In this document: positions 1 to 64,000 of the stretch, piece after piece | Layout: every line of letters begins with the position of its first letter | Numbering within the stretch: position 1 is the first letter of the stretch | Source: Thermicanus aegyptius DSM 12793 | GTDB lineage: Bacteria > Bacillota > Bacilli > Thermicanales > Thermicanaceae | Length of the DNA: 64,000 nucleotides | Direction: 5' to 3' | Assembly: GCF_000510645.1 (NCBI RefSeq) | Contig: NZ_KI783301.1 | Location: 3,115,788-3,179,787 of the forward strand | Program-made: the position numbers and the translations under genes | The notes under the pieces: generated by a model | What the model saw: only the letters and a program-made list of their open reading frames with translations | Databases searched by the model: none | What the model was told of the DNA's origin: nothing

Positions 1-1057
1 CTACGATATCGTTTACCTTCACCATGATTCCACCGTTTCGAATATGGGAATATTGGGTCACCAGACCGCTGCCATGGTCAATCATTATGGTATTCCCGTA
101 CGCCCCATAATATTCGGCCATAATCACCCGCCCCTTATCTGCTGCCAAGATATCTGAACCTTGTGGAGCTCCGATATCGATCCCCGCATGGAGGCTCCTC
201 ACCTTTTTGATGGGATGGTACCGATAGCCGAACGGAGAGGTAATCCGATGGGAATCCGGGACGGGCCACACCAGTTTTCCGCCGCTCCATTTTAACTTGG
301 TAAGCTCATTATTCACCTGGGTGATTTGTTTGGCGATCTCCAGGAGCTGATTGTTTAATTTTTCCTGTTCCAATTCAAACTCTTCTGCCTGTTGTTCAAG
401 AGAAGCAATCTGTACGCTTCGCTGTTTGCTTAGGGAAGCAAGCTGTTCCTTTTGCTTGCGCTGCTCTGCATATTTTTTTTCCAAATCGGCCAGATACGCA
501 TCGATCTCTTTCTTCCGCTCCGCGATGAGAGCCTGGTCCTTTTTATTTTTTTCCAGGATGGCCTTGTCCGATGCAACCACTTTCTCCACCATATCCAGCC
601 TGGAGAGAAAATCTCCTAAAGAAGAGGAGTCAAGGAGAACTTCCAAATAAGAAACATTTCCTGTTTCATAGATCGCCTTTACCCTTGTCTTTAGGAGCTT
701 GTCCCGCTCGGCCACACGCTCAACCGCTTGATCCAGCTCTTTGGCTGCCTGATTCGCTTTAACCTCCGTGGCGTCGATCTCTTGTTGGAGTTGATCAATC
801 TTTCCTTGCAATTCATTCATTTTTAAATCAAGGTAGTAGATTTCATCCTTCAGCTTCTTCTGGGTCGACTGATTCTGCTTCAGTTTCCCTACGATTTCAT
901 TGCTCTTCGATTGAACGCTCCCCTGCTGTTTCTTCAACTGAGACAACTTCTCCTTCAATTGCTGTTCTGTATTGCCCGCCCCCAAACCCGTCTGCATGAA
1001 GAGCCCGAGCAAGATGAGAACGACCAATGCGAGAAGTAAACCCTTCCTTTCTCTCAC
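1..1057 (-). CDS. Coiled-coil M23 (LytM-type) peptidoglycan hydrolase, EnvC/CwlO-like, 3' end outside window
   Basis: About 351 residues are visible and the gene runs off the left edge. The start is a GTG at 1057, preceded by an AGGAGGAGGAG ribosome site about 7 bases upstream. The N-terminus is a signal peptide (basic RERK, then a hydrophobic LLLALVVLILLGLF stretch). A long Glu/Lys/Gln-rich coiled coil follows to roughly residue 250. A LytM domain comes last, with RYHPI, then HAGID (the HxxxD zinc motif), GAPQGSDILAADKG and TQYSHI. This indicates a secreted, potentially active metallo-endopeptidase of the cell wall. It lies 56 bp downstream of ftsX on the same strand. FtsEX is known to activate coiled-coil hydrolases (EnvC/AmiB, CwlO, PcsB), so this is its probable partner; that pairing is inferred from context. 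Confidence 0.85.
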   Translation of the reverse strand, partial: MRERKGLLLALVVLILLGLFMQTGLGAGNTEQQLKEKLSQLKKQQGSVQSKSNEIVGKLKQNQSTQKKLKDEIYYLDLKMNELQGKIDQLQQEIDATEVKANQAAKELDQAVERVAERDKLLKTRVKAIYETGNVSYLEVLLDSSSLGDFLSRLDMVEKVVASDKAILEKNKKDQALIAERKKEIDAYLADLEKKYAEQRKQKEQLASLSKQRSVQIASLEQQAEEFELEQEKLNNQLLEIAKQITQVNNELTKLKWSGGKLVWPVPDSHRITSPFGYRYHPIKKVRSLHAGIDIGAPQGSDILAADKGRVIMAEYYGAYGNTIMIDHGSGLVTQYSHIRNGGIMVKVNDIV

Positions 1058-1113
1058 TACATTCTCCTCCTCCTCTAATAGAATGAGAGTCTTGATGATG
1101 GATTACATCGGCA

Positions 1114-2010
1114 TCAGACGCGGAGAAAACGGCGGATGGAGGTAATGGTCCCCCATATGCCGATTAAGATTCCTAGACCGATGAGCAGCAAGGTGAGATC
1201 CTGCCACACTTCTTGAATGGGAAGCAGGGGGACAAAGAGGGTGATGGCAATCTGCTCATTGGCCGACCGGTAGAGATATTGATAGCCTCCCAGGAGAATG
1301 GCTAAGGGAAGAAGAGCGCCAACCATCCCCAGCAGAGATCCTTCAATAAAGAATGGCCAGCGGATAAATCCATTGGTGGCACCGACCAACTTCATGATCT
1401 CGATCTCCCGACTGCGGGAAAGAATGGTTAACTTAATCGTATTGGCGATGAGGAACATGGCCGTAAATGCAAGGCCGATAATGAGAACAATGCCCACATT
1501 GCGTATGGTATCGGTGATTTTAAACAGTCTTTCCACCACATCTCTGGCGTAACGAACCTTTTCTACCTGTGGAATCTTGGCGATCAGCTCCGCCACTTTC
1601 CCCGTCTCTTGTGGGATACGGGTTTTAACGACGAAGGCGTCCGGCAGGGGATTTTCTTTCTCCAATCCGGCGAAAAGATCCGCTTCTTCACCGAACCCTT
1701 TCTTCAATTCTTCTAATCCCTGTTCCCGGGGAACAAATACCACTTCCGACACTTCGGGCATTCCTCTGATCTCATTTTCAATCGCTTTAATCTGATCATC
1801 GGTGGTATCCATCTTGAGGAATAGTCGGATTTCAACGGTTTTCTCTACGCTTCCCGTAATATGGTCAAGGTTTAAGGCTAAGAGAACGAAAGCTCCCAAG
1901 ATTAAGAGCGTGACGGAAACGGTACTAATCGACGCGAAGGTCATCCACCCATTTCGCCAGATGTTCCTAAAGGCTTCCCGGATATGTCTGACCAGCGTTC
2001 TAAATTTCAT
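1114..2010 (-). CDS. ftsX: Cell division protein FtsX
   Basis: This is the membrane subunit of the FtsEX ABC-type complex, which transmits ATP hydrolysis to extracellular peptidoglycan hydrolases at division or elongation sites. The 298-residue product has the FtsX plan: a short basic N-terminus ([20 protein letters not shown]), TM1 near residues 20-45, an extracellular loop of about 110 residues with conserved phrases such as VEIRLFL and GMPEVSEVVFV, then three C-terminal TM segments with the LSRSREIEIMKLVGAT motif between the first two. The ATG at 2010 lies inside the last codons of ftsE (11-bp overlap), so translation is probably coupled. An in-frame GTG/ATG further upstream would overlap ftsE more and lacks support. 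Confidence 0.93.
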   Translation of the reverse strand: MKFRTLVRHIREAFRNIWRNGWMTFASISTVSVTLLILGAFVLLALNLDHITGSVEKTVEIRLFLKMDTTDDQIKAIENEIRGMPEVSEVVFVPREQGLEELKKGFGEEADLFAGLEKENPLPDAFVVKTRIPQETGKVAELIAKIPQVEKVRYARDVVERLFKITDTIRNVGIVLIIGLAFTAMFLIANTIKLTILSRSREIEIMKLVGATNGFIRWPFFIEGSLLGMVGALLPLAILLGGYQYLYRSANEQIAITLFVPLLPIQEVWQDLTLLLIGLGILIGIWGTITSIRRFLRV

Positions 2011-2686
2011 AGTCGTATCCCCCTCTCGCGTCATCCCGGACGATACGGCCATGGTCGATGGCAATCACTCTTTTTTTGATGCGATTCACGATCTCTTTAT
2101 CGTGGGTAGCCATAATCACCGTTGTTCCTTGAAGGTTAATCTGATCCAGGAGTTTCATGATTCCGAGGGAGGTCTCGGGGTCCAGATTGCCGGTGGGTTC
2201 ATCAGCGATGATCATGGAAGGGTTATTCACGATGGCCCAGGCGATGGCCACGCGCTGCTGTTCGCCTCCGGAGAGCTCATCGGGATAATGATGGGCGTGA
2301 TCCTGCAATCCCACCATGTAGAGGATTTCCTTCACCCGCCGACGTATTTCTCTGGGCGGCTTCTCAATCACTTCCATGGCAAAGGCGACGTTTTCATAAA
2401 CCGTCATGGTGGGAAGGAGGCGATAATCCTGGAAGACGATCCCTATATCCCTTCGCAAAAACGGGATTTGTCGTCGCTTGATCTTATTCAGATGAATTCC
2501 ATTGACGAAAATTTCCCCTTTTGTCGCCTTCTCTTCTCTATATAAAAGCTTTATAAAAGTCGATTTTCCTGCACCGCTCGGTCCTATGAGATAGACAAAC
2601 TCCCCTTTTTTTAAGGATAGATTGATCCCTTGAAGGGCGGTCGTGCCGTTGTTGTACTTCTTCCACACATCACGCATCTCGATCAC
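2000..2686 (-). CDS. ftsE: Cell division ATP-binding protein FtsE
   Basis: This is the cytoplasmic ABC ATPase partner of FtsX, 228 residues. The Walker A is GPSGAGKST, the Q-loop lies in [12 protein letters not shown], the signature is LSGGEQQR and Walker B is [13 protein letters not shown], all typical of FtsE. I chose the GTG at 2686 (protein beginning [11 protein letters not shown]) because GAAAGGGTG lies 6 bases upstream and FtsE proteins characteristically begin MIxMxxVxKxY. A longer reading from a GTG at 2716 has no good ribosome site. It is the first gene of ftsE-ftsX-hydrolase. Confidence 0.93.
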
Positions 2687-2816
2687 GAATAACACCCTTT
2701 CAATTTCGACATACACAACTTGCCGGCTTTTATTACTTCGACACGAGTAAGCGATAATCCTCTTTTTCCTTCAAAAAAACAACTCATTTCCCGGGAAATG
2801 CTTTTTGTCGTGTATT

Positions 2817-2825
2817 ATTATAACA
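2817..2825 (-). promoter_or_regulatory. Candidate extended -10 promoter for ftsE
   Basis: On the minus strand the bases read TG-T-TATAAT, a perfect -10 hexamer with the TGn extension. It lies about 130 bp upstream of the ftsE start. No good -35 hexamer is present at 16-18 bp, which is tolerated by extended -10 promoters. Inferred from sequence only. Confidence 0.45.
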
Positions 2826-2902
2826 TGTTGCTTGTTAAAAAGCGTTACCCTGCACGATTTGCCGCACAACAACTTCTGGGGAAAAATTGTCATAATAAGG
2901 AA

Positions 2903-2928
2903 GGCTCCACCCGATGACCGGGAGAGCC
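2903..2928 (-). terminator. Possible terminator of the GNAT gene
   Basis: GGCTC/GAGCC and CCC/GGG arms form an imperfect stem just after the acetyltransferase stop. The T-rich stretch on the minus strand begins some 16 bases further on, so it is weak as an intrinsic terminator. Confidence 0.3.
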
Positions 2929-2960
2929 CTCTCGCCATTTTATTCAGTTTCCTCTCGCCG

Positions 2961-3416
2961 TCACAACATTCTTCTTTTGAACAGATAACTTGACCGCATG
3001 TAACCCATTTTATCCTCATAAAAGCGATGGGCATCGACACGCTGCAATCCGGAGGTTAAGACGACCCATTCACATCCTTGTTCCTTTGCCCAATTCTCCA
3101 CATAACGCAGGAGACTTTCCCCGATTCCCTGAGATCGGTATTCACCCGCCGTAACAAGATCATACAAATAGAAATGGCGTCCATTATACAAATTGGTAAG
3201 AATCGTCCCGCCGGCCAGGGCGAGGATCTCTTCCCCTTTCCGGTAGGCGAAGAGGCGATACCCTTCCCTCCACATGGCGCGCATTCCCTGCAAGTAATCC
3301 TCCATCGTGAGGTGGGTGCGGAGCTGGCTCATCACCGGATAAGCTTCCTTCCATTCCTCTTCAGATCCCAATGGGACGATCCGTTCATCTCTCTCTTTTT
3401 CATCCTGTTGCGTCAT
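2961..3416 (-). CDS. GNAT family N-acetyltransferase
   Basis: This 151-residue single-domain GNAT protein would transfer an acetyl group from acetyl-CoA to an unknown amine. The core is recognisable: the strand LYDLVTAGEYRSQGIGESLL carries the acetyl-CoA pyrophosphate loop (R/QxxGxG/A form, YRSQGIG), followed by the helix LRYVENWAKEQGC, the strand WVVLTSG and the helix AHRFYEDKMGYM typical of the C-terminal GNAT half. The start is an ATG preceded by AAGGGGGG. It is transcribed alone, divergent from ydbS. Substrate cannot be predicted. Confidence 0.85.
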   Translation of the reverse strand: MTQQDEKERDERIVPLGSEEEWKEAYPVMSQLRTHLTMEDYLQGMRAMWREGYRLFAYRKGEEILALAGGTILTNLYNGRHFYLYDLVTAGEYRSQGIGESLLRYVENWAKEQGCEWVVLTSGLQRVDAHRFYEDKMGYMRSSYLFKRRML

Positions 3417-3556
3417 TCCAGGCCCCCCTTAAATTCTTCTTTTTCGTCTCTTATTCTATGTTTCTTGCTCTCTATCCTCATGATGTTCTTAAGTATATCA
3501 CATCTTCCTTTTATTCGTCACAGAAGGAAAAGGGGGGTCTTCGAAGTTCGCAAGTT

Positions 3557-3585
3557 TTGATCGTTTCTTTCTTATTTGTTAAAAT
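3557..3585 (+). promoter_or_regulatory. Candidate SigA promoter for ydbS-ydbT
   Basis: TTGATC (3557-3562) and TAAAAT (3580-3585) are separated by 17 bp. They lie about 85 bp upstream of the ydbS start in the 253-bp divergent gap between the GNAT gene and ydbS. Nothing else is evident in that gap. Confidence 0.45.
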
Positions 3586-3669
3586 AAGGTCGTTTCCATG
3601 TTTATGAATCCAAGGGCCGAAAGATTTCGAACGATCAAACGGATCCAATGATGTGTAAGGGGTGTTTTC

Positions 3670-4194
3670 ATGCGCAGCGAACCACAGGAGCGGTTGGAAG
3701 AAGAGGCCGTCGAAGTTTGGCGAATCCGCGGCCTCCTCTCCTCCATGATCATTCTGGCGATCGCCCTTCTTCTCGCCTATTTCGCAGGAAGGTCTGTCCA
3801 TTTTTCCCTCGCTATCCTTCTTGTTGCAGCGGCCTTGCTATGCTCTTTTTTTCTGATCTTCCTTGCTCCTCCCCTCCGCTATCGCCGTTTTCGCTACCAG
3901 GTTTATGCGGAGGAGATCGACATCCTCCGTGGGGTCTGGTTCATCAAGCGGACATTAATCCCCATGGCAAAGGTACAGCATGTGGACACGAAGCAAGGCC
4001 CCATCCTGCGTCGCTTCGGTCTTGCCAATGTTACCATCCATACCGCCGCTTCCCAACATGAGATACCGGCCCTTTCCGTGGAAAAGGCCGGCGCTTTGCG
4101 CGATCAAATCGCTCTCCTGGCAAGAATTCCTGATGAAGAGGAAGAACTCAGCAGTTCCGAAGAAATCAGCAGTTCCATGGGGGACCAAAAATGA
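3670..4194 (+). CDS. ydbS: Bacterial PH-domain membrane protein, YdbS type
   Basis: This 174-residue membrane protein has two TM segments (about residues 25-45 and 48-70) followed by one bacterial PH (bPH2/DUF304) domain. The hallmark text is YQVYAEEIDILRGVWFIKRTL followed by IPMAKVQHVDTKQGPI, matching the bPH2 consensus where a short motif binds around xPxxKIQxVxxxQGPL. The pair YdbS/YdbT in Bacillus is implicated in envelope stress and bacteriocin resistance; its molecular role is unclear. AAGGGGTG precedes the ATG. It overlaps ydbT by 4 bp (ATGA), so the two are one translational unit. Confidence 0.85.
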   Translation: MRSEPQERLEEEAVEVWRIRGLLSSMIILAIALLLAYFAGRSVHFSLAILLVAAALLCSFFLIFLAPPLRYRRFRYQVYAEEIDILRGVWFIKRTLIPMAKVQHVDTKQGPILRRFGLANVTIHTAASQHEIPALSVEKAGALRDQIALLARIPDEEEELSSSEEISSSMGDQK

Positions 4195-5750
4195 AGAATC
4201 TTGATTTTACCAAACCTAGACATCTTCATCCGATGGCAGCCCTCTATCTAACGGGAACGGCCTTAAAAGAAAGCCTATGGGGCATCCTCCCCGTCCTCCT
4301 CGTGATCTTCAATAAAATGGGGTTCTTCCCCGTCCTCCTCGTGATCTTGGGTCTTATCTTCCTGTTCGGTTTCTTGGGCGTGGTCTCTTGGTCCCGATAT
4401 CGTTTTTGGGTGGAAGAGGGGGAATTGCGGGTGGAACATGGGATCATCTTCCACAAAAAACGCTACATTCCCCTATCCAAGATCCAAGGCGTCGAGCTGG
4501 AAAGGGACTTGATCCATCGCCTCATCGGGCTCGTGAAGGTTCGCGTGGAGACAGGGGGAGGGAAAGCAGGAGCCGGGTCGGAAGCCTCTTTCTCCGCCCT
4601 CACCCGGAGCGAAGGCGAAGCGTTAAAAACGATCTTGCTCAAGGAAAAAGGGGCTCCTTTTACGGAACGCGAAATGGAAGGAAGTGGAGAAAGTCCTCAG
4701 GATTGGATCTGGAGGCTCAGCCTCGCCCGTCTCCTCATCACCGGAGCGACCTCCGGCAACATCGGGGTTTTCCTCGGCTTTCTCTTCGTCATTTATAACG
4801 CCTTTGACCAAATGATTCCTTGGGATCTCATTACGAGGGAACTGATGGGATTCCTCTCCCAGGAATTTCACTCGGTTACTTCGTATGTCATCGCCGCAGT
4901 TCTCCTCCTTCTCCTTTCTTGGCTCTTTTCCATCGGCGGAGCAATCCTCCGCTATGCGGGATTCAGAATCCGAAAGGAAGGGGAGCGGATCATCATCGAA
5001 CGGGGACTCTTCCATAAGCTGACCACCACCCTCTCCGCCCATCGCATCCAAGCCATCCATTTCGTCGAGGGGCCCCTTCGCCGGCCCTTTGCCTACGGAG
5101 CCCTTTATGTGGATGTCTCAGGCTATAACATGGAGGGGATGAGCCACACCGTTCTATCCCCTCTGCTTCGGCGGGAAGAGGTTGATACTTTTTTACAGAC
5201 CATACTCCCGCAGTACGCAGGGAAGCTCCATCAAAGGCTTCATCCCCTCCCGAAGAGCGGGTGGATGGAGGCGGCACTTCAGCGATGGGTTCCCACCTCT
5301 TTGGCCGCCCTGTTGCTCTCCTTTTATCTCTCCCTTTACTGGCCTCCCTATGTTTCCCTCCTCCCCTTGGTGGTGATCCCGTGGCTTATTCTGTCCACCT
5401 TCCTTTATCTCCGGGATGGGGGATGGGCGATATCGGGAAGCGCATATCTCGTCATTCGGTTTCGCAAAATTTTTAGCCGCTATACGTACATCCTTCCCCG
5501 CGGTCGACTTCAATCCGTTTCCATGGAGAGCTCTCTTCTAGGGCGCCTTCTCCATCTGGCCACGGTAAAAGCGGAGGTTCTTTCCGGGAATACCGGCGCT
5601 ACGGTCACCTTAAAATATGCAAAAGAAGAGGAGGCAACCACCCTCTTCTTCTGGGGAGGAAGGAAAGGAGGAAGGAAAGATGGAACGGATCATGGGGGGA
5701 ATCAGTCCGTCAGCTTCCTCTTTCTTGAGGAGCAGAGAACCGATCCATGA
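4191..5750 (+). CDS. ydbT: Bacterial PH-domain membrane protein, YdbT type
   Basis: This 519-residue membrane protein contains three bPH2/DUF304 repeats interleaved with paired TM segments, the YdbT architecture. Repeats are visible near residues 70-120 (FWVEEGELRVEHGIIFHKKR, IPLSKIQGVELERD), 260-310 (IRKEGERIIIERGLFHKLTT, LSAHRIQAIHFVEGPLRRP) and 425-480 (YTYILPRGRLQSVSM). The last 40 residues are low complexity (GGRKGGRKDGTDHGGNQ) and extend 41 bp into the convergent downstream gene, longer than needed for the family; a late frameshift is possible. Its N-terminal TM part contains a 22-bp direct repeat. Confidence 0.85.
   Translation: MKNLDFTKPRHLHPMAALYLTGTALKESLWGILPVLLVIFNKMGFFPVLLVILGLIFLFGFLGVVSWSRYRFWVEEGELRVEHGIIFHKKRYIPLSKIQGVELERDLIHRLIGLVKVRVETGGGKAGAGSEASFSALTRSEGEALKTILLKEKGAPFTEREMEGSGESPQDWIWRLSLARLLITGATSGNIGVFLGFLFVIYNAFDQMIPWDLITRELMGFLSQEFHSVTSYVIAAVLLLLLSWLFSIGGAILRYAGFRIRKEGERIIIERGLFHKLTTTLSAHRIQAIHFVEGPLRRPFAYGALYVDVSGYNMEGMSHTVLSPLLRREEVDTFLQTILPQYAGKLHQRLHPLPKSGWMEAALQRWVPTSLAALLLSFYLSLYWPPYVSLLPLVVIPWLILSTFLYLRDGGWAISGSAYLVIRFRKIFSRYTYILPRGRLQSVSMESSLLGRLLHLATVKAEVLSGNTGATVTLKYAKEEEATTLFFWGGRKGGRKDGTDHGGNQSVSFLFLEEQRTDP
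4288..4348 (+). repeat. 22-bp direct repeat, 39-bp period, inside ydbT
   Basis: A 22-base word is repeated exactly at 4288-4309 and 4327-4348. The 39-bp period is an in-frame 13-codon step that duplicates the peptide PVLLVI in the first TM region. This looks like a small slippage duplication. Confidence 0.7.
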
Positions 5751-7200
5751 ATGGAGTGAATCTCTCTTCTTCTTCGACGTCATGGATCTCTGGAATTCCC
5801 GGCATGGGCTTGGGCATGGGCTTAAAAGGATACTCCATGACCCATCCGGGGAACTCCTTTTGACGCGCAGAAGAAAGCCAACCCCACTCCACGCCTGTGG
5901 CCAGGGATAAAAACGGATCGAGGGAGACGAGATCGGTCTTGTCGATATGGGAAAGAGAGGTCCTTCCGAGGGATGCGGCGACCAGCTCCATCTCCCGCAC
6001 CGCTGAGTTGAGGAAACGGATCAAATTCCCTGCTCCTTTTTCAATATCTAATTGATCCGTCAACTTCCCGTTATAAACCAACAGACTGGTGGGCGGCTCC
6101 AAGGGGAGGCTCTCCACCGCCAAATCGCTTACCAAAGCCATGAGAGCCACCGTGCCGATGTAGACCGCGTCGGCGCCTAACGCCATCGCTTTCAGCATCT
6201 GCCCGGGGGTAATCAGTCCTCCGGCCGCTATGAGTGAGATTTCCCGAAAGAGTCCTTTCCTTTTCAGAAAATCGGCCGCTCTGCTTACGGCGAACAAGGT
6301 GGGCAGCCCCACGTCATCCTGAAGGGTGGGAGCTCCTCCGTGGGTTCCCCCTTCCGCGCCGTCCAATGTGATAAAATCAACCCCTGCTTCGACGGCAATG
6401 GCCAGTTCCCGTTCCAGGTAATGAGTGGCGGCCAGCTTCAACCCAACAGGCACCCCGGTTTCTTCTCTCAATCGGCGTACCAAGGCGATAAACTCCTCTT
6501 TCCGGTTTACTTCCGGAAGTCGGGAATGAATCAAGGCGTCCTCCCCCTCATCCAAGTGGAAAACTTGGCGAAAATCCTCCCGGATCTTGCTTGCCGGGGT
6601 ACGCTGAGGAGCAGAGCCCTGCGCCCCTTGCCCCAGTTGAATTTCGACGGCATCCAGACGGCGGTATAAGTCCCTGTGGTTCAACCATCCTCCCCGATTA
6701 TATTGGCCGATGAGAAAACGGGCCGCCTCCCTCTCTTCCTCCATCAAACCCGCTTCTCCGGTATTGGTCGCCGTCCCTACGGCGGATGCCCCTTTGGCCA
6801 GGGCGATCTTTGCCGATTTACTTAAAGCCCCGCCAAAAGACATAGCGGCGATGAGGAGGGGGATGGCTACCGTCAGGGGTTTCTTCGACCTTCTACCCAG
6901 GGTCACCGCCGTATCAATGGGGAGATTCTCGGGCGTAGGGAAGCGGTCTAGATGGACCGGGTTGAAGAGAAGCTTCTCCCATGGAGAGAAATGAATCGGG
7001 CTTCCCAAAGGTCGGGACAAAGGGAGTCCGGAATGAGCCCGCATGGCCGTCTCCATTAAATGGATGCCTCCCACCTTTTGCATCGTCGGGAACATCTCCG
7101 CCAAGTTCTCCGTATAGGCATCTCGCACAATGCGGGTAACCGTTTTATCCACCATCTCATTCACGAAGGAGCGCATCCAATTTTCAATGAATCGGAACAT
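5710..7200 (-). CDS. FMN-binding glutamate synthase-like protein (GltB central/FMN domain family)
   Basis: This 496-residue protein has the FMN-binding TIM barrel of the large subunit of glutamate synthase but no glutaminase or GXGXG domain. It belongs to the stand-alone FMN-binding glutamate synthase family found in bacilli. Diagnostic text: LLIAAMSFGGALSKSAKIAL, TNTGEAG, IEIQLGQGAQGSAP-like VEIQLGQGAQGS, VPVGLKLAATHYLE, DFITLDGAEGGTHGGAP and IAAGGLITPGQMLKAMALGA. The three Cys ligands of the 3Fe-4S cluster of true GltB are not evident. Physiological substrate unknown; an oxidoreductase role is inferred. It overlaps the small gene upstream by 17 bp (coupled) and overlaps ydbT convergently by 41 bp. 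Confidence 0.85.
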   Translation of the reverse strand: MFRFIENWMRSFVNEMVDKTVTRIVRDAYTENLAEMFPTMQKVGGIHLMETAMRAHSGLPLSRPLGSPIHFSPWEKLLFNPVHLDRFPTPENLPIDTAVTLGRRSKKPLTVAIPLLIAAMSFGGALSKSAKIALAKGASAVGTATNTGEAGLMEEEREAARFLIGQYNRGGWLNHRDLYRRLDAVEIQLGQGAQGSAPQRTPASKIREDFRQVFHLDEGEDALIHSRLPEVNRKEEFIALVRRLREETGVPVGLKLAATHYLERELAIAVEAGVDFITLDGAEGGTHGGAPTLQDDVGLPTLFAVSRAADFLKRKGLFREISLIAAGGLITPGQMLKAMALGADAVYIGTVALMALVSDLAVESLPLEPPTSLLVYNGKLTDQLDIEKGAGNLIRFLNSAVREMELVAASLGRTSLSHIDKTDLVSLDPFLSLATGVEWGWLSSARQKEFPGWVMEYPFKPMPKPMPGIPEIHDVEEEERFTPFMDRFSAPQERGS

Positions 7201-7483
7201 CCCTTGCTCCCCTTCCCTCTTCCTCCAACACCTTTACCCCATCCTTTCCATTCATGAATTCGGCTACCCTCTCCCCTAATGCGAGACACATTTGTTTGAT
7301 CATCCCCAATTGCCGGGAAGCGCTCTCTTCCTCCACCGCAAGATCCAGCAACGTGTTATCCTCATAATTGGTCAATTTCCGGTGATGTTCCCGTTCCACG
7401 AGGGCGAGCGTTCCTGCAATGGTCTCCATTCGACTTAATTCAGACTGCAAATAGGCGAGGAAATCCCGGGGGATATTCGTCAT
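7184..7483 (-). CDS. Small protein of unknown function
   Basis: This is a 99-residue acidic, mostly helical protein that I do not recognise. The start at 7483 (MTNIPRDFLAYLQSEL) is preferred to an upstream ATG because GGAGG sits 8 bases before it. Heptad-like stretches (LSRMETIAGTLALVEREHH, ASRQLGMIKQMCLALGERV) suggest a helical hairpin. It overlaps the FMN glutamate-synthase-like gene by 17 bp and must be co-transcribed with it, so a partner or chaperone role is conceivable but unproved. Confidence 0.6.
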   Translation of the reverse strand: MTNIPRDFLAYLQSELSRMETIAGTLALVEREHHRKLTNYEDNTLLDLAVEEESASRQLGMIKQMCLALGERVAEFMNGKDGVKVLEEEGRGARDVPIH

Positions 7484-7561
7484 GTTACGTTCCTCCATCC
7501 TGAATCGTTTAAGACTACTCTTAACATTTCCATCTATGGATGGATTATGATATTATCCCTC

Positions 7562-10051
7562 CTATTTCTTTAAAAATCTCTGTTCAAGCTCTCCCGCCGT
7601 CAGGGGAATGCTGAAATAAAATCCTTGCAGCTCATCACAATGGCTCTCCTTTAAGAAGCGAACCTGTTCCTCCTTCTCCACCCCTTCCGCCGTAACCTTA
7701 AGAGCCAGATTTTTCGCCATCGCGATAATGGTGGCCACAATCGCCTTGTGGCTTTCATTTCCCGAAAGATTTTCTACAAAAGAACGGTCGATCTTCAGCC
7801 GATCGATGGGAAGATGCTGCAAGTAGTGAAGTGAACTGTACCCGGTACCGAAATCATCAATGCTGATTTGAACCCCCACCTTTTTTAACTGAGATAAGGT
7901 TTCAACCGCCCTCTCCACATCTAAGGTCACCGTCTCCGTAATCTCCAGTTCCAACAAAGAAGGAGGAAAACCCGTCTCCTTAAGGAGCTGTTGAATGTGT
8001 GAGACGAGATGGGAGTGCATAAATTGGCGGGTGGAGAGATTGACCGATATCGTTATGGGTGGATACCCCTGTTTCAGCCATTGCGCTCCTTGTTCACAAA
8101 CCCTTCTCAACACAAACTCCCCCAGATGGAGGATCAGCCCTGTTTCCTCAGCGAGGGGAATAAACTCCCCGGGATCCACAAGGCCCCGTTTCGGATGGTG
8201 CCACCGAAGAAGTGCCTCCACTCCGGTCATCTTTCCGCTTTCCGCTTCCACCTTCGGTTGGTAGTAAACCTCAAATTCTCCCTGTTCCAACCCTTTATGC
8301 AAGTCATTCTCAAGAATAATTCGCTCAAAAGAGGGATCGTCGGGAGAAGGGGTATAAAAGGCGTACCCGCTCTTTCCCTGTAATTTCACCCGATACATGG
8401 CCGTATCCGCATGTTTAATAAGCTCTTCCGCTATTTTCCCATCACCGGGAAAAAGGGAGATCCCGACACTGGCGGAGACGGGCAGCTCGTACCCCTCAAG
8501 AAACCACGGACGACGGAAAGGGGCGAGGATCGCCTCCACCTTTTCCCGAATGGTCTGCATCTCACCGATTTCCGGGAGAAGGAGGATAAACTCGTCCCCT
8601 CCCATGCGGTAAACCTTTCCCTCGCCGGAGAGGGCATCCTGCAAGGTTGTGGCCACCTTCTGCAATAAGAGATCGCCAACGTCATGCCCCAGGGTATCGT
8701 TAATCGTCTTAAACCGATCCAGATCAAGAAACAGGAGAGCCAACTTCGTCTCTTGATCCTCCCGTGAGGCATAAACGCGAAGTAACCCCTCCAGATCTTC
8801 CTTTAGGGCCCGGTAATTGGGAAGTCCGGTTAAAAAGTCAAGAAAAGCGGAGCATCGCAGCGACTCATAGGCATGGGCACGGTCTAAAACGATGGCGAGG
8901 GTATGGGCAAAAGCGCTTAGTTTCTCCATCATTTCCTGATCGCACCGGTTCCCCGCCTTACAAGCCACATTTAAGGTGCCGATCACTTGATCTTTGGCGA
9001 TTAAAGGAAGGATAATGAATGTATCCAATCCCTCTTCCCCAAAAATGCGTTCCCTCGGGTATTCACTTTCCTTTTCCTTAGAAAGGATTCGCATCAGTGG
9101 TTTTCTCTGACGGACCGCTTCTACCATGGGAGATTCGGCAACCCGGATCCTTTCTACCGACAGATTTCCCTGATCCCTTAGAAGGTAAAGTTCCGCTCGC
9201 GCTCCATCCTTTCGGTCCAGGAAAGCAAGACTGATCCAATCCGGTTTAAAGAATTCGGCCAATCGACTCAAAAGTTGACCGATCACCTCTTTGGATAGGG
9301 AATCTCTCTCCATCACCATCCGGGAAATCTCTCCCATCAGTTCCAGCATGCCGATGGTTTCCCGCAAGGTTGCCGTCGCCTTCTTGATTCCTTCTTCCAG
9401 ATTCTCTTCATGATGACCGATCTTTTCCGCCATCTGGTTAAAGGCTTTGGAGAGATCCTGGATCTCCCAGGTCCCTTCCACTTTTACACGGATATTTCGT
9501 TCCCCCTGCCCCATCCTATGAACCGCTTCCATCAATTTTTTTAAGGGAGAGGTAAGCTTGCGGCTTACATAAATGGAAAGGAGGATCGAAGCCCCGGTCA
9601 CGACGAGGGCGACACCCAGGGTAGAGAAGAGGAGAGCTTCTTTTTGTTGCTGTAGACGGTCTGTCTTTAGGGCGATCTCAATCTCCCCTACTTTTTTCTG
9701 AAAGTAAAGCAGGGGCACTTGCTCTACGAGGAGGGGCCGATCCGTCACCGTCTCCCCCTTTTGATTCACCACCCTGCCTGTCGGGTCCCGTATGATGACG
9801 TACTGAACACTGGGATGGGAAATGAGGGCGTACGCCAAGGGGCCGATGGAGCTATATTCTCCGCTTAGCATCGACTTGCCGATGGCTGAACCGAGGGTTC
9901 CGGCAATGGCCACCCCCTCTTCCCGCAGGGTATCTTCCAGCTTCTTCGATTCGGTAAAGAGGTATTGACCGCTAAGCAGGATCATGGTCACGAGGACCAA
10001 AAGATTCATCGCGAGAGCAAAACGAAAGGCGATTCCTTGATACCATTTCAT
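7562..10051 (-). CDS. Membrane receptor with HAMP, GAF, GGDEF and EAL domains (cyclic-di-GMP turnover)
   Basis: The 829-residue protein starts at the ATG at 10051, which follows the strong site GGGGGAGGAAG. Order of parts: TM1 (about 6-28), a periplasm-type sensor of about 110 residues, TM2 (about 140-165), a HAMP linker (SRKLTSPLKKLMEAVHRMGQ...), a GAF-like domain (about 240-390), GGDEF (YRMGGDEFILLLPE) and EAL (TGVEALLRWHHP, NLSTRQF, SIDDFGTGYSSL, LKIDRSFV). Both GGDEF and EAL signatures are intact, so it could make or degrade c-di-GMP, gated by its sensor and GAF inputs. No RxxD inhibitory site precedes GGDEF. It follows directly the remnant of a solute-binding protein gene and may once have worked with it. 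Confidence 0.9.
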   Translation of the reverse strand: MKWYQGIAFRFALAMNLLVLVTMILLSGQYLFTESKKLEDTLREEGVAIAGTLGSAIGKSMLSGEYSSIGPLAYALISHPSVQYVIIRDPTGRVVNQKGETVTDRPLLVEQVPLLYFQKKVGEIEIALKTDRLQQQKEALLFSTLGVALVVTGASILLSIYVSRKLTSPLKKLMEAVHRMGQGERNIRVKVEGTWEIQDLSKAFNQMAEKIGHHEENLEEGIKKATATLRETIGMLELMGEISRMVMERDSLSKEVIGQLLSRLAEFFKPDWISLAFLDRKDGARAELYLLRDQGNLSVERIRVAESPMVEAVRQRKPLMRILSKEKESEYPRERIFGEEGLDTFIILPLIAKDQVIGTLNVACKAGNRCDQEMMEKLSAFAHTLAIVLDRAHAYESLRCSAFLDFLTGLPNYRALKEDLEGLLRVYASREDQETKLALLFLDLDRFKTINDTLGHDVGDLLLQKVATTLQDALSGEGKVYRMGGDEFILLLPEIGEMQTIREKVEAILAPFRRPWFLEGYELPVSASVGISLFPGDGKIAEELIKHADTAMYRVKLQGKSGYAFYTPSPDDPSFERIILENDLHKGLEQGEFEVYYQPKVEAESGKMTGVEALLRWHHPKRGLVDPGEFIPLAEETGLILHLGEFVLRRVCEQGAQWLKQGYPPITISVNLSTRQFMHSHLVSHIQQLLKETGFPPSLLELEITETVTLDVERAVETLSQLKKVGVQISIDDFGTGYSSLHYLQHLPIDRLKIDRSFVENLSGNESHKAIVATIIAMAKNLALKVTAEGVEKEEQVRFLKESHCDELQGFYFSIPLTAGELEQRFLKK

Positions 10052-10052
10052 T

Positions 10053-10704
10053 TTATCTTCCTCCCCCAAGTGCCTCCAACTGCCTTTTCCATTGGTGGTA
10101 ATGCTCCTTCTGGTGCACCCGCCCGTAGCGGTTCGTAATCTCCTCCCACCGGGCGGCCGTCCGTTCCAGCGCCTCTTGGGGAGAGTTACTCCGCCCCATA
10201 CTTCTCAAATAGATCTTTCCGATAGAAGAGAAGGTGGGCATCCCCGTCATAAACCACCCCATAATCATGGCCACCGTAATGCATATAGAGATTCCGGTAA
10301 ATGGGAATGATCTCCTGGATCGACGGGTCATCGGAGGTGTATGAATCGAGGGGAAGAAGCATCTCCCTTTCCACATATTCCGGCAGTTTTGCCGGGAAGA
10401 GGATATAGAGGTCATAGGTATCCTTGCTCGCAAACAGGAAATCTTCCAGATGATCGCTAAGCCGATCGGGATAAAAATATTGAAATCGGATGTGGAATTT
10501 CTCCCGGATCGCTTTCTCCTCCATTCGAAAAGCTTCAATGGCCTGTTCAGAGTCGGCTACGACCTTGAGCGTGATGAGGGAGGAACGATTCTCCTCCGTC
10601 GGAACCGGGGCATTAGGATTCGCCCGGCATCCGACAAGGCTTCCGATCAGGATGATGAGGAAAAAATAGATGAGCAATTTCCCCCACGATACAAACCTGT
10701 TCAC
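10053..10704 (-). pseudogene. Extracellular solute-binding lipoprotein, remnant with internal deletion
   Basis: The reading frame from 10704 encodes a lipoprotein N-terminus (LIILIGSLVGC lipobox) and the N-lobe of a family 1-type solute-binding protein, ending DGDAHLLFYRKDLFEKYG before a stop at 10186. In the next frame the text SPQEALERTAARWEEITNRY followed by a Gln/Trp-rich helix matches the extreme C-terminus of such proteins, up to the TAA at 10053. The family is usually about 420-450 residues, so roughly 200 or more central residues are missing and the junction near 10180-10195 is out of frame. I read this as a deletion pseudogene rather than two genes. Confidence 0.75.
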
Positions 10705-11023
10705 CCTACCACTTCCCTTCTCCTAGGAGATATGGACTATCCATTTTTATCATAGGCCCTTTACCTTCCGTTTTCCATTCCTTTTCCCCGCTTACCCTTG
10801 TCGATTTTGAAAAAAATAAAACAAAAAAAGAAGCGTACCTCTTCCTAAGAAGACCCACTCCTCTTTCTTTCGTGGAATAACCTTGTCGTTTCTTCACATT
10901 TGCCCTCGATTCCTATCTCTTTCATAGGAAATACCCACCGCATGAAGCGGTTACAATAAGAAAAAATGATGAACAGAACCGTCAACTCTTTTTGTCATCT
11001 TGGTGACACCTCTCCGTAAGCCC
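10705..11023. other. Intergenic region
   Basis: This stretch lies between the solute-binding remnant and the small plus-strand gene. It holds A/T-rich tracts (for example an A-rich run near 10808-10830) that could be the upstream promoter area of the remnant gene. I see no open frame, RNA gene or clear terminator. Confidence 0.4.
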
Positions 11024-11052
11024 TTGATTTTCGGTTGTGAAAAAAGTAACAT
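11024..11052 (+). promoter_or_regulatory. Candidate promoter of the small gene at 11107
   Basis: TTGATT (11024-11029) and TAACAT (11047-11052) are spaced by 17 bp, about 55 bp before the start codon. Each hexamer matches 4 of 6 consensus bases, so support is moderate. Confidence 0.35.
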
Positions 11053-11106
11053 AAAGGCGGATCAAAAAGAGCCATAAAATACGTTACATGAAGGGAGGAT
11101 TCGAAC

Positions 11107-11310
11107 ATGAAGGGAACGGCTCTCTTATATATTCAAAAAAAGGGATACAAGGTTTTGGAACATGTGGATTACGACACCATCGAAGAAATGCAGGAAAAAT
11201 TAGGTTGCTCCCACTGCATCGGCCATATCATGGATAAAGAGGTGGACTTTGGTAACGTTGACGAGATCCATTGGGTTGGAGAACAGGTTGAGTGGGAGTA
11301 CGGATACTAA
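11107..11310 (+). CDS. Small protein of unknown function (67 aa)
   Basis: A short plus-strand gene with a good ribosome site (AAGGGAGG, 8 bases before ATG). The product is acidic with the central CSHCIGHIMDKE segment; its Cys-x-x-Cys pair and the nearby His could bind metal. I do not recognise the family. It is isolated between minus-strand genes, convergent with the glycan cluster whose last gene ends 52 bp away. Confidence 0.6.
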   Translation: MKGTALLYIQKKGYKVLEHVDYDTIEEMQEKLGCSHCIGHIMDKEVDFGNVDEIHWVGEQVEWEYGY

Positions 11311-11362
11311 TCGGTCCAACCGGACGGTTTGTTGATGAACGGCGCATGAAGAGTTTTTTTCC

Positions 11363-12445
11363 CTATGAATGATGGAGAACATGGCGCTTCCGGAAAAGAT
11401 CCTCATAGCCTAAGCGTTCTCCCTTCCACTGCATCGCAGCGGCTATGGCTTCCAAGTAATCCCCGATAATGAGCTCCTCCACAGGATTGCAAGCGCCCAT
11501 ATTCTCCTTCCGAAGGCGATTCCTGGAGATGACATCGACGGAATAGGGCGCCACCACCTTTAACCCTTTCAACAGGGCCAGGGCGTGCGCCCGTGGAGGC
11601 ACCATTAAGGTTGCGGAACCGATCTCGTTGACGGCTTGACGGGAAAGGGCATGGGGAACCGCGGTTAAGGAATTGGCGTGAAGATCAAACCTCCCTAAGA
11701 CCCGATTCAAGAACTCTTTCAGAATCGTCACCCGGTCCCAATGGGGAAAAGTGGGTAAATAAGGAGTGAGGTCGTTTAGGGCCACATCGGCTCCTTTCTC
11801 CACCGCTGCAATAAACGGGAGAAGATGTTCTTCGGCGATCACCATATCGGCATCGAGGAAGAGGAGGATATCCGCGGCGGTTGCAGCCGCACCAACCGCT
11901 CTCCCCACATCATGGCCCAATGGCTCATCATAGCGGACGAGATGGACAAAAGGAGTATCCTCTGCTATGGTGAGGCTCCGATCGGTGGAGCCATTTACCA
12001 CCAGTATGACCTCCTCCAACGGAAGTTTCTCCAGCCGCCGGAGAAGGTGCGGCAACGTTCTTTCTTCATTTCGGACGGAGAGAACGGCCGCCACGGAAGA
12101 GTGCGTAGGCAGGGGCAGGAAATGACCGGGCAAAGGGATGTGCCGATCCAAAAAAGCTTGGATAAAGGATCCGGCCGATGCTGCATATTCTTTTAAAGAA
12201 ATGAGATGCGTTTTCTCCTGATACCATTCTAACCACAATTGATTTACCCTTTTTTCCGCCGCTTTTCTCTCATCCTCTTCCAGCATTCTTTTCAGCTCTT
12301 CCCCATAAATGAGAGAGTATTCCTCCCCGGCTCGGTAGCTCTCTTTTTGCCAATCTCTTTTTTCCTTCGTGATCCCGTTATTTTTGAAGGAAAGCATCTT
12401 TCCCCCATATCTTTTCTTTTGGGCTCGTTTCCTCCTCTTCAGCAT
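11363..12445 (-). CDS. Family 2 glycosyltransferase
   Basis: A 360-residue protein with a GT-A fold domain from about residue 115: AAVLSVRNEERTLPHLLRRL (nucleotide-sugar binding strand), VILVVNGSTDRS, and the metal-binding ILLFLDADMV. About 110 charged, helical residues precede it. It shares several phrases with the next gene (LGHDVGRAVG/LGHDVGRSVG, TAVPHALSRQAV/TAVPHALNRRAL, VPPRAHALA/VPPKALAIA), so the two are paralogues. It is the last gene of the 12-gene glycan cluster; AGGAGGAGCACG precedes the ATG. The sugar and acceptor are unknown. Confidence 0.85.
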   Translation of the reverse strand: MLKRRKRAQKKRYGGKMLSFKNNGITKEKRDWQKESYRAGEEYSLIYGEELKRMLEEDERKAAEKRVNQLWLEWYQEKTHLISLKEYAASAGSFIQAFLDRHIPLPGHFLPLPTHSSVAAVLSVRNEERTLPHLLRRLEKLPLEEVILVVNGSTDRSLTIAEDTPFVHLVRYDEPLGHDVGRAVGAAATAADILLFLDADMVIAEEHLLPFIAAVEKGADVALNDLTPYLPTFPHWDRVTILKEFLNRVLGRFDLHANSLTAVPHALSRQAVNEIGSATLMVPPRAHALALLKGLKVVAPYSVDVISRNRLRKENMGACNPVEELIIGDYLEAIAAAMQWKGERLGYEDLFRKRHVLHHS

Positions 12446-12498
12446 CGTGCTCCTCCTGACTGACTTTTTTTAGTCTCCCTTTTTCCGCTCTTCCCGCT

Positions 12499-13458
12499 TT
12501 ATTCAAGGTTTACGTTTAACGCATCCTCACTTTCCGTTTCCTTCTCCACCGAAATGGTCGGATCGAACTCTCCCCGATTGATGATCTCCCTTTCTCCGAT
12601 GCGCTCCTCTTCTCCCATCCTTCCCTCTCCATGTACGGTCATGATTTCCCCCTCTTGATCCGCCGGCATGAAGACCGCCTCTCTTACTCGCATCCCGTCC
12701 CAGTATCCTCCCCGATTTCCTTTTCGTTGCAGGAACCAATGAATGGCTTCCAGATGGTCTCCCACCACCAGTTCCCTCATCCAGGGGCGCTTTCCCCGTT
12801 TCCGGTTCCACCGTTCGATGGGAATGTTGGCAATCGTCTCAATGCGGAGCCCTTGTTCAATGGCGATGGCCAGCGCCTTAGGAGGAACGGATAAATTCTC
12901 ATGTCCAATCTCCAAAAGAGCCCTGCGGTTTAGGGCATGGGGTACGGCGGTCATGGAAGCTCCTTTTAAATCGGGGCGGTTGAGAATGATGTTTAATGCA
13001 TATTTGGATAAAACGACGGGATGAACCCTTCTCCTCTGATCGGGCGCCACAAACCCGTTGAGGGCAAGATCAGCCCCATCCATCACCGCTTTCACGAAAG
13101 GGCGAAGTAATCTGAAGGGAAGGGGAAGATCCCCATCGAGGAAGAGAAGAATCTCTCCCCGCGCCTGCTGGGACCCGACGCTCCGCCCCACATCGTGGCC
13201 TAAAACGTAAGGATAGTAGAGCACCTTTGCTCCCATGCGCTCGGCAACCTGATGGGAGCCATCGGTAGTCCCGTTGGCGACGACGATTACCTCCGTCGAA
13301 GGATGGATCATGCGCGCATTCCAAATAACGCCTTCGATCCGATCCCTTTCATTCTGAACAGGAATGATGACGGAGACGAGAGGCTCCGTTGAATTCCAAA
13401 TCGATGTAACCAGACTTTTGTGTCCTCTGATCGAGGGAGGGGAACCCTTCTTTTTCAT
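12499..13458 (-). CDS. Family 2 glycosyltransferase, paralogue of the adjacent gene
   Basis: A 319-residue GT-A glycosyltransferase: VSVIIPVQNERDRIEGVIW, VIVVANGTTDGSHQVAERM and the DxD-type ILLFLDGDLPLP. The start at 13458 (MKKKGSPPS) is favoured because GAGGAG lies about 12 bases upstream in the GAAAGAGGAGTGC context; a longer form from 13497 is possible. A charged tail of about 60 residues (DQEGEIMTVHGEGRMGEEE...) follows the catalytic domain. Probably arose by duplication with the gene at 11363 and is co-transcribed with it. Confidence 0.83.
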   Translation of the reverse strand: MKKKGSPPSIRGHKSLVTSIWNSTEPLVSVIIPVQNERDRIEGVIWNARMIHPSTEVIVVANGTTDGSHQVAERMGAKVLYYPYVLGHDVGRSVGSQQARGEILLFLDGDLPLPFRLLRPFVKAVMDGADLALNGFVAPDQRRRVHPVVLSKYALNIILNRPDLKGASMTAVPHALNRRALLEIGHENLSVPPKALAIAIEQGLRIETIANIPIERWNRKRGKRPWMRELVVGDHLEAIHWFLQRKGNRGGYWDGMRVREAVFMPADQEGEIMTVHGEGRMGEEERIGEREIINRGEFDPTISVEKETESEDALNVNLE

Positions 13459-13503
13459 CGCGAAAAGCACTCCTCTTTCACCGCATCGATGCCCCATTCC
13501 CCT

Positions 13504-14499
13504 TTACTCTTCCATCACTTGCTTATAGATCGCCAGTAAACGAGGGACCACCCGATCTACCTCATGATGCTTTTCAGCATAAATTCTTCCTTTCACTCCT
13601 GCCTCACGGCGCAAACTCGGGCTTTTAATCAGTTCTTCCAATACCTGTGCAATCGTGGTGGGATTGGCCGAAACTATGGGAGGCATCTCCGGATAAGTGA
13701 GGGCGAGATCCTCTCGGATATAACCGACCACGGGCTTCCCGAGACTCATCCCCTCTACCGCAAAAAGGCCGTATGAACCGCACAGAATCTGATCAACCAC
13801 CAGATCCGCTTCTTGATACGCCTTTAAAGCGTCACGGTTACTCATCCCTTCAATCCTTTTATAACGAAAAGAGAGGCCTTTTTCCTTCAATCGTTGCAAT
13901 GCATTTTCGATATATTCGGTTCCTTTAAAGCGCGGCTGCGTTGGTGCATGGATAATAAGGGGATTCTCCTCGCCCAGGGACGGATAAACAGGTATCGTAT
14001 CCCGCACGGGGAATGCCAAAGGAAGGATATGAATATGCTTGTAATAAGGAACAAGATACGGGTAGACTTCATAATCCTGGACAATCGCATGATCAATCGA
14101 TTGTGTCAGTTGTTTTAATCTTTGATCGATCTGTTCAGGCGAGGGGGAATCCCCCGTATAAACGTATGGGTTTGATAAAGAGGCGATGGCATGGGTCCTC
14201 ACATCGTTCCCCCAATGGTGCATGAGCATCTTTTTCCCTAATTTTTTAATTTCCTTCAGATCGCGGAAGTTGGGAGTCAACGTGTACCCATAGTGAAAGT
14301 GAAAAAGATCAAAATAGCGAACCGCGTCCGGCAGCATCCGTTCCAGTTCATATCCATCTACATTAAACCGATGCTCTCGGTAATCCAAATAGGTATGAAA
14401 ATAGTTATAGGCTACGGAAGAGACCCCATGGGGTTGCAATCCTTTGCTTAAAATCCCCATTTGACCCGCAATTTCAATGGGCGCTTGCATCACTTTCAT
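13504..14499 (-). CDS. GT-B type glycosyltransferase (family 4-like)
   Basis: A 331-residue glycosyltransferase of GT-B type. The N-terminal half has IEIAGQMGILSKGL and FDLFHFHYG; the C-terminal Rossmann half has IIHAPTQPRFKGTEYIENAL, ADLVVDQILCGSYGLFAVEG and MSLGKPVVGYIREDL, the EX7E-like donor region of GT4 enzymes. It is clearly paralogous to the gene at 17898-18890, sharing LGKKMxMxHWGNDVR, NPYVYTGDSPS, AIVQDYEVYxYxxPYY and DQxLCGSYGLF. Donor and acceptor unknown; context suggests chain assembly of the surface glycan. Confidence 0.85.
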   Translation of the reverse strand: MKVMQAPIEIAGQMGILSKGLQPHGVSSVAYNYFHTYLDYREHRFNVDGYELERMLPDAVRYFDLFHFHYGYTLTPNFRDLKEIKKLGKKMLMHHWGNDVRTHAIASLSNPYVYTGDSPSPEQIDQRLKQLTQSIDHAIVQDYEVYPYLVPYYKHIHILPLAFPVRDTIPVYPSLGEENPLIIHAPTQPRFKGTEYIENALQRLKEKGLSFRYKRIEGMSNRDALKAYQEADLVVDQILCGSYGLFAVEGMSLGKPVVGYIREDLALTYPEMPPIVSANPTTIAQVLEELIKSPSLRREAGVKGRIYAEKHHEVDRVVPRLLAIYKQVMEE

Positions 14500-14523
14500 C
14501 CTCTTCCCTCGTTTCCTTAAGGT

Positions 14524-15498
14524 TCAATCTCTCGCCAAAACCGGAATGTTCGCATAGGCTCCCTTCGTATAGGCGTAGAGATAAACATAGATCGGATCCC
14601 CCCTTTGGTAATAGGGCAGGATTCCTCTCGCCCCCAACTCATAGAATTGAAATGCATGCATAAAAGAATCCCGTCCCGCATTCAGGTAATCGATAATTTG
14701 CGCGTTGGAAACCCGCTCATCTCCCCAAAGAATGAGTCCAAATTCTTGGAAATTTGCCCAAGCCGCAGATGCGGCAATCCATTTTTCTCCCCGGGGGCCT
14801 TCGGGAGGATCCCCTAAATGGGTGGGACGAATCAAAATATAATCAAAGCCCATCTTCCGCCCTTCCATCGCTTTGGCTGTTCCGTAATTTTGTTGCCACA
14901 TGAGCTTCCATCCAAGCGGGTGCAGTTTCGTGGCGAGAAGGGAGATTAATTCTTCATCCCCTAGATCAAGGGAACTTTTCGTCCAGGCAAATCCTTTGAA
15001 ATCTACCGAATGTCCGGGAAATCTTTTCCGGATTTCTTCCCAGCGGTATAAAAATTGATCGATCCAACTCAAAAGAATGCCCGCCCTCCCCCCTGGCCAT
15101 GAACGGCGGGCAGAGGAAGGGTAGGGATAAGGAAGGGCAATCCAAAGATCGATCCTTTTGGGTTGAACGTTTTCTTTGGATAGTTCCAAAAGGGCAGATA
15201 GATTCCCCTCCGTTTTGAAAAGGGCGTTTAACGCTTCTTCCCACCCTTGTTCGGTGTTTTCCATCCCCATTCCCAATGCTTTTCCGGAGAGAATCTCCCC
15301 CTTCTCCGACTTTAAAGCTTCAAAAAGAACTCCGCCGAAGAAACGGTCCACCATCTTGCCCTGATGAAGATAAAAGAGATGGGGACGTAAATCCTCAGCC
15401 GTCCAAATCCTCTCTTCATGGCCGGAGACGGGATAGAGGTACTCGCATGTAACGATGTGGTTATTCAGTCCAGATGGCTCAGCCAGCAGAAACGGCAT
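14524..15498 (-). CDS. DUF4855-like protein of the glycan cluster
   Basis: A 324-residue soluble protein that I match to DUF4855-type proteins of sporeformers on phrases such as GWKLMWQQNYG, MGFDYILIRPTHL, GLILWGDERV and ARDSFMHAFQFYELGARGIL-like text; the family assignment is from memory and only moderately sure. The fold looks like a TIM-barrel glycoside hydrolase-like protein. No signal peptide. The start at 15498 is preceded by GGAGGAAAGAAG and overlaps the acyltransferase gene by 34 bp, so the two are coupled. Confidence 0.6.
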   Translation of the reverse strand: MPFLLAEPSGLNNHIVTCEYLYPVSGHEERIWTAEDLRPHLFYLHQGKMVDRFFGGVLFEALKSEKGEILSGKALGMGMENTEQGWEEALNALFKTEGNLSALLELSKENVQPKRIDLWIALPYPYPSSARRSWPGGRAGILLSWIDQFLYRWEEIRKRFPGHSVDFKGFAWTKSSLDLGDEELISLLATKLHPLGWKLMWQQNYGTAKAMEGRKMGFDYILIRPTHLGDPPEGPRGEKWIAASAAWANFQEFGLILWGDERVSNAQIIDYLNAGRDSFMHAFQFYELGARGILPYYQRGDPIYVYLYAYTKGAYANIPVLARD

Positions 15499-16310
15499 CT
15501 TCTTTCCTCCCTGATTGATTCTCTTTTTTCTTCCAGTTTACGGGCAGGATTTCCCACCACCGTCGCCCCGTCCTCCACATCCCTCGTCACCACCGACCCT
15601 GCGCCCACTACCGCCCCTTCCCCCACGGTAATTCCGGGCAGCAGGGTGGCGTTGTTGCCTATCTTCGCACCCCGCTTCAGATGAGGTCCCCGGTGGGGAT
15701 AATCCCCTCGCCCCATATACTTATCGTTGGAGGAAGAAACGCACGGGCCGATAAAGACCTCATCCTCAATCACCATATCCCCGGTGATGTAACTTCCCGT
15801 CTGGATCGTCACCCCTTTGCCGATCCGACAGTTTAACTCCACCGTCACATGGCGGCCAATGATGCTCTTCTCCCCCACCTCCACCTTCTCCCGGATACTG
15901 GCCAGATCCCCCACAAATACGTCCTTTCCCAACACCACATCCTGATAAATCTCCGCGTGGGACCCAATCTTCACCCCATCCCCCAGGCAGGCGGGTTGCC
16001 CTCCTCCTATCGGCTTTCGTGCCATCTTCTTGCCGGTCGAAGGGACCTTACCGATCAGGGAGAAATCGCCCACTTCCACGCCTTCACCCAATCTGCTCCC
16101 TCGGCCGATTACCGCATGGTGAGCAATTCTGCTGCCTTTCCCGATCGAGGATCCTTTTTCAATCACCGCATGGTGGCCGATCCGTACCCCTTCCCCGAGG
16201 AGGGCACCCTCTTCGATGACGACATATTCACCGATCACCGTCCCATCTCCAATCTGAACATCCTTTCCGATGCTTACATCCGCCCCCATCGTGACCGCTT
16301 TGCCGATCAT
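15465..16310 (-). CDS. Left-handed beta-helix (hexapeptide) acyltransferase, WbpD-like
   Basis: A 281-residue protein built almost wholly of [LIV]-G-x4 hexapeptide repeats (GKDVQIGDGTVIGEYVVIEE and so on), interrupted near residues 85-105 by GKVPSTGKKMARKPIGGGQP. The C-terminal half, with FIGPCVSSSNDKYM, GAKIGNNATLLPGITVGEGA and VVGNPARKL, matches WbpD/WlbB-type UDP-sugar 3-N-acetyltransferases, which acetylate UDP-GlcNAc(3NH2)A with acetyl-CoA. WbpD is about 190 residues, so the N-terminal repeat array is an extension. The dehydrogenase, oxidoreductase and aminotransferase of the same pathway are in this operon. Confidence 0.8.
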   Translation of the reverse strand: MIGKAVTMGADVSIGKDVQIGDGTVIGEYVVIEEGALLGEGVRIGHHAVIEKGSSIGKGSRIAHHAVIGRGSRLGEGVEVGDFSLIGKVPSTGKKMARKPIGGGQPACLGDGVKIGSHAEIYQDVVLGKDVFVGDLASIREKVEVGEKSIIGRHVTVELNCRIGKGVTIQTGSYITGDMVIEDEVFIGPCVSSSNDKYMGRGDYPHRGPHLKRGAKIGNNATLLPGITVGEGAVVGAGSVVTRDVEDGATVVGNPARKLEEKRESIREERRCRFCWLSHLD

Positions 16311-16328
16311 GATGTTTCCCCCTCCTCT

Positions 16329-17297
16329 CTACAGATTTCTTTCCTTCCGCCACCATGCATAGGTTTTCCCTAACCCTTCATGTAGGGCATGGCGGGGCTC
16401 CCAACCGATCTCCTTCTTTAACCTGGAGATATCCAGGCAACGTCTCCTCACTTGATCCACTTGTCTCTTGGGCAGGTAGCACAAGGGATACTCCGGAAGG
16501 TCCGCAACCTCCTTCACCTGTTCCGCTAAGCGGTTGACAGTCGTCTCCACTCCGGTGGCCACATTCCAAACCCCGCCAATGAAGCGGTCCTCCCATCCCG
16601 CCATGAAGAGGAGATCCATCACATCCTCCACGTAGGTAAAATCCCGCGTCTGCTCCCCATCTCCATAGATGGTTAGGGGTTCTCCCCTCTCAAGAGCCTC
16701 AAGGAACTTGCTCACCACCCCGCAATAAGGATTGGTTGGCACCTGGCCGGGGCCATACACATTGGAGAGGCGAAAAATGACCACAGGAATCCGGTACAGA
16801 CGGTGATAAACCTGGCAATAATGCTCCATCGCCAGCTTGCTGGCGGCATAAGGGAGATTTGGCTTCATCTCCTGTTCCGGGGTGGGAAGAAGATCCGCCT
16901 CTCCGTAAACGGAGGCGGTAGAGGTATAAACAAAACGTTTCAGGCGCTTTCCTTTTTCCCTCACTTTCTCCAAGAGGCGAAATCCTCCCCAGAGGTTAAC
17001 CCGGATATCTTCTACCGGATCCTCGATCGACCGGACCAAGTTGCGGCAGGCCAAGTGGTAGAGAATCTCCACCTGGGGCAACACCTCATCCAGATACGCC
17101 TCCTCATCAAAACTCCCCTTGAAAAAGGAGATCTTCTCGGAGGAGGGCAATTGCTCCTTGTTCCCGGTTGACAGATCATCCACCACAAAAAGGCGGCCTA
17201 CGATGGGAAGAAGCCTCTTCACCAGCTGAGAACCCAGGAATCCGGCTCCCCCTGTGACCAATATGTTTACTCCCTCCCCTTCCGTCACCTTTCTCAC
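16329..17297 (-). CDS. NAD-dependent sugar-nucleotide epimerase/dehydratase (extended SDR)
   Basis: A 322-residue extended short-chain dehydrogenase: the Rossmann motif is VTGGAGFLGSQL, with VVDDLSTG, the YTSTASVYG strand and the catalytic YAASKLAMEHY (YxxxK), then RLSNVYGPGQ and RDFTYVEDV. This is the UDP-glucose 4-epimerase/dehydratase group; exact substrate not resolvable. The start is uncertain: GTG at 17297, or a TTG about 36 bases later that has GGGGAGGGA 9 bases upstream. Confidence 0.87.
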   Translation of the reverse strand: MRKVTEGEGVNILVTGGAGFLGSQLVKRLLPIVGRLFVVDDLSTGNKEQLPSSEKISFFKGSFDEEAYLDEVLPQVEILYHLACRNLVRSIEDPVEDIRVNLWGGFRLLEKVREKGKRLKRFVYTSTASVYGEADLLPTPEQEMKPNLPYAASKLAMEHYCQVYHRLYRIPVVIFRLSNVYGPGQVPTNPYCGVVSKFLEALERGEPLTIYGDGEQTRDFTYVEDVMDLLFMAGWEDRFIGGVWNVATGVETTVNRLAEQVKEVADLPEYPLCYLPKRQVDQVRRRCLDISRLKKEIGWEPRHALHEGLGKTYAWWRKERNL

Positions 17298-17371
17298 ATC
17301 CTTTCCTTTCCACCTTGTTCTGCGTCCTGTTTATCCATATTCCATATCCTTCCACATCCCCGCCGGACAAG

Positions 17372-17791
17372 TTATACGGTGGCCACCACCAAATAGGGGG
17401 GATCGCTCTCTCTGAAAGGAAACAGAAGGGTTCCCTCGTACCATATTTTGTGCCCATGATTCTCCAGGCTCTGAAAGCGCCACGAATGGGAATGGCTCGT
17501 CACATCCATCCTTGCTTCCACGGTATGGGGAGTAATGGGTATGGTGCGAAGAAGGCCGCCTACGGGCGGAGAATATCCCCCTCGCACCAGGGACTCATCC
17601 CATCCGGAGGCGATGGGCCGGATCAACAAGGTGGCAGAGCTCCCAGACGCACCCGACAAGGGCACATGAAGCATCATGGAGGTTACCGTCATATCGGTGG
17701 GAATAACCGCTATATTAAACGAGACAAGCATCATTTTATGCTTAATGAACAATCGGTTCGGGACGAAGAACATCATCTTTTCCAGATTCAT
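17372..17791 (-). CDS. Small beta-rich protein, DNRLRE-like
   Basis: A 139-residue protein with very strong ribosome site AAGGAGGGAG before ATG at 17791. The text MMLHVPLSGASGSSATLLIR followed by PIASGWDESLV resembles DNRLRE-type beta domains (a hydrophobic strand pair, then xSxWxExxV) found on surface and spore-coat proteins. No signal peptide is seen, as is common for proteins assembled on spores by the mother cell. The assignment is tentative. It lies inside the glycan operon between the epimerase and a glycosyltransferase, so it could be a glycosylated structural protein or acceptor. Confidence 0.5.
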   Translation of the reverse strand: MNLEKMMFFVPNRLFIKHKMMLVSFNIAVIPTDMTVTSMMLHVPLSGASGSSATLLIRPIASGWDESLVRGGYSPPVGGLLRTIPITPHTVEARMDVTSHSHSWRFQSLENHGHKIWYEGTLLFPFRESDPPYLVVATV

Positions 17792-17897
17792 CACATCTCC
17801 CTCCTTCCGCTTTTTTTTTTGGGGGTTCCCGGTCCCTTGGATTTCCTATCTCTTCTTTACCTTGAATGAAAACAGGTCGGCTCCGTCTTTTTTCTTC

Positions 17898-18890
17898 CTA
17901 GGAATTTAACTCTCCATAGATCACAAGAAGCCGATCCACCACATTCTCCACCCGATGGACCCGATCGGCATAAGCTCTTCCCCTCATCCCCAACCGAAGG
18001 CGCAATGCAGGCTGTTCCAACAACTCCTTCACCTTTCCATAGAGAGTGTCCGGGTTGGCATTTACGACGGGAAGATCCGCAGGAAATTGGGACACGAGAT
18101 CCTCCCGGATGTAAGCCACCACCGGTTTGCCCAGTGCCATCGCCTCGGCGCTGAACAATCCGTAAGACCCGCACAAGACCTGATCGATCACGATATCCGC
18201 CTTCTCATACTCGGCGAGAGCCGCCTGATGATTCATCCGTTCGATCCGGCGATACGCGAAGGAATATCCTTCCTGTTTTAAGCGATCTAGCGCGGCTTCT
18301 ATGATTTTCGTCCCCTTAAATTCCGGATTGGTCGGCGCATGAAGGATTAGAGGGCAGATATTGGACGGATCGGGATAATGAGGGGCGAGGCCACGCATAT
18401 CGAGGGCTATGGGGAGAACATGCACCTTTTCATAATACGGAGCCACATACGCATAAACCTCATAATCTTGTACAATCGCCTCCCGGATATAGCGGGAAAT
18501 GGAGGCAAGTTGTTTGTGGATCGTCTCATTGGAAGGGGAATCCCCGGTATAAACGTATGGATTATTCCGTCTGGCCTGATCATGGAAACGGACATCATTC
18601 CCCCAATGGTTCATCACCATCTTTTTCCCCAATCCCTTCAGCCGGGGAAGATCCGCATATTCCGGCAGAATGGTACTGCTGTAGTGGAAATGAAAGAGGT
18701 CGAAGAAATGAATCAGATGCCTGGACTGGTTCCCAATCTCCGGATAGATGGTGTTGATTAAATGATTTTGATATCCTAAATAGGAATGAAAGATATTATA
18801 GCCCACGGCGATATGGCCCCTCCGCTTGAGTTCTCCGCTTAAAATGCCCATTTGGCCGGCAATTTCAATCACCCCATGAAAGATCCGCAT
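17898..18890 (-). CDS. GT-B type glycosyltransferase, paralogue of the gene at 13504
   Basis: A 330-residue GT-B enzyme with the same signature as its paralogue: IEIAGQMGILSGEL, FDLFHFHYSS, LGKKMVMNHWGNDVR, NPYVYTGDSPSNE, ILHAPTNPEFKGTKIIEAAL, DQVLCGSYGLFSAEAMALGK. Retention of two diverged copies suggests two successive similar linkages. It overlaps the upstream Gfo/Idh gene by 26 bp, so it is translationally coupled. Confidence 0.85.
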   Translation of the reverse strand: MRIFHGVIEIAGQMGILSGELKRRGHIAVGYNIFHSYLGYQNHLINTIYPEIGNQSRHLIHFFDLFHFHYSSTILPEYADLPRLKGLGKKMVMNHWGNDVRFHDQARRNNPYVYTGDSPSNETIHKQLASISRYIREAIVQDYEVYAYVAPYYEKVHVLPIALDMRGLAPHYPDPSNICPLILHAPTNPEFKGTKIIEAALDRLKQEGYSFAYRRIERMNHQAALAEYEKADIVIDQVLCGSYGLFSAEAMALGKPVVAYIREDLVSQFPADLPVVNANPDTLYGKVKELLEQPALRLRLGMRGRAYADRVHRVENVVDRLLVIYGELNS

Positions 18891-19953
18891 CCTTCTCCCT
18901 CCTTTCCCTGTGATCTTCTCTCAAGGGGAGAAAGACGGGAAGATGGGCAGCGGCGGATTGATAGAAGGCGAGAGAAGTCTCTAAGGCGTGGTAAATTTGG
19001 CGAGATGGTATCAGGAGGGACGCCTCCCCAGAAAGAAGGGTGCGGATAAAGGCTTCATACATCCGTCTCTCCTCTCCCTCTTCCTTCAGGAGGGCGGCTG
19101 CTTCCTCCTCTGCTCCTTCATGGCCCTCCAGGGCGACCCGTTTTATTTGGTTCATGGAAGGCCCTCCCAAGGAGATCGTCCCCTTTTCCCCGAAAAGAGA
19201 AAGGCCCATTTCCAAATTGGCCGGGTAGGTCATCACATTCATCTCCATGACCCCTTTTCCTCCCCGGCGGAAAGAGAGAATCCCCAACGCCGCATCTTCC
19301 GTCTCTTTCTCGGTTCGCCAATGCACGAATTCTCCGTAGATCGAATCCACTTCACCCATCAGCCAGAGGAGGAGATCAAGGAGATGGATCCCTTGATTCA
19401 CCACCATCCCGCCATCGGTCAGCCGCCTTCCCCGCCACGGGGAGGACAGATAATAGGTGAGAGGACGGGCGAAAGAGATGCGGATACTCCCCAAATGGAT
19501 GTACCCAAGCCTTTCATCCTCTACCCATTCCTTCAACTTTTGCAGAAGGGGGCGATAGCGGAGCTGGTGGCATACGAGGAGGTGTCTGCCTAGCTCCCCG
19601 GCGAGGTTGATCGTCTCCTCCGCTTCTTGTAAGGAAAGGGAGATCGGCTTTTCCACCATCACATGCTTCCCCGCTCGCATTGCCTCCTGGGCGAGAGGGG
19701 CATGAAGATGGGTGGAGGTGGCGATCACCACCGCTTCTATGGTCGAGTCATTCAACAATGAGAGGGGATCGGGATACCGGGCTACCTTGCCGTTTCTTCC
19801 GGAATCCTGCAGATATCTTTTCTCCACCGCCTCCATCCGTTCAGGATTGATGTCGCTCACGGCAACCAACCGGGCATTGGAAATGCCCGCCAGAGTGGCC
19901 GCATGCTTTTCTCCCATCCGGCCGCAGCCGATCAAGCCAAAACGGATGCTCAT
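18865..19953 (-). CDS. Gfo/Idh/MocA family oxidoreductase, WbpB-like
   Basis: A 362-residue NAD-dependent oxidoreductase. The N-terminal Rossmann motif is FGLIGCGRMGEKHAATL; the catalytic-loop EKP is in HVMVEKPISLS; the C-terminal domain has CHQLRYRPLLQKLKEWVEDE, YYLSSPWRGRRLTDGGM and VVNQGIHLLDLLLWLMGEV. This closely follows the WbpB/WlbA pattern, enzymes that oxidise C3 of UDP-GlcNAc uronic acid before transamination. Overlaps the aminotransferase gene by 4 bp, supporting sequential action. Confidence 0.83.
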   Translation of the reverse strand: MSIRFGLIGCGRMGEKHAATLAGISNARLVAVSDINPERMEAVEKRYLQDSGRNGKVARYPDPLSLLNDSTIEAVVIATSTHLHAPLAQEAMRAGKHVMVEKPISLSLQEAEETINLAGELGRHLLVCHQLRYRPLLQKLKEWVEDERLGYIHLGSIRISFARPLTYYLSSPWRGRRLTDGGMVVNQGIHLLDLLLWLMGEVDSIYGEFVHWRTEKETEDAALGILSFRRGGKGVMEMNVMTYPANLEMGLSLFGEKGTISLGGPSMNQIKRVALEGHEGAEEEAAALLKEEGEERRMYEAFIRTLLSGEASLLIPSRQIYHALETSLAFYQSAAAHLPVFLPLREDHRERREKDADLSWGD

Positions 19954-21071
19954 TTCCCACTCCCGCCTTCCTTTTTCCCATATTCCCGAAGAGCCGAAAT
20001 CACTTGCTCTTGTTCCGCTTCGCTTAAGAAGGGGCTTAGAGGCAAGGCGAGAATTCTCTTGGAAACCCTCTCCGCCACGGGGAGATCCCCTTCCTTATAT
20101 CCCAAGGAACGATATGCCTCCTGAAGATGAAGGGAAAGGGGGTAATAAACCCCTGTCTCGATTCCCCGATCCTGGAGAAACTTCCGGACCATCTCCCGGC
20201 TCTCCACCTCCACAGAGAAGAGATGCCAAACAGGTTCCCTTCCTTCCCCCACCCTGGGCAGGGTAAGGAAGGGGAGATCCGCCAGTTCCGCCAGATAGAT
20301 GGCCACTTTTTCCCGCCGCAGCCGATTCCATTGATCAATCTCTTTTAATGCCAGGAGGAGGACCGCCGCATGGATCTCATCGAGGCGGCTGTTCATTCCG
20401 ATCTTCTCGTGTTCATATTTCCTCCGGCTCCCGTGCTGGCGCAAAAGGCGAATCCGTTCCGCCACCCCTTGGTGGGATGTTGCCACCAAACCGCCGTCTC
20501 CCAATGTTCCCAGGTTTTTGGTGGGAAAGAAGGAGAAGGAAGCCGCGTCTCCCAGACTCCCTACCGGTTTCCCTCGGTAGGTTGCTCCGAAGGCTTGACA
20601 AGCATCTTCAAAGAGGAATAAAGAATGCCTCCTCGCTGCCTCCTGCAACGGTTCCATATCGGCCGGCTGGCCGAAGAGGTGAACCGGGAGAATCGCTTTT
20701 GTCCTTGGAGTAATCGCTTCTTCCACCCGGCTCATATCCAGGTTATAGGTCACGGGATCAATATCAACGAAGACGGGTTTAGCCCCCGCCCGGGAGATCG
20801 CCTCCGCAGTGGCGAAGAAGGTAAAGGGAGTGGTGATCACCTCATCCCCCGGCCCGATCCCAAATCCCTCCAGGATGAGGAGAAGGGCATCGGTTCCATT
20901 TCCCACTCCGATGGCATCGCTGACTTCCAATCGTTCCTTGATCTTCTCTTCGAGTTCTTTCACCCTCCGACCGAGGATATATTGGCCCGACTCGATCACC
21001 TCTTCGATTTCCTGCATCAACTCTTTCTTGATGAAAGCGAATTGCCTTCTCAGGTTAATGAGAGGAATCAT
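19950..21071 (-). CDS. DegT/DnrJ/EryC1 (StrS) family sugar aminotransferase, WbpE-like
   Basis: A 373-residue PLP enzyme that would aminate a 3-keto UDP-sugar with glutamate. Visible are NGTDALLLIL, ITTPFTFFATAEAI, FVDIDPVTYNLD, the PLP-binding ILPVHLFGQPADM, FEDACQAFGATYRG, and the Schiff-base Lys in SFFPTKNLGTLGDGG. The start MIPLINLRRQFAFIKKEL is canonical. Overlaps both neighbours, so it is translationally coupled to the Gfo/Idh enzyme that makes its likely substrate. Confidence 0.87.
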   Translation of the reverse strand: MIPLINLRRQFAFIKKELMQEIEEVIESGQYILGRRVKELEEKIKERLEVSDAIGVGNGTDALLLILEGFGIGPGDEVITTPFTFFATAEAISRAGAKPVFVDIDPVTYNLDMSRVEEAITPRTKAILPVHLFGQPADMEPLQEAARRHSLFLFEDACQAFGATYRGKPVGSLGDAASFSFFPTKNLGTLGDGGLVATSHQGVAERIRLLRQHGSRRKYEHEKIGMNSRLDEIHAAVLLLALKEIDQWNRLRREKVAIYLAELADLPFLTLPRVGEGREPVWHLFSVEVESREMVRKFLQDRGIETGVYYPLSLHLQEAYRSLGYKEGDLPVAERVSKRILALPLSPFLSEAEQEQVISALREYGKKEGGSGK

Positions 21072-22068
21072 CTGCCCACCCCTTTTTCTTCATCTCGTTT
21101 TCCACCGACGGCCAAATCGCCCTAAGATGGTTCCCATAGGTATGTTTTTGTAAAACGGCTTGATGCCCATTCCTCCCAATCCCCCAACGCTCTTCGGGTT
21201 GGTTCAGGTACCGGGAGATGAGCCGCAGCGTTTCGTCCGGCGAGGAGGAGAGAAGGAGTTCCTCTCCATCTTTAAATAAGCGCTCTAAGGCGGGGGTGCG
21301 GCTCCCCAACATGAGGCTTCCGCTTCCCAAAATTTCATACGTCCTTTGGGAGACTTGGTCCGTCGCATTTTGGATCCCCAAAACGATCTTTGATTGGTGA
21401 TAAACCCGCGCGGACTCCTTATACGGGAGATAGCCGTGCAGGCGATGGGACGGGATGGAAACCCCCAGATGCTTTGTGACGGATTCCGGATCTTCCTGCC
21501 AGCCGTATCCCCAAATATGGAGATCATAACCTGCGCCGAGGAGCGGAACCAACAGCTGCTTAAAACTCTCCATTCGGAAGGTAGGGGCGTGGAGGTGAGT
21601 TGTCCCTACCAGGGAGATCTCATACGTTTCTTCAATGCCCCAGGGCTTTGCCGGGAAAAGGCGGGGGTTTAGGGCAAAATTCAGATACAGGGCGGGAATT
21701 CCCATGTTGCGGTAGCTGTTCACGCAGGCAGGATGAATGGTCCAGACCATATCCGGCTTAATCTTCCGGATCAAGGGGATCGACCAGCCTTCATGAAAGA
21801 GACCATCCTCCGTCGCCCAATAGATGTGGAAGAGCCGATACTTCATCGCGATTTCCGGGAGAACCGCGAGCGTGGGGGCGGTTAGGGGCGCATCACATCC
21901 CACGGTGAGGAGAATCTCCGGGCGGAAATAGCGAATGCCGGCTTCAATCTCTTTCATGTTCCATGAACTCTGGTAAAAAAGTTGATGTCCCATCTGGGAG
22001 AGGGAATCTCCTAAACTATTCAGATAAATAGAGCGGTGATCCAGAAAAAAGATGCGTCTCCTGCTCAC
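21055..22068 (-). CDS. CgeB family glycosyltransferase-like protein
   Basis: A 337-residue protein of the CgeB family. The N-terminal half has IFFLDHRSIYLNSLGDSLSQ and WATEDGLFHEGW; the C-terminal half is a GT1-like donor domain with SLVGTTHLHAP, DLHIWGYGWQEDP, RTYEILGSGSLMLGSRTP and a typical terminal helix. CgeB of B. subtilis acts in maturation of the outermost spore layer and CgeB proteins are regarded as glycosyltransferases. Its presence is the main reason to suspect that this cluster decorates the spore surface. It overlaps the aminotransferase gene by 17 bp. Confidence 0.85.
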   Translation of the reverse strand: MSRRRIFFLDHRSIYLNSLGDSLSQMGHQLFYQSSWNMKEIEAGIRYFRPEILLTVGCDAPLTAPTLAVLPEIAMKYRLFHIYWATEDGLFHEGWSIPLIRKIKPDMVWTIHPACVNSYRNMGIPALYLNFALNPRLFPAKPWGIEETYEISLVGTTHLHAPTFRMESFKQLLVPLLGAGYDLHIWGYGWQEDPESVTKHLGVSIPSHRLHGYLPYKESARVYHQSKIVLGIQNATDQVSQRTYEILGSGSLMLGSRTPALERLFKDGEELLLSSSPDETLRLISRYLNQPEERWGIGRNGHQAVLQKHTYGNHLRAIWPSVENEMKKKGWADDSSH

Positions 22069-22075
22069 CCCCTCC

Positions 22076-23338
22076 TCATCCCCTCACGACGTGGGGGGCA
22101 TGAACCCTCCGCGTCACATTTCGGGTATCGTAGATGAGCCGGCCGCAGCGAATCAACTCTTCCCACGGAATGCGGGAATGGTCCACCAGGATGAGGATGA
22201 GATCAAAGGAGCGAATTTTCTCCCCCTCCCAAGAAAAACGAGGCAACCTGGGCAGATCTTCCGAATAGAGGGGATCATACACCTCCACCTCGACCCCCCT
22301 CTCCTGAAGGAGACGAACCACCTTCAGGGCTGCCGATTCCCGGATATCGTTTACATCCTTCTTATAGGTAATCCCGATCACCCCAACCTTTGCTTTTTCC
22401 AGGGGGATCCTTTCCCGTTCGAGAAGTTCCACTGCCCTCTCCATCACAAAATGGGGAATCAGTTCGTTCACCCGGATCGCCTCTTCGATCATCCGCAGCC
22501 TCATCCCCTCACGCCGGGCCGACCAGGCCAGATAAACCGGATCCACGGGGATGCAATGTCCGCCGGCTCCCGCACTGGGGTAGTAGGGGGTAAATCCATA
22601 AGGCTTCGTCTTGGCCGCCTCAATCACCTCCCATACATCTACCTTTAGTCGATGGGCCAGCATATTGATTTCATTGATGAACGAGATATTGACAAGGCGC
22701 TGGCCGTTCTCCAGCATCTTCACAAATTCGGCGGTCTTGGGAGAACTGACCGGAACGATCGTTTCAAAAAGATCCCCATACAGCTCCTTTACTTTCCCTA
22801 AGCACTCTGAAGTTACTCCACTGATCACTTTAGGGATTTTCGCCAAGGAAAAAGAGTCGTTCCCAGGTTCAATCCGCTCGGGCGAATACCCGAGGAAAAT
22901 CTCCTTGCCCACTTGAAGGCCTGTTTCCTCCAAGATCCTTTTCACCATCTCCTCCGTGGTGCCGGGATACGTCGAGCTCTCCAGGATAACCGTTTGACCG
23001 GATCGGAGATAGGGGTGGAGCGTATGAAGGACCTCCTTCACCGCCGTAAGATCAGGCTCCATTTCACGTAAGGGCGTGGGAACGGCGATGATGATGTACT
23101 CCGCCCTGCCCACCTCCTCATACCCTTCGGTGGGGATAAACGTTCCCTTGCCGATTAGTTCTTTCATCTCTTCATCGGTAAAATCGGATAAATAACTCCT
23201 CCCCTCCTGGAGGGAGGAGATCTTCCTCCGGTCTATATCAATGCCAAGAACCGAATACCCCTTCGCTTCCAATAATTGAACCAACGGTAATCCAACAAAA
23301 CCTAGACCAATCACGGCAACCCATCTATCTCTCTTCAT
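22076..23338 (-). CDS. UDP-N-acetylglucosamine 6-dehydrogenase (WbpA/TviB-type nucleotide sugar dehydrogenase)
   Basis: A 420-residue NAD-dependent dehydrogenase that oxidises C6 of a UDP-sugar to the carboxylate in two steps. Motifs: Rossmann VAVIGLGFVGLPLVQLL, IIIAVPTPL, ESSTYPGTTEEMV, LGYSPERIEPGN, the Lys-bearing KMLENGQRLVNISFINEI, and the catalytic Cys in AGAGGHCIPVDPVYL. The SPERI/EPG and GGHCIPVDP forms are those of the UDP-GlcNAc dehydrogenase branch, not UDP-Glc. It is first in the cluster and would feed the Gfo/Idh, DegT and acyltransferase enzymes. Confidence 0.88.
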   Translation of the reverse strand: MKRDRWVAVIGLGFVGLPLVQLLEAKGYSVLGIDIDRRKISSLQEGRSYLSDFTDEEMKELIGKGTFIPTEGYEEVGRAEYIIIAVPTPLREMEPDLTAVKEVLHTLHPYLRSGQTVILESSTYPGTTEEMVKRILEETGLQVGKEIFLGYSPERIEPGNDSFSLAKIPKVISGVTSECLGKVKELYGDLFETIVPVSSPKTAEFVKMLENGQRLVNISFINEINMLAHRLKVDVWEVIEAAKTKPYGFTPYYPSAGAGGHCIPVDPVYLAWSARREGMRLRMIEEAIRVNELIPHFVMERAVELLERERIPLEKAKVGVIGITYKKDVNDIRESAALKVVRLLQERGVEVEVYDPLYSEDLPRLPRFSWEGEKIRSFDLILILVDHSRIPWEELIRCGRLIYDTRNVTRRVHAPHVVRG

Positions 23339-23372
23339 GACCCGTTCCTTCCCCTTCTTTTTTGTAACACGT

Positions 23373-23381
23373 TATTTTATG
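23373..23381 (-). promoter_or_regulatory. Possible sporulation-type (SigE/SigK) -10 element upstream of the glycan cluster
   Basis: The minus strand reads CATAAAATA about 35 bp upstream of the first gene, matching the CATAnnnTA -10 of mother-cell sigma factors. A matching -35 is not obvious, so this is a weak call. Confidence 0.25.
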
Positions 23382-23485
23382 GGAGAAGGGACAAACAGAA
23401 ACGGCACTTACCATGGTTTCTCGCAAAATAGGTAAGTATTAAAGATGCCAATGTCATAGAGAGATCCGATGGCATCCGCCATTCT

Positions 23486-23533
23486 AAAAAAAGGGGAAGG
23501 CCCCTCATCATGGGGGGTGATGAAGGGCCTTCC
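23486..23533 (-). terminator. Intrinsic terminator of adhE-pflB-pflA
   Basis: Arms GGAAGGCCC and GGGCCTTCC enclose a second stem (TCATCA/TGATGA). On the minus strand the hairpin is followed by CCTTTTTTT. It is the strongest terminator in the first half of the window. Confidence 0.85.
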
Positions 23534-23585
23534 TCATATATATTAGGAGATGATATGGGGGGCGATGAGAATAAGGTTAATAAGG

Positions 23586-24338
23586 TTAATGAAAGGGAAC
23601 TGAAGATCGTAAAGACTCATTCAGAAGTTTTGAGATTTTCTCCACTTCATCCTGATCCGGGGGAACCGTATCTTTTAAAGAGTAAGGAATCCCCAGGGCT
23701 TCCCATTTATAGACCCCCAGCTTATGGTAGGGGAGCACCTCTACTTTCTCTACACTCGCAAGCTGGGCAAGAAATTGGGCCAGTCTCCCGATCTCCTCGG
23801 GATCGTCGGTCACGCCGGGAACCAGGACATGGCGTATCCACATCGGGATATTTCGCCGGGACAACAGTTTTGCAAAGGCGAGAATCCCCTTATTGTGATG
23901 GCCGGTCAGCCAATGATGTTTCGCAGCGTCTATCACCTTCAAGTCGAGGAGGACGAGATCTGTGACGGAGAGAAGCCGCTCCAGATCCGGGTCCTGCTTC
24001 TTCTCCGGCCGATAGCAAATACCGGAAGTATCGAGCGCGGTATGGATCCCCTTCTCCTTACAGCGGGAGAAAAGCTCCGACACAAAGGGGGTTTGAAGCA
24101 TCGGCTCGCCGCCGGTAGCCGTAACACCGCCGCCTGAGGCGCGCATGTAGGGAAGATAGCGTTCAATCTCCTCCATGAGGGAGTCTGCCGTGATCTCCTT
24201 TCCCGCCTTCACATCCCAGGTATCCGGGTTATGGCAATACCGGCAACGCATGGGACAACCTTGCATAAAGACCACATAGCGAAGGCCTGGACCATCTACG
24301 GTTCCACACGTCTCCACCGAATGGATCCTGCCGATCAT
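23586..24338 (-). CDS. pflA: Pyruvate formate-lyase activating enzyme (radical SAM)
   Basis: A 250-residue radical SAM activase that installs the glycyl radical on PflB. The 4Fe-4S cluster motif CPMRCRYC (CxxxCxxC) follows GTVDGPGLRYVVFMQG, as in all PflA proteins, and GGGVTATGGEPMLQ is the SAM-binding GGE segment. The second in-frame ATG (24338) is preferred because AAGGGGGG is 6 bases upstream; the ATG two codons earlier directly abuts the ribosome site. It is the last gene of adhE-pflB-pflA, 119 bp after pflB, followed by a strong terminator. Confidence 0.92.
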   Translation of the reverse strand: MIGRIHSVETCGTVDGPGLRYVVFMQGCPMRCRYCHNPDTWDVKAGKEITADSLMEEIERYLPYMRASGGGVTATGGEPMLQTPFVSELFSRCKEKGIHTALDTSGICYRPEKKQDPDLERLLSVTDLVLLDLKVIDAAKHHWLTGHHNKGILAFAKLLSRRNIPMWIRHVLVPGVTDDPEEIGRLAQFLAQLASVEKVEVLPYHKLGVYKWEALGIPYSLKDTVPPDQDEVEKISKLLNESLRSSVPFH

Positions 24339-24457
24339 CTTCATCCCCCCTTCTTCGCGCGTTCCATCTCATTCCATCCAGAAAACACCATGATCCAACG
24401 GAAACGTCCATCCCCACGGTTCCCTCTTCCTCTTCCCGACCAAGAAAAAATGGAACC

Positions 24458-26728
24458 TTACATGCTTTCATGGAATGTCCGGTGAATCACATCCATCTGT
24501 TGTTCCCGCGTTAACTTGATGAAATGAACGGCATACCCGGATACCCGAATGGTCAGTTGTGGATATTTCTCCGGATGATCCATGGCATCGAGGAGCGTCT
24601 CCCGGTTTAGTACATTGACATTCAGGTGATGGCCCCCCTTCATCGTATACCCGTCGAGAATGGCGGCCAGGTTCTTCCTCTGGGAGGCTTCATCGCGGCC
24701 TAATGCTTTCGGGACGATGGAGAAGGTATTTGAGATCCCATCTAAAGAATCCTGATAATCGATCTTGGCCACGGAATTGAGGGAGGCAATAGCCCCTTTC
24801 CGATCCCTGCCGTGAAGGGGATTTGCCCCGGGGGCAAACGGCTCTCCCGCTTTCCGGCCGTCGGGGGTATTCCCCGTCTTCTTCCCATAAACCACGTTGG
24901 AGGTGATGGTTAATACCGACTGGGTGGGATAGGAATTCCGGTAGGTTTTCTGTCGGCGAAGTTTCTCCATAAACCGATGGACCAGGTCGTGGGCGATTCG
25001 GTCCACGCGATCATCATCGTTCCCGTACTGCGGGTAATCGCCTTCCCGCTCAAAATCTACGGCCAAGCCGTTTTCATCCCGAATGACCCGGACACGGGTA
25101 TGCTTAATGGCGCTTAAAGAGTCCGCCACTACGGACAATCCGGCGATCCCGCACGCCATCGTGCGGAACACATCCCGGTCGTGGAGAGCCATCTCAATCC
25201 GCTCATAGGCATATTTGTCATGCATATAATGGATCACATTTAACGTATTGATATAAAGCTTTGCCAGCCAATCCAAAACTTTGTCGTACCGTTCCATCAC
25301 TTCTTCATACTCGAGAACTTCGGAAGTGATCGGCTCAAAACGGGGGCCCACCTGCACCTTCAGTTTTTCATCCACGCCTCCGTTAATGGCGTAGAGGAGC
25401 GCCTTGGCCAGATTTGCCCTTGCCCCGAAAAATTGCATCTGTTTGCCGATCCGCATGGCGGAAACGCAGCAGGCAATCCCGTAATCGTCGCCGTATTCCG
25501 CCCGCATCAGGTCGTCATTCTCATATTGGATGGAACTTGTCGCGATGGAGATCTTCGCGCAATACGCTTTAAACGTTTCCGGAAGCCGGGGCGACCAGAG
25601 AACGGTAAGGTTAGGTTCCGGTGCAGGGCCGAGATTGATCAGCGTATGGAGGAAGCGGAAGGAACTCTTCGTCACGAGGGGACGCCCGTCAAGCCCCATC
25701 CCGCCGATCGATTCCGTCACCCAGGTGGGATCACCGCTGAAGAGGGAATCATATTCGGGGGTGCGGAGGAACCTGACCATGCGGAGCTTCATCACAAAGT
25801 GATCGATCAATTCCTGGGCTTCCGCTTCGGTGAGCTTCCCTTCCCGCAGGTCCCTCTCCAGATAAATGTCCAGGAAGGTGGAAACCCGCCCTAAGCTCAT
25901 GGCCGCCCCGTTTTGCTCTTTTACCGCAGCCAGATAGGCGAAATAGAGCCACTGAACCGCTTCCCTCGCGTTTTCCGCCGGTCGGGAAATGTCATACCCA
26001 TACGAGAGAGCCATCTCCTTTAACTCATAAAGCGCCTTGATCTGTTCGGCAATCTCCTCCCGCAAACGGATCACATTTTCCATCATCTCTTCATTTTCCA
26101 AGGATGAGAGTTCCCTTTCTTTCTCCCGAATCAGGAAATCGACCCCATAGAGGGGAACCCTGCGATAATCCCCGATAATCCGGCCCCTGCCGTAGGCATC
26201 CGGAAGCCCGGTAATGATTCCGGCCTTCCGGGCCCGTTTCATTTCCGGCGTATAGGCGTCAAAAACCCCTTGATTATGCGTCTTCCGGTATTTGGTGAAG
26301 ATCTCCTTCACCTGGGGATCCAGTTCGTAGCCATAGGCTTCACAACCCTGTTCCACCATGCGGATCCCCCCATAAGGCATGATGGCCCGTTTTAGAGGTT
26401 GATCTGTTTGTAGCCCCACGATCTGTTCCAGTTCTTTATCGATGTATCCAGGTTTGTGAGATGTAATGGAGGAGGGGGTGTGGACATCTACATCTAAAAC
26501 CCCACCCTTTTCCCGCTCCTTGCGGAAAAGTTCCTTCACCTCATCCCACAGTTTAAGGGTCCTCTCCGTCGGTCCGGCTAGAAAGGAATCATCTCCGGTG
26601 TACGGGGTGTAGTTTCTTTGGATAAAATCCCTTACATCGATCTCTTCCATCCAGTTTCCGGCCCGAAATCCCCGCCATGCACCGCCATCCTCAATGATCG
26701 TCGGCCTTGATCCTTCTAAAATGGACAT
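24458..26728 (-). CDS. pflB: Formate C-acetyltransferase (pyruvate formate-lyase)
   Basis: A 756-residue glycyl-radical enzyme that converts pyruvate and CoA to acetyl-CoA and formate. The tandem catalytic cysteines are in [20 protein letters not shown] and the glycyl-radical loop is at the C-terminus ([20 protein letters not shown]). The length matches E. coli PflB (760). The start at 26728 (MSILEGSRP) has GGAGG 7 bases upstream; an upstream reading from 26794 lacks support and overlaps adhE. The gene is 52 bp downstream of adhE and shares its Rex-type control region. Confidence 0.94.
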
Positions 26729-26780
26729 GTTCATTCCTCCATTACTTACCAATGATGGGTAACATCGCTTCTCACTTCTT

Positions 26781-29387
26781 TTACCTTTGCACACCCTTAT
26801 ACGCCTGGCGGTAGATCTCCGCCAATTCGCTTACCAGCGGCATCTTGGGGTTGGCCGGTGTGCATTGATCCTCAAAGGCGAGATCGGCCAAGCGATCCAC
26901 CTTTGCCTCAAATTCCGCCGCATCAACCCCGCATTCTGCGATGCTTAAGGGCATATTCATCTCTTTCATCATCTCTACGATGGCTTTAATCAGGCTTTCT
27001 ACGCCCTCCTCCACCGTACCGGCGGGAAGCCCGACGGCCTTCGCAATTTCGGCGTACTTCTGATCCGCTTTGAAATATTCGTATTTGGGGAAAGCGGCGA
27101 ATTTGGTCGGCTTCTGGGCGTTATAGCGGATCACATGGGGAAGCAAGACCGCATTGGCCCGGCCATGGGGGATGTGGAATTCCGCCCCCAGTTTATGGGC
27201 TAAGCTGTGGTTAATCCCCAGGAAGGCGTTGGCGAAAGCCATCCCCGCGATGGTAGAAGCGTTATGCATCTTCTCCCGGGCCACTTCATCCTGTCCGTTG
27301 TGGTATGCCTTCGGCAGATATTCAAAGACCAATTGAATCGCCTTGATGGCAAGTCCATCGGTAAAGTCATTCGCCATGTTGGAAACATATGCCTCAATGG
27401 CGTGGGTAAGGACATCCATCCCCGTATCGGCGGTGAGGCTCTTCGGCAGCGTCATCACATATTCCGGATCGACGATCGCCACATCGGGCGTTAATTCATA
27501 GTCGGCCAGGGGATACTTCACATGAGTTTCTTTATCGGTAATGACGGAAAAAGAGGTAACTTCCGATCCGGTCCCGGAGGTGGTAGGAATGGCGACCAAC
27601 TGAGCCTTTTGGCCCAGCTTCGGAAATTTGTAGACCCGTTTGCGAATGTCCAGGAATTTCTGTTTTAAGCCGTTGAAATCTACCTCCGGGTATTCGTAAA
27701 AGAGCCACATGGATTTGGCCGCATCCATAGGGGAACCCCCACCTAAAGCGATGATGCAATCGGGCTGGAACTCGCGCATCCGCTCCGTCCCCCGCTTTAA
27801 CGTTTCCGTCGAGGGATCCGGTTCTACATCGGAAAAGATCTCCACCCGGACCATGTCGGGACGCTTACGCAGGTAGTAAAGAACCCGGTCCACATAACCG
27901 AAGCGAATCATATCCTTATCGGTGACGATAAAGACCCGGGAGATATTGGGCATCTTCTCCAGATATTTGGTCGCGCCCCGCTCGAAATAGATCTTGGGGG
28001 GAACTTTAAACCACTGCATATTAACCGTCCTCTTCGCCATCCGTTTTACGTTAATCAGGTTGATCGCGGAAACATTGGAGGTGGTGGAGTTGGAGCCGAA
28101 GGTTCCGCATCCCAGGGTCAGAGAGGGCATATAAGCGTTATAAATATCTCCAATGGCGCCTTGGGAGGATGGGGCATTTACAATAATCCGTCCCGTCTTC
28201 ACCCTTCGTCCGAACTCTTCAATCACTTGATCATTGCTGGAATGGATGACGGCGGAGTGACCCATCCCTCCGAATTCCACCATCTCTTCCGCCCTCTTGA
28301 TTCCTTCTTCCGTGCTGTTTACTTTAAAGAAGGCGAGCACCGGGCTTAATTTCTCCCTGGAGAGGGGGTATTCGGGACCGACACCGCCGATCTCCGCCAC
28401 CAGAATTTTCGTGGCGGGAGGCACCTCTACGCCGGCCATCTCCGCGATCTTTGCAGCCGGCATCCCCACCACTTTGCTGTTGATGGCTCCTGTTTCAGGA
28501 TGAATCACCAGCGATTCCACTTTCTTTATTTCCGACTTGTTCAGGAAGTAACAATGATTCTCCCTCATATAATCCTTTACTTCCTGATAAATCTCTTTAT
28601 CGACGATCACCGCTTGTTCGGATGCGCAAATCATGCCGTTATCGAACGTTTTGGAGAGGATCAGGTCGGTAACCGCCCTCCGTATATTGGCCGTCTTCTC
28701 GATGTAGCAGGGGACATTTCCCGGTCCGACCCCTAACGCAGGTTTTCCGGTGCTATAGGCCGCTTTTACCATGGCGGAACCACCTGTAGCGAGGACCAAT
28801 GCCACTCCTTTATGATTCATCAGCGCCTGGGTCGCTTCGATGGAAGGTGTCTCGATCCATTGAATGCAGTTTTCCGGGGCTCCCGCCCTGATCGCCGCAT
28901 CTCGGACCGTCTTGGCCGCCTCTGCGCTGCAGAGCTGCGCCGAAGGGTGGAAGGCAAAGATGATGGGGTTTCGCGTCTTCATGGCGATGAGAGACTTAAA
29001 CATCGTGGTGGATGTGGGATTGGTTACGGGGGTTACACCGGCAATCACCCCGACCGGTTCCGCGATTTCCACAATCCCCTCATATGGATTCTCACGGATC
29101 ACTCCAACGGTCTTATCATACTTGATGTTGTGGTAAATATATTCGGTGGCGAAGATATTCTTAATGATCTTATCTTCATAGACCCCTCGTCCGGTCTCCT
29201 CCACGGCGAGGCGGGCCAGTTCCATGTGGCGGCTTAGCCCGGCAATCGCCATCTCTTTAACGATCCGATCGATCTCTTCCTGATCCAACTTCATAAATTC
29301 CTCCAAGGCTTGGTGAGCCTTCGCCACCAATTGGTCAATCATCTCCGCAACATTTGGCTTGCCGGTTTCTCTCTCGACGACTGCCAT
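26781..29387 (-). CDS. adhE: Bifunctional acetaldehyde-CoA/alcohol dehydrogenase
   Basis: An 868-residue two-domain enzyme that reduces acetyl-CoA to ethanol and reoxidises two NADH. The N-terminal aldehyde dehydrogenase (1 to about 440) has [20 protein letters not shown] and the catalytic Cys in [13 protein letters not shown]. The C-terminal iron-dependent alcohol dehydrogenase (about 450-868) has [29 protein letters not shown] and the metal ligands in [20 protein letters not shown]. The ATG is preceded by AAAGGAG. Three palindromes of Rex type lie upstream, consistent with induction when NADH is high (low oxygen). Confidence 0.95.
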
Positions 29388-29446
29388 CGCAATGATCTCC
29401 TTTCCGATTCTTTTTGGCTTCCCTCCGGATGTACTTCTCCCTTAAT

Positions 29447-29464
29447 TTGTGAATTAATTCACAT
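29447..29464 (-). promoter_or_regulatory. Rex-type operator 1 (adhE leader)
   Basis: TTGTGAATTAATTCACAT; its inner 16 bases are a perfect palindrome (TGTGAA-TTAA-TTCACA). Matches the Rex consensus TTGTGAAn4TTCACAA at all but the last base. About 60 bp upstream of the adhE start. Confidence 0.8.
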
Positions 29465-29516
29465 ATAAAGGTAAAAAATCACGGGGCCGTAACAAAATCT
29501 CCTCGCAGCCTCTGTA

Positions 29517-29534
29517 TTGTGAATTTATTCACAT
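29517..29534 (-). promoter_or_regulatory. Rex-type operator 2 (adhE leader)
   Basis: TTGTGAATTTATTCACAT, differing from operator 1 at a single central base and centred 70 bp away from it. Both sit between the predicted promoter and adhE. Confidence 0.8.
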
Positions 29535-29648
29535 ATACACCCGCGCTTCCCCGAAAAAAGTATGGTTTCTCCTGTACCTCAACAGACCATTTCCCTCTCC
29601 GAACGGATGCAACCTTCAGCTTTCTTCTATTTTTCTTGGTACGTTTAT

Positions 29649-29677
29649 AGCATATTCGATTCTCCTCGCTTCGTCAA
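29649..29677 (-). promoter_or_regulatory. Candidate SigA promoter of adhE-pflB-pflA
   Basis: On the minus strand TTGACG (29677-29672) and TATGCT (29654-29649) are spaced by 17 bp. The transcript would have a leader of about 255 bases that includes Rex-type operators 1 and 2, while operator 3 abuts the -35 box. Confidence 0.5.
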
Positions 29678-29682
29678 TCTAG

Positions 29683-29700
29683 TTGTGATGGATTTCACAA
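29683..29700 (-). promoter_or_regulatory. Rex-type operator 3 (at the -35 of the adhE promoter)
   Basis: TTGTGATGGATTTCACAA has perfect outer arms TTGTGA/TCACAA around six bases. It lies 5 bp upstream of the predicted -35 hexamer, where a bound repressor would block polymerase. Confidence 0.75.
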
Positions 29701-29781
29701 AGTATACAAGATGAAAGCGCAAACAGTTAGGCGATCGCCTCTGTAAGAAGGGGATTGCCAGTAGGCCATTAGAAGATTCGA

Positions 29782-29810
29782 AAGACCCAGGCCTACTTGG
29801 CTTGGGTCTT
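29782..29810 (-). terminator. Hairpin at the end of the substrate-binding protein gene
   Basis: AAGACCCA and TGGGTCTT arms, extended by GCC/GGC, surround the stop codon of the lipoprotein gene. The minus-strand tail TTTCGAATCTTCT is only moderately T-rich, so termination may be partial. Confidence 0.55.
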
Positions 29811-30848
29811 TTCCATCTCCTTCTTCAGTTCATCCGATAAAGTTAGACCATATTTCTTTACCGCATCGGGATTTACCGTCAGACTTACTTCCTTCAGCAC
29901 CTCGACGGGGATGTTCTTTGGCGACTCCCCTCGTAAGATCCGGGAGGCCATCACGCCGGTCTGCACCCCTATCTGGAATTGGTCCAGCCCGTAGGTGGCC
30001 ACGGCCCCCCGTTTTACCGTGTCGCTGTCGGAAGCAAAGACAGGAATTTTCGCCTTTTCGGCCACTTGTTGCAAGGTATCAAAACCGGCGACGATCATGT
30101 TATCCACCAGCACCAGGTACGCATCGATCTTCCCGGCCAGGCTTTCCGCCGCCTGCTGAATTTCGGTGTTATTGGAGACGCCTAAGGCTTCTACCTTTAT
30201 CCCTTTCTCTTGGGCCGCTTTCTCCGCCTCTTTGACCTGAACTTCCGCGTTGACTTCACCGGAGTTGTATACAATCCCGATCGTCTTCAGGTTAGGCAGG
30301 AACTTCTGCATCAATTCCACTTGGCGTGAAATGGGAACCAGATCGGAAGTGCCGGTGATGTTCTCGCCGGGCCGGTCAAACGCGGCAACCAAGCCTGCCG
30401 CTACCGGGTCCGTCACTGCTGAGAAGACGATGGGGATCTCCTTGGTCGCCTGGGCCGCCGCCTGGGCGGAAGGAGTCGTAATGGCGATGATGAGATCAAC
30501 CTTTTCCGCAACAAATTTCTGGGCGATGTTCGTTGCGTTATTCCGGTCATTTTGGGCATTCTGGTAATCGATAACCAGATTCTTCCCTTCCGTGAAACCA
30601 TGCTCTTCCAATCCTTTTAGGATCCCTTGACGGATCGCATCGAGGGCGGGATGCTCCACGATTTGGGTCAGTCCGATTTTAAACGTCTTCTCCTGTTCTT
30701 TCCCCGCTTCTCCTGAAGTGCCGGCATCCGTTGCTCCTTGGTTCCCATTGGAAGGTTGACTTCCCTGAGGCCCTCCTTGACCGCACCCTCCAAGGATGAC
30801 ACTTAGTGCGAATAAAAGCGCAACCATTCCTACGACAACTCTTCTCAT
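29793..30848 (-). CDS. ABC transporter substrate-binding lipoprotein (ABC_sub_bind / TrpX-like family)
   Basis: A 351-residue lipoprotein: signal MRRVVVGMVALLFALSVILG, lipobox LGGC, a Gly/Ser/Gln linker, then a two-lobe periplasmic-binding fold with FKIGLTQIVEHPALDAIRQG, NLVIDYQNAQND, ITTPSAQAAAQATKEIPIVF, VTDPVAAGL and TGTSDLVPISRQVELMQKFL. This family (PF04392-like) binds aromatic amino acids or similar small ligands. The start at 30848 has GGAGG 9 bases upstream. The permease and ATPase genes that normally follow are absent here; downstream is the adhE control region. It therefore works with components encoded elsewhere, or is a leftover. Confidence 0.85.
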   Translation of the reverse strand: MRRVVVGMVALLFALSVILGGCGQGGPQGSQPSNGNQGATDAGTSGEAGKEQEKTFKIGLTQIVEHPALDAIRQGILKGLEEHGFTEGKNLVIDYQNAQNDRNNATNIAQKFVAEKVDLIIAITTPSAQAAAQATKEIPIVFSAVTDPVAAGLVAAFDRPGENITGTSDLVPISRQVELMQKFLPNLKTIGIVYNSGEVNAEVQVKEAEKAAQEKGIKVEALGVSNNTEIQQAAESLAGKIDAYLVLVDNMIVAGFDTLQQVAEKAKIPVFASDSDTVKRGAVATYGLDQFQIGVQTGVMASRILRGESPKNIPVEVLKEVSLTVNPDAVKKYGLTLSDELKKEMEKTQAK

Positions 30849-30921
30849 CTCTTCTCTCCTCCATCTCTTCTCGCCCATGAGAGGGCCTCTTATCTTCGTT
30901 AACATAAACAGCTTGTACCGT

Positions 30922-30951
30922 AGTATACCACAATTCTTTACAAAACCTCAA
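30922..30951 (-). promoter_or_regulatory. Candidate promoter of the substrate-binding lipoprotein gene
   Basis: On the minus strand TTGAGG (30951-30946) and TATACT (30927-30922) are spaced by 18 bp, about 75 bp before the start codon. Confidence 0.45.
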
Positions 30952-31061
30952 TATCTCTTTCACATGAAATTAAAGATTCTCCTGTATGATAAAAACTGTA
31001 GGAAGCAACGTGGTTCCTTTCAGGTGTTACCCCCTTTTCTTGATATACCCTGTCATCGACG

Positions 31062-31089
31062 GGCTGTCGCAAAGACAGCCTCTTTTTTT
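31062..31089 (+). terminator. Orphan intrinsic terminator on the plus strand
   Basis: GGCTGTC-GCAAA-GACAGCC followed by TCTTTTTTT is a textbook plus-strand terminator, but no plus-strand gene precedes it in the 200 bp between the divergent lipoprotein gene and this point. The 31090-31223 stretch beyond holds no frame I can support. Confidence 0.8.
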
Positions 31090-31223
31090 ACCGTCACGAT
31101 TGCCGCCGAAGCGATGTAATACGCGCCATTCGCGTTTCCTTCCCAAGATGCGCTTGCCGGAATCGGAATGAAAATGTGGCACAAGTCCAACCGTCCGTAA
31201 GGAGCATCGGATATGAAACGCAA

Positions 31224-31257
31224 CCCCCCACCTTCCCCGAAAAGGAAGGGTGGGGGG
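31224..31257 (-). terminator. Terminator of tkt
   Basis: CCCCCCACC...TTCC pairs with GGAA...GGGTGGGGGG around a CCGAAAA loop, a very GC-rich hairpin 26 bp after the tkt stop. The following minus-strand bases (TTGCGTTTCAT) are only weakly T-rich. Confidence 0.7.
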
Positions 31258-31283
31258 CTCTCTTTGATTCCAGAGGAGTTATT

Positions 31284-33296
31284 TCATCCATGCGCTCGAA
31301 GCAGCCGTTCCACCTTGGCCACCACGTTTTCCACCGTAAATCCGTATTCCGCCACCACCTGATCTCCGGGAGCGGAAGCGCCGAAGGTGCGAATTCCTAA
31401 GACCTCCCCGGCCTCTCCCACATAACGTTCCCATCCCAAAGGCATAGCCATTTCGATGGCAAGGCGAGCCTTCACATGGGGTAGGAGAACCGAATCTTTA
31501 TACTCCTGCGGTTGTTCCTCAAACAGCTCCCAGCTCGGCATGCTGACAACCCGGGCGGATATTCCTTTTTCAGCTAATGCTTTCTGGGCGGACACGGCCA
31601 GGCTTACTTCCGAGCCTGTCGCCAGGAGAATCGCCTGAACCTTTCCCTCGGTCGGGTCCGCCACCACATAAGCCCCTCTTCGTACCCCCTCTTTTGCCCC
31701 TTTCACCGTTCCCGGCAGGATCGGCAGCTTCTGGCGGGTTAAGATCATGGCGACCGGCCGCTCCTTCTGTCCGAGGGCGAACCGGTATGCCTCCATCGTC
31801 TCGTTGGCATCGGCGGGGCGCATCACGATGAGGCCCGGAATGAGGCGGAGGGACGGAATATGCTCAATCGGCTCATGGGTCGGCCCATCTTCGCCGACGG
31901 CGATGCTGTCATGGGTAAAGACATAGATCACCGGCTGCTTCATAAGAGCGGCCAGGCGAATGGCAGGGCGCAGATAGTCGGAGAAGACGAGGAAAGTACC
32001 CCCATACGGGCGAACTCCGCCATGGAGGGACAACCCGTTTAACGCCGCTCCCATGGCATGTTCCCTCACCCCGAACCAAACATTCCGCCCGGCATAATTC
32101 TTCGTCTCAAAAACCGGATACTCTTTCAAGGTCGTATTGTTGGATGAGGCCAGATCGGCGGAGCCTCCAAACAAGGTGGGGAGATTTCGGGCGATGGCGT
32201 TGAGGGCAACACCCGATGCCTCCCTCGTCGCCATTTTGGGAGCATCGGCGGCATAGTTGGGAAGTTCCCGGTCCCATCCATCCGGGAGACGTCCCTCAAT
32301 CGCCGCCATAAGCTCCCCGGCCAATTCCGGATAAACATCCTTATACCCGGCAAAAAGACGGTCCCACGCCTCCTCCGCCTTCCTCCCTTCTTCCTTTACC
32401 ACCGCAAAATGTTTTCGAACATCCTCGGGGATGGTAAAGGGTTCATACTCCCAACCATAGGCTTCTTTCGCCAGGCGCGCCTCTTCCGCACCCAAGGGAG
32501 AGCCGTGGGCCTTACTGGTTCCCGCCTTGTTGGGGCTGCCGTATCCGATGGTGGTTCGAACCTCGATGAGCGTCGGGCGGCTTTTTTCTTCCTTCGCCTC
32601 ACGAATCGCCTTCCGGATCGCCTCCACATCATTCCCATCCTCTACGCGCAGATATTGCCATCCATACGATTCAAAGCGTTTCCGGACGCTTTCGGTAAAG
32701 GAGAAAGAGAGCCGGCCGTCCAGGGAGATGTCGTTGGAATCGTAGAGGACGATCAGTTTTCCCAACCCCATATGTCCTGCCAATGAGGCGGCCTCCGCAG
32801 AGACCCCTTCCATTAAATCGCCATCGCCACAAATCGAGAAGGTATAATGGTCAATCAGTTCGTAACCGGGCCTGTTATAGGTGGCGGCCAGATGGGCCTC
32901 CGCCATCGCCATCCCAACCGCCATGGAAATCCCTTGGCCTAAGGGCCCCGTCGTCGCCTCCACTCCCACGGTGTGACCATATTCGGGGTGCCCCGGCGTC
33001 TTGCTGCCCCACTGGCGGAATCGCTTTAATTCCTCCATGGGAAGCCCGTACCCTGTCAGGTGGAGCAAACTATAAAGAAGGGCTGAGCCATGTCCCGCCG
33101 AAAGGATAAAACGGTCCCTGTTAAACCATCTCGGGTTGGACGGGTTATGTTTCATTTCCTTCATCCACAAGGCGTACGCCATAGGGGCTGCCCCCATGGG
33201 CATCCCGGGATGGCCGGAGTTGGCCGCCTCCACCATATCGATGGAGAGGGCTCTGATGGCTGTGACGGCCCGCTCTTCAACCGCTTTATTTTCCAT
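31284..33296 (-). CDS. tkt: Transketolase
   Basis: A 670-residue thiamin-diphosphate enzyme of the pentose phosphate pathway that moves two-carbon units between ketose and aldose phosphates. The ThDP-binding motif GDGDLMEG...[21 protein letters not shown]-terminal [38 protein letters not shown], and the central [20 protein letters not shown] and [19 protein letters not shown] are all canonical. Length matches the family. It is a single-gene unit with its own terminator; upstream is prfB, 109 bp away. Confidence 0.95.
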
Positions 33297-33405
33297 GATC
33301 GTCTCCTCCTTGTATCCTTTTTCTTCACGATCTATCAGGCAACAAGCCGACTCCCCTTCTCCTAAAAAGGAAGCAGAGAATGGCTTGCACCCATCCCTGA
33401 AATTT

Positions 33406-34507
33406 CTATAGCTTCATCCTGAGGAAGGCATCGATAAATTCGTCCAGTTCCCCATCCATCACGGCTTGTACGTTGCCCACTTCATAGTTGGTGCGGTGGT
33501 CCTTCACCATGCTGTAGGGGTGAAAGACATAGGAACGGATTTGATTCCCCCAGCCGATCTCCTTTTGTTCGCCGGCGAGTTCGGCCAGTTTCTTCTCCCG
33601 CTCCTCCATCTCTTTCTCCAGGAGGCGTGCGGCCAAAATCTTCATGGCACGTTCCCTATTTTGGATCTGGGAGCGCTCCGACTGGCATGTGACGACGATT
33701 CCTGTGGGAAGGTGCGTGATGCGAACTGCAGAATCGGTCGTATTTACATGCTGCCCTCCCGCACCGCTGGAGCGGTAGACATCGATCTTCAAATCCTCTT
33801 CCCGGATCTCCACCTTCACGTTTTCATCTACTTCCGGCATAACGTTGCAGGAGACAAAGGAAGTGTGGCGTCTTCCCGAGGCGTCAAAGGGGGAGATGCG
33901 AACCAAACGGTGTACCCCTTTTTCCGCCTTTAAATAACCATAGGCATTCTTTCCCCGAATAAGAAGCGTGACGCTCTTAACCCCCGCCTCCTCTCCGGGC
34001 AGATAATCAAGGGTTTCTACCTTAAACCCATGCCGTTCCGCATAACGGATATACATGCGGAGAAGCATGGAGGCCCAATCCTGGGACTCCGTTCCCCCTG
34101 CCCCGGGATGAAGCTCCAAAATGGCATTGTTCTTGTCATACGGTTCATTTAAGAGAAGCTCCAGTTCAAATTCGGAAAAATCCCGGCTTACTTTCCGAAC
34201 CCCTTTTTCCAATTCAGGAAGAAACGCTTCCTCTTCCCCTTCCTCTTTCGCCAGTTCATACGTAAGCAGGAGGTCGTCCAATTCTCGGCCTATTTCCTCT
34301 AGACGTTCCACCTTTTCCTTCAGCTCGTTCATTTCTCCGATCACCTTCTGAGCCTCTCCCTGGTCATCCCAGAAATCGGGGGCTGCAATCTTCTCCTCCA
34401 ATTGAGAGATTCGCTTCTTTTTCCCTTCGACGTCAAAGGGACCTCCCGATTTCCGCCAGACGCTTCTCCAGCGATGTTAATTCCTGTTTAATCTCTGTAA
34501 AATCCAT
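33406..34507 (-). CDS. prfB: Peptide chain release factor 2 (programmed +1 frameshift)
   Basis: RF2 reads UAA and UGA stop codons. The product of 366 residues is made from two frames: ATG at 34507 to codon 24 ([20 protein letters not shown]...), an in-frame TGA at 34435-34433, then a +1 shift into the main frame that ends at 33406. The tripeptide anticodon SPF ([10 protein letters not shown]) and catalytic GGQ ([14 protein letters not shown]) are present. The shift lets RF2 levels autoregulate: scarce RF2 means slow termination and more shifting. It is followed downstream by tkt and preceded by secA, the usual secA-prfB order. Confidence 0.95.
34432..34447 (-). promoter_or_regulatory. prfB: prfB programmed frameshift signal
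   Basis: On the minus strand: GGGAGGTCCCTTTGAC. AGG is a Shine-Dalgarno-like stimulator three bases before CTT, CTTT is the slippery tRNA-Leu site and TGA-C is the poor-context stop. The layout equals the classical RF2 recoding site. Confidence 0.93.
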
Positions 34508-34575
34508 CGTCCTATACCCCTTCCTTTTCCATACCCCATTATTTTATCAAGGTAAATTCCCACTGAAAAGGGATT

Positions 34576-37116
34576 TTACTTATTCTCCACAGGTTGTTGA
34601 ATCGCCCCATGGCAGTGCTTATATTTCTTTCCGCTCCCGCATGGGCAGGGATCGTTTCGTCCGATCTTTTCTCCACGGACCACAGGTTGTCTCTTCTTCG
34701 GCTTTTCTTCCCCGTCGGAAGGCTGAACCGCCTCCCCTTCCGCCACGGCAACGCGGACGAGGGAAGAGACTCCCACCTGCGCCTTCATGATATAGGTAGA
34801 AACCTCCTCTTCGATGCTTCGGATCATCTCATTAAACATCTGGAAGCCTTCCAGCTGATACTCCCGAAGCGGATCGGTTTGGGCATACGCCCGCAGATGA
34901 ATCCCTTGGCGGAGCTGATCCATGGCATCGATATGATCCATCCATTTGCTATCCACGGAACGGAGAAGAACCACCTTTTCAAACTCCCGCATGACCTCGG
35001 GAGTAATCTCCTTCTCCCGCCGTTCATATTTCTCATGGGTTCGCGCAATGAGAAAATCGAGGATTTCTTCTTTTTCCTTCCCCTTTAGCTCCTTCTCAGA
35101 CAGGTCCCCTTCCTGGAAGATCGTTCCGTTCAGGTGGGAGATGAGGGCTCCCAAATCCCACTCCTCCGGAACCAGTTCATCCGGGCAATGAACCCCTACC
35201 ACATGCTTCAAGTGGCTCTCCATCATGGAAATGATGATGTGCTTCACATTTTCGCTGAAAAGAACCTCCCGTCGTTGGGAGTAGATGATATCCCGCTGTT
35301 GGTTCATCACATCATCGTATTGGAGGACGACGCGTCGGCGGTCAAAGTTGGTGGCTTCTACCCGCTTTTGGGCCGTCTCCACCGCTTTGGTGATCATTCG
35401 GCTTTCGATGGGTTCATCCTCGGTAAAGCCCAGGCGATCCATCATTCCCATCATATTCTCGGAACCGAACTTTCGCATCAGGTCATCTTCCATAGAGATG
35501 TAAAATTGGGAAAAACCAGGATCTCCTTGACGACCGGCACGACCCCTCAGCTGATTATCGATCCGGCGGGCTTCGTGGCGTTCCGTCCCGATAATGCAGA
35601 GGCCGCCTAACTCGGCTACTCCTTCTCCGAGCTTAATGTCGGTACCGCGCCCTGCCATGTTGGTGGCGATCGTCACCGCCCCTCTCTGACCCGCCTTCGC
35701 GATAATCTCCGCTTCCTGGGCGTGATACTTGGCATTAAGGACATTATGGGGAATCTTCAGCTTCTTCAGGTGTTCCGAGAGAAGTTCCGAGATTTCGATG
35801 GAGATGGTTCCAACCAAGACAGGTTGTCCCGTCTGATGGCGCCGTTTAATCTCTTCCACAACGGCACGGAACTTGGCCCGCTCCGTTTTGAAGATCACAT
35901 CGGGGGCATCCACCCGAATCATCGGACGATTGGTGGGAATAACCACAACATCCATTCCGTAAATCGATTTAAACTCCTCTTCCTCCGTCTTCGCGGTACC
36001 GGTCATCCCCGCCAGCTTTTTATACATCCGGAAATAATTCTGCAAGGTAATCGTGGCCAGCGTCATCGATTCCTGCTGCACCCTAAGTCCCTCTTTCGCC
36101 TCGATGGCCTGGTGGAGGCCGTCGCTGTACCGGCGCCCATGCATCAGACGGCCGGTAAACTCGTCCACGATGATCACTTCCCCGTCCTCCACCACATAAT
36201 CTACATCCCTCTTCATGAGGGTATGAGCCTTCAAGGCTTGTTGCACATGGTGGTTAATCTCCATATTGGCAGGATCGTAAAGGTTCTCGATGTGGAAAAA
36301 CTCTTCCGCCTTCTCCACTCCTTTTTCCGTGAGAGTCGCGGCATTTGCTTTCACATCGACCGTATAATCCTCATCGGCACGGAGGCGGGAGGCGAACCGA
36401 TCCGCCGCATAGTAGAGATCCGTCCCCTTCTTCGCCATTCCGGAGATGATGAGGGGGGTTCTCGCTTCGTCGATCAGGATGCTGTCCACCTCGTCGACGA
36501 TGGCAAAATGGAGGGGGCGCTGCACGATCTGCTCTTTATAGAGAACCATGTTATCCCGGAGATAATCGAAACCGAACTCATTATTGGTCCCGTAGGTAAT
36601 ATCCGCCTGGTATGCCGCCTGCTTTTCCTGATTGGAAAGGCCATGGACATTCAGCCCCACCGTAAGACCAAGGAACTCATAAATCTTTCCCATCTCGTTT
36701 TTGTCCCGGCCCGCCAGATAATCGTTTACGGTAACCACATGAACGCCTTTCCCTTCCAACGCATTCAGGTAGACGGCTAAGGTTGCCACGAGGGTTTTTC
36801 CTTCCCCGGTCTTCATCTCGGCAATCCGCCCGTCGTGGAGAACCATCCCGCCGATGAGCTGCACATCAAAATGGCGCATGCCCAATACCCTTTTGGATGC
36901 TTCGCGGACGACGGCAAACGCCTCAACCAAAAGATCATCCAGGGTCTCCCCCTTGGCTAGCCGGTCTTTAAAGTGGTCCGTCTTCCGCCTGAGCTCTTCG
37001 TCGCTTAAGCGACTTATACTCTCTTCGAGGGCATTAATCTCCTCAACCTTCCGCATATATCTCTTGATCTCGCGCTCATTGTAACTCGGAAATACTTTTC
37101 GCAATGCGTTAAACAT
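34576..37116 (-). CDS. secA: Preprotein translocase ATPase SecA
   Basis: An 846-residue motor that drives secretory proteins through SecYEG. Motifs: Walker [61 protein letters not shown], and the C-terminal zinc-binding [17 protein letters not shown] that contacts SecB or lipids. The N-terminus [20 protein letters not shown] is a typical bacillary form. It stands between hpf and prfB, as in Bacillus. Confidence 0.96.
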
Positions 37117-37216
37117 GGAGGATCTCCTTCCCTGCGATACCTCGCTCTATTTTTCCCTAAAACTACCCATAGTGAATTGTACCAATCCCCGGTGAGAAAT
37201 ACAAGAAAAAGGAAAA

Positions 37217-37252
37217 GAAAGGGAGGCTTTCTTTTATAAAAGTCTCCCTTTC
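37217..37252 (-). terminator. Terminator of hpf
   Basis: AAAGGGAG...CTTT and AAAG...CTCCCTTT form a near-perfect stem downstream of hpf, followed on the minus strand by a pyrimidine/T-rich tail. Confidence 0.75.
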
Positions 37253-37290
37253 TTATACGTTTTCATTCCCTCTAGGGATTCACAATTCGA

Positions 37291-37842
37291 TTACGCTTCC
37301 GGTTCAATCAATCCGTAGCGGCCATCCTTCCGCTTATAAACCACGCTTACTTCGTTGGTGTCCACATTTTGGAAGACGAAGAAGTTGTGCCCCAACAGAT
37401 TCATCTGTAAAATGGCCTCTTCCGCATCCATCGGTTTCAGGTTAAACCGTTTGGTACGGACAATCTCCAATTCCTCTTCCTCATCCGGGTTTTCCGTCTT
37501 CCCGTTTCCGTTGATGTAAATTGCACCTTTCAGCCCATCGCTTTCCCGAAGTTTCCGGTTCACCCGGGTCTTATATTTCCTCACCTGCCGTTCCAGCTTA
37601 TCCACCACATTATCGATCGAGGCATACATATCCTCGCTCTTATCTTCGGCACGGAGCAAAAGCCCTGTCAGAGGAATGGTCACTTCCACCCGATGCCCAT
37701 CCTTATACACTTTCAGGGTTACAGTGGCTTCGATGTCCCGATCATATTCAAAATACTTATCCAGTTTACTCATTCTTTTTTCGACATAATCCTTTAACGC
37801 AGGTGTCACCTCAATGTTCTCGCCACGGATCAAGAAATCCAT
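37291..37842 (-). CDS. hpf: Long-form ribosome hibernation promoting factor
   Basis: A 183-residue long HPF that dimerises 70S ribosomes into inactive 100S particles in stationary phase. The N-terminal S30AE domain (MDFLIRGENIEVTPALKDYV, AEDKSEDMYASIDNVVDKLE) is linked by an acidic stretch to the C-terminal dimerisation domain (VRTKRFNLKPMDAEEAILQM, NLLGHNFFVFQNVDTNEVSV). Found immediately upstream of secA as in B. subtilis (yvyD). A SigA-like promoter precedes it. Confidence 0.94.
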   Translation of the reverse strand: MDFLIRGENIEVTPALKDYVEKRMSKLDKYFEYDRDIEATVTLKVYKDGHRVEVTIPLTGLLLRAEDKSEDMYASIDNVVDKLERQVRKYKTRVNRKLRESDGLKGAIYINGNGKTENPDEEEELEIVRTKRFNLKPMDAEEAILQMNLLGHNFFVFQNVDTNEVSVVYKRKDGRYGLIEPEA

Positions 37843-37871
37843 CTGTTCTCCTCCCTTCTCGTTACACCTCT

Positions 37872-37901
37872 ATTATACATGTTTTTTGGGCCATTTCCCA
37901 A
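37872..37901 (-). promoter_or_regulatory. Candidate SigA promoter of hpf
   Basis: On the minus strand TTGGGA (37901-37896) and a perfect TATAAT (37877-37872) are spaced by 18 bp, about 30 bp before the start codon. Confidence 0.5.
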
Positions 37902-37936
37902 TCTGTTTAAAAGAAATTAATGTTCGGAATATAACT

Positions 37937-37960
37937 TGAAAACCCCCGAAAATCGGGGGT
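37937..37960 (-). terminator. Terminator of the cold-shock gene
   Basis: ACCCCCGA and TCGGGGGT with a three-base loop, followed on the minus strand by TTTTC. It lies 27 bp after the stop codon. Confidence 0.85.
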
Positions 37961-37987
37961 CTGATCGCATGGTCACCGTTCGGTGGT

Positions 37988-38200
37988 TTACCTCTTGGTT
38001 ACATTGGCTGCTTGGGGGCCCCTTGCTCCCTGCACGATTTCAAACTCTACCGTCTGCCCTTCTTCCAAGGTCTTGTAACCTTCTCCGTTAATGGCAGAAT
38101 AGTGGACGAAAACATCCTCTCCGCCTTCGCGTTCAATAAACCCATACCCTTTCGTTGCATTAAACCATTTTACACGTCCTTCTAACACGATTCGATACAT
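37988..38200 (-). CDS. Cold-shock domain protein (CspA family)
   Basis: A small OB-fold RNA/DNA chaperone with RNP1 KGYGFIE and RNP2 VFVHY in a typical CSD ([20 protein letters not shown]). From the ATG at 38200 it is 70 residues; an internal GTG four codons later (38188) would give the usual 66-residue form beginning LEGRVKWFN. The AAGGG site sits directly against the ATG and 12 bases from the GTG, so the start remains undecided. It is monocistronic, with its own promoter and terminator, next to hpf. Confidence 0.93.
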
Positions 38201-38238
38201 CCCTTCTCATTAAACTCTAAGCAATCGCTTATAATGAA

Positions 38239-38267
38239 AATATATCACTTACCATTACCCCAGTCAA
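38239..38267 (-). promoter_or_regulatory. SigA promoter of the cold-shock gene
   Basis: On the minus strand TTGACT (38267-38262) and TATATT (38244-38239) are spaced by exactly 17 bp. The leader would be about 30 bases, much shorter than the long regulatory leader of E. coli cspA. Confidence 0.65.
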
Positions 38268-38360
38268 CTTAAATTGAAAGCCCTTTCGGGAAAAGTGAGC
38301 AGATTCCTACACACCGCTTCTATGATATAATGGCTTTAATTCCTCGTCCAGGTGATGTCC

Positions 38361-38744
38361 ATGAACGTTCGTGCCCTTAAAATCCACATCCCCATCTTCT
38401 TGGGGATCCTCCTTTTCATCATCCTCATGGCTATTCGCTCGGAAAAACCTTTTCTCCTCTCCTTTATCAATTATTCCTTTCTCGTCGGGCTCTTCCTTTT
38501 TCTGGTCGGATCCGTCATCCTCATCATCCTCTGGGGAACCTTCGACCTTTTGGTCAAGGGCTTCTCTCTCTTCAGCCGGCGTCTCACCAAAGAGGAGGAG
38601 GAACTCCTCGACGTGGAGGAGGGAGACCGAGAAGAAGCGCGGAAAGAAAGAAAAGAGGAGAACCTCCGCTTAGGGTTCCTCCTCCTTACAGAGGGTCTTC
38701 TCCTCGTTTTCGTTTCTTTCCTCTTACTCCCCTTCCTCTCATAA
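38361..38744 (+). CDS. DUF3899-like membrane protein
   Basis: A 127-residue integral membrane protein with three TM segments (about 10-25, 35-60 and 104-125) and a charged cytoplasmic loop (LTKEEEELLDVEEGDREEAR). It fits the small DUF3899 family of bacilli, whose function is unknown. The ATG at 38361 has AGGTG upstream. It is convergent with the opp operon and divergent from the cold-shock gene. Confidence 0.7.
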   Translation: MNVRALKIHIPIFLGILLFIILMAIRSEKPFLLSFINYSFLVGLFLFLVGSVILIILWGTFDLLVKGFSLFSRRLTKEEEELLDVEEGDREEARKERKEENLRLGFLLLTEGLLLVFVSFLLLPFLS

Positions 38745-38779
38745 AGAAAAGCAATGTCCACTGCCTAACGGGGCACAAC

Positions 38780-39007
38780 ATGAGCGCCCAGGAACCATGG
38801 GAGGCCCTCATCGCAAAAGCTCGGCGCCATCGGATGCACCAAGCATCGATGCACAAAAAAATCAACCGTACTCATCGCCCCGCCGCTTAATGCCCGGAGC
38901 CGCCGGAAAGGGTAAAGAAAGACCCCAAAGAGCGCTTCCTCAGAATCTTAATCACCAGTCCTTACCCATTCACAAAACAGATGAAGAAAGCCACCACTCA
39001 ACTATAG
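38780..39007 (+). pseudogene. Possible interrupted small gene
   Basis: One plus-strand frame reads 36 protein-like codons from ATG at 38780 (SAQEPWEALIAKARRHRMHQ...), one TAA at 38888-38890, then 38 more sense codons in the same frame (ERVKKDPKERFLRILITSPY...) to TAG at 39005. Both halves are basic and compositionally protein-like. No good ribosome site is seen and the end overlaps oppF. I do not recognise a family; it may be chance. Confidence 0.25.
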
Positions 39008-39993
39008 AGATGACAAGCAACCCAATGGTTTTGTTTCACTTCTTTCCATTCCGGCACAAGAGCGGCACACCGCTCCGAGGCATGGGGGCAACGGGTGCGG
39101 AAGCGGCAACCACTGGGGGGATTGATGGGGCTTGGAATCTCGCCTTCCAAAACAATCCGCTCCCGTTTATGCTCCACATCCGGATCTGGGATGGGAATGG
39201 CGGAAAGAAGAGCCTTCGTATACGGATGAAGAGGCTCCTCATACAGATCGTAGCTTGAGGCGAGCTCCATCAGGCTTCCCAGATACATCACCCCGACCCG
39301 ATTGGAAATATGGCGCACCATGGAGAGATCATGGGCGATAAAGAGATAGGTGAGTCCCTTTTCGGCCTGAAGCCGTTCCAAGAGGTTGACCACCTGGGCC
39401 TGAATGGAGACGTCTAGGGCTGAGATCGGTTCGTCGGCAATAATAAACTTCGGTTCAACCGCCAAAGCCCTGGCGATCCCGATCCGCTGCCTCTGCCCGC
39501 CACTAAATTCATGGGGGAAACGGTTTGCATGCTCCCGGTTGAGGCCCACCGTCTCGAGGAGTTCATAAACGCGATCCATGCGCTCCTTCCGGTTATGGGC
39601 CAGGCCATGAATGTCAATTCCCTCGGCGATAATATCGGCCACCGTCATGCGGGGATTGAGGGAAGCATACGGGTCCTGAAAGATCATTTGCATATCCCGG
39701 TTAAATTGCCGCACCTCCCGGCGAGGAAGTTGATGGACATTTTTCCCCAGGAAACGAACCTCCCCATCGGTGGCATCATAGAGGCGAATAATGGTCCGTC
39801 CCACCGTTGATTTTCCCGAACCGCTCTCCCCTACGAGGCCGAGCGTTTCCCCTTCATAGACATCAAAGGTAACATTCTCCACCGCTTTTACATAGAGGTT
39901 TCGCTTTACCCGGAAATATTTCTTCAGATTCTCTACTTCTAGTATTTTCCTTTTTTCATGCTTCGTCTCTTGAACCTTTGCCGTTCGATTCAT
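38998..39993 (-). CDS. oppF: Oligopeptide ABC transporter ATPase OppF
   Basis: A 331-residue ABC ATPase of the peptide/nickel importer family. Walker A GESGSGKSTVGRTI, Q-loop MQMIFQDPYASLNPRMTV, signature FSGGQRQRIGIARAL, Walker B FIIADEPISALDVSIQAQ, and the C-terminal oligopeptide domain with GEIPSPINPPSGCRFRTRCP and a Cys-rich 4Fe-4S-like site typical of OppD/F. Starts in a 4-bp overlap with oppD. It powers uptake with OppD; whether the substrate is oligo- or dipeptide cannot be told from sequence. No clear terminator follows it. Confidence 0.92.
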   Translation of the reverse strand: MNRTAKVQETKHEKRKILEVENLKKYFRVKRNLYVKAVENVTFDVYEGETLGLVGESGSGKSTVGRTIIRLYDATDGEVRFLGKNVHQLPRREVRQFNRDMQMIFQDPYASLNPRMTVADIIAEGIDIHGLAHNRKERMDRVYELLETVGLNREHANRFPHEFSGGQRQRIGIARALAVEPKFIIADEPISALDVSIQAQVVNLLERLQAEKGLTYLFIAHDLSMVRHISNRVGVMYLGSLMELASSYDLYEEPLHPYTKALLSAIPIPDPDVEHKRERIVLEGEIPSPINPPSGCRFRTRCPHASERCAALVPEWKEVKQNHWVACHLYS

Positions 39994-41015
39994 GGTCTCA
40001 TTCCCCCTATCCCTACAGGTGGTTCCACTTTAGGTGCCATGGGATGCTTCAACCAACAGCTTACCAGGTGCCCTTGTCCCACATGGGTCGTGTCCGGGGG
40101 AAGCTCTTTGCATACTTCCATCGCATAACCGCAACGGGCCGCAAAGGGGCAACCCTTCGGAGGATTGAGAAGATCCGGGGGGGTACCGGGAATCGCAACC
40201 AATTCCCCTTTCGTATGAAGGTCAAGGCGGGGGATGGAACGCATGAGCCCCCAGGTATACGGGTGCTCAGGCCGATAGAAGATCTGCTCCACGGTACCTT
40301 TTTCCACGATTTGTCCGGCGTACATGACGGCTACCTTATGAGCCATCTTCGCCACCACGCCCAGGTCGTGGGTGATCAGGATAATCGCCGTCCCCGTCTT
40401 CTTCTGCAGGGACTGCATCAATTCCAAAATTTGCGCCTGGATGGTCACGTCCAAGGCGGTGGTAGGCTCGTCGGCGATGAGCAGCTTGGGCCGGCAGGCG
40501 AGGGCGATGGCGATCATGGCCCGCTGCCGCATCCCTCCAGAGAATTGATGGGGATACTGCTTCACCCGGGTCTCCGGATTCGGGATGCCGACCAGTTCCA
40601 AGAGATTAATCGCTTCCTTCATCGCTTCTCTCGGACTTCTCTTAAAATGCTTGATCAGCCCCTCAGAAATCTGTTTTCCGATCGTCATGGTCGGGTTCAA
40701 GGAGGTCATGGGATCCTGAAAGATCATGCCGATCTCGGAGCCCCTCACCTTCTCCATCTCCTTGTCCGTCAGGCGGGTCAAATCCCTGCCGTTAAAGAGG
40801 ATCTTTCCCTGCTTAATCTCGGTGGGAGGAGAAGGAAGAAGGCGCATAATGGTCTGGGAGGTGACACTCTTGCCGCTGCCCGATTCACCGACGATCGCCA
40901 GGGTCTCCCCTTCCTCCAGTTCAAAGGATACCCCACGGACCGCCTTTACCTCTCCCGCATAGGTATGAAAAGAGACATGCAAGTCGATTACTTCAAGCAA
41001 TGGGTTCTTAGCCAT
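39990..41015 (-). CDS. oppD: Oligopeptide ABC transporter ATPase OppD
   Basis: A 341-residue ABC ATPase: Walker A GESGSGKSVTSQTIMRLL, Q-loop GMIFQDPMTSLNPTMTIGKQ, signature FSGGMRQRAMIAIAL, Walker B LLIADEPTTALDVTIQAQ and a C-terminal GTPPDLLNPPKGCPFAARCG oligopeptide-transporter domain. Forms the heterodimeric motor with OppF, with which it overlaps by 4 bp. Confidence 0.92.
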   Translation of the reverse strand: MAKNPLLEVIDLHVSFHTYAGEVKAVRGVSFELEEGETLAIVGESGSGKSVTSQTIMRLLPSPPTEIKQGKILFNGRDLTRLTDKEMEKVRGSEIGMIFQDPMTSLNPTMTIGKQISEGLIKHFKRSPREAMKEAINLLELVGIPNPETRVKQYPHQFSGGMRQRAMIAIALACRPKLLIADEPTTALDVTIQAQILELMQSLQKKTGTAIILITHDLGVVAKMAHKVAVMYAGQIVEKGTVEQIFYRPEHPYTWGLMRSIPRLDLHTKGELVAIPGTPPDLLNPPKGCPFAARCGYAMEVCKELPPDTTHVGQGHLVSCWLKHPMAPKVEPPVGIGGMRP

Positions 41016-41032
41016 CGATTCTCTCCTCCCCT

Positions 41033-41962
41033 CTACTTTCTAAGTCGCGGATCGATCGCATCGCGAAGTCCGTCTCCCAAGAGGTTAAAGGCTAAGGTGG
41101 TAAGGCTGATCGCAATCGCCGGGAACCAGAAATTCCAAGAGTAGGATCGGATCAGTTGAAATCCATCGTTGACCAACACCCCCCAGGAAGCAAGGGGCGG
41201 CTGCAGACCTAATCCAAGAAAACTTAAGATGGCCTCCGTGAAGATGATGGCAGGAATATTCATGGTGAGGCGGACGATAATAATTCCCAATACGTTGGGT
41301 AGAAGATGCTTACTCATGATGCGGCTTAAGGGAGCCCCAAGGGTCTTTGCCGCCAGGATAAATTCCTGATTTTTAAGCTGCATCACTTGACCCCGAACCA
41401 AACGGGCCATGGTAACCCAGCCTGTGACCGCCATCGCCGCGATCATCGATGCGATCCCTGTTCCCAGGACGAGCATGAAGAGGATCACCATGACGAGCCA
41501 GGGAATTCCGGCCAGAATCTCGATGACCCGCATGACGAAGCTGTCAAACTTGCCACCGATATAACCGGCAAGGGCCCCCAAAATCACCCCGACGAGGAGA
41601 TCAATGATCCCGGCCACGACGGCGATAAAGAGAGAGATCCGCGCCCCGATCCAGACGCGTACCCATAAATCCCGGCCAAATTCATCGGTGCCGAACCAGT
41701 GCTGCCCCCCGGGAGGTAGATTTACCTCATTTAACGTCAACGCATCATATTTATAGGGACTAAAAATCGGCGCAAAAATGGCAAAGAAAAGAACGAGAAG
41801 AAGAAATATAAGGGAAGCCATGGCTACCGGATTTTGCCGAAGCCTTCTCCACACATCCTGCCAAAAGGTGATGCTGGGGCGGGAGATGAGCTCTGCATCC
41901 ATCTCACCCTTCAGGGGTCTAAAAAGATTTTCGTTCAGTTCAATCTGCGGTTGGCCGTTCAT
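41033..41962 (-). CDS. oppC: Oligopeptide ABC transporter permease OppC
   Basis: A 309-residue permease with six TM segments; the first follows a cytoplasmic stretch FWQDVWRRLRQNPVAMASLI. The large loop has HWFGTDEFGRDLWVRVWIGARISL, diagnostic of OppC/DppC, and the EAA-type cytoplasmic loop is near ILAAKTLGAPLSRIMSKHLL. Lies 4 bp after oppB. Confidence 0.93.
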   Translation of the reverse strand: MNGQPQIELNENLFRPLKGEMDAELISRPSITFWQDVWRRLRQNPVAMASLIFLLLVLFFAIFAPIFSPYKYDALTLNEVNLPPGGQHWFGTDEFGRDLWVRVWIGARISLFIAVVAGIIDLLVGVILGALAGYIGGKFDSFVMRVIEILAGIPWLVMVILFMLVLGTGIASMIAAMAVTGWVTMARLVRGQVMQLKNQEFILAAKTLGAPLSRIMSKHLLPNVLGIIIVRLTMNIPAIIFTEAILSFLGLGLQPPLASWGVLVNDGFQLIRSYSWNFWFPAIAISLTTLAFNLLGDGLRDAIDPRLRK

Positions 41963-41966
41963 GCTC

Positions 41967-42896
41967 TCACTCCTTTCCCCCTGTGGTGCGAATGCGTGGG
42001 TCTACCAATCCATAGGCGATGTCGGTAATAAAAATGGCGAAGATGAACATGGCGCTGTAGAAGATGGTTAACCCCATAACCAGGGTGTAGTCATTGGTGT
42101 TGATGGAATTGACATAATGCTTCCCAACGCCGGGGACGGCGAAGATTTGCTCGATGATGATGGAGCCGGTGATGAGATCGACCACCAAGGTTCCGAAGAT
42201 GGTGACGATGGGGAGCAGGGCATTGCGGATCCCATGCTTCCAAATCACCACCCCATTGCTTAACCCTTTCGCCTTCGCGGTGCGGAGATAGTCAGAGCCC
42301 AGCACGTCCAACATGGAGGTGCGCATCAGCCGGGTAATCAGAGCGATCACCCCGACCGCCAATGACAGGGAGGGAAGGATGGTGTGGGCGAAAGTCCCCC
42401 AGCGCGCCACCGGAAACCAACCCAGTTTTAATCCTAGGAAATATTGAAAAACGGCGGCCAACACGAAACTGGGAATGGAGACGCCTAAAATGGCAATGAA
42501 GACGAATATATAATCAACTGCTTTTCCACGAAACAAAGCAGAGAGTATTCCAAAGATAAGGCCGATCGGCACTCCGAAAAGAATGGCTTGCAATCCGAGC
42601 TGTGCCGAGACGGGGAACGTCTGGGCAATAATGTCGTTTACCGTCCGGTTCAAATATTTATAGGATTGACCCAAATCACCATGGATCAAATTCTCCAAAT
42701 AACGAAGATATTGGATGGGCACAGGCTTATCCAGTCCATATTTTGCGTCAAACAACGCCTTTACCGTAGGGGTGATTTTTGTCGGATCCTGGTAGGGTCC
42801 GCCGGGGAGCAGATAGATGAGAAAGAAGGTAATCGTAGCGATGACAAAGAGGGTAAAGAGCATGAGGGCAAACTTCCTTGCCGTATACCTAAGCAA
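41967..42896 (-). CDS. oppB: Oligopeptide ABC transporter permease OppB
   Basis: A 309-residue permease with six TM segments. Text: LLPGGPYQDP, YGLDKPVPIQYLRYLENLIH, GDLGQSYKYLNRTV and the EAA-type loop YLRTAKAKGLSNGVVIWKHG. The TTG at 42896 (LRYTARKFALMLFTLF, the canonical OppB start) has AAAGGAG 8 bases before it and is preferred to a GTG at 42905 that overlaps the ribosome site. Separated from oppA by a long hairpin. Confidence 0.9.
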   Translation of the reverse strand: MLRYTARKFALMLFTLFVIATITFFLIYLLPGGPYQDPTKITPTVKALFDAKYGLDKPVPIQYLRYLENLIHGDLGQSYKYLNRTVNDIIAQTFPVSAQLGLQAILFGVPIGLIFGILSALFRGKAVDYIFVFIAILGVSIPSFVLAAVFQYFLGLKLGWFPVARWGTFAHTILPSLSLAVGVIALITRLMRTSMLDVLGSDYLRTAKAKGLSNGVVIWKHGIRNALLPIVTIFGTLVVDLITGSIIIEQIFAVPGVGKHYVNSINTNDYTLVMGLTIFYSAMFIFAIFITDIAYGLVDPRIRTTGGKE

Positions 42897-42945
42897 AGCT
42901 CCCACTCCTTTCTATAGAAGATGACGAAAAATGAGGAACCCCTGC

Positions 42946-42989
42946 ACCGAAAAGAACAAGGAAGGGGTGAACTTCCTTGTTCTTTCGGC
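42946..42989 (-). terminator. Long inverted repeat between oppA and oppB
   Basis: The arms CCGAAAAGAACAAGGAAG and CTTCCTTGTTCTTTCGG pair almost perfectly (one bulge) around GGGGTGAA. On the minus strand the stem is followed by GTGCAGGGGTTCCTCATTTTTC. It probably acts as a leaky terminator or mRNA stabiliser, giving more binding protein than permease. Confidence 0.75.
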
Positions 42990-43017
42990 GCAATCGGTTC
43001 ACACAACGATGTTCATC

Positions 43018-44865
43018 CTATTGGTTTTTCCCTTCGATATAAGCCCATTTGTACTCAAATTGGGCGCCAAACGTCTTTTCGAAGAGCCCTTTTACATAAG
43101 GCCGTTGGAGAGAAGCCAGATTCCGGTAGTATACCGGGGCGATCCCCATATCGTCCTGGATGAGAACTTTCTCAGCCTGGATGAAGTAGTCGACCCGCTC
43201 GTCGACGGTTTTCGCCGCACGGGCTTTGGCGACCAGTTCATCATAAGTCTTGTTGGAGTATTTCCCATCGTTGTAAGGACTGTTGGTTTCAAAGAGGAAG
43301 AGCCAGGTGTTGGGGTCATTGTAGTCAGGCCCCCATCCGCTCATGACAACCTGGAAGTTTCCTTCACGGGAGCGTTTCAGCCTTTCTTTAAACGGAACCT
43401 GAACCAAGTCAACCTTGATGCCGAGATTTTGCTCCCACATTGCCTTCAGGAATTCGTTTCCTTTGCGGGCGGTGTCGGTATCGTCGCCAAGAAGTTCAAA
43501 TTTGAAGCTCTTCGGATCGATGCCCGACTCCTGCAAGCCTTCGGCGAGGAGTTGTTTCGCCTGTGCAGGATCATCCTTAAAGAGAGGCCCGCCGTATTTC
43601 GCTTCGGAAAGTTCACGGAAGGTCTTGGTTGCTCCGGAGTAGGCGAGGAATCCGTTGGGCACCAAGCCGTAGGCCGGTTCGGAACCGTTGTTCAGGATGG
43701 TATCCACATAGGCTTTGCGGTCGATGGCCAGGGAGATGGCCTTACGTACCTTCGCATTGTCGAAGGGTTTTACCTTGGTGTTAAACTCAAAATAGAAATG
43801 CGCCATTTCCGGGAAGGTTTTGAAGTTCGGATCGTCCTTATATTGGGGAACCTGCTCCCGGGTTAGTCCGGTGCGATCCACGTCGCCCGCTTCATAGAGG
43901 TTCAACTCGGTGTTCGAATCTTTCACGATGTCGAAGGTGATTTTCTCCAGCTTCACCGTGTTGGCATCCCAATAGGTGGGGTTCTTTGTCAAGGTTACCT
44001 TTTGGTCATGGAGCCATTCCTGCAAGACGAAAGGTCCGTTATAGAGCAAATATTGCGGTTCGGTAGCATATTTATCCTTGTTGGCCTCATAGAATTTCTT
44101 GTTGATCGGCAAGTAGGTTGGGAAGCTGGTCAGCTCCAGCCAGTAGGGAACCGCCTGGGTCAATTCCACCTCCAAGGTGTTGGGGTCAACCACTTTCACG
44201 CCCACCTGATCCCAGGTAACCGGTTGTGGATCTTTGACCGGCTTGCCGAAAGCGACCACATCGGGCGTGGGAACGGTGCCGTCATCCTGTTTGTTGTTCT
44301 TTTCATACGTCGCTTTATCGGTCTCATATTGCTTCTTGAGAACGAGGTAGTTGGTGTAATCGTAGTACTCCTTCGCTCCTTTGATGTAGTCGGTGATCAT
44401 GCTGGCGTATTGGGATGCATTTTCCGCATTGGCCGCCCGCTCCCAGGCATCGGAGAAGTCTTGGGCGGTCACCGGATCGCCGTTCGACCACTTGGCGTTC
44501 TTGTTCAGATGGAAGGTGTATTTCAATCCATCCTGGGATACATCCCATTTCTCAGCGATCCCAGGCTGAATCCCGTCCTGGTTGACACGAACGAGCCCTT
44601 CCTGAACGGCTCCTAGCAAAAGAATGGATAATTGGTCCGTGGTAATCTGCGCATCAAGGGCCGGCGGCTCGTCGGAGAGCATCAGATGAAGCTCCTGGAC
44701 ATCTGCCGGCTTAGCCGTTTGCCCCTGATCTCCCGTATTGTTTTGCCCCTGATCCGAAGGCTGCGCGTTCTGGTTACCGCCGCATCCCGCCAAGCCTACC
44801 GCTAGGGCCAGGACGAGAACCAATAGGGCGGGAAGCCATTTGTTGGTTCGTTTCATTTTGTTCAC
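43018..44865 (-). CDS. oppA: Oligopeptide-binding lipoprotein OppA
   Basis: A 615-residue family 5 solute-binding protein anchored to the outer face of the membrane. The signal peptide WLPALLVLVLALAVG is followed by lipobox LAGC and an Asn/Gln-rich linker; then LHLMLSDEPPALDAQITTDQ, KYTFHLNKNAKWSNGDPVTA (the SBP_bac_5 signature), YLPINKKFYEANKDKYATEP, NPTYWDANTVKLEKITFDIV and VRKAISLAIDRKAYVDTILN. The GTG at 44865 is chosen because AAGGGGG lies 5 bases before it. First gene of opp. Confidence 0.92.
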   Translation of the reverse strand: MNKMKRTNKWLPALLVLVLALAVGLAGCGGNQNAQPSDQGQNNTGDQGQTAKPADVQELHLMLSDEPPALDAQITTDQLSILLLGAVQEGLVRVNQDGIQPGIAEKWDVSQDGLKYTFHLNKNAKWSNGDPVTAQDFSDAWERAANAENASQYASMITDYIKGAKEYYDYTNYLVLKKQYETDKATYEKNNKQDDGTVPTPDVVAFGKPVKDPQPVTWDQVGVKVVDPNTLEVELTQAVPYWLELTSFPTYLPINKKFYEANKDKYATEPQYLLYNGPFVLQEWLHDQKVTLTKNPTYWDANTVKLEKITFDIVKDSNTELNLYEAGDVDRTGLTREQVPQYKDDPNFKTFPEMAHFYFEFNTKVKPFDNAKVRKAISLAIDRKAYVDTILNNGSEPAYGLVPNGFLAYSGATKTFRELSEAKYGGPLFKDDPAQAKQLLAEGLQESGIDPKSFKFELLGDDTDTARKGNEFLKAMWEQNLGIKVDLVQVPFKERLKRSREGNFQVVMSGWGPDYNDPNTWLFLFETNSPYNDGKYSNKTYDELVAKARAAKTVDERVDYFIQAEKVLIQDDMGIAPVYYRNLASLQRPYVKGLFEKTFGAQFEYKWAYIEGKNQ

Positions 44866-44935
44866 CAAAACCCCCTTATAAAAAATGGTTTTATGATTAT
44901 GGTCCATAGGACCTATAATCCAAACACTATCTATT

Positions 44936-44964
44936 ACTATAATATTATTTCTGAAACTTTTCAA
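44936..44964 (-). promoter_or_regulatory. SigA promoter of the opp operon
   Basis: On the minus strand TTGAAA (44964-44959) and TATAGT (44941-44936) are spaced by 17 bp, giving a leader of about 65 bases that contains the palindrome GGTCC-ATA-GGACC (44901-44913). Confidence 0.6.
44945..44959 (-). promoter_or_regulatory. Candidate CodY box in the opp promoter spacer
   Basis: AAGTTTCAGAAATAA on the minus strand matches the CodY consensus AATTTTCWGAAAATT at 11 of 15 positions and covers the whole spacer between -35 and -10. opp operons are classical CodY targets in Bacillota. Confidence 0.45.
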
Positions 44965-44982
44965 TAGAATCTTTATTTCCAT

Positions 44983-45267
44983 TATAATGTTTTATTTTTC
45001 CAATTCGCCTAGAAAGAACCGTTTCAAGCTGTCCGCGGTCCCCGCGGCTTTTATCCATACTTTTCACAGGAACATCGATTCTCCTTGTTCTGTGAATGGA
45101 AACGCCGTTTCACGGAACGGTATTTTAAAGAATTTACCCTGGTAATGCTTGAAAACGTGTGTGCATTAAAGCGTTTGAGAGATGAAAAGTTGAATGAGGA
45201 TTCTCCTTGTATATTTATACCATCATTTTAATTTCATTTCATCCTGTTCTTTTTTCCAGCCGGATCA
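44983..45267. other. Intergenic region between yaaR and oppA
   Basis: 285 bp without a gene. It contains a 12-base word GATTCTCCTTGT twice (45077-45088 and 45199-45210), an imperfect hairpin CACAGGAACA...TGTTCTGTG (45066-45093) and CCGTT...AACGG (about 45107-45122). No reading frame or known RNA family is recognisable. Confidence 0.4.
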
Positions 45268-45711
45268 TCACACAAAATAATTGATAAGTAAACCTTTTAT
45301 CTCCCCGATCTCCTCCAAAAGAACTAGTCCTTCCGACTGATTTCGCAGAATTTCCTCCGTCAGGCGCGCCAGATGGCTGTCAACCTCCTCCACGAGACGG
45401 TACACCTTCATCCGGCCTCTGTAGTTGGAGCCCACCCTCTCTTCGACGCGGAGCGCTTGCGATAGGGCTTCATCGAGAAATTCTCTGACCAGTTTTTTGT
45501 AACGGTTTAAATCATCCAACGTGCGGGTAAGGGTCAATTTTCCCCCCTGATCTTCGATCTCGGCAAGAAGGCTTTTAAGGCGCCTTGCCCCCTGTTCCTC
45601 CTCTTTCTCCTTCAGAAGATCGTCAAAGGCAGGACCGTTGGAGGACCGGACGGTTCGAAGAGAGAACGAAGAAGTAATTTCTTTCTTTTGCGATCCGCGG
45701 CTTATTTTCAT
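45268..45711 (-). CDS. yaaR: YaaR family protein (DUF327)
   Basis: A 147-residue helical protein of the YaaR/DUF327 family. Diagnostic text: FDDLLKEKEEEQGARRLKSL, LAEIEDQGGKLTLTRTLDDL, NRYKKLVREFLDEALSQALR and the C-terminal GEIKGLLINYFV. Function unknown; in bacilli the gene is often near flagellar or tmk genes, and here it follows fliT by 132 bp. Confidence 0.85.
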   Translation of the reverse strand: MKISRGSQKKEITSSFSLRTVRSSNGPAFDDLLKEKEEEQGARRLKSLLAEIEDQGGKLTLTRTLDDLNRYKKLVREFLDEALSQALRVEERVGSNYRGRMKVYRLVEEVDSHLARLTEEILRNQSEGLVLLEEIGEIKGLLINYFV

Positions 45712-45843
45712 CAGTAAAGATCGCCTCCCGGTGGTTTACGATTTCCATCATTGGGCATCCGGAACACCCCATCTGACTCTATTTCACCCGCAAGGGATGG
45801 GCCGAGGTTTTCGCCTCATGAATCCTTATTTCGGAAAATTCTT

Positions 45844-46218
45844 TCACCTACGACGGTTTTCTCCGATGCGGCGGTCAATAAATCCGCCTCCAGGCGAATC
45901 ATAGCTTTGCTTATAGCCGGCTCGGGCCACTTTCCCCCGATGGATGCGAGAGAGCTGTTCCTTCGCCTCATCCCGGAGCCGATGAAGATGATACTGAAGC
46001 TCCTCTTCCTTGGCATAGATCTTCTCCATGAGGGCTTGAAGCGATTCTTTTTCTCCTCGGTTCTCTACATGATCATGAAGACGGCGAATCATCTCCTCCC
46101 GCCGATCCAGTGATTCCGCAATCGCTTCGATCTCTCCCTCCTTGGCATGAGCTATGGCTTCTTCAGTCATTAAAAGGTAGGCCGTGAGAGTTTCCCATGT
46201 ACCGTTCTCTTTCGGCAT
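45844..46218 (-). CDS. fliT: FliT/FlgN-like flagellar chaperone
   Basis: A 124-residue helical protein immediately downstream of fliS, the position of fliT in bacilli. It has an N-terminal helix bundle (WETLTAYLLMTEEAIAHAKE, ESLDRREEMIRRLHDHVENR), a second helix EKESLQALMEKIYAKEEELQ and a C-terminal tail YDSPGGGFIDRRI similar to the hydrophobic tail of FlgN/FliT chaperones, which bind FliD or hook-filament proteins. Assignment rests on position and architecture. A terminator separates it from fliS, so it may depend on read-through or a promoter of its own. Confidence 0.6.
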   Translation of the reverse strand: MPKENGTWETLTAYLLMTEEAIAHAKEGEIEAIAESLDRREEMIRRLHDHVENRGEKESLQALMEKIYAKEEELQYHLHRLRDEAKEQLSRIHRGKVARAGYKQSYDSPGGGFIDRRIGENRRR

Positions 46219-46241
46219 GAATCACCATCCCTCCGCTCACG

Positions 46242-46269
46242 AAAAAGAGCCGTATACTTTATACGGCTC
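46242..46269 (-). terminator. Intrinsic terminator between fliS and fliT
   Basis: GAGCCGTATA-AAG-TATACGGCTC followed by TTTTTC on the minus strand: a ten-base perfect stem with T-run. Confidence 0.85.
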
Positions 46270-46386
46270 ATTATAGTCCTATATCGCCATTTCGTCCAGA
46301 AAATTGATCTTTGTATACGAGATAAACGTTAAGTTATTTGACATTGATTGCAAAATTTAGATTCCAGCTTCCTAGACGTCATCTTC

Positions 46387-46770
46387 TTAGACGGAAGAAG
46401 GCGCTTCACTCCTCGCCCTCTCCATCGCCTCCTTCCAGGTGGATCGAAAATCTTCGAAGAGGCCGATCACCTCATCGATTTTTCCCACATCTTTTTTCGC
46501 ATTGGCTTCTACGGTATGCCGTTTCATGAAATCGTAGAGATCGCCGATCTGGTTCGCGATTTCAATCTCCCGGTTTAAGCCAAGCTCAAGTTCGGTAAGG
46601 ATATCCTGCACCCGAATCAGGTGGCGGTGAGCCTCTTCGTAACGCTTCTCCTCGATAGCCTTTTTGGCCATTTTTGAGAAGCGGATGCCTGCATTATAGA
46701 GCATAAGAACCAGCTCTTGCGGTGAGGCGGTTAACACCTGCTGCTCCTGGTACACCTGCGAAGCGTTCAT
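46387..46770 (-). CDS. fliS: Flagellin export chaperone FliS
   Basis: A 127-residue four-helix protein that keeps flagellin unfolded and unpolymerised in the cytoplasm. The N-terminus MNASQVYQEQQVLTASPQEL and VLMLYNAGIRFSKMAKKAIE are highly characteristic. Located between fliD and fliT as in Bacillus. Confidence 0.93.
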   Translation of the reverse strand: MNASQVYQEQQVLTASPQELVLMLYNAGIRFSKMAKKAIEEKRYEEAHRHLIRVQDILTELELGLNREIEIANQIGDLYDFMKRHTVEANAKKDVGKIDEVIGLFEDFRSTWKEAMERARSEAPSSV

Positions 46771-46802
46771 CGGTTATCTCCTTCCCTTTGCCGTACATCC
46801 TT

Positions 46803-46858
46803 TGTTTATCGCTCTGTTTATCGCTCTGCTGAAATGCTCGTTCCATTCTCGTTCCATT
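46803..46858. repeat. Two adjacent tandem duplications in the fliD-fliS spacer
   Basis: TGTTTATCGCTC occurs twice head to tail (46803-46814, 46815-46826) and CTCGTTCCATT twice (46837-46847, 46848-46858). Both are exact and non-coding. Confidence 0.9.
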
Positions 46859-46900
46859 TAGGAAGTTCTGTTGTCGGTAGTTCCTCTCTTATTCATCGGG

Positions 46901-48448
46901 TTACTGCCCGCCGCCAAACTGCTGCATCAACCAGCCGCTCTGCATATTGGCCCGCTGGATCGCCTGCTCCATGGCGGTAAACTGCCGCCAATAGCGGTCT
47001 TCCACTTGTTTTAGGTGATCTTCAAAATTGCTCATATCATCCGCTAACTGATCCAATGCTTTCCCGATGACGCTTTCCGTATCCGTCGTCATCGCCGGGC
47101 TTCCGGCTTTATCGGTCAGCTTTTTGATCGCAGAATTTAGCGAATCGTAGAGGCGGACGGCTAACCCCCGTTCGTCCACGTTATCATTGGGATCTGTATC
47201 GACCTGGGTAAAGAGAGCCATCACTTTCTCCGGATTCTGCTCCAAAGCGGACCTGAGCTTCGTCTCATCGATTATGATTTTCCCATTGGTTTCATAGGAA
47301 CCTGTGGTAAACCCCAGATCAAACATGCTGTCCATGGAAGGGTCGAGTCCGGCTACGGAATTGGAGAAACCGGCGCGGAGTTGGTACAGGGTCCCTTGGA
47401 GGAGGTCATCCCGCTGCAGAATTCCGCTTCTCGCCTTTGCTTCCCACTTCTCCACCTGTTGATCCGTCATCGCCTCCCGTTGGGCGTCGGTGAGGGGGAG
47501 ATAATCCCGATACTTCGGTTCGGACAGCTTCGCGTTGATCTTATCGATCGTGTCGTTATATTTCCCGATGAACTGGACGATCTTATCGAAGACGGCGTCG
47601 GTATCGTTGGAGACGGTGAGTTGAACCGGTGAGGATGTGGTGCCGTTTAATGTGAGGTTAAGACCGTTGATGGAAAAGGCGTTGCTACTATTTGTGATCG
47701 TAACACCATTAACCTGATTATCCACCACATAGCGAATGGATGCATCATCTCCATGGTAGTTTCCTGGGGTGATCTTTAGCATGTCCCTCACGAAATTCTC
47801 TGCACCATCGGTAATCTCTATATTAGCGCTCTTCCCTGTGGAGGTTGTATTCAGGAAAAAGAGGCCATATGTTGAATCAAAGGATGCGGTGACGCCAAGA
47901 TTGGCCTCGTTAATTCTTTTTACCACATCATAGATTGTTTCTTTCGCAGTATCGAAGGTGAATGTTTCTTTATTATTTAAAGTAAAGGTGACTGTTGGTG
48001 TGTTGGTTAATCCAAATTGCGTTGCCAGATTGAGTGTATCCCCCGAAGAAGATGAAGAAGAAGGGAGTTTTTGGGAACTTACCAGCGAGACTCCTTTGGC
48101 CACACTATCCACGTAAATCTTATGAATCCCTAATTGTGCATTGGTGCCAGCAGTTGCAGTTACTACACTGGGATCAGAAGAAGTTACCTTCTTCGTAAGG
48201 TACGTCCCCTGCAGCTTCATATCAAAGGCGGCATTTCGCAAGTCCAACAGCAGGGAATTCATCTCCCGGTAGGCATCCCGCTGCCATTCGAGCAGCTGTT
48301 TCTTCTGCATCATCTTATCCAATGGGATTCGCTCGGCATCCATCAGTTTCTTTACGATGGATTCCGTATCCATCCCAGATGCGAGGCCGGAAATCCGGTT
48401 CCAATACAGGGTACTGCTACTGCCGCTACCTGAAATACTCGTAGCCAT
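46901..48448 (-). CDS. fliD: Flagellar filament capping protein FliD
   Basis: A 515-residue hook-associated protein 2 that caps the growing filament and inserts flagellin. The conserved N-terminal region is RISGLASGMDTESIVKKLMD followed by a coiled coil (DKMMQKKQLLEWQRDAYREM); the FliD_C region (NDTIDKINAKLSEPKYRDYL, LTDAQREAMTDQQVEKWEAK) and the terminal coiled coil (LKQVEDRYWRQFTAMEQAIQ) are present. The ATG at 48448 has AAAGGAGG upstream. Transcribed with flaG from a SigD-type promoter. Confidence 0.94.
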   Translation of the reverse strand: MATSISGSGSSSTLYWNRISGLASGMDTESIVKKLMDAERIPLDKMMQKKQLLEWQRDAYREMNSLLLDLRNAAFDMKLQGTYLTKKVTSSDPSVVTATAGTNAQLGIHKIYVDSVAKGVSLVSSQKLPSSSSSSGDTLNLATQFGLTNTPTVTFTLNNKETFTFDTAKETIYDVVKRINEANLGVTASFDSTYGLFFLNTTSTGKSANIEITDGAENFVRDMLKITPGNYHGDDASIRYVVDNQVNGVTITNSSNAFSINGLNLTLNGTTSSPVQLTVSNDTDAVFDKIVQFIGKYNDTIDKINAKLSEPKYRDYLPLTDAQREAMTDQQVEKWEAKARSGILQRDDLLQGTLYQLRAGFSNSVAGLDPSMDSMFDLGFTTGSYETNGKIIIDETKLRSALEQNPEKVMALFTQVDTDPNDNVDERGLAVRLYDSLNSAIKKLTDKAGSPAMTTDTESVIGKALDQLADDMSNFEDHLKQVEDRYWRQFTAMEQAIQRANMQSGWLMQQFGGGQ

Positions 48449-48516
48449 CTTTTTTCCTCCTTTCACTTCGTTTCACGTTCGCTATCTCTCATTTCAATCC
48501 CCACCCACAGCGGGCG

Positions 48517-48921
48517 CTACACCTTTTCATCGATGATTAACCCGATCTGCTCCCAGATGCTGGCCACCATATCAAGGAGCTTTTTCGGGGGAATCTCCCG
48601 GATCACTTCATTGGTATTGTCATCAATGATCTGAACGTAATACTCACCAATCTTTTCGTGATACAAAAATTTCAAATGAGAATGGGTGGGATTCAGGATG
48701 GCATTAAAGCCCTCCACCGCCTTCTTCGCCTCCTCAGGGGTAAGGGTTCCCCTCTCCCGGGCGGCCTTCGCATCTCGCCCAGGGTTCTCCCTATCCCGGT
48801 CCTGATCTTTCATTCCATTGATCATAAATACATCCTCAGCCATTCCTGGGCTCACCCTCCGACCGGGTGTCACAGGTGTAACCGGCCTAACCCCTCCCTG
48901 GGTAATCCGATCGATTTCCAT
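48517..48921 (-). CDS. flaG: FlaG family flagellar protein
   Basis: A 134-residue FlaG protein: a disordered, charged N-terminus and the compact FlaG domain at the C-terminus (LKFLYHEKIGEYYVQIIDDN followed by TNEVIREIPPKKLLDMVASI). FlaG proteins influence filament length in some bacteria. The ATG at 48921 follows GGGAGGGAGAAGGT. First gene of flaG-fliD-fliS. Confidence 0.88.
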   Translation of the reverse strand: MEIDRITQGGVRPVTPVTPGRRVSPGMAEDVFMINGMKDQDRDRENPGRDAKAARERGTLTPEEAKKAVEGFNAILNPTHSHLKFLYHEKIGEYYVQIIDDNTNEVIREIPPKKLLDMVASIWEQIGLIIDEKV

Positions 48922-48958
48922 ACCTTCTCCCTCCCTGGAGAAATTCATCCTATTGGGA

Positions 48959-48985
48959 TTATCGGCATATGGAGGTTAACTTTTG
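48959..48985 (-). promoter_or_regulatory. SigD-type (sigma 28) flagellar promoter
   Basis: On the minus strand CAAA (48985-48982), 15 bp, then GCCGATAA (48966-48959), against the SigD consensus TAAA-N15-GCCGATAT. It lies about 38 bp upstream of flaG, so the late flagellar genes are probably under SigD. Confidence 0.75.
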
Positions 48986-49478
48986 AATAGGTCAGATCCT
49001 TGTGGATGCTTCAACTGCCATCCAACATAACCCGATTTGCCCGCCACGGATAGGCAAATGCACTCCGCTTGCGGTTCTTGCTTACCGGTTAATCTGTAAA
49101 CGTATTGAATCTTGATGCCTACATCATAGACAGACTTTCTCCCCATGGAATCAAAAGGTTAAATCTCTCAATTTCCGCAATTCTTCGCTCGTTGATACCC
49201 TCCTGTTCAATACCGATCCTCCAAAAAATAGCCAATAAATCCTATTGTAATGCAATGTTAAACATTTAGAATAAAAGAAGGTAAAAATTATCGAATCATG
49301 GAGGCAGAAAAACCGATCCTTCCGAAAAGGGAGATCGCCATGCTATAGAGGCTCGTCTCTTTATCGTACGATGCCAACCGGTTCCTTGTCACTATGTTTT
49401 ACATCTAGATTGTGCAAAAAAGGTGACATCACAACGTCCCTTTTTTATATTTCTATTTCTGCAGGAGGTGAAGCGCAG
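48986..49478. other. Divergent intergenic region flaG / chemotaxis receptor
   Basis: 490 bp without a convincing gene. A candidate SigA promoter toward the receptor, TTGTAA-N16-TAGAAT (49245-49272), would give a leader of about 200 bases. No SigD-like element faces the receptor gene and no riboswitch is recognisable. Confidence 0.35.
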
Positions 49479-51263
49479 ATGGGAAAGGCACAGGATTCAC
49501 AAACGGCGAAAAAGAAAGGAGGTTTATTTACGTTTCGATCCTTAAAAACAAAATTACTCGTCTTTTTTCTGCTTGTATCCGTGATCCCTCTACTTGGTCT
49601 TAGCTTTACAAACTACTATTTTTCAAAGGAATCACTCATTCAGACGAAAAAACAGGCCCTTAAAATGATCGTGGATAGCGCTTACGTATTGGCCGAAGAA
49701 TTAGAATCGGAGGTCAAGGAAGGGAAGCTAACCCGAGATGAGGCACAGGAGCGATTCCGAATCGCTCTCGTTGGAGAAAAACAGCCGGACGGGACGAGAA
49801 AAATCCCCGCCAATTCTCCGCGGATTGGTGAAGGAGATTATTTCTTCGCCTATAACAAAGAGATACGAGCCGTGATGCATCCGAAAAACTTCGAAGGGCA
49901 GATCAAGGATGACCCGAACGTAGAAGGAAAACGGGTCAACCGGGAAATGTACAACCAAAAAGAAGGCTATTACAGTTTTATGTGGCAAAACCCCGGCGAG
50001 ACAACCCCGCGCCCGAAGATCGCTTATTTACGCTATTTCGAACCTTGGGATTGGGTGATCGTCATGGGTTCTTACTATGACAATTTTTATAGAGAAGCCA
50101 ACGAATCGCGGAATCTATCCATTCTCATATCGGTTTTGGGGGTCATCGCCGTCATTATTGTTTCCTTGTTTATTAGTTCACGTTTTGTGAAACAGATAAA
50201 CCATATGAAAACTGTGGTTCAGAAAATGGGAGAAGGCGATTTTACAGAAAAGATTGAGACGCGTAGCAAGGATGAATTTGGCGATATGGCGAACAGTCTG
50301 AATGATTCGATTCGTCAAATGAATCACGTCATCACAGAAGTGAAAGATGCCTCTTCTCTCATGAAAAGCGCCACGAACCATCTCTCGGAAGGATCGGAAC
50401 AACTGAGCAAAGCGGCGGAAGAGATCTCCGCATCCATTGAAGAGGTGGCATCCGGAGCGGAGAAAAGCGCTGAAAACCTACAGGAGCTTACTCATTTCAT
50501 GGAGGAATTAACCATTGATCTCGATGATACATCAAATTATGTTCAGAAGGTGACCGACATTTCCTCTAAGACCAAGGAAGTAAGTGCAGAAGGGAAAGAA
50601 AAGATCAAAGAAACGGTAGAACAGATGAACAATATTCATGATGCCGTTCACTTCATTGAAGAGGTAACCGGGAAACTGACGGAGCGCATGAAGGAGATTC
50701 ATCAGTTCGTCAATGTCATTACGGAAATATCATCCCAAACGAACCTTCTCGCTTTAAATGCGGCCATTGAAGCAGCAAGGGCGGGAGAACACGGAAAAGG
50801 CTTTGCCGTCGTGGCGGATGAGGTGAGAAAACTGGCGGAACAATCGAATCGGTCGGCCGGGGAAATTCAGAACCTCATCGACGACATCATGAATGAGACG
50901 AAAAAAAGCCGTGACGCCGTACTTAAAGGGAGCCAATCCGTGAATGAAGGGATTCAGGTGGTAAAAAGCACAGGGACCAGCTTTGATGAAATTCTGAGCC
51001 ATATCGATCGTTTGGTTGATGAGATGAACGGGGTTAACGGGGCGATCATGAAGATCAACAAGAAAACCCAAAAGGCTGCCGAATCCATTTATGAATTGAG
51101 CGCTTTTCATCAAGAAACCAACTCCAATACACAAAATGTAGCCGCATCTGTAGAGGAACAGAGCGCCATGACCCGGGATATTTTTGAACATATGCGTCAA
51201 TTATCGGAGCGGGCTGAGAAACTGGAAGCCCTCACTCGATCATTCAAACTGGCGGCGGAATAA
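49479..51263 (+). CDS. Methyl-accepting chemotaxis protein with Cache sensor
   Basis: A 594-residue receptor. TM1 is near residues 25-45 ([20 protein letters not shown]). The extracellular sensor is a single Cache_2-type domain ending with [29 protein letters not shown] and [18 protein letters not shown]2 ([20 protein letters not shown]) is followed by HAMP and a long signalling coiled coil whose tip is [20 protein letters not shown] and [14 protein letters not shown]. The ATG at 49479 has AGGAGGTG upstream. The ligand is unknown; Cache sensors often bind organic acids or amino acids. Confidence 0.93.
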
Positions 51264-51323
51264 GTTCATCCGCCCATTGCCCGAAAATGGTTTGAAGATT
51301 TAAGATAAAGGAGATGAGGAAGA

Positions 51324-53027
51324 TTGAAAAGAATTTTTATCGTACTCTTGCTGGTGGGGGTGTTGTTTGGCACCATGTATCCTAGTTCTGCATCCAACCG
51401 CCCGACGACGATGGGGCTAAACGGGATGGTAACGACGCCCCATTACTTGGCCTCCCAAGCCGCCTTACGCGTTCTGCAGAATGGGGGTAATGCCGTAGAC
51501 GCCGCGATTAGCGCCGCTTCCACCCTCGCGGTTGTTTATCCTCATATGAATTCCATTGGCGGCGATAATTTTTGGCTCATCTATAATGCAAAAACAAATG
51601 AGCTAAAGGCGCTTAACGCAAGCGGTCGTTCCGGCGAAAAGGCGACGATTTCCTTCTACAAAGAAAAAGGGTTTGAAAAGATTCCCTCCCGGGGATATTT
51701 GGCCGCCAACACGGTCCCCGGTGCCGTGTCCGGCTGGTGGGAAGCCTATCAGTACGCAAACAAGACGATGGGAAATAATCTCCCCTGGAGTCAACTTCTG
51801 GAGACGGCGATCGGGTATGCGGAGAATGGATTTCCCATATCGCCCAGTCAAGAAATGTGGACCAAGATCAATATCGACCCTACCGATTCCGAGTTTCGTA
51901 ATCTTCAAAGATTCGAAGGTTTTAAATCTACCTACTTAAAGCCAAATGGAGAGCCATACAAGACAGGGGAAGTTTTTAAGCAGCCTGACTTGGCGAAAAC
52001 CTTAAAAACCATCGCCCAAAAAGGAGCAGATGCTTTCTACAAAGGGGAAATCGCACAAAAGATCGTCGCTGAACTTCAGGCGAACGGAGGGGTATTAACT
52101 CTGAATGATTTTCAGCAACATACCGCCGACTGGGTCGACCCCATTTCAGTAGACTACCGGGGCTATACCGCCTATAATCTTCCTCCCAATACACAGGGGA
52201 TGGCATCTCTATCGATTTTAAACATCTTAAATCAGTTTGATCTGAAAAAAATCCCGGAGGGCTCCGCCGATTATTATCATCTTTTGGTCGAGGCGACGAA
52301 ACAAGCTTTTGCGGATCGGGATAAATGGCTCACCGATCCGGCCTTTGTAGAGATTCCGGTAAAGGATTTACTGTCAAAACAGCATGGTAAAGATTTGGCG
52401 GCTCGCATTGATATGAAAAAGGCGGCCCAAGTGGTGACCCCCCTCGATCCGAAAGGGGATACGGTCTGGCTAGGCATCGTGGATAAAGAGGGGAATGCGG
52501 TATCCCTTATTCAAAGCATCTATCATGACTACGGATCGGGAATCGTGGTCAAAGGGACGGGCGTATTACTACAAAACCGGGGCAGCTTCTTCTCCCTCGA
52601 TCCTACGCATATTAACCATCTTGAACCGAGGAAAAGAACGTTCCACACCTTAAATCCCGCCATGCTGTTTAAGAATGGAAAACCATACCTTGTTTACGGC
52701 ACCATGGGCGGGGAAGGGCAACCCCAGACACAAGCTTTGCTGGTAACCCGAATTGTGGATTACGGATTTTCCGTGCAGGATGCGATTGAGGCTCCCCGCT
52801 TTTTACACGGCAGAACATGGGGGGCGGCCTCCAATGATTTGAAAATTGAGGGAAGAGTGCCCAAAGAGGTGATTTACGAGTTGGTTCGGAGAGGACATCC
52901 CGTCAATGTCGTAGAAGATTATACGGACACGATGGGACACGCCGGAGCCATCCTGATTGAGCCGAATACCAATGTCAAGTATGGTGGGGCGGATCCCCGT
53001 GGAGATGGAGCCGCGGTGGGTTACTAA
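51324..53027 (+). CDS. ggt: Gamma-glutamyltransferase family Ntn hydrolase
   Basis: A 567-residue secreted precursor. The signal peptide is RIFIVLLLVGVLFGTMYPSS; the N-terminal part has QNGGNAVDAAISAASTLAVV and GGDNFWLIY. The autocatalytic nucleophile is Thr380 in KGDTVWLGIVDKEGNAVSLI; the DTVW form, rather than TTH, is that of YwrD-like members. Later come GSGIVVKGTGVLLQNRGSFF and TMGGEGQPQTQ. It would split or transfer gamma-glutamyl groups from glutathione or polyglutamate. The start is TTG at 51324 after GGAGATGAGGAAGA. Monocistronic with a good terminator. Confidence 0.88.
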   Translation: MKRIFIVLLLVGVLFGTMYPSSASNRPTTMGLNGMVTTPHYLASQAALRVLQNGGNAVDAAISAASTLAVVYPHMNSIGGDNFWLIYNAKTNELKALNASGRSGEKATISFYKEKGFEKIPSRGYLAANTVPGAVSGWWEAYQYANKTMGNNLPWSQLLETAIGYAENGFPISPSQEMWTKINIDPTDSEFRNLQRFEGFKSTYLKPNGEPYKTGEVFKQPDLAKTLKTIAQKGADAFYKGEIAQKIVAELQANGGVLTLNDFQQHTADWVDPISVDYRGYTAYNLPPNTQGMASLSILNILNQFDLKKIPEGSADYYHLLVEATKQAFADRDKWLTDPAFVEIPVKDLLSKQHGKDLAARIDMKKAAQVVTPLDPKGDTVWLGIVDKEGNAVSLIQSIYHDYGSGIVVKGTGVLLQNRGSFFSLDPTHINHLEPRKRTFHTLNPAMLFKNGKPYLVYGTMGGEGQPQTQALLVTRIVDYGFSVQDAIEAPRFLHGRTWGAASNDLKIEGRVPKEVIYELVRRGHPVNVVEDYTDTMGHAGAILIEPNTNVKYGGADPRGDGAAVGY

Positions 53028-53069
53028 TGCATGAACCATGCTGATATAATCCTAACCGTTCATATTGCT

Positions 53070-53100
53070 AAGGCATGATGCTGATGGTCATGCCTTTTTT
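53070..53100 (+). terminator. Terminator of ggt
   Basis: AAGGCATGA and TCATGCCTT flank a nine-base loop, followed by TTTTTT. It also marks the left edge of the A+T-rich island. Confidence 0.85.
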
Positions 53101-53115
53101 CTATGAAAGGACCTT

Positions 53116-53369
53116 CTATTTCCACTTCATTAACTCCTGTACCAATCGATGAACCGTGGTCGACGGATTGTTGGCCTCAGGGTTATAATTACAACACCCA
53201 CCACATCGACATTCACCAAGCGGAAGGAATTAAAATAGTTTGGTTCTGTCTTTGTCCCTTCGCACACAATTAAAAATAGGTCCCGGACTTCACCCTTTTT
53301 CTTTTCTGATCTTTTATACTCACCAAGGTTTCTCAATCTCCCTTTTTTAAATAAATCATCGGTCCCCAT
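53116..53369 (-). pseudogene. RloB-like gene, frameshifted and truncated
   Basis: From ATG at 53369, overlapping the ATPase gene by 14 bp, the frame encodes the RloB N-terminus: KKKGEVRDLFLIVCEGTKTE and PNYFNSFRLVNVDVVGV. The RloB/TOPRIM-like core then needs a frame change near 53172-53180; in the other frame NYNPEANNPSTTVHRLVQEL-type text continues to a TAG at 53116. RloB proteins are about 200 residues, so over half is missing as well. The system partner upstream is also damaged, so this is a decayed pair. Confidence 0.75.
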
Positions 53370-54651
53370 AATTGGCACCATCTTTCTCATCTTGAAAAAA
53401 ATGAAATTGTCCGATATATGGGATGGAACCATATTTACCCTGCAGATAATCTTTTTCGTATGAAGCATCATTTCTTACGTTATAGTCCACAAGGGAATAT
53501 AAATCGGACGCCCCAAACTCATCTTTCTCAGTGAACCAAATTTGATCCCTTCTGAAAAAATTCCTATTCAGGAGATTGGTGTCATGGGAATTAAACAACA
53601 ATTGGGCATTCTTAGGATTGGTTTCCGAATGAAACAAATGAATAATAAATTTTGTTAGAATGGGATGTAACTTCGCATCCAATGCATCCACGAGCAGAAT
53701 GGCTCCATTATCAAGGGTATCAATAATCGGTCCAAATAAAGAAAACAATTTTCTTGTACCCTCAGATTCATGATGAAATAACTGAAATTCCTCATAACCC
53801 ACAAATTGATTCTCTTGATCAAATTTCTTGTGTAAGGTATTTAGGGTAAAGTTTTGAATTCTAAATGTAATTTCCCTCTTTTGACCTCCAGTCAGATTCT
53901 TCATCACATCTTCGATGAAACCTCTCGGAATTTCCTCTTCACCCACTGAAATATCATCGATATCCAAGTTCGCCGCTCGAATTAAATTGATCACCTTCTG
54001 TTTAAAAGGTTCCTCCTTCAACATCCGCCTCGTATAGGAAAAGTAGCCATCTTCCAATCCGGAAATCACATGAAAATTACTAAACCATTTAAGAATCCTC
54101 GATGAAATCTTTCCTTGAAAATTGGCTACGACAGATAAAAATAATGCATTCTCTCGGGTTCTTTTATCCAATCCCACCCCCTCTTCAAAATGTCTGGAGA
54201 TTTCAAAGTGATCCAGTTCTCGAGTAAATAACTCAATTTCTTTTCTTTTGGGAGCATAATACAGCCATTCCCGTTTAACGCTGATGGGATCCACTTCAAA
54301 ACCATATCGGTACAATGTAGTACCATCCAGAAAAACCACTTCAAAAAAACTGGGTTGATCAATGGTGGCGATGTTTAGCCGAAAGCTTTCAACCCCCTCA
54401 ATTTCTTCTCCCACTTGTCCTTCCTTTGAAGAATTCTTGATAAACCGCTTCATAAAAGCCATTGCTTTCAAAAGATTGCTCTTTCCACTTGCATTTGCCC
54501 CGTAAATCACAGCGCTTTTCAACAGACCTAATCCCTTTGGTGTTTTAAAGACATTTGTCTCCTTGTGTTCCTTAATACTTGCCGCCACCATACTTAACGT
54601 TACTTTTTCTCTAAAGGATAAGAAATTCCCTACACTAAATTGAACCAACAT
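53356..54651 (-). CDS. AAA15 family ATPase (RloA / AbiL-type), Walker B glutamate replaced
   Basis: A 431-residue OLD/SMC-like ABC ATPase. The N-terminus FSVGNFLSFREKVTLSMVAA and Walker A YGANASGKSNLLKAM are typical; a helical insert follows, then the signature-like HESEGTRKLFSLFGPII and Walker B. There the family's DELDAKLHP reads DALDAKLHP: codon 323 is GCA (53685-53683) instead of GAA, removing the catalytic glutamate. The tail FNSHDTNLLNRNFFRRDQIW, WFTEKDEFGASDLYSLVDY is intact. RloA-RloB pairs are toxin-like or abortive phage-defence modules. With its partner broken too, this copy is probably inactive. Confidence 0.85.
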   Translation of the reverse strand: MLVQFSVGNFLSFREKVTLSMVAASIKEHKETNVFKTPKGLGLLKSAVIYGANASGKSNLLKAMAFMKRFIKNSSKEGQVGEEIEGVESFRLNIATIDQPSFFEVVFLDGTTLYRYGFEVDPISVKREWLYYAPKRKEIELFTRELDHFEISRHFEEGVGLDKRTRENALFLSVVANFQGKISSRILKWFSNFHVISGLEDGYFSYTRRMLKEEPFKQKVINLIRAANLDIDDISVGEEEIPRGFIEDVMKNLTGGQKREITFRIQNFTLNTLHKKFDQENQFVGYEEFQLFHHESEGTRKLFSLFGPIIDTLDNGAILLVDALDAKLHPILTKFIIHLFHSETNPKNAQLLFNSHDTNLLNRNFFRRDQIWFTEKDEFGASDLYSLVDYNVRNDASYEKDYLQGKYGSIPYIGQFHFFQDEKDGANYGDR

Positions 54652-54896
54652 GATGGATTCCTCCGAAAAATTCTCGAACTTATGAGGTTATTATACCCCA
54701 TTAATCGAAAAAATACACCTTTAATGAGAAAAAGACTCAAATATCCTTTATTATTCACATAAGTGTCAAATAAAACCCACCTACGATCTTCACCGCCTTC
54801 ATGAGATCATCCTCCAAAAAGAATAGAATGGAGGGTTTTTCTTTTTGTCATAATTCTTTTCTTTAGTGATTGATGTGCTTCTTTTATAGATTCACA
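54652..54896. other. Intergenic region inside the island
   Basis: An A+T-rich spacer of 245 bp. It contains a weak hairpin CCTCCA...TGGAGG (54811-54834) followed by TTTTTCTTTTT on the plus strand, with no plus-strand gene upstream of it. Nothing else is recognisable. Confidence 0.35.
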
Positions 54897-55591
54897 TCAC
54901 CGAATGCCTACGCGAATAGCTTCCTGTCCATAGATAAGTTGAAGATGCTTATTTTCTTTTAATTCCTGTTCTACCAATGTAAACTGAAAAGGAAAAAGGC
55001 TTGGTTCCTCGTGAAGATGGTTTACCTCCACCGCCACTTTTCCCGTGGCACGTAGGTAAGCTTCGCAGACCCATTGTTTGACCATTGTATTGGTGATCGG
55101 AATAACCTGTCCGATAAACGCCTTTTCCTTTGGAAGGATAACATTAAGATCCTTCCATGTCTTTAATATTTTCTTTGTAGCCACATTTACTTTTTCTCTT
55201 TCCCCATAAAGTGCGCTCATCTTTCGTCTAATCTGTATCGTTGAAAACTCCCCTTGAATCTGCAGAAGGCGTCCTGCTTGCCCTGCCATTTCACGAAAAT
55301 AGGGATAGGCCATGAGGATAAGTCCCCAATGAAGCATCAGGCGCTCACCTAACGTCGCATCGTCTAAAAGTTCAAGCGCCCGATCGCGTAGGCTTTCATT
55401 TTCAGGCGGTACCAGTACCCAAATTTTAAAAAGAATTGTTCGAGCTTTTTTCGCGCTTCATTTCCTGCAATATCCCACATTACTTTCAAAAGTTGATCGA
55501 GATGGTCAATATCCTTTTCCACAATAAATAGGAGCTTATGGCGTTTTTGACGACTTTGATTCATTAGATCCTTTAAGGTATCATTTAACAT
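54897..55591 (-). pseudogene. Unrecognised gene broken by one frameshift
   Basis: The 5' part starts at ATG 55591 (AAGGAG 7 bases upstream) and encodes LNDTLKDLMNQSRQKRHKLL... to a stop at 55364. The 3' part, in another frame, reads WVLVPPENESLRDRALELLD, DATLGERLMLHWGLILMAYP and on to 54897. The two fit as one protein of about 230 residues if one base is lost in the T/A run near 55430. The middle (IQIRRKMSALYGEREKVNVA, TKKILKTWKDLNVI) looks like a winged helix. Family unknown to me. It may be a real mutation or an assembly error in the homopolymer. Confidence 0.6.
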
Positions 55592-55817
55592 CGCAGTGCT
55601 CCTTGCCGGCAATCATATATAATTGGGTTATGTTGCCTCTTAGGTTGAGAAAGGGAATATAATCATAGATCATCATCCTTTAATCATGAACTACATTGTA
55701 TAAAGGCGATCCAACACTTATCTTATCTTTATCATATCGTGACGATATCCATTTATCAGCAAACTGCCGTTCGATTCTTTTTTTACAAAAATATTATTTC
55801 ATCTATTGTCAATTACG

Positions 55818-57914
55818 TCAGTCATCTGTCGGTAAATCGTCTTTTAAAAAAATCTCTTTGATTTCGTCGGGTATTTGATCAGTGATATTTACTTGGGAAA
55901 TGATCTTTCTTTCTTCATCCAAATTGAGCCAACTTTCGATCTCCTGGATCCTAAGATCCTTAGGAATATGTTCGTTTGCCATAGGTCTACCAAGGGTTTT
56001 TTCCAAATAGTTTATTTTTTTTCCAATCTGCCTTCGGATCGCTTCAGGTGGCGGGAAACGCAACCAATTCAATTCCTTGATCTGCTGAGATTCATACCTT
56101 ATATAGCAATTATTAATCCAAATTTTTTGATCAAGTCGGTGAATCTCTCTTAAAAGTTCTAGAAGGAGCCTCCTTCTTACACCTCCGAGATGGAAGATCA
56201 ATGTATCCGATCCGGTGTTGATTCGAGGCCAAAGCTCTTTCTCAAGCTTTAAGTACCATCTTAGGATGAGCGCATGTTCCGTCGATTTATTTCCGGAAGA
56301 GAAATAACTCCAATCTTCTTTACTCTCCTCCGGTTTTCGAAATGAAGCATCTCCCTTCAATGGCTGAACTGCAATGTTTCGATCGGTAACTGTCCGGATG
56401 TTAAAAATTTTACCGGCAACTTGTATGATATTTCCACCGTTATAGTTAACATCCTTCGCGATCCTTTCGCCGCTTCTTTCATCGATGATCTCATATCCAT
56501 AACTACCCTCAATATTGGAATGGATCATCCCTTGTATTCCCCTATCCAACCATTCTTCCGAAAGGCATATTCCTCGCTCATCTTCTACTAATTCCTCCCG
56601 ATCAAGGAGATAATCGATCATGAATGTTCCAATTTCGTCTTCCGATAAATGATTCACAAAGCGAATAAGTTGATCACGATTTCGATATCTTATAGGAGAT
56701 TGAAAGATATATGAAAAAATCTGTTGACGTATTACGGCGTAATTTTTCCCTTTTACACCCGTTCCAAGCCAAGAGATCTTTGCCGCTTCTACCATCGCTT
56801 TATGTATGAACTGATTGAGATCAGTGGAAGAGAAAAGGATTACCCTCGTTCGATTGGTGCGCCGATTCCCTCTTCCTATCCGCTGTAAGAAAGAAGGAAT
56901 ATCTGGTGCTGGGTCATCAAGCATGACCAGATCGATATCGCCAATATCGATCCCGAGTTCTAAAGTAGACGTGGCAACGATCAGCACCTTCTCCCGATAT
57001 CGAATTGCCTCTTCCGCCTCCTCCCTCAGTCTCTTGCTAAGGCTACCATGATGGGGATAAACTTGATATCCATCTTTCTCTAAGCGGCGATTTAACAGAC
57101 GGGAAAGATGATCTACGCGCTGACGGGAATTACAAAATAGCAGAATCTTCGCCGGACGATCGAGGTTACGAATGTAAGCCGCTATCTCGTGATCGATCCG
57201 TTGAGAAACGGGGCGAATTTCCGCCTCAATCTCCCGTTGGCCCGGATGAATTAACTTCTTGCCTGAAGGTAAATAAGCCTTCAAGATTTCATCCGGTTCA
57301 GGAACCGTAGCGCTTAATGCGATGATTTGCACCTCTTTAGATTTGCTCCATCGCTTATTCTGCGCCTCAACTCTCAACCTCCGCAACCGCTCTATCAACC
57401 AGCGAATCTGCTCTCCACGAGCAGTACCATGGAATAGATGTACTTCATCCAACACAACGGCAACTACATGCGCCAATAGGTGGCCAAATTGGTTAGGCAG
57501 TTTTCCTCTGCACAGCATGCTGTCAAATGATTCCGGTGTCGTAAGAAGTAAATGTGGGGGGCGTCTTAGATTGCTCTTATATTCTCCTGTTCTCCTTTGA
57601 ATCTGTAAGCCAAGGGAAGAGACAGGAGGTTCTAACCGTTGATACAGATCATTTACTAAGGCGCGCGTCGGGGAAATGTAAAGGATGGTCCACGCCTCAT
57701 CGCGGTCTATATACCTATCGATGAGCGGAGCACAAGCCGCCTCTGTCTTTCCGCTCGCCGTGGCTGCGCATACCAGTAAATCCTCCCCCTCTAAAATGAG
57801 GGGGATTGCCCTTCTCTGTACCGGAGTAAGTCGTCCAAATCTCTGAAAAAAAGCATGCCAAGTGTGCACTAAACGGTTATGAATTTGTCGATCTTCATAC
57901 AGTTCCTCTTTCAT
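55818..57914 (-). CDS. Superfamily 2 DEAD/DEVH helicase, BrxHI/Lhr-like
   Basis: A 698-residue helicase. Motifs in order: Q motif RLTPVQRRAIPLILEG, I ATASGKTEA, Ia SPTRALVNDLYQRL, Ib TTPESFDSML, II LDEVHLFHG (DEVH), III ALSATVPEP, IV ILLFCNSRQRVDHL, V VATSTLELGIDIGDIDLVML and VI RIGRGNRR. The accessory C-terminal half of about 300 residues resembles the Lhr-like helicase BrxHI of type II BREX. It overlaps the upstream BrxD-like gene by 20 bp, reproducing the BREX brxD-brxHI order. Predicted to translocate on DNA. No nuclease motif is visible. Confidence 0.85.
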   Translation of the reverse strand: MKEELYEDRQIHNRLVHTWHAFFQRFGRLTPVQRRAIPLILEGEDLLVCAATASGKTEAACAPLIDRYIDRDEAWTILYISPTRALVNDLYQRLEPPVSSLGLQIQRRTGEYKSNLRRPPHLLLTTPESFDSMLCRGKLPNQFGHLLAHVVAVVLDEVHLFHGTARGEQIRWLIERLRRLRVEAQNKRWSKSKEVQIIALSATVPEPDEILKAYLPSGKKLIHPGQREIEAEIRPVSQRIDHEIAAYIRNLDRPAKILLFCNSRQRVDHLSRLLNRRLEKDGYQVYPHHGSLSKRLREEAEEAIRYREKVLIVATSTLELGIDIGDIDLVMLDDPAPDIPSFLQRIGRGNRRTNRTRVILFSSTDLNQFIHKAMVEAAKISWLGTGVKGKNYAVIRQQIFSYIFQSPIRYRNRDQLIRFVNHLSEDEIGTFMIDYLLDREELVEDERGICLSEEWLDRGIQGMIHSNIEGSYGYEIIDERSGERIAKDVNYNGGNIIQVAGKIFNIRTVTDRNIAVQPLKGDASFRKPEESKEDWSYFSSGNKSTEHALILRWYLKLEKELWPRINTGSDTLIFHLGGVRRRLLLELLREIHRLDQKIWINNCYIRYESQQIKELNWLRFPPPEAIRRQIGKKINYLEKTLGRPMANEHIPKDLRIQEIESWLNLDEERKIISQVNITDQIPDEIKEIFLKDDLPTDD

Positions 57915-59199
57915 TTCCTATTCTCCTTGGCGGCCCATATCGTCGATCTAATTCATGCATAAAACTTTTGATAAAATCTCTGATCACACCATTGTTCTGG
58001 TATATGCGATCGGCAAATCGGCTTATGATCTCCTGCATTAGATCGGTATCATTTTCAATCGGTATGAAATAGGCTTCCTTGTAAAGATCCGTTATCTCTC
58101 TCCCAAGTGCAATTAACTCATCGAGCTTATAATAGGGTAATTCGTATGGCCTCCCCCCGCTTTTTTCGACCAAATGATCGATGACCTGATTGATCTCGGA
58201 ATCATCCTCAACCGTTGCAAAAATGAGCGCAAAAGGAGCATTCGGGTACTCATCTTTTTGATCCTCAAAGTAACTCCACAACCGATCCAGCAGCATGATT
58301 GCCTTTCTCCGTTCACTAGGAGGGAGAATTGAAGATTCAACTTCCACTTCATCAATCGTGATGACCAACCCTTTCCTTCCTATGAGGCGAGCCAGATATG
58401 CATAACCGATTAAGGCTTTGAGAAACTCTTCCACCTGTGAACTTCGGGTAAAGACGGGCATTACTTCGATCCCTCTACCCGAAAACCACGGATATTTACG
58501 GATTTGATCTTTTATTATCCTTATAGAATCAACCTCATCATTACCCGATAGAACCTTTTCAACATCTTCAGCCAGTTCCTCTCTTAAGTTAGTTTGCTGA
58601 ATCTGTTTTATCAAATCATAATTCGCGCCAAGCCAATCCTCCTGGCGAAATAGATGCGGTTTCGGATTTCCATTGTGGATCGTATGGAAAAACAACTCAT
58701 ATAACGGAATCTCTGTTTCAAAATCTTTTCCCTTCAGGGTTCGAGCAATCTCACCAAACAATTTGCTCGGCTTCGCTAAGCTAATATGCTGCCCGTCAAC
58801 TTCGGCACTTGCGATTAAAAATCCTCTTTGATAGGCAATATATCTTGTGATTTCAAGGGCATGGCTTTTCCCCGTGCCGAATGGCCCATGAATTACCGAC
58901 ACGGTTGGTTGGGAATATTCCAATCGATCTAGATGGAAATCAACCCATTCTTTGAGCAGACCGTATCCGATGGTAAGACGCTCGATTTCCTCTTGAGGCA
59001 CCAAGCCAAACCGCAATGCCTCAATCGTTTTTTTACGGGACAAGTTCCCCTTTGGTACATCAAGATCTTCTATCGAAGCCGGAAACTTATACTGATTGTA
59101 ATTTTCAAGTGCCAGATGGACTTGATTCCCGTTTATTTCTTTAATAATCCCGTATCCCAACTGTTTGTGTTTCACTCTCATTCCTATTTTCCATTCCAT
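57895..59199 (-). CDS. BREX-type P-loop ATPase (BrxD/DUF2791-like) with N-terminal SH3-like domain
   Basis: A 434-residue ATPase. Residues 1-45 (GMRVKHKQLGYGIIKEINGN) resemble the small KOW/SH3-like nucleic-acid contact domain found on some helicases. From residue 55 it follows BrxD: KTIEALRFGLVPQEEIERLT, GYGLLKEWVD, Walker A HGPFGTGKSHALEI and Walker B GLVITIDEVEVE. Near residue 310 ALIFATVEDDSEIN carries the sensor-like region. BrxD is an AAA-type ATPase of BREX phage defence. Coupled to the following helicase gene (20-bp overlap) and 6 bp from the next ATPase gene. Confidence 0.82.
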   Translation of the reverse strand: MEWKIGMRVKHKQLGYGIIKEINGNQVHLALENYNQYKFPASIEDLDVPKGNLSRKKTIEALRFGLVPQEEIERLTIGYGLLKEWVDFHLDRLEYSQPTVSVIHGPFGTGKSHALEITRYIAYQRGFLIASAEVDGQHISLAKPSKLFGEIARTLKGKDFETEIPLYELFFHTIHNGNPKPHLFRQEDWLGANYDLIKQIQQTNLREELAEDVEKVLSGNDEVDSIRIIKDQIRKYPWFSGRGIEVMPVFTRSSQVEEFLKALIGYAYLARLIGRKGLVITIDEVEVESSILPPSERRKAIMLLDRLWSYFEDQKDEYPNAPFALIFATVEDDSEINQVIDHLVEKSGGRPYELPYYKLDELIALGREITDLYKEAYFIPIENDTDLMQEIISRFADRIYQNNGVIRDFIKSFMHELDRRYGPPRRIGNERGTV

Positions 59200-59205
59200 T
59201 TCCCG

Positions 59206-60414
59206 CTACACCTCATCTTCAACAGTGGCTCTTGTGGCCAATATCTCTTTTTTCCCCGGTAAAAGGGATAACAGATATGTACAAGTCCGTTTTACCAATT
59301 CTCGACGATTGCTACTTGAGTATTCACTTTCAATCGTCTCCGTTACGATATCAACGATCTTACGATTGATCTCTTCTTGCGAAACGATGATCTCCTGAGA
59401 AAAGTAGGAAAGGAATACACCGGTCAGCTTAGATGCAATCGATTTAAGATCCTGTATGGGATCGCCACGCTTCGCTAAGTCTATGACGGGGGCATATGTG
59501 TTCCCATCAAAAAAGCCCATTCCAGGACCTGGATCTGCCAGCCTTTGCTGCAATGCGGCGAAATTCTCCATTTTCTCGATCATATCGGGGGTAAGCGCAT
59601 AAACGATGAATACGGCTCCATTCCGTAGCTCGACTAAGGAGTTAAGTTGACTCATCAATAGAGAATGAATTCTCGCTACCTTCTTGCGTTCCACTTGAAA
59701 CCCCTGTTCCGCTTCATCAAAGGTAACCACAGTCCCTTGAAACCCCGCGTGCTTGATAAACTGGAACAATGAATGGAGCATACGTTGTGCATAGCGGTTC
59801 TGTTCATTGCCGGAGATAGGAGATAACCCTAAATCCCTGGCCAAATGTTTATTTCCAATCTCGCCACTCAGCCAACGTAGAATCGGTTCCAGTTCAATCT
59901 CATTCTCTCCATAGATTGCTAGAAAAGCTCGTTTCATCAGTTTGCCATATTCATTTAATTTAAATTGATACTTGTCTAATCCATTGATCCATTGAAAAAA
60001 TAAATCTTCTAAAGCATTCGTACTATCTTTTTCCTTGCGTTCTTTAATTTGCAAAAGCAGCTCCTTTAAGCCATATGTTTCATTATTCGTGGTAAGATTC
60101 CTGATCACCTCTTGATATACGACGAGTGTCTTCGTAAAATCGATCTCTTTATTTAATGTTACTTTACTCGTAACGCAATCCCTCTCTCGCGCCAATTCCA
60201 TCAGATGGTTGATAAAATGAGTTTTGCCTGAACCGAATGGTCCCACCACAAACTTCTGATCGGATTCTCCTCTAGAAAATCTCTCTTTTAAGTAGATTTG
60301 ATCTAATCGCGCAAATAATTCCTCACTTCCGGCGGTAAATTGGATGACTCTATTCTCCGGGGCCGTCCCATACGCCGCCATATTCTCAAAGGTCGTAAGG
60401 ATAGATTCCCTCAT
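59206..60414 (-). CDS. Second BREX-type P-loop ATPase (DUF2791-like)
   Basis: A 402-residue ATPase: ENRVIQFTAGSEELFARLDQ, Walker A VGPFGSGKTHFINHLMELAR, Walker B TVVTFDEAEQGFQVERKKV, and FIVYALTPDMIEKM near the sensor. It shares the fold and motif spacing of the BrxD-like neighbour but little detailed sequence, so the duplication is old. No PglZ, PglX or BrxL is seen beside it. The Gln-Gly after the Walker B acids (DEAEQG) is characteristic of the DUF2791 group. Confidence 0.75.
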   Translation of the reverse strand: MRESILTTFENMAAYGTAPENRVIQFTAGSEELFARLDQIYLKERFSRGESDQKFVVGPFGSGKTHFINHLMELARERDCVTSKVTLNKEIDFTKTLVVYQEVIRNLTTNNETYGLKELLLQIKERKEKDSTNALEDLFFQWINGLDKYQFKLNEYGKLMKRAFLAIYGENEIELEPILRWLSGEIGNKHLARDLGLSPISGNEQNRYAQRMLHSLFQFIKHAGFQGTVVTFDEAEQGFQVERKKVARIHSLLMSQLNSLVELRNGAVFIVYALTPDMIEKMENFAALQQRLADPGPGMGFFDGNTYAPVIDLAKRGDPIQDLKSIASKLTGVFLSYFSQEIIVSQEEINRKIVDIVTETIESEYSSSNRRELVKRTCTYLLSLLPGKKEILATRATVEDEV

Positions 60415-60434
60415 CTCCCAACTCTCCCTTCCAT

Positions 60435-61598
60435 CTACCTGATGGATTCAATGTTTGCTATTAAATGTGTAGCCAGCCTTTTGATCAATGCCCGGCGATA
60501 ATCGGCGCCGGCATGCGCTTCTAACACTTCTTCTCCCAGCCGGTACAACTCTTCTTTCATACTTTCACGAACTTGAAAGTAACGAAGAAGTAGTTCAACC
60601 ATTCCTCGGAGGAATTCCTCAGGACTCTCCGTTTCATTGACGGATTGAATCGGTAGGACGGGCGATCGCCATCCGATTCCTTCAGCGACGTTTCGATTCA
60701 TCATGAGCCGTTGACCAAGGGCAGGATATGTATCATTCACATGTTTAAAAAAACCGGGAAGAACCGCAAAAACAACACCCGTACCGACTAGGGTTCCATT
60801 GGTAGTCCCGTCTATCAACCTCCTTATGAGGTTAGCTGCTTTCTTAAATTTATTGGATGGTCTGGTAGGAGAGGTCGTAAGTGTTTTATTATTTTCATCA
60901 AACAGGAGAAGAAGTCCCGGAACACCGATCATGTGTAAGCTGGTTAGAACCGTCTTTAGGAAAACTTCTGCGTTTCGTTTTGTAAGGGAACCCTTGAAAA
61001 ACCTTGCAAATTTTGCGCCACTAAAGTCTTTTACCGTTGTTTTTTCACCGAGAATATTGCGACTGAGTACCTCCCATTGAGTTTCGTCTAATCCCTGACT
61101 ATGTTTCATGGCAAAAATAATCGCTTTCCTTATCCCCTCATGGGGGAGCGGGGTCTTTCCCAGTTTATCGATTTGATATTGAGGATTTTTACTTAATTCT
61201 TTTAATATGTTAGGGAGCGATTGGATATGTTGGTTGCCTACCACCATCTCCATATTGGCTAGGATCTCCTTCGTAATCCCTTGCCAGTCATCAAGAGGTA
61301 GATCATCCGATAAGGCAGTCCTATAGATGATATATCCTTTCTTGATCCCCAAATGGTAAAGAAGGCTAAGCAGATGTGACTTTCCCGATCCGGAAGGTCC
61401 TTCATAAAAACGGCAAGTGGCTCCTCCTTGTGAAATAAAGGTATCAAGGATCTCTTCTTCGAAAAAATTGATGTATTTTGTAGTACCAACATCTATAAGG
61501 GCACTTCTCTCATCGGTTAGATGTCCATGTTGGGCGATCGTTTTTAACGCCTCTATTACTTCTACGAGCATATTGGCTCTATCTTCATGAAGAGGCAT
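60435..61598 (-). CDS. Third BREX-type P-loop ATPase (DUF2791-like)
   Basis: A 387-residue ATPase: SALIDVGTTKYINFFEEEIL, Walker A YEGPSGSGKSHLLSLLYHLG, Walker B GLLLLFDENNKTL and FAVLPGFFKHVNDTYPALGQ. The ATG at 61598 (PLHEDRANMLVEVIEALKTI) has GGGGGTG 6 bases upstream; the longer form from 61625 overlaps the 294-aa gene by 41 bp instead of 14. The most diverged of the three ATPases; the arginine-rich segment KRNAEVFLK and the terminal helix may mediate ring assembly. Confidence 0.75.
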   Translation of the reverse strand: MPLHEDRANMLVEVIEALKTIAQHGHLTDERSALIDVGTTKYINFFEEEILDTFISQGGATCRFYEGPSGSGKSHLLSLLYHLGIKKGYIIYRTALSDDLPLDDWQGITKEILANMEMVVGNQHIQSLPNILKELSKNPQYQIDKLGKTPLPHEGIRKAIIFAMKHSQGLDETQWEVLSRNILGEKTTVKDFSGAKFARFFKGSLTKRNAEVFLKTVLTSLHMIGVPGLLLLFDENNKTLTTSPTRPSNKFKKAANLIRRLIDGTTNGTLVGTGVVFAVLPGFFKHVNDTYPALGQRLMMNRNVAEGIGWRSPVLPIQSVNETESPEEFLRGMVELLLRYFQVRESMKEELYRLGEEVLEAHAGADYRRALIKRLATHLIANIESIR

Positions 61599-62469
61599 TG
61601 TTTTCACCCCCGAGGGATAAGACATAACACATGACTTTGTAATCTTCTAGGGGATGTAAACCGTTCACAACCATACCTTTTCCCTGAGCCACCTCCTGTT
61701 GGCTACCCGTTTGTAAGATTAATCGTTCCGAATGGGGGAGGTTACTGCTGTATGAAAAAAAGCAATCTAGGTTATAAAGAAAGGCGTATTTGGGAAACTC
61801 ACCATAACTTAGTTTTGCATCAATTCTCTTTTTCTCCATTTCCATTTGAAGTAACAAAAGGCGGAGTTGTTGGTAAAACGTTAAAATCGGAACGCGAGGG
61901 GTTGATTTCGTTTCCACTCCCTTCTCTAAGGCTCTCTTATAAGCAAGAGGAAAATATTGAAGCAGTGTATCCTTCGGCAACAGGTATTTCTCCAATTTCG
62001 CCAACGCTTCTTCTTCATATTTCGTAATATCATCTTCTCCGGAAACCGGCTTCCAATTGACAACGACCTCCCGATTGTAAAGAAAGCGAACTTGAGAAGA
62101 AATGGGATTGGTGGCAAGCTCTAATATCCCTACGCGCCAACCATCATTGGTTTCCCGGATCGCTTTCGATTTTTCTCTCTGCGCACGTATATATGAAGAC
62201 TCTATCCTTTTAAATTGCTTGGTTCTTCCCAATTTTGCTTGATCCAAAAAGGCATTTGCTTTCTCCCTCCAATTTTTAAGCTGTACTAGGAGGTCATCCT
62301 CGGAAGGTATGGATTTTAGCTCCTTTGCCAGTTTGTCTAAATAATCCGGATCATTCCCTTTTAAAGAGAGAATGTTACGGATTGGTTTCTGAAGTTTCTC
62401 CAGCTCCTTTTTCAGATTCTTGAATTCAGTCTTCTCATCCAACTTTTCCATTTGTTCATTTTCAATCAA
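61585..62469 (-). CDS. Unrecognised 294-aa protein of the ATPase/helicase operon
   Basis: I do not recognise this family. Residues 1-110 are a coiled coil rich in Lys/Glu (EKTEFKNLKKELEKLQKPIR). The rest is globular with striking text: DGWRVGILELATNPISSQVR, FLYNREVVVNWKPVSGEDDI, FLYNLDCFFSYSSN and a C-terminal LILQTGSQQEVAQGKGM, VNGLHPLEDYKVMCYVL. It overlaps the upstream helicase gene by 4 bp (ATGA) and the next ATPase by 14 bp, so it is a fixed member of the operon. It could be the specificity or adaptor subunit; no catalytic motif is evident. Confidence 0.7.
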   Translation of the reverse strand: MIENEQMEKLDEKTEFKNLKKELEKLQKPIRNILSLKGNDPDYLDKLAKELKSIPSEDDLLVQLKNWREKANAFLDQAKLGRTKQFKRIESSYIRAQREKSKAIRETNDGWRVGILELATNPISSQVRFLYNREVVVNWKPVSGEDDITKYEEEALAKLEKYLLPKDTLLQYFPLAYKRALEKGVETKSTPRVPILTFYQQLRLLLLQMEMEKKRIDAKLSYGEFPKYAFLYNLDCFFSYSSNLPHSERLILQTGSQQEVAQGKGMVVNGLHPLEDYKVMCYVLSLGGENNASS

Positions 62470-64000
62470 CTTACTTCTTCCTTTCTTTCGGCAGGTTTGT
62501 ATCCCAGCTTATTGACTTTCTCCCAAACTTTCTTTAATTGGTCATTCACATCAGTTGGTGATTCCTTATTTGAGATAAGGCGTTTCACATATTGATCTAC
62601 GATATCATCCTCTCGAGGTGTAAAATGTCGAAATTTCCTCCCCCAACTAAGGATGTTTAGCCATTCGCCGGGCGATTGCGGCATAGATGTTTCGATGTGA
62701 ATCGTATCTTTAAAATAGGGCGAAAGCTCTTTGGTATAAAAGATGGTTACGGCATGTAAGGCACGGGTTAGCGCTACATACAACAGTTTTGCATAAAAAG
62801 GATGCCGAGGATAATGCTCCTGATTGATGTCGGCAAGGATGACCGCGTCATATTCGAGCCCCTTCGCCAAAGTGATGGGTAAGATTACAGCCCTGCTATT
62901 TTCCCCCGTCATCGTCTCGTCTAATAGATTAATCTTCAATCCGTGTTGTTCTTGTAATTCCGTAAAAAATCGTTTGGCCTCTTCATGGTTCCGGGTGATG
63001 ATGGCCACCCTATAATTCGTAGTTTTTAAAAAATGGGTTACCTCTTTCCCAATCTCGGTAACCAACTTCTTCTGTTCATCTACGTAAACCAATTTAGGTT
63101 TACTGCCCCTTCTACCGATATGGACAGGTATAGGAATATTTGCGTTCTCCAAGCTCTCCAAGATTTGATTGGATCGTTCTACGATTTCATAGGTAGACCG
63201 ATAGTTAAACGTAATTTGTCGATATTCCATGTTAGGAAATAGACTTTGAAGATCCGACCAATCTTCAATGCCGTTATAATCATAGATCCCCTGGGCAAGG
63301 TCGCCAAGAATGGTAAGTGAATTCCCGTTCCGTGTAAGTCTTTTGATCATCTCCATTTGGTAGGGAGAATAATCCTGTGCTTCATCAATCACAATATGAT
63401 CGAAATAGGCTCCTATCCCATTGATGAGAATGTCCAAATGAAGAATTGCAGCTAGGTCTTCATAATCGACTGCCTTATTTTTCTTCAGATGTTGTAGCCG
63501 TTCAACGATTTTATCCACCATATCTTCACTCAGGTCTCGATAAAGTTCCAACAGCCGTTCCCGATTGGAGAAAAGTTCCCTGAACACAGTTACGGGATTT
63601 AGTCTGATCCACTTTTCCTTATACTCACTGAGCGCTCGTCTAACTTCATTCGTCAAAGCTTCTTTCCGTTTGATATTACGGCTTTTGATGTAATCATTTG
63701 CCTCCTGGCGCCTGCTACTTCCTTTGGGTAAATGCTCTACCCATTGGTAATATTCCGATTCAAATTGTTCATCTAATTTTTTCAGCTGTTCGTTAAGATA
63801 ATCCTTTGCGAACGTTTCAATGAATTCTAAGGTTTTCTCTATCCTTTTATTGAGCGGATAGTCTCGATAATCATCAAAGAAGATTTTTCTTATTTTATAA
63901 TAAGGTAAATAGATGGTAGGATTGATTTCAAAATCCTCCATAGGTACAACTTGTTCCGTGATAAAGTGTATATATCGCTCTATTCCTTCTTTACATTGTA
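62466..64000 (-). CDS. UvrD/HelD-like superfamily 1 helicase, 5' part outside window
   Basis: At least 511 C-terminal residues are present; the frame stays open to the right edge (no stop between 63941 and 64000), so the Walker A part lies outside. Motifs: II HIVIDEAQDYSPYQMEMIKR, III LTILGDLAQGIYDYNGIEDW, IV ITFNYRSTYEIVERSNQILE, V AVILPITLAKGLEYDAVILA and VI LLYVALTRALHAVTIFYT. The ordering and the ADINQEHYPRHPFYAKLLYV passage are closest to HelD-type DNA helicases that can strip RNA polymerase. It heads (in view) the operon of three BrxD-like ATPases and a DEVH helicase. Confidence 0.85.
   Translation of the reverse strand, partial: QCKEGIERYIHFITEQVVPMEDFEINPTIYLPYYKIRKIFFDDYRDYPLNKRIEKTLEFIETFAKDYLNEQLKKLDEQFESEYYQWVEHLPKGSSRRQEANDYIKSRNIKRKEALTNEVRRALSEYKEKWIRLNPVTVFRELFSNRERLLELYRDLSEDMVDKIVERLQHLKKNKAVDYEDLAAILHLDILINGIGAYFDHIVIDEAQDYSPYQMEMIKRLTRNGNSLTILGDLAQGIYDYNGIEDWSDLQSLFPNMEYRQITFNYRSTYEIVERSNQILESLENANIPIPVHIGRRGSKPKLVYVDEQKKLVTEIGKEVTHFLKTTNYRVAIITRNHEEAKRFFTELQEQHGLKINLLDETMTGENSRAVILPITLAKGLEYDAVILADINQEHYPRHPFYAKLLYVALTRALHAVTIFYTKELSPYFKDTIHIETSMPQSPGEWLNILSWGRKFRHFTPREDDIVDQYVKRLISNKESPTDVNDQLKKVWEKVNKLGYKPAERKEEVS

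Follow-up and report, generated by a model that had tools for sequence, protein, structure and literature searches.

Three near-consensus palindromes before adhE-pflB-pflA of Thermicanus aegyptius are probable Rex operators

The fermentation operon adhE-pflB-pflA of Thermicanus aegyptius, a facultative anaerobe with 50.3% G+C (PMC9237643), is preceded by three palindromes which, judging from their sequence, are likely to be the operators through which the single Rex protein of this genome would repress the operon. The palindromes lie within the window, i.e. the whole stretch of 64,000 nucleotides that was analysed (49.5% G+C), and their clustering before adhE is real, non-random and far beyond chance. 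We assign the pair nearer adhE to Rex with good confidence on the strength of its motif, and the remaining palindrome is probably a Rex operator too, although a weaker one.

The first gene of the operon, adhE (26781..29387, minus strand), encodes a bifunctional acetaldehyde-CoA/alcohol dehydrogenase of 868 aa, and is accompanied on the same strand by pflB (24458..26794, ORF as called; formate C-acetyltransferase) and pflA (23586..24344; pyruvate formate-lyase activating enzyme), all three scoring over their NCBIfam cut-offs and presumably forming one transcript. As called, the pflB ORF opens with a GTG at 26794 and overlaps adhE by 14 bp; the pflB family profile match begins at residue 39 of this ORF (region 26681-26794), and the true pflB start probably lies further in than the called GTG.

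Because these genes are on the minus strand, site 3 (TTGTGAAATCCATCACAA, minus strand, 29683..29700), which combines hybrid half-sites, is the upstream palindrome, and the Rex-type sites 2 (ATGTGAATAAATTCACAA, minus strand, 29517..29534) and 1 (ATGTGAATTAATTCACAA, minus strand, 29447..29464) fall in the predicted leader, nearer adhE. Read on the plus strand they are TTGTGATGGATTTCACAA at 29683, TTGTGAATTTATTCACAT at 29517 and TTGTGAATTAATTCACAT at 29447. The order along transcription is therefore site 3, predicted promoter, site 2, site 1 and the adhE start at 29387. The predicted promoter, TTGACG-17-TATGCT (29649..29677, minus strand), matches the consensus at 9 of 12 bases and would give a leader of ~255 nt; it was the 1 candidate of a scan in which shuffles gave 0.8 on average, and it has to be taken as a fitting guess and not as a result. 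An extended -10 element, TGC-TATAAA (29644-29652, minus strand), overlaps its end, and a weak alternative -10, TATACT (29701..29706, minus strand), which has a poor -35, touches the upstream side of site 3. Site 3 had been described in the initial annotation as abutting the predicted -35 box, from which it is in fact separated by 5 bases (29678-29682). The same annotation regarded a promoter downstream of all three sites as fatal to its reading; no 9/12 match was found between or below the leader sites, the upstream promoter being itself at chance level. A structured RNA was also looked for in the leader, but no part of the window scored up to the cut-off of an Rfam family.

The three palindromes are TTGTGA-N6-TCACAA inverted repeats with 0 or 1 mismatch each, they span exactly 254 bp at the positions originally given, and the two leader sites do differ by the single base claimed. 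At this stringency they are the sole matches in the 64-kb window, whereas 300 dinucleotide shuffles of the window gave a mean of 0.1 matches and at most 2, with two matches within 254 bp in none of the 300; shuffling the region 29388-29792 alone 2000 times gave a mean of 0.001. Only the tight criterion is telling, since with up to 2 mismatches the window holds 5 matches against 2.14 expected. Compared with the Rex consensus TTGTGAA-N4-TTCACAA (14 bases), each site carries exactly one mismatch: at position 1 in sites 1 and 2, whose spacers are A/T-rich, and at position 7 of one half in site 3, which has two G/C in its central spacer and one Crp/Fnr-like half (ATCACAA). A perfect 12-bp palindrome, AGGCGATCGCCT, present as a single copy in the window, is located upstream of site 3 at 29729-29740.

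Over the entire genome (G000, 3.66 Mb, one contig) the 12-base pattern with no more than 1 mismatch occurs at 20 places including sites 1-3, against 0 for the reversed pattern; several of these places lie within ORFs that were called mechanically. When as many as 3 mismatches of 14 are allowed, the reversed pattern yields 127 matches versus 192 for the true one, so that most of the weak genomic sites are at chance level. Some of the sites elsewhere are nonetheless recorded here. A perfect TTGTGA-N6-TCACAA at L105:5114-5131, 21 bp before an ORF for a hydrogenase small subunit, is a possible Rex or Crp target; two one-mismatch sites 154 bp apart (L112:6533 and 6687) are found at a SleB-like gene, which one would hardly expect a redox regulator to control; and three sites at L151:6317, 6387 and 6560, 70 and 173 bp apart, nearly reproduce the spacing of the adhE set, these being degenerate (2-3 mismatches of 14) and placed between genes for an MFS transporter and an S9 peptidase.

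The adhE upstream regions of relatives were collected by an AdhE scan of genome contigs, from which the best 80 of 301 confirmed loci, mostly of Paenibacillus and Cohnella, were taken with the adhE start placed from the alignment; many are close kin, and the counts across them are therefore not independent. The 61 genomes compared include no other member of the Thermicanus family and five of its order. In the stored adhE flank (up to 3 kb), pflB is present at 61 of the 80 loci, downstream and on the same strand in 55. Of the 81 regions, among them the window, 30 carry a Rex-type site (no more than 1 mismatch of 14) in the 400 bp preceding adhE, where shuffled sequence gave 0.0; two regions hold at least two such sites, and three occur in the window alone. 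Relaxing the threshold to 3 mismatches of 14 over the same 400 bp gave a site in 45/81 regions (3.4 expected) and none in the other 36, which include those of L028 and L031, closely related MAGs whose AdhE is 79% identical. At four Anoxybacillus loci (L026, L027, L029, L030) adhE is preceded by a perfect site at -29.5 and, farther out at -132.5, by a half-degenerate one with 2-3 mismatches. Both Neobacillus loci (L032, L033) resemble the window in having one farther upstream site and two nearer adhE, but their far site is degenerate in one half and the spacings are 124/58 bp (L032) and 108/59 bp (L033) versus 166/70 bp in the window. The far-plus-near layout is thus not peculiar to the window, whereas three sites within 1 mismatch are (1/81).

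The same regions contain a second class of look-alike palindromes. A search of the 80 relatives for the Crp/Fnr type, TGTGAY-N4-RTCACA, with at most 1 mismatch and within 600 bp before adhE, retrieved 23 sites, and in 16 of them a -10-like hexamer follows the 18-mer at exactly 20 bp; at the other spacings from 3 to 60 the mean was 0.70 hexamers and the largest count 4. Such a distance to the -10 box puts the palindrome where a class II activator sits, centred at -41.5. None of the 30 Rex-type sites of the relatives has a -10-like hexamer at exactly 20 bp. Since this spacing separates the two classes, Crp/Fnr-type activator sites and Rex operators are both to be found in these adhE regions, at some loci near each other. 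As an observation in its own right, the 16/23 proportion suggests that in Paenibacillaceae and Caldalkalibacillus (L025-L104) an Fnr-type protein activates adhE directly in the class II manner.

On the two profiles, which partly argue in a circle because their sites were picked by pattern (a reservation that does not extend to the spacing test), the Rex score exceeds the Crp/Fnr score for site 1 (27.5 vs 20.7 bits), site 2 (26.4 vs 19.5) and site 3 (20.1 vs 16.9). In leave-one-out scoring the Rex sites of the relatives range from 22.2 to 29.9 bits, with sites 1 and 2 inside this range and site 3 below it; the Rex profile gives class II sites as much as 21.9 bits, a reach that includes site 3, and all three sites are inside the Crp/Fnr profile range of 14.2-23.1. 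The profiles overlap, so for site 3 the score alone is indecisive and the argument is carried by the spacing test: at 19-22 bp after site 3 the best hexamer matches the -10 box at 2 of 6 positions, which is not the class II arrangement.

A single match to the Rex DNA-binding family was retrieved from the genome. The protein scores 289 on NCBIfam NF003995, whose cut-off is 126, and passes the cut-offs of several further Rex models; among solved structures it is nearest to Rex proteins, that of B. subtilis (2vt2) included (E 1.1e-48). Nine genome matches were obtained for HTH_Crp_2, two of them (L002, L003) over the Pfam cut-off. The L002 protein has no cysteine and, by eye, a CRP-like recognition helix, RETMSR; the helix of L003 differs from it, also by eye, and inspection of these two above-cut-off proteins disclosed no C-terminal Cys cluster. 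As query for an Fnr we used the Fnr-like protein preceding adhE in L050, presumed to be an Fnr from the C-terminal cysteines read in its sequence. Its best match in the genome is 24% identical over residues 28-229 of 255, and no clear Fe-S Fnr is apparent there. In a set of 34 genomes, hand-picked from the 80 relatives and with G000 included, the best match was at least 36% identical in 29, but 24-28% in G000 and the genomes of L028 and L031, and at E 1e-15 none was found in the genomes of L029 and L035. A Crp/Fnr-type site at class II spacing before adhE occurs in 0 of these 5 genomes versus 12 of the other 29, which fits a co-occurrence of Fnr-like protein and class II site, the numbers being small and the set picked. 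The genome further encodes CcpA, over its cut-off, and a ResB-CcsB-response regulator-kinase cluster.

Schau and colleagues are reported to have described in 2004 a Rex (YdiH) region at B. subtilis cydABCD, another operon than adhE-pflB-pflA, with several operators, some of them downstream of the start. In S. aureus, Rex binds TTGTGAAW4TTCACAA before adhE, pflB and ldh1, binding being favoured by NAD+ and weakened by NADH, and affinity being lowered by mismatches at positions 1 and 7 and by G/C in the spacer (PMC2883068). The 18-bp motif and the target genes are those of the window; the S. aureus sites lie in the promoter or a few bases off, with two sites at ldh1 (PMC2883068). The window differs in having three sites, two of them far into the predicted leader. 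The affinity rules make site 3, which the initial annotation had put forward as perfect, probably the weakest of the three Rex sites. In Thermoanaerobacterium saccharolyticum, with two predicted Rex sites before adhE (-150 and -31), deletion of rex raised adhE expression ten- to twelve-fold, and the authors propose site number as a possible reason why adhE was affected more than adhA (PMC5886521). That system differs from ours in its motif, TTGTTA-N6-TAAC, and in having two sites instead of three. Against Rex control of fermentation genes here count the protein levels in a B. cereus rex mutant, since during anaerobic fermentation PflB, alcohol dehydrogenase and lactate dehydrogenase were not significantly different from the wild type, and PflA was down, not up (PMC4162614).

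In the reading that we consider likely, at a low NADH/NAD+ ratio Rex would sit on the sites and keep adhE-pflB-pflA off, and a rise in NADH would release Rex and allow the ethanol/formate pathway to be made. At site 3, whose centre falls at about -50 relative to the predicted start, it would impede the binding of RNA polymerase; at sites 2 and 1 (about +117 and +187) it would be a roadblock to leader transcription. Rex binding, the start point, the roadblock step and any joint effect of the sites we infer rather than observe. The Rex-type control originally proposed is well supported by sequence at leader sites 1 and 2, and for site 3 Rex is the better reading even if its score is the lowest. 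On the other hand, the tight, cooperative repression and the DNA looping that had been attached to it are unsupported. The centres of the sites are 166, 70 and 236 bp apart, or 15.8, 6.7 and 22.5 turns at 10.5 bp per turn. From the far site to the first nearer one, a similar remainder of turns recurs in L032 (124 bp or 11.8 turns) and at the four Anoxybacillus loci (103 bp or 9.8 turns), L033 being the exception with 108 bp or 10.3 turns; as these remainders vary among relatives, looping is neither supported nor refuted by them. The literature retrieved for Rex together with looping concerned only the RexA of lambda, which is unrelated.

Other proteins could bind the same palindromes. Site 3 could be the site of a Crp/Fnr-family activator, for instance the CRP-like L002, leaving sites 1 and 2 alone to Rex. 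An activator upstream with Rex downstream is indeed the layout of some Paenibacillaceae (L053, L061, L063, L090 and L093, with a Crp/Fnr-type site upstream and a Rex site nearer adhE), and both the ATCACAA half of site 3 and the CRP-like helix of L002 would agree with it. A weak further point is the operon of L002 itself, in which a Crp-type site (L119:11423-11440) precedes a radical SAM gene and then L002, with TAAGAT (4/6) 20 bp downstream; autoregulation of L002 through this site is possible, though only a lead, because hexamers of that grade stand at 20 bp in 5 of 42 site orientations (3 at 19 bp, 2 at 21 bp). We nevertheless consider such an activator at site 3 unlikely, given the 2/6 hexamer where 16/23 Crp/Fnr-type sites have theirs at exactly 20 bp, the Rex profile score 3.2 bits above the Crp/Fnr one and the want of a clear Fe-S Fnr (24% identity at best). 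The Crp/Fnr-like ArcR of S. aureus bound such motifs in vitro, but transcription of the tested genes was not significantly changed (PMC2883068).

ResD, phosphorylated at low oxygen, has also to be considered as the main binder, activating through the half-site TTTGTGAAT. One exact copy (from 29446) and four one-mismatch copies are present in 29388-29800, at the palindromes, each starting one base outside the palindrome and otherwise within it; owing to this overlap ResD and Rex are not separable by sequence here. The ResB-CcsB-response regulator-kinase cluster and the B. cereus ldhA promoter, where a Rex motif overlaps ResD and Fnr motifs (PMC4162614), would be in keeping with this role. A lone half-site, however, needs neither the near-perfect inverted repetition of sites 1-3 nor their fixed 6-base spacer, and sites 1 and 2, far downstream of the predicted start, would be poorly placed for an activator, which makes ResD as main binder very unlikely in our view. 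As for chance or non-functional repeats, the similar sites inside called ORFs could be read that way, but the shuffles, and the fact that relatives too carry the motif ahead of adhE, leave this explanation with hardly any credit.

With Rex retained as the preferred binder of the three palindromes, it is probably not the sole input to the operon, because a cre adjoins the sites and the ResD-like half-sites overlap them; both elements had escaped the initial annotation. The cre, ATGAAAGCGCAAACA (29711..29725, plus strand), 10 bp upstream of site 3, is an exact match to the consensus WTGNAANCGNWNNCW. Exact cre matches occur in 7 of 81 adhE regions versus 1.1 expected, one-mismatch matches being uninformative (23 vs 19.7). 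CcpA at this neighbouring cre is, from the sequence, a likely second input.

Rex control of adhE is already established, and the window adds a conventional case, unusual in its richness: none of the 80 relatives compared has as many near-consensus Rex sites before adhE. The 20-bp spacing to the -10 box offers a simple sequence test to tell Rex operators from look-alike Crp/Fnr activator sites. The case could be of help in selecting operators for thermophilic ethanol production. It is tempting to speculate, although we hold it to be quite improbable, that a lineage without an Fe-S Fnr has swapped an oxygen-sensing activator at its main fermentation operon for stacked Rex repression, with one operator at the promoter and two consensus-like roadblocks in the leader. 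If true, the NADH/NAD+ ratio, together with sugar through CcpA, and not oxygen, would set the ethanol/formate output of this bacterium in steps.

Follow-up and report, generated by a model that had tools for sequence, protein, structure and literature searches.

An orphan protein, three BrxD-like ATPases and two helicases in one operon of Thermicanus aegyptius: a putative mobile cassette related to BREX and Shango

Does an operon that encodes ATPases and helicases, and no recognised nuclease or toxin, belong to a known defence system? The question is raised by one end of a 64,000-nucleotide stretch of the Thermicanus aegyptius DSM 12793 genome (the window; contig NZ_KI783301.1, positions 3,115,788 to 3,179,787). 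A reading of this DNA made without database searches (the sequence-only reading) proposed a system distinct from canonical BREX, and the proposal was followed up by profile searches, structure models, trees and comparisons of gene neighbourhoods.

A complete operon of six genes

The operon consists of six tightly packed minus-strand genes in the order HelD-orphan-A1-A2-A3-Hx (Table 1), and the gaps and overlaps given in the sequence-only reading were all found as described. HelD and the orphan gene overlap by 4 bp (TTGA) with an AAGGAAG upstream, and on this basis the two genes are predicted to be translationally coupled. The orphan gene and A1 overlap by 14 bp provided that A1 begins at the ATG at ~61598, which is located 3' of a GGGGGTG motif and 41 bp from the first ATG of the A1 ORF. 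A1 and A2 are separated by 20 bp, A2 and A3 are separated by 6 bp, and A3 and Hx overlap by 20 bp. The GC content of the operon is 42.4% compared to 51.4% in the first 50 kb of the window, and the surrounding A+T-rich island does contain defence remnants as claimed, namely a BrxA-like fragment just downstream (PADLOC) and AbiL.

It had also been suggested that the operon runs past the window edge, where a toxin or modification gene could lie. The first part is correct, as the HelD ORF continues for a further 1,015 bp and encodes a protein of 849 aa (L002:9466-12015); the second is not. The ORF lists of the sequence past the edge show a 567 bp spacer beyond the HelD start, after which come a gene for a CPBP-type protein and a pair of ABC exporter genes; pglX, pglZ, and a toxin were not found upstream of HelD. 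Therefore, no effector is concealed past the window edge, and the six-gene operon is confirmed as real and complete. Profile searches recognised no nuclease or toxin among the six genes.

Table 1. Features of the operon in window numbering
Feature	Position	Strand	Evidence
HelD-like SF1 helicase, operon gene 1	62466..64000 in window; full ORF to 65015	-	UvrD domain, PDB HelD match
Orphan 294-aa signature subunit, predicted adaptor	61585..62469	-	AF2 model, orthologs, family HMM
A1, BrxD-like (ORC/Cdc6-type) AAA+ ATPase	60435..61625, likely start ~61598	-	PF10923, Walker motifs
A2, BrxD-like AAA+ ATPase	59206..60414	-	PF10923, Walker motifs
A3, BrxD-like AAA+ ATPase with N-terminal Tudor domain	57895..59199	-	PF10923, AF2 model
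Tudor-like domain of A3, residues 1-46	59062..59199	-	Profile vs PDB, PF21196
Hx, SF2 DEVH helicase, BrxHI/SngC/Lhr-like, final operon gene	55818..57914	-	Pfam DEAD + Helicase_C

The assignment of three BrxD-like ATPases is upheld by matches to PF10923 (BrxC_BrxD) in A1 (E 1.3e-19), A2 (E 1.1e-34), and A3 (E 1.8e-19). The Walker A and B motifs are intact in all three (GPSGSGKS and LLLFDE in A1, GPFGSGKT and VVTFDE in A2). In a tree of 59 ATPases these proteins fall into three separate ortholog clades (SH-aLRT 100, 100, and 99), and the three groups hold the same order in other genomes with Hx last. The AF2 model of A3 (pLDDT 84.2) resembles ORC subunits most closely among PDB folds (E 7e-5).

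The N-terminus of A3 is a small strand-rich domain with the pattern VxHxxxGxGxI, and it has both properties in common with the Tudor domain of UvrD/PcrA, which binds RNA polymerase (PMC5397179). The eight top matches of a 16-sequence profile against the PDB were all UvrD/PcrA chains (E 8.8e-7 to 0.63), and PF21196 against the window A3 sequence alone gave an E of 0.0058, below the cut-off. Judged from these profile matches, the A3 N-terminus is homologous to the UvrD/PcrA Tudor (RNA-polymerase interaction) domain. The placement differs, as the domain lies before an ORC-like ATPase in A3 and behind an SF1 helicase in UvrD/PcrA, and contact between A3 and the polymerase is predicted.

Both helicases were recovered with Pfam as anticipated. 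Hx contains DEAD (E 4.5e-35) and Helicase_C (E 3.1e-19) domains with the motifs GKT, DEVH, SAT, and QRIGRGNR intact. The HelD gene product contains a UvrD domain and the motifs GSGKS, DEAQD, and VALTRA, and it matches PDB HelD 6wvk_H (E 3e-69) and residues 73-770 of NCBIfam HelD_BACSU (354.1 bits, under the equivalog cut-off of 419). The protein resembles the Bacillus-type HelD, an RNA-polymerase recycling motor, in a match over 700 residues and in its intact helicase motifs, but it scores under the equivalog cut-off and sits in a defence-like operon, and release of polymerase is a prediction. The A3 Tudor domain and HelD would provide two links to RNA polymerase.

The conserved core and its gain and loss

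The proposal that all six genes form one system holds for orphan-A1-A2-A3-helicase, which recurs, but not for HelD, which is outside the conserved unit. At least 12 further genomes or contigs have the five genes in identical order. Because this order is kept in distant genomes a chance arrangement is ruled out, and orphan-A1-A2-A3-helicase is, from the comparison of loci, the conserved core.

Among the members inspected, HelD accompanies the cassette only in T. aegyptius, and no HelD was seen next to the cassette in L011, L110, L112, L140, and L143-L146. These loci favor the explanation that the five genes are the working unit and that HelD landed in front of them and is co-transcribed, as does the removable block of a related genus (below), which consists of the five genes only. 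Against this explanation are the predicted coupling of HelD to the orphan gene, the presence of a separate second HelD elsewhere in the genome (27% identical to the operon HelD), and the fusion of Hx-branch helicases to an SF1 helicase in two other members (L024 and L029), which indicates that an SF1 motor joined the system more than once. We rate a bystander role for HelD at just short of an even chance, and it is compatible with a defence cassette. A Tumebacillus locus (L059) also contains HelD and a Shango-like helicase; the two genes are on opposite strands ~4.5 kb apart and their proximity was judged a coincidence.

The 294-aa protein had been described as belonging to no known family, and no significant Pfam match was found. 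Its AF2 model (pLDDT 83.8) has a helical N-terminus and a beta-sheet, and weak fold matches suggest that the C-terminus is possibly a winged helix. The fold search gave no significant solved or viral relative (best whole-protein match E 0.48). Single-sequence searches with the orphan returned nothing in 100 relatives, in plasmids, or in genome contigs, and the relatives of the cassette were reached with the helicase as the query and not the orphan. Orthologs in Bacillota are 33-43% identical, and the orphan profile matches the orphans of other phyla with 97.3% probability (E 2.7e-11). The orphan family HMM recovered 29 loci and, as called, 28 of them have the matching gene immediately ahead of the first ATPase. 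On these matches, the orphan is the subunit that marks a wide family, composed of the orphan, ORC/Cdc6-like ATPases, and an exchangeable helicase, that extends to several phyla and to plasmids.

The five genes are gained and lost as one unit. In the related genus, which carries the cassette at a flagellin locus, an exact ~6.65-kb block occupies one site in some genomes and is missing from others, which have a clean empty site there; the block spans from ~160 bp before the orphan gene to 4-5 bp past the Hx stop. The A3 of this genus (390 aa) begins at the ATPase and does not have the Tudor domain, which is also absent from the second ATPase in two plasmid cousins. The cassette is present in 6 of the 13 genomes of the family holding this genus and, among 400 genomes of the class to which the window belongs, A1 was found in one, a patchy distribution like that of defence genes. 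Defence neighbours include DrmD-like, type IIG RM, and DruE genes directly downstream (L142), AbiE (L007), and HEC-05 and NERD-helicase genes (L111); one cousin cassette is directly beside BREX genes (L006) and another locus contains a DNA methylase (L014). Relatives of A1 or the orphan were not found in viral contigs. The T. aegyptius cassette adjoins flagellin genes; a flagellum-linked function was considered, since two lineages carry the cassette by flagellin, and was rejected because the surroundings of the other members inspected contain no recognised flagellar genes.

A housekeeping or stress system in which a loader and a helicase act, with HelD, on replication-transcription conflicts or in DNA repair at stalled RNA polymerase would agree with the UvrD/PcrA-type Tudor domain, HelD, the lack of a recognised nuclease or toxin, and the ordinary chromosomal surroundings of some members. 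The patchiness of the removable block in one genus, the rarity in the window's own class, the plasmid cousins, and the defence neighbours all argue against it, and we consider it unlikely.

Relation to Shango and BREX

Shango is the closest characterised system and was left unconsidered by the sequence-only reading. It is composed of a TerB protein, a BrxD-like ATPase, and a BrxHI-like helicase (SngABC) and provides resistance to phage (PMC10250203). The likeness is in the logic of a variable first protein followed by an ORC-like, BrxD-like ATPase directly before a BrxHI-like helicase, and A2 and Hx have good scores on the SngB and SngC models (Hx: SngC E 1e-68, BrxHI E 3e-85 with PADLOC). A divergent Shango, with the orphan for SngA, the ATPases for SngB, and Hx for SngC, would work by the same principle. 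However, PF05099 (TerB) is absent from the genome, the orphan has no Pfam TerB and does not match SngA, and two or three ATPases are present instead of one. The SngB clade (7 rows, support 100) and the SngC clade (27 rows, support 99) both exclude A1-A3 and Hx, and A3 carries the Tudor domain. In a tree of 89 helicases Hx groups with the helicases of the other orphan systems (SH-aLRT 100), in a clade distinct from those of BrxHI and SngC. The trees refute membership in Shango and not a shared mechanism, and we regard a divergent Shango as distinctly improbable.

Type 2 BREX also has a PF10923 ATPase adjoining an SF2 Ski2/Lhr-like helicase, and BrxD has been proposed as the loader of BrxHI (PMC12839542). 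The identification of the last two genes as a brxD-brxHI pair did not survive, as A3 and Hx are outside the BrxD and BrxHI clades, while the claim that the operon is distinct from canonical BREX did. PglZ (PF08665) was unmatched in the whole genome and gave matches in control genomes, the only PF10923 (BrxC/PglY) matches in the genome are A1, A2, and A3, and an Aulosira PglX fragment, a single query run without a positive control, was unmatched in the genome; the cassette differs further in its orphan subunit. A type 2 BREX reduced to a remnant or split up, in which a brxD-brxHI pair and tandem brxD copies persist and the other genes were lost or moved, is very improbable. It is refuted for this genome by the PglZ and PF10923 searches and by the trees, and the intact same set in unrelated genomes also speaks against it, despite the ATPase-helicase order, the PADLOC BrxHI and BrxD matches, the adjacent BrxA-like fragment, and the cousin beside BREX.

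The YprA-family systems (DISARM, Druantia, ARMADA) are described as having a central SF2 helicase, BREX-like partners, and a location in defence islands, and the gene set of the cassette is not mentioned in the parts of that account consulted (PMC12458937). The cassette is like them in these three respects, but Hx has no Pfam match to the DUF1998/MZB zinc-binding domain, and membership in YprA/ARMADA was rejected. PbeABCD was rejected as the A3-PbeC match is weak (E 0.0017) and PbeC is an ABC ATPase, and DS-41 (DefensePredictor) is an improbable counterpart, with a weak A2 match (25 versus a cut-off of 370 bits). No system in PADLOC 2023 or NCBIfam corresponds to the operon. By these comparisons, the cassette appears to be a third relative of BREX and Shango, one that the catalogues do not list.

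A proposed loader and what it may mean

We propose, at about an even chance, that the operon is a mobile five-gene cassette directed against invaders (phage or plasmid), with an extra HelD at its head, in which an ORC-type loader acts with a helicase. A1-A3 would form a DNA-encircling loader, the orphan may be an adaptor that recognises DNA or a target, and together they would load Hx on invader DNA. Restriction would occur via unwinding, or via stripping of the replication or transcription machinery, with no dedicated nuclease. Loading would probably be guided by transcription: through its Tudor domain A3 would dock the assembly on RNA polymerase, the helicase would be loaded at transcribing or stalled complexes, and HelD, as a polymerase-removing motor, would then clear the polymerase. 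A bolder and more tentative version, with a chance well below even, is a machine for transcription-coupled defence. Here, the ATPase ring would be tethered to RNA polymerase by the Tudor domain and would load the helicase on invader genes as they are transcribed, and a dedicated HelD would strip off the polymerase. Across phyla, the orphan-ATPase core would accept exchangeable helicases (Hx itself, a fusion of Hx with an SF1 helicase, and perhaps XPB-like or SNF2 helicases), so that it would serve immunity as a general platform for loading.

The cassette would extend the BrxD-BrxHI and Shango kind of system by a third lineage, a wide one, with a defining protein that is unnamed in the libraries searched. 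The apparent exchange of helicases marks which part is the constant core, and the clean natural empty site in the related genus offers ready-made comparison strains. A Tudor domain of the UvrD/PcrA type together with HelD is a concrete clue to the way in which defence systems built from motors alone may locate invader DNA, a question that concerns Shango and the BrxD-BrxHI pair as well.

Organisation of the operon and its surroundings

The genome is a single contig of 3.66 Mb (window at C1:3115788-3179787), and the six minus-strand genes extend from 65015, slightly past the window edge, to 55818 with tight junctions throughout. The signature subunit (orphan) is placed ahead of three ORC-like, BrxD-like AAA+ ATPases (A1-A3) and the SF2 DEVH helicase Hx, and is coupled to HelD, whose stop overlaps the orphan start (TTGA) with an AAGGAAG motif ahead of the overlap. 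The catalytic motifs of the four core motors and HelD are intact. The GC content is 42.4% in the operon and 51.4% in the first 50 kb. It had been proposed that a catalytic toxin or modification gene could sit upstream past the edge, but only a 567 bp spacer, a CPBP-type protein and an ABC exporter were found there, with no effector candidate among these genes. Downstream of Hx are an AbiL-type ATPase and a BrxA-like fragment, the latter possibly left by a former BREX or related system.

Features of the operon and of the loci compared (window numbering unless L-prefixed; L002 and L003 are the window genome beyond or around the window)
Feature	Coordinates	Strand	Length	Remarks
HelD-like helicase	reaches 65015	minus	849 aa	first operon gene
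Orphan		minus	294 aa	second operon gene
A1 ATPase		minus	396 aa, probably 387
A2 ATPase		minus	402 aa
A3 ATPase		minus	434 aa
Hx helicase	ends 55818	minus	698 aa	last operon gene
BrxA-like fragment	54897-55612			146 aa match BrxA positions about 98-224 (PADLOC BrxA, E 1e-26); first half absent or out of frame
AbiL-type pair	53130-54651			AbiLi-like ATPase (PADLOC E 4e-100), then apparently truncated RloB-like gene
PD-Lambda-3_A-like protein	L002:17604-18260	minus		E 4e-21; nuclease-like EVKKKG stretch; between operon and flagellin
LAGLIDADG endonuclease	L002:16233-17279	plus		between operon and flagellin
Flagellin region, flaG/fliD side	46901-48948 to L003:1-1282
Genes directly after the five genes of L142	L142:7278-19998			DrmD-like SNF2 helicase, type IIG restriction-methylation enzyme, DruE-like helicase
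Giant helicase	L024:9980-15325
Giant helicase	L029:9974-15643

Comparison with BREX and Shango

The PADLOC and NCBIfam models gave distant matches only: Hx to BrxHI (E 3e-85) and SngC (1e-68), and A2 to SngB (3e-23) and BrxD (9e-19). All NCBIfam scores were far under cut-off except that of HelD, which was moderately under. Genome searches found no PglZ, no TerB and no BrxC/D-family ATPases other than A1-A3; PglX gave no match with a single query run without a positive control. Two quick trees were built, with SH-aLRT support only. In the helicase tree (89 sequences), a fully supported branch splits 35 helicases of orphan-type loci and their kin from BrxHI and SngC, and Hx falls within a ten-row clade of five-gene loci (99). 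In the ATPase tree (59 sequences), A1 (100), A2 (100) and A3 (99) form separate clades apart from BrxD and SngB; of the two ATPases in four-gene relatives, the first lies near A1 and A2 and the second near A3.

Shango membership is ruled out by the missing TerB and by both trees, and BREX membership by the missing PglZ, the lack of an extra BrxC/D ATPase and the same trees. By gene content and tree position the operon is neither BREX nor Shango, and judged against PADLOC 2023, NCBIfam 2026 and open-access papers it is uncatalogued. The sequence-only reading was right to separate the system from canonical BREX, but the last two genes, which it took for a brxD-brxHI pair, group with neither BrxD nor BrxHI. 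SngB-SngC pairs without BLAST-detectable SngA (L046, L058, L060, L063, L075, L078-L081, L083, L089) may form a Shango subgroup whose first gene is another one or has diverged.

The five-gene unit and its wider family

Relatives were found by scanning genome contigs with a helicase alignment and by whole-genome searches with A1. The order orphan-A1-A2-A3-Hx is kept in L010, L011, L110-L112 and L140-L146 (A1 shortened in L146), and HelD is absent beside the cassette in those with a visible upstream region; the sequences of L010 and L142 stop too early to show it, 446 and 485 bp before the orphan. The set is present in 6 of 13 genomes of the family of L110, L112 and L143-L146 and missing in 7, and A1 occurs in 1 of 400 genomes of the window's own class. 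Alignment of one empty site (L147) with six filled sites revealed a single block that was either inserted or deleted. The L147 match runs to about 3262-3281 and resumes at 3266-3268, and the match ends are separated by about 6,680 bp in L145, 6,663 bp in L143 and 6,650 bp in L112. The block holds exactly the five genes, its right border 4-5 bp past the Hx stop, and so sets the limits of the working unit, which leaves HelD out.

Flagellin is next to the cassette both in the window genome and, on the csrA side, in an unrelated genus, whose flagellin region (L110, L112, L143-L153) also carries transposases and HEPN/MNT-like, nuclease-like and methylase-like genes; this locus may be a defence hotspot. 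The genes that follow the cassette in L142 are possibly a further composite system.

Among L013-L027 are MAGs, from Anaerolineae, Acidobacteria, WOR-3, Myxococcales and further groups, that have an orphan-ATPase-ATPase-Hx set, some with methylase or toxin-like genes inside it. Cousin cassettes lie on plasmids of Aulosira and Desulfomonile, the former adjoining BREX genes including PglX, PglZ, BrxD and BrxHI. The orphans of this wider family are homologous by profile comparison (alignment A3 against A5, 97.3%, E 2.7e-11; plasmid group against alignment A7, 98.7%, E 2e-16; these labels denote alignments, not ATPases); three-sequence profiles of the window and plasmid groups gave no convincing direct match. 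A family HMM, searched against 1,348 ORFs from 97 loci plus the empty-site loci, matched 29 ORFs, and a BrxD-like ATPase is the next gene in 28 of these as called; since 10 of the 29 were in the training set and loci were picked for related genes, this is a measure of consistency rather than an unbiased count.

Helicases also vary. Giant forms of about 1,360-1,910 aa occur in L024, L029, L030, L031 and L037, and the first two fuse an SF2 core resembling Hx to a C-terminal SF1 (AAA_11/AAA_12) helicase. The Bacillota loci L114-L117 and L119 have an orphan-like gene and two BrxD-like ATPases without Hx; an XPB-like helicase lies nearby on the other strand in L114-L116, and a SNF2-like helicase in L119. 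A functional tie to these neighbours is only suggested, and helicase exchange is possible.

Subunit structure and proposed mechanism

The model of the orphan (pLDDT 83.8) combines a long, helical N-terminus with a five-strand sheet and a C-terminal region rich in helices. Its fold search gave no whole-protein match among solved structures; the weak, partial matches included several proteins with winged helices, among them ORC1 and TubR, so a C-terminal winged helix is a guess. The A3 model (pLDDT 84.2) begins with a small domain rich in strands and also contains an AAA+ domain, which in the PDB best matches ORC subunits from helicase-loading complexes. With a profile built on 16 A3 N-termini, UvrD/PcrA chains took the first eight places (E 8.8e-7 to 0.63) and no other hit was convincing, and the window N-terminus alone had PF21196 as best Pfam family, under cut-off. 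By profile, this domain is a Tudor domain of the UvrD/PcrA kind; it is missing from A3 of the flagellin-locus genus. The PcrA counterpart binds RNA polymerase, with tested residues including His681 and Trp684 (PMC5397179). By motif spacing rather than a solved complex, the His is kept in A3 (residue 11 of the protein in the window), whereas the Trp three residues on is Leu.

BrxD may load BrxHI (PMC12839542), and Shango, whose motor set is comparable, resists phage (PMC10250203). We infer a defence function for the cassette from this analogy, its patchiness and its defence neighbours, the last seen in hand-picked loci with no background rate. A1-A3 would load Hx onto invader DNA at a site chosen by the orphan and the A3 Tudor domain, and HelD would remove RNA polymerase. 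No nuclease was recognised in the operon, and therefore any DNA damage would be left to host nucleases.
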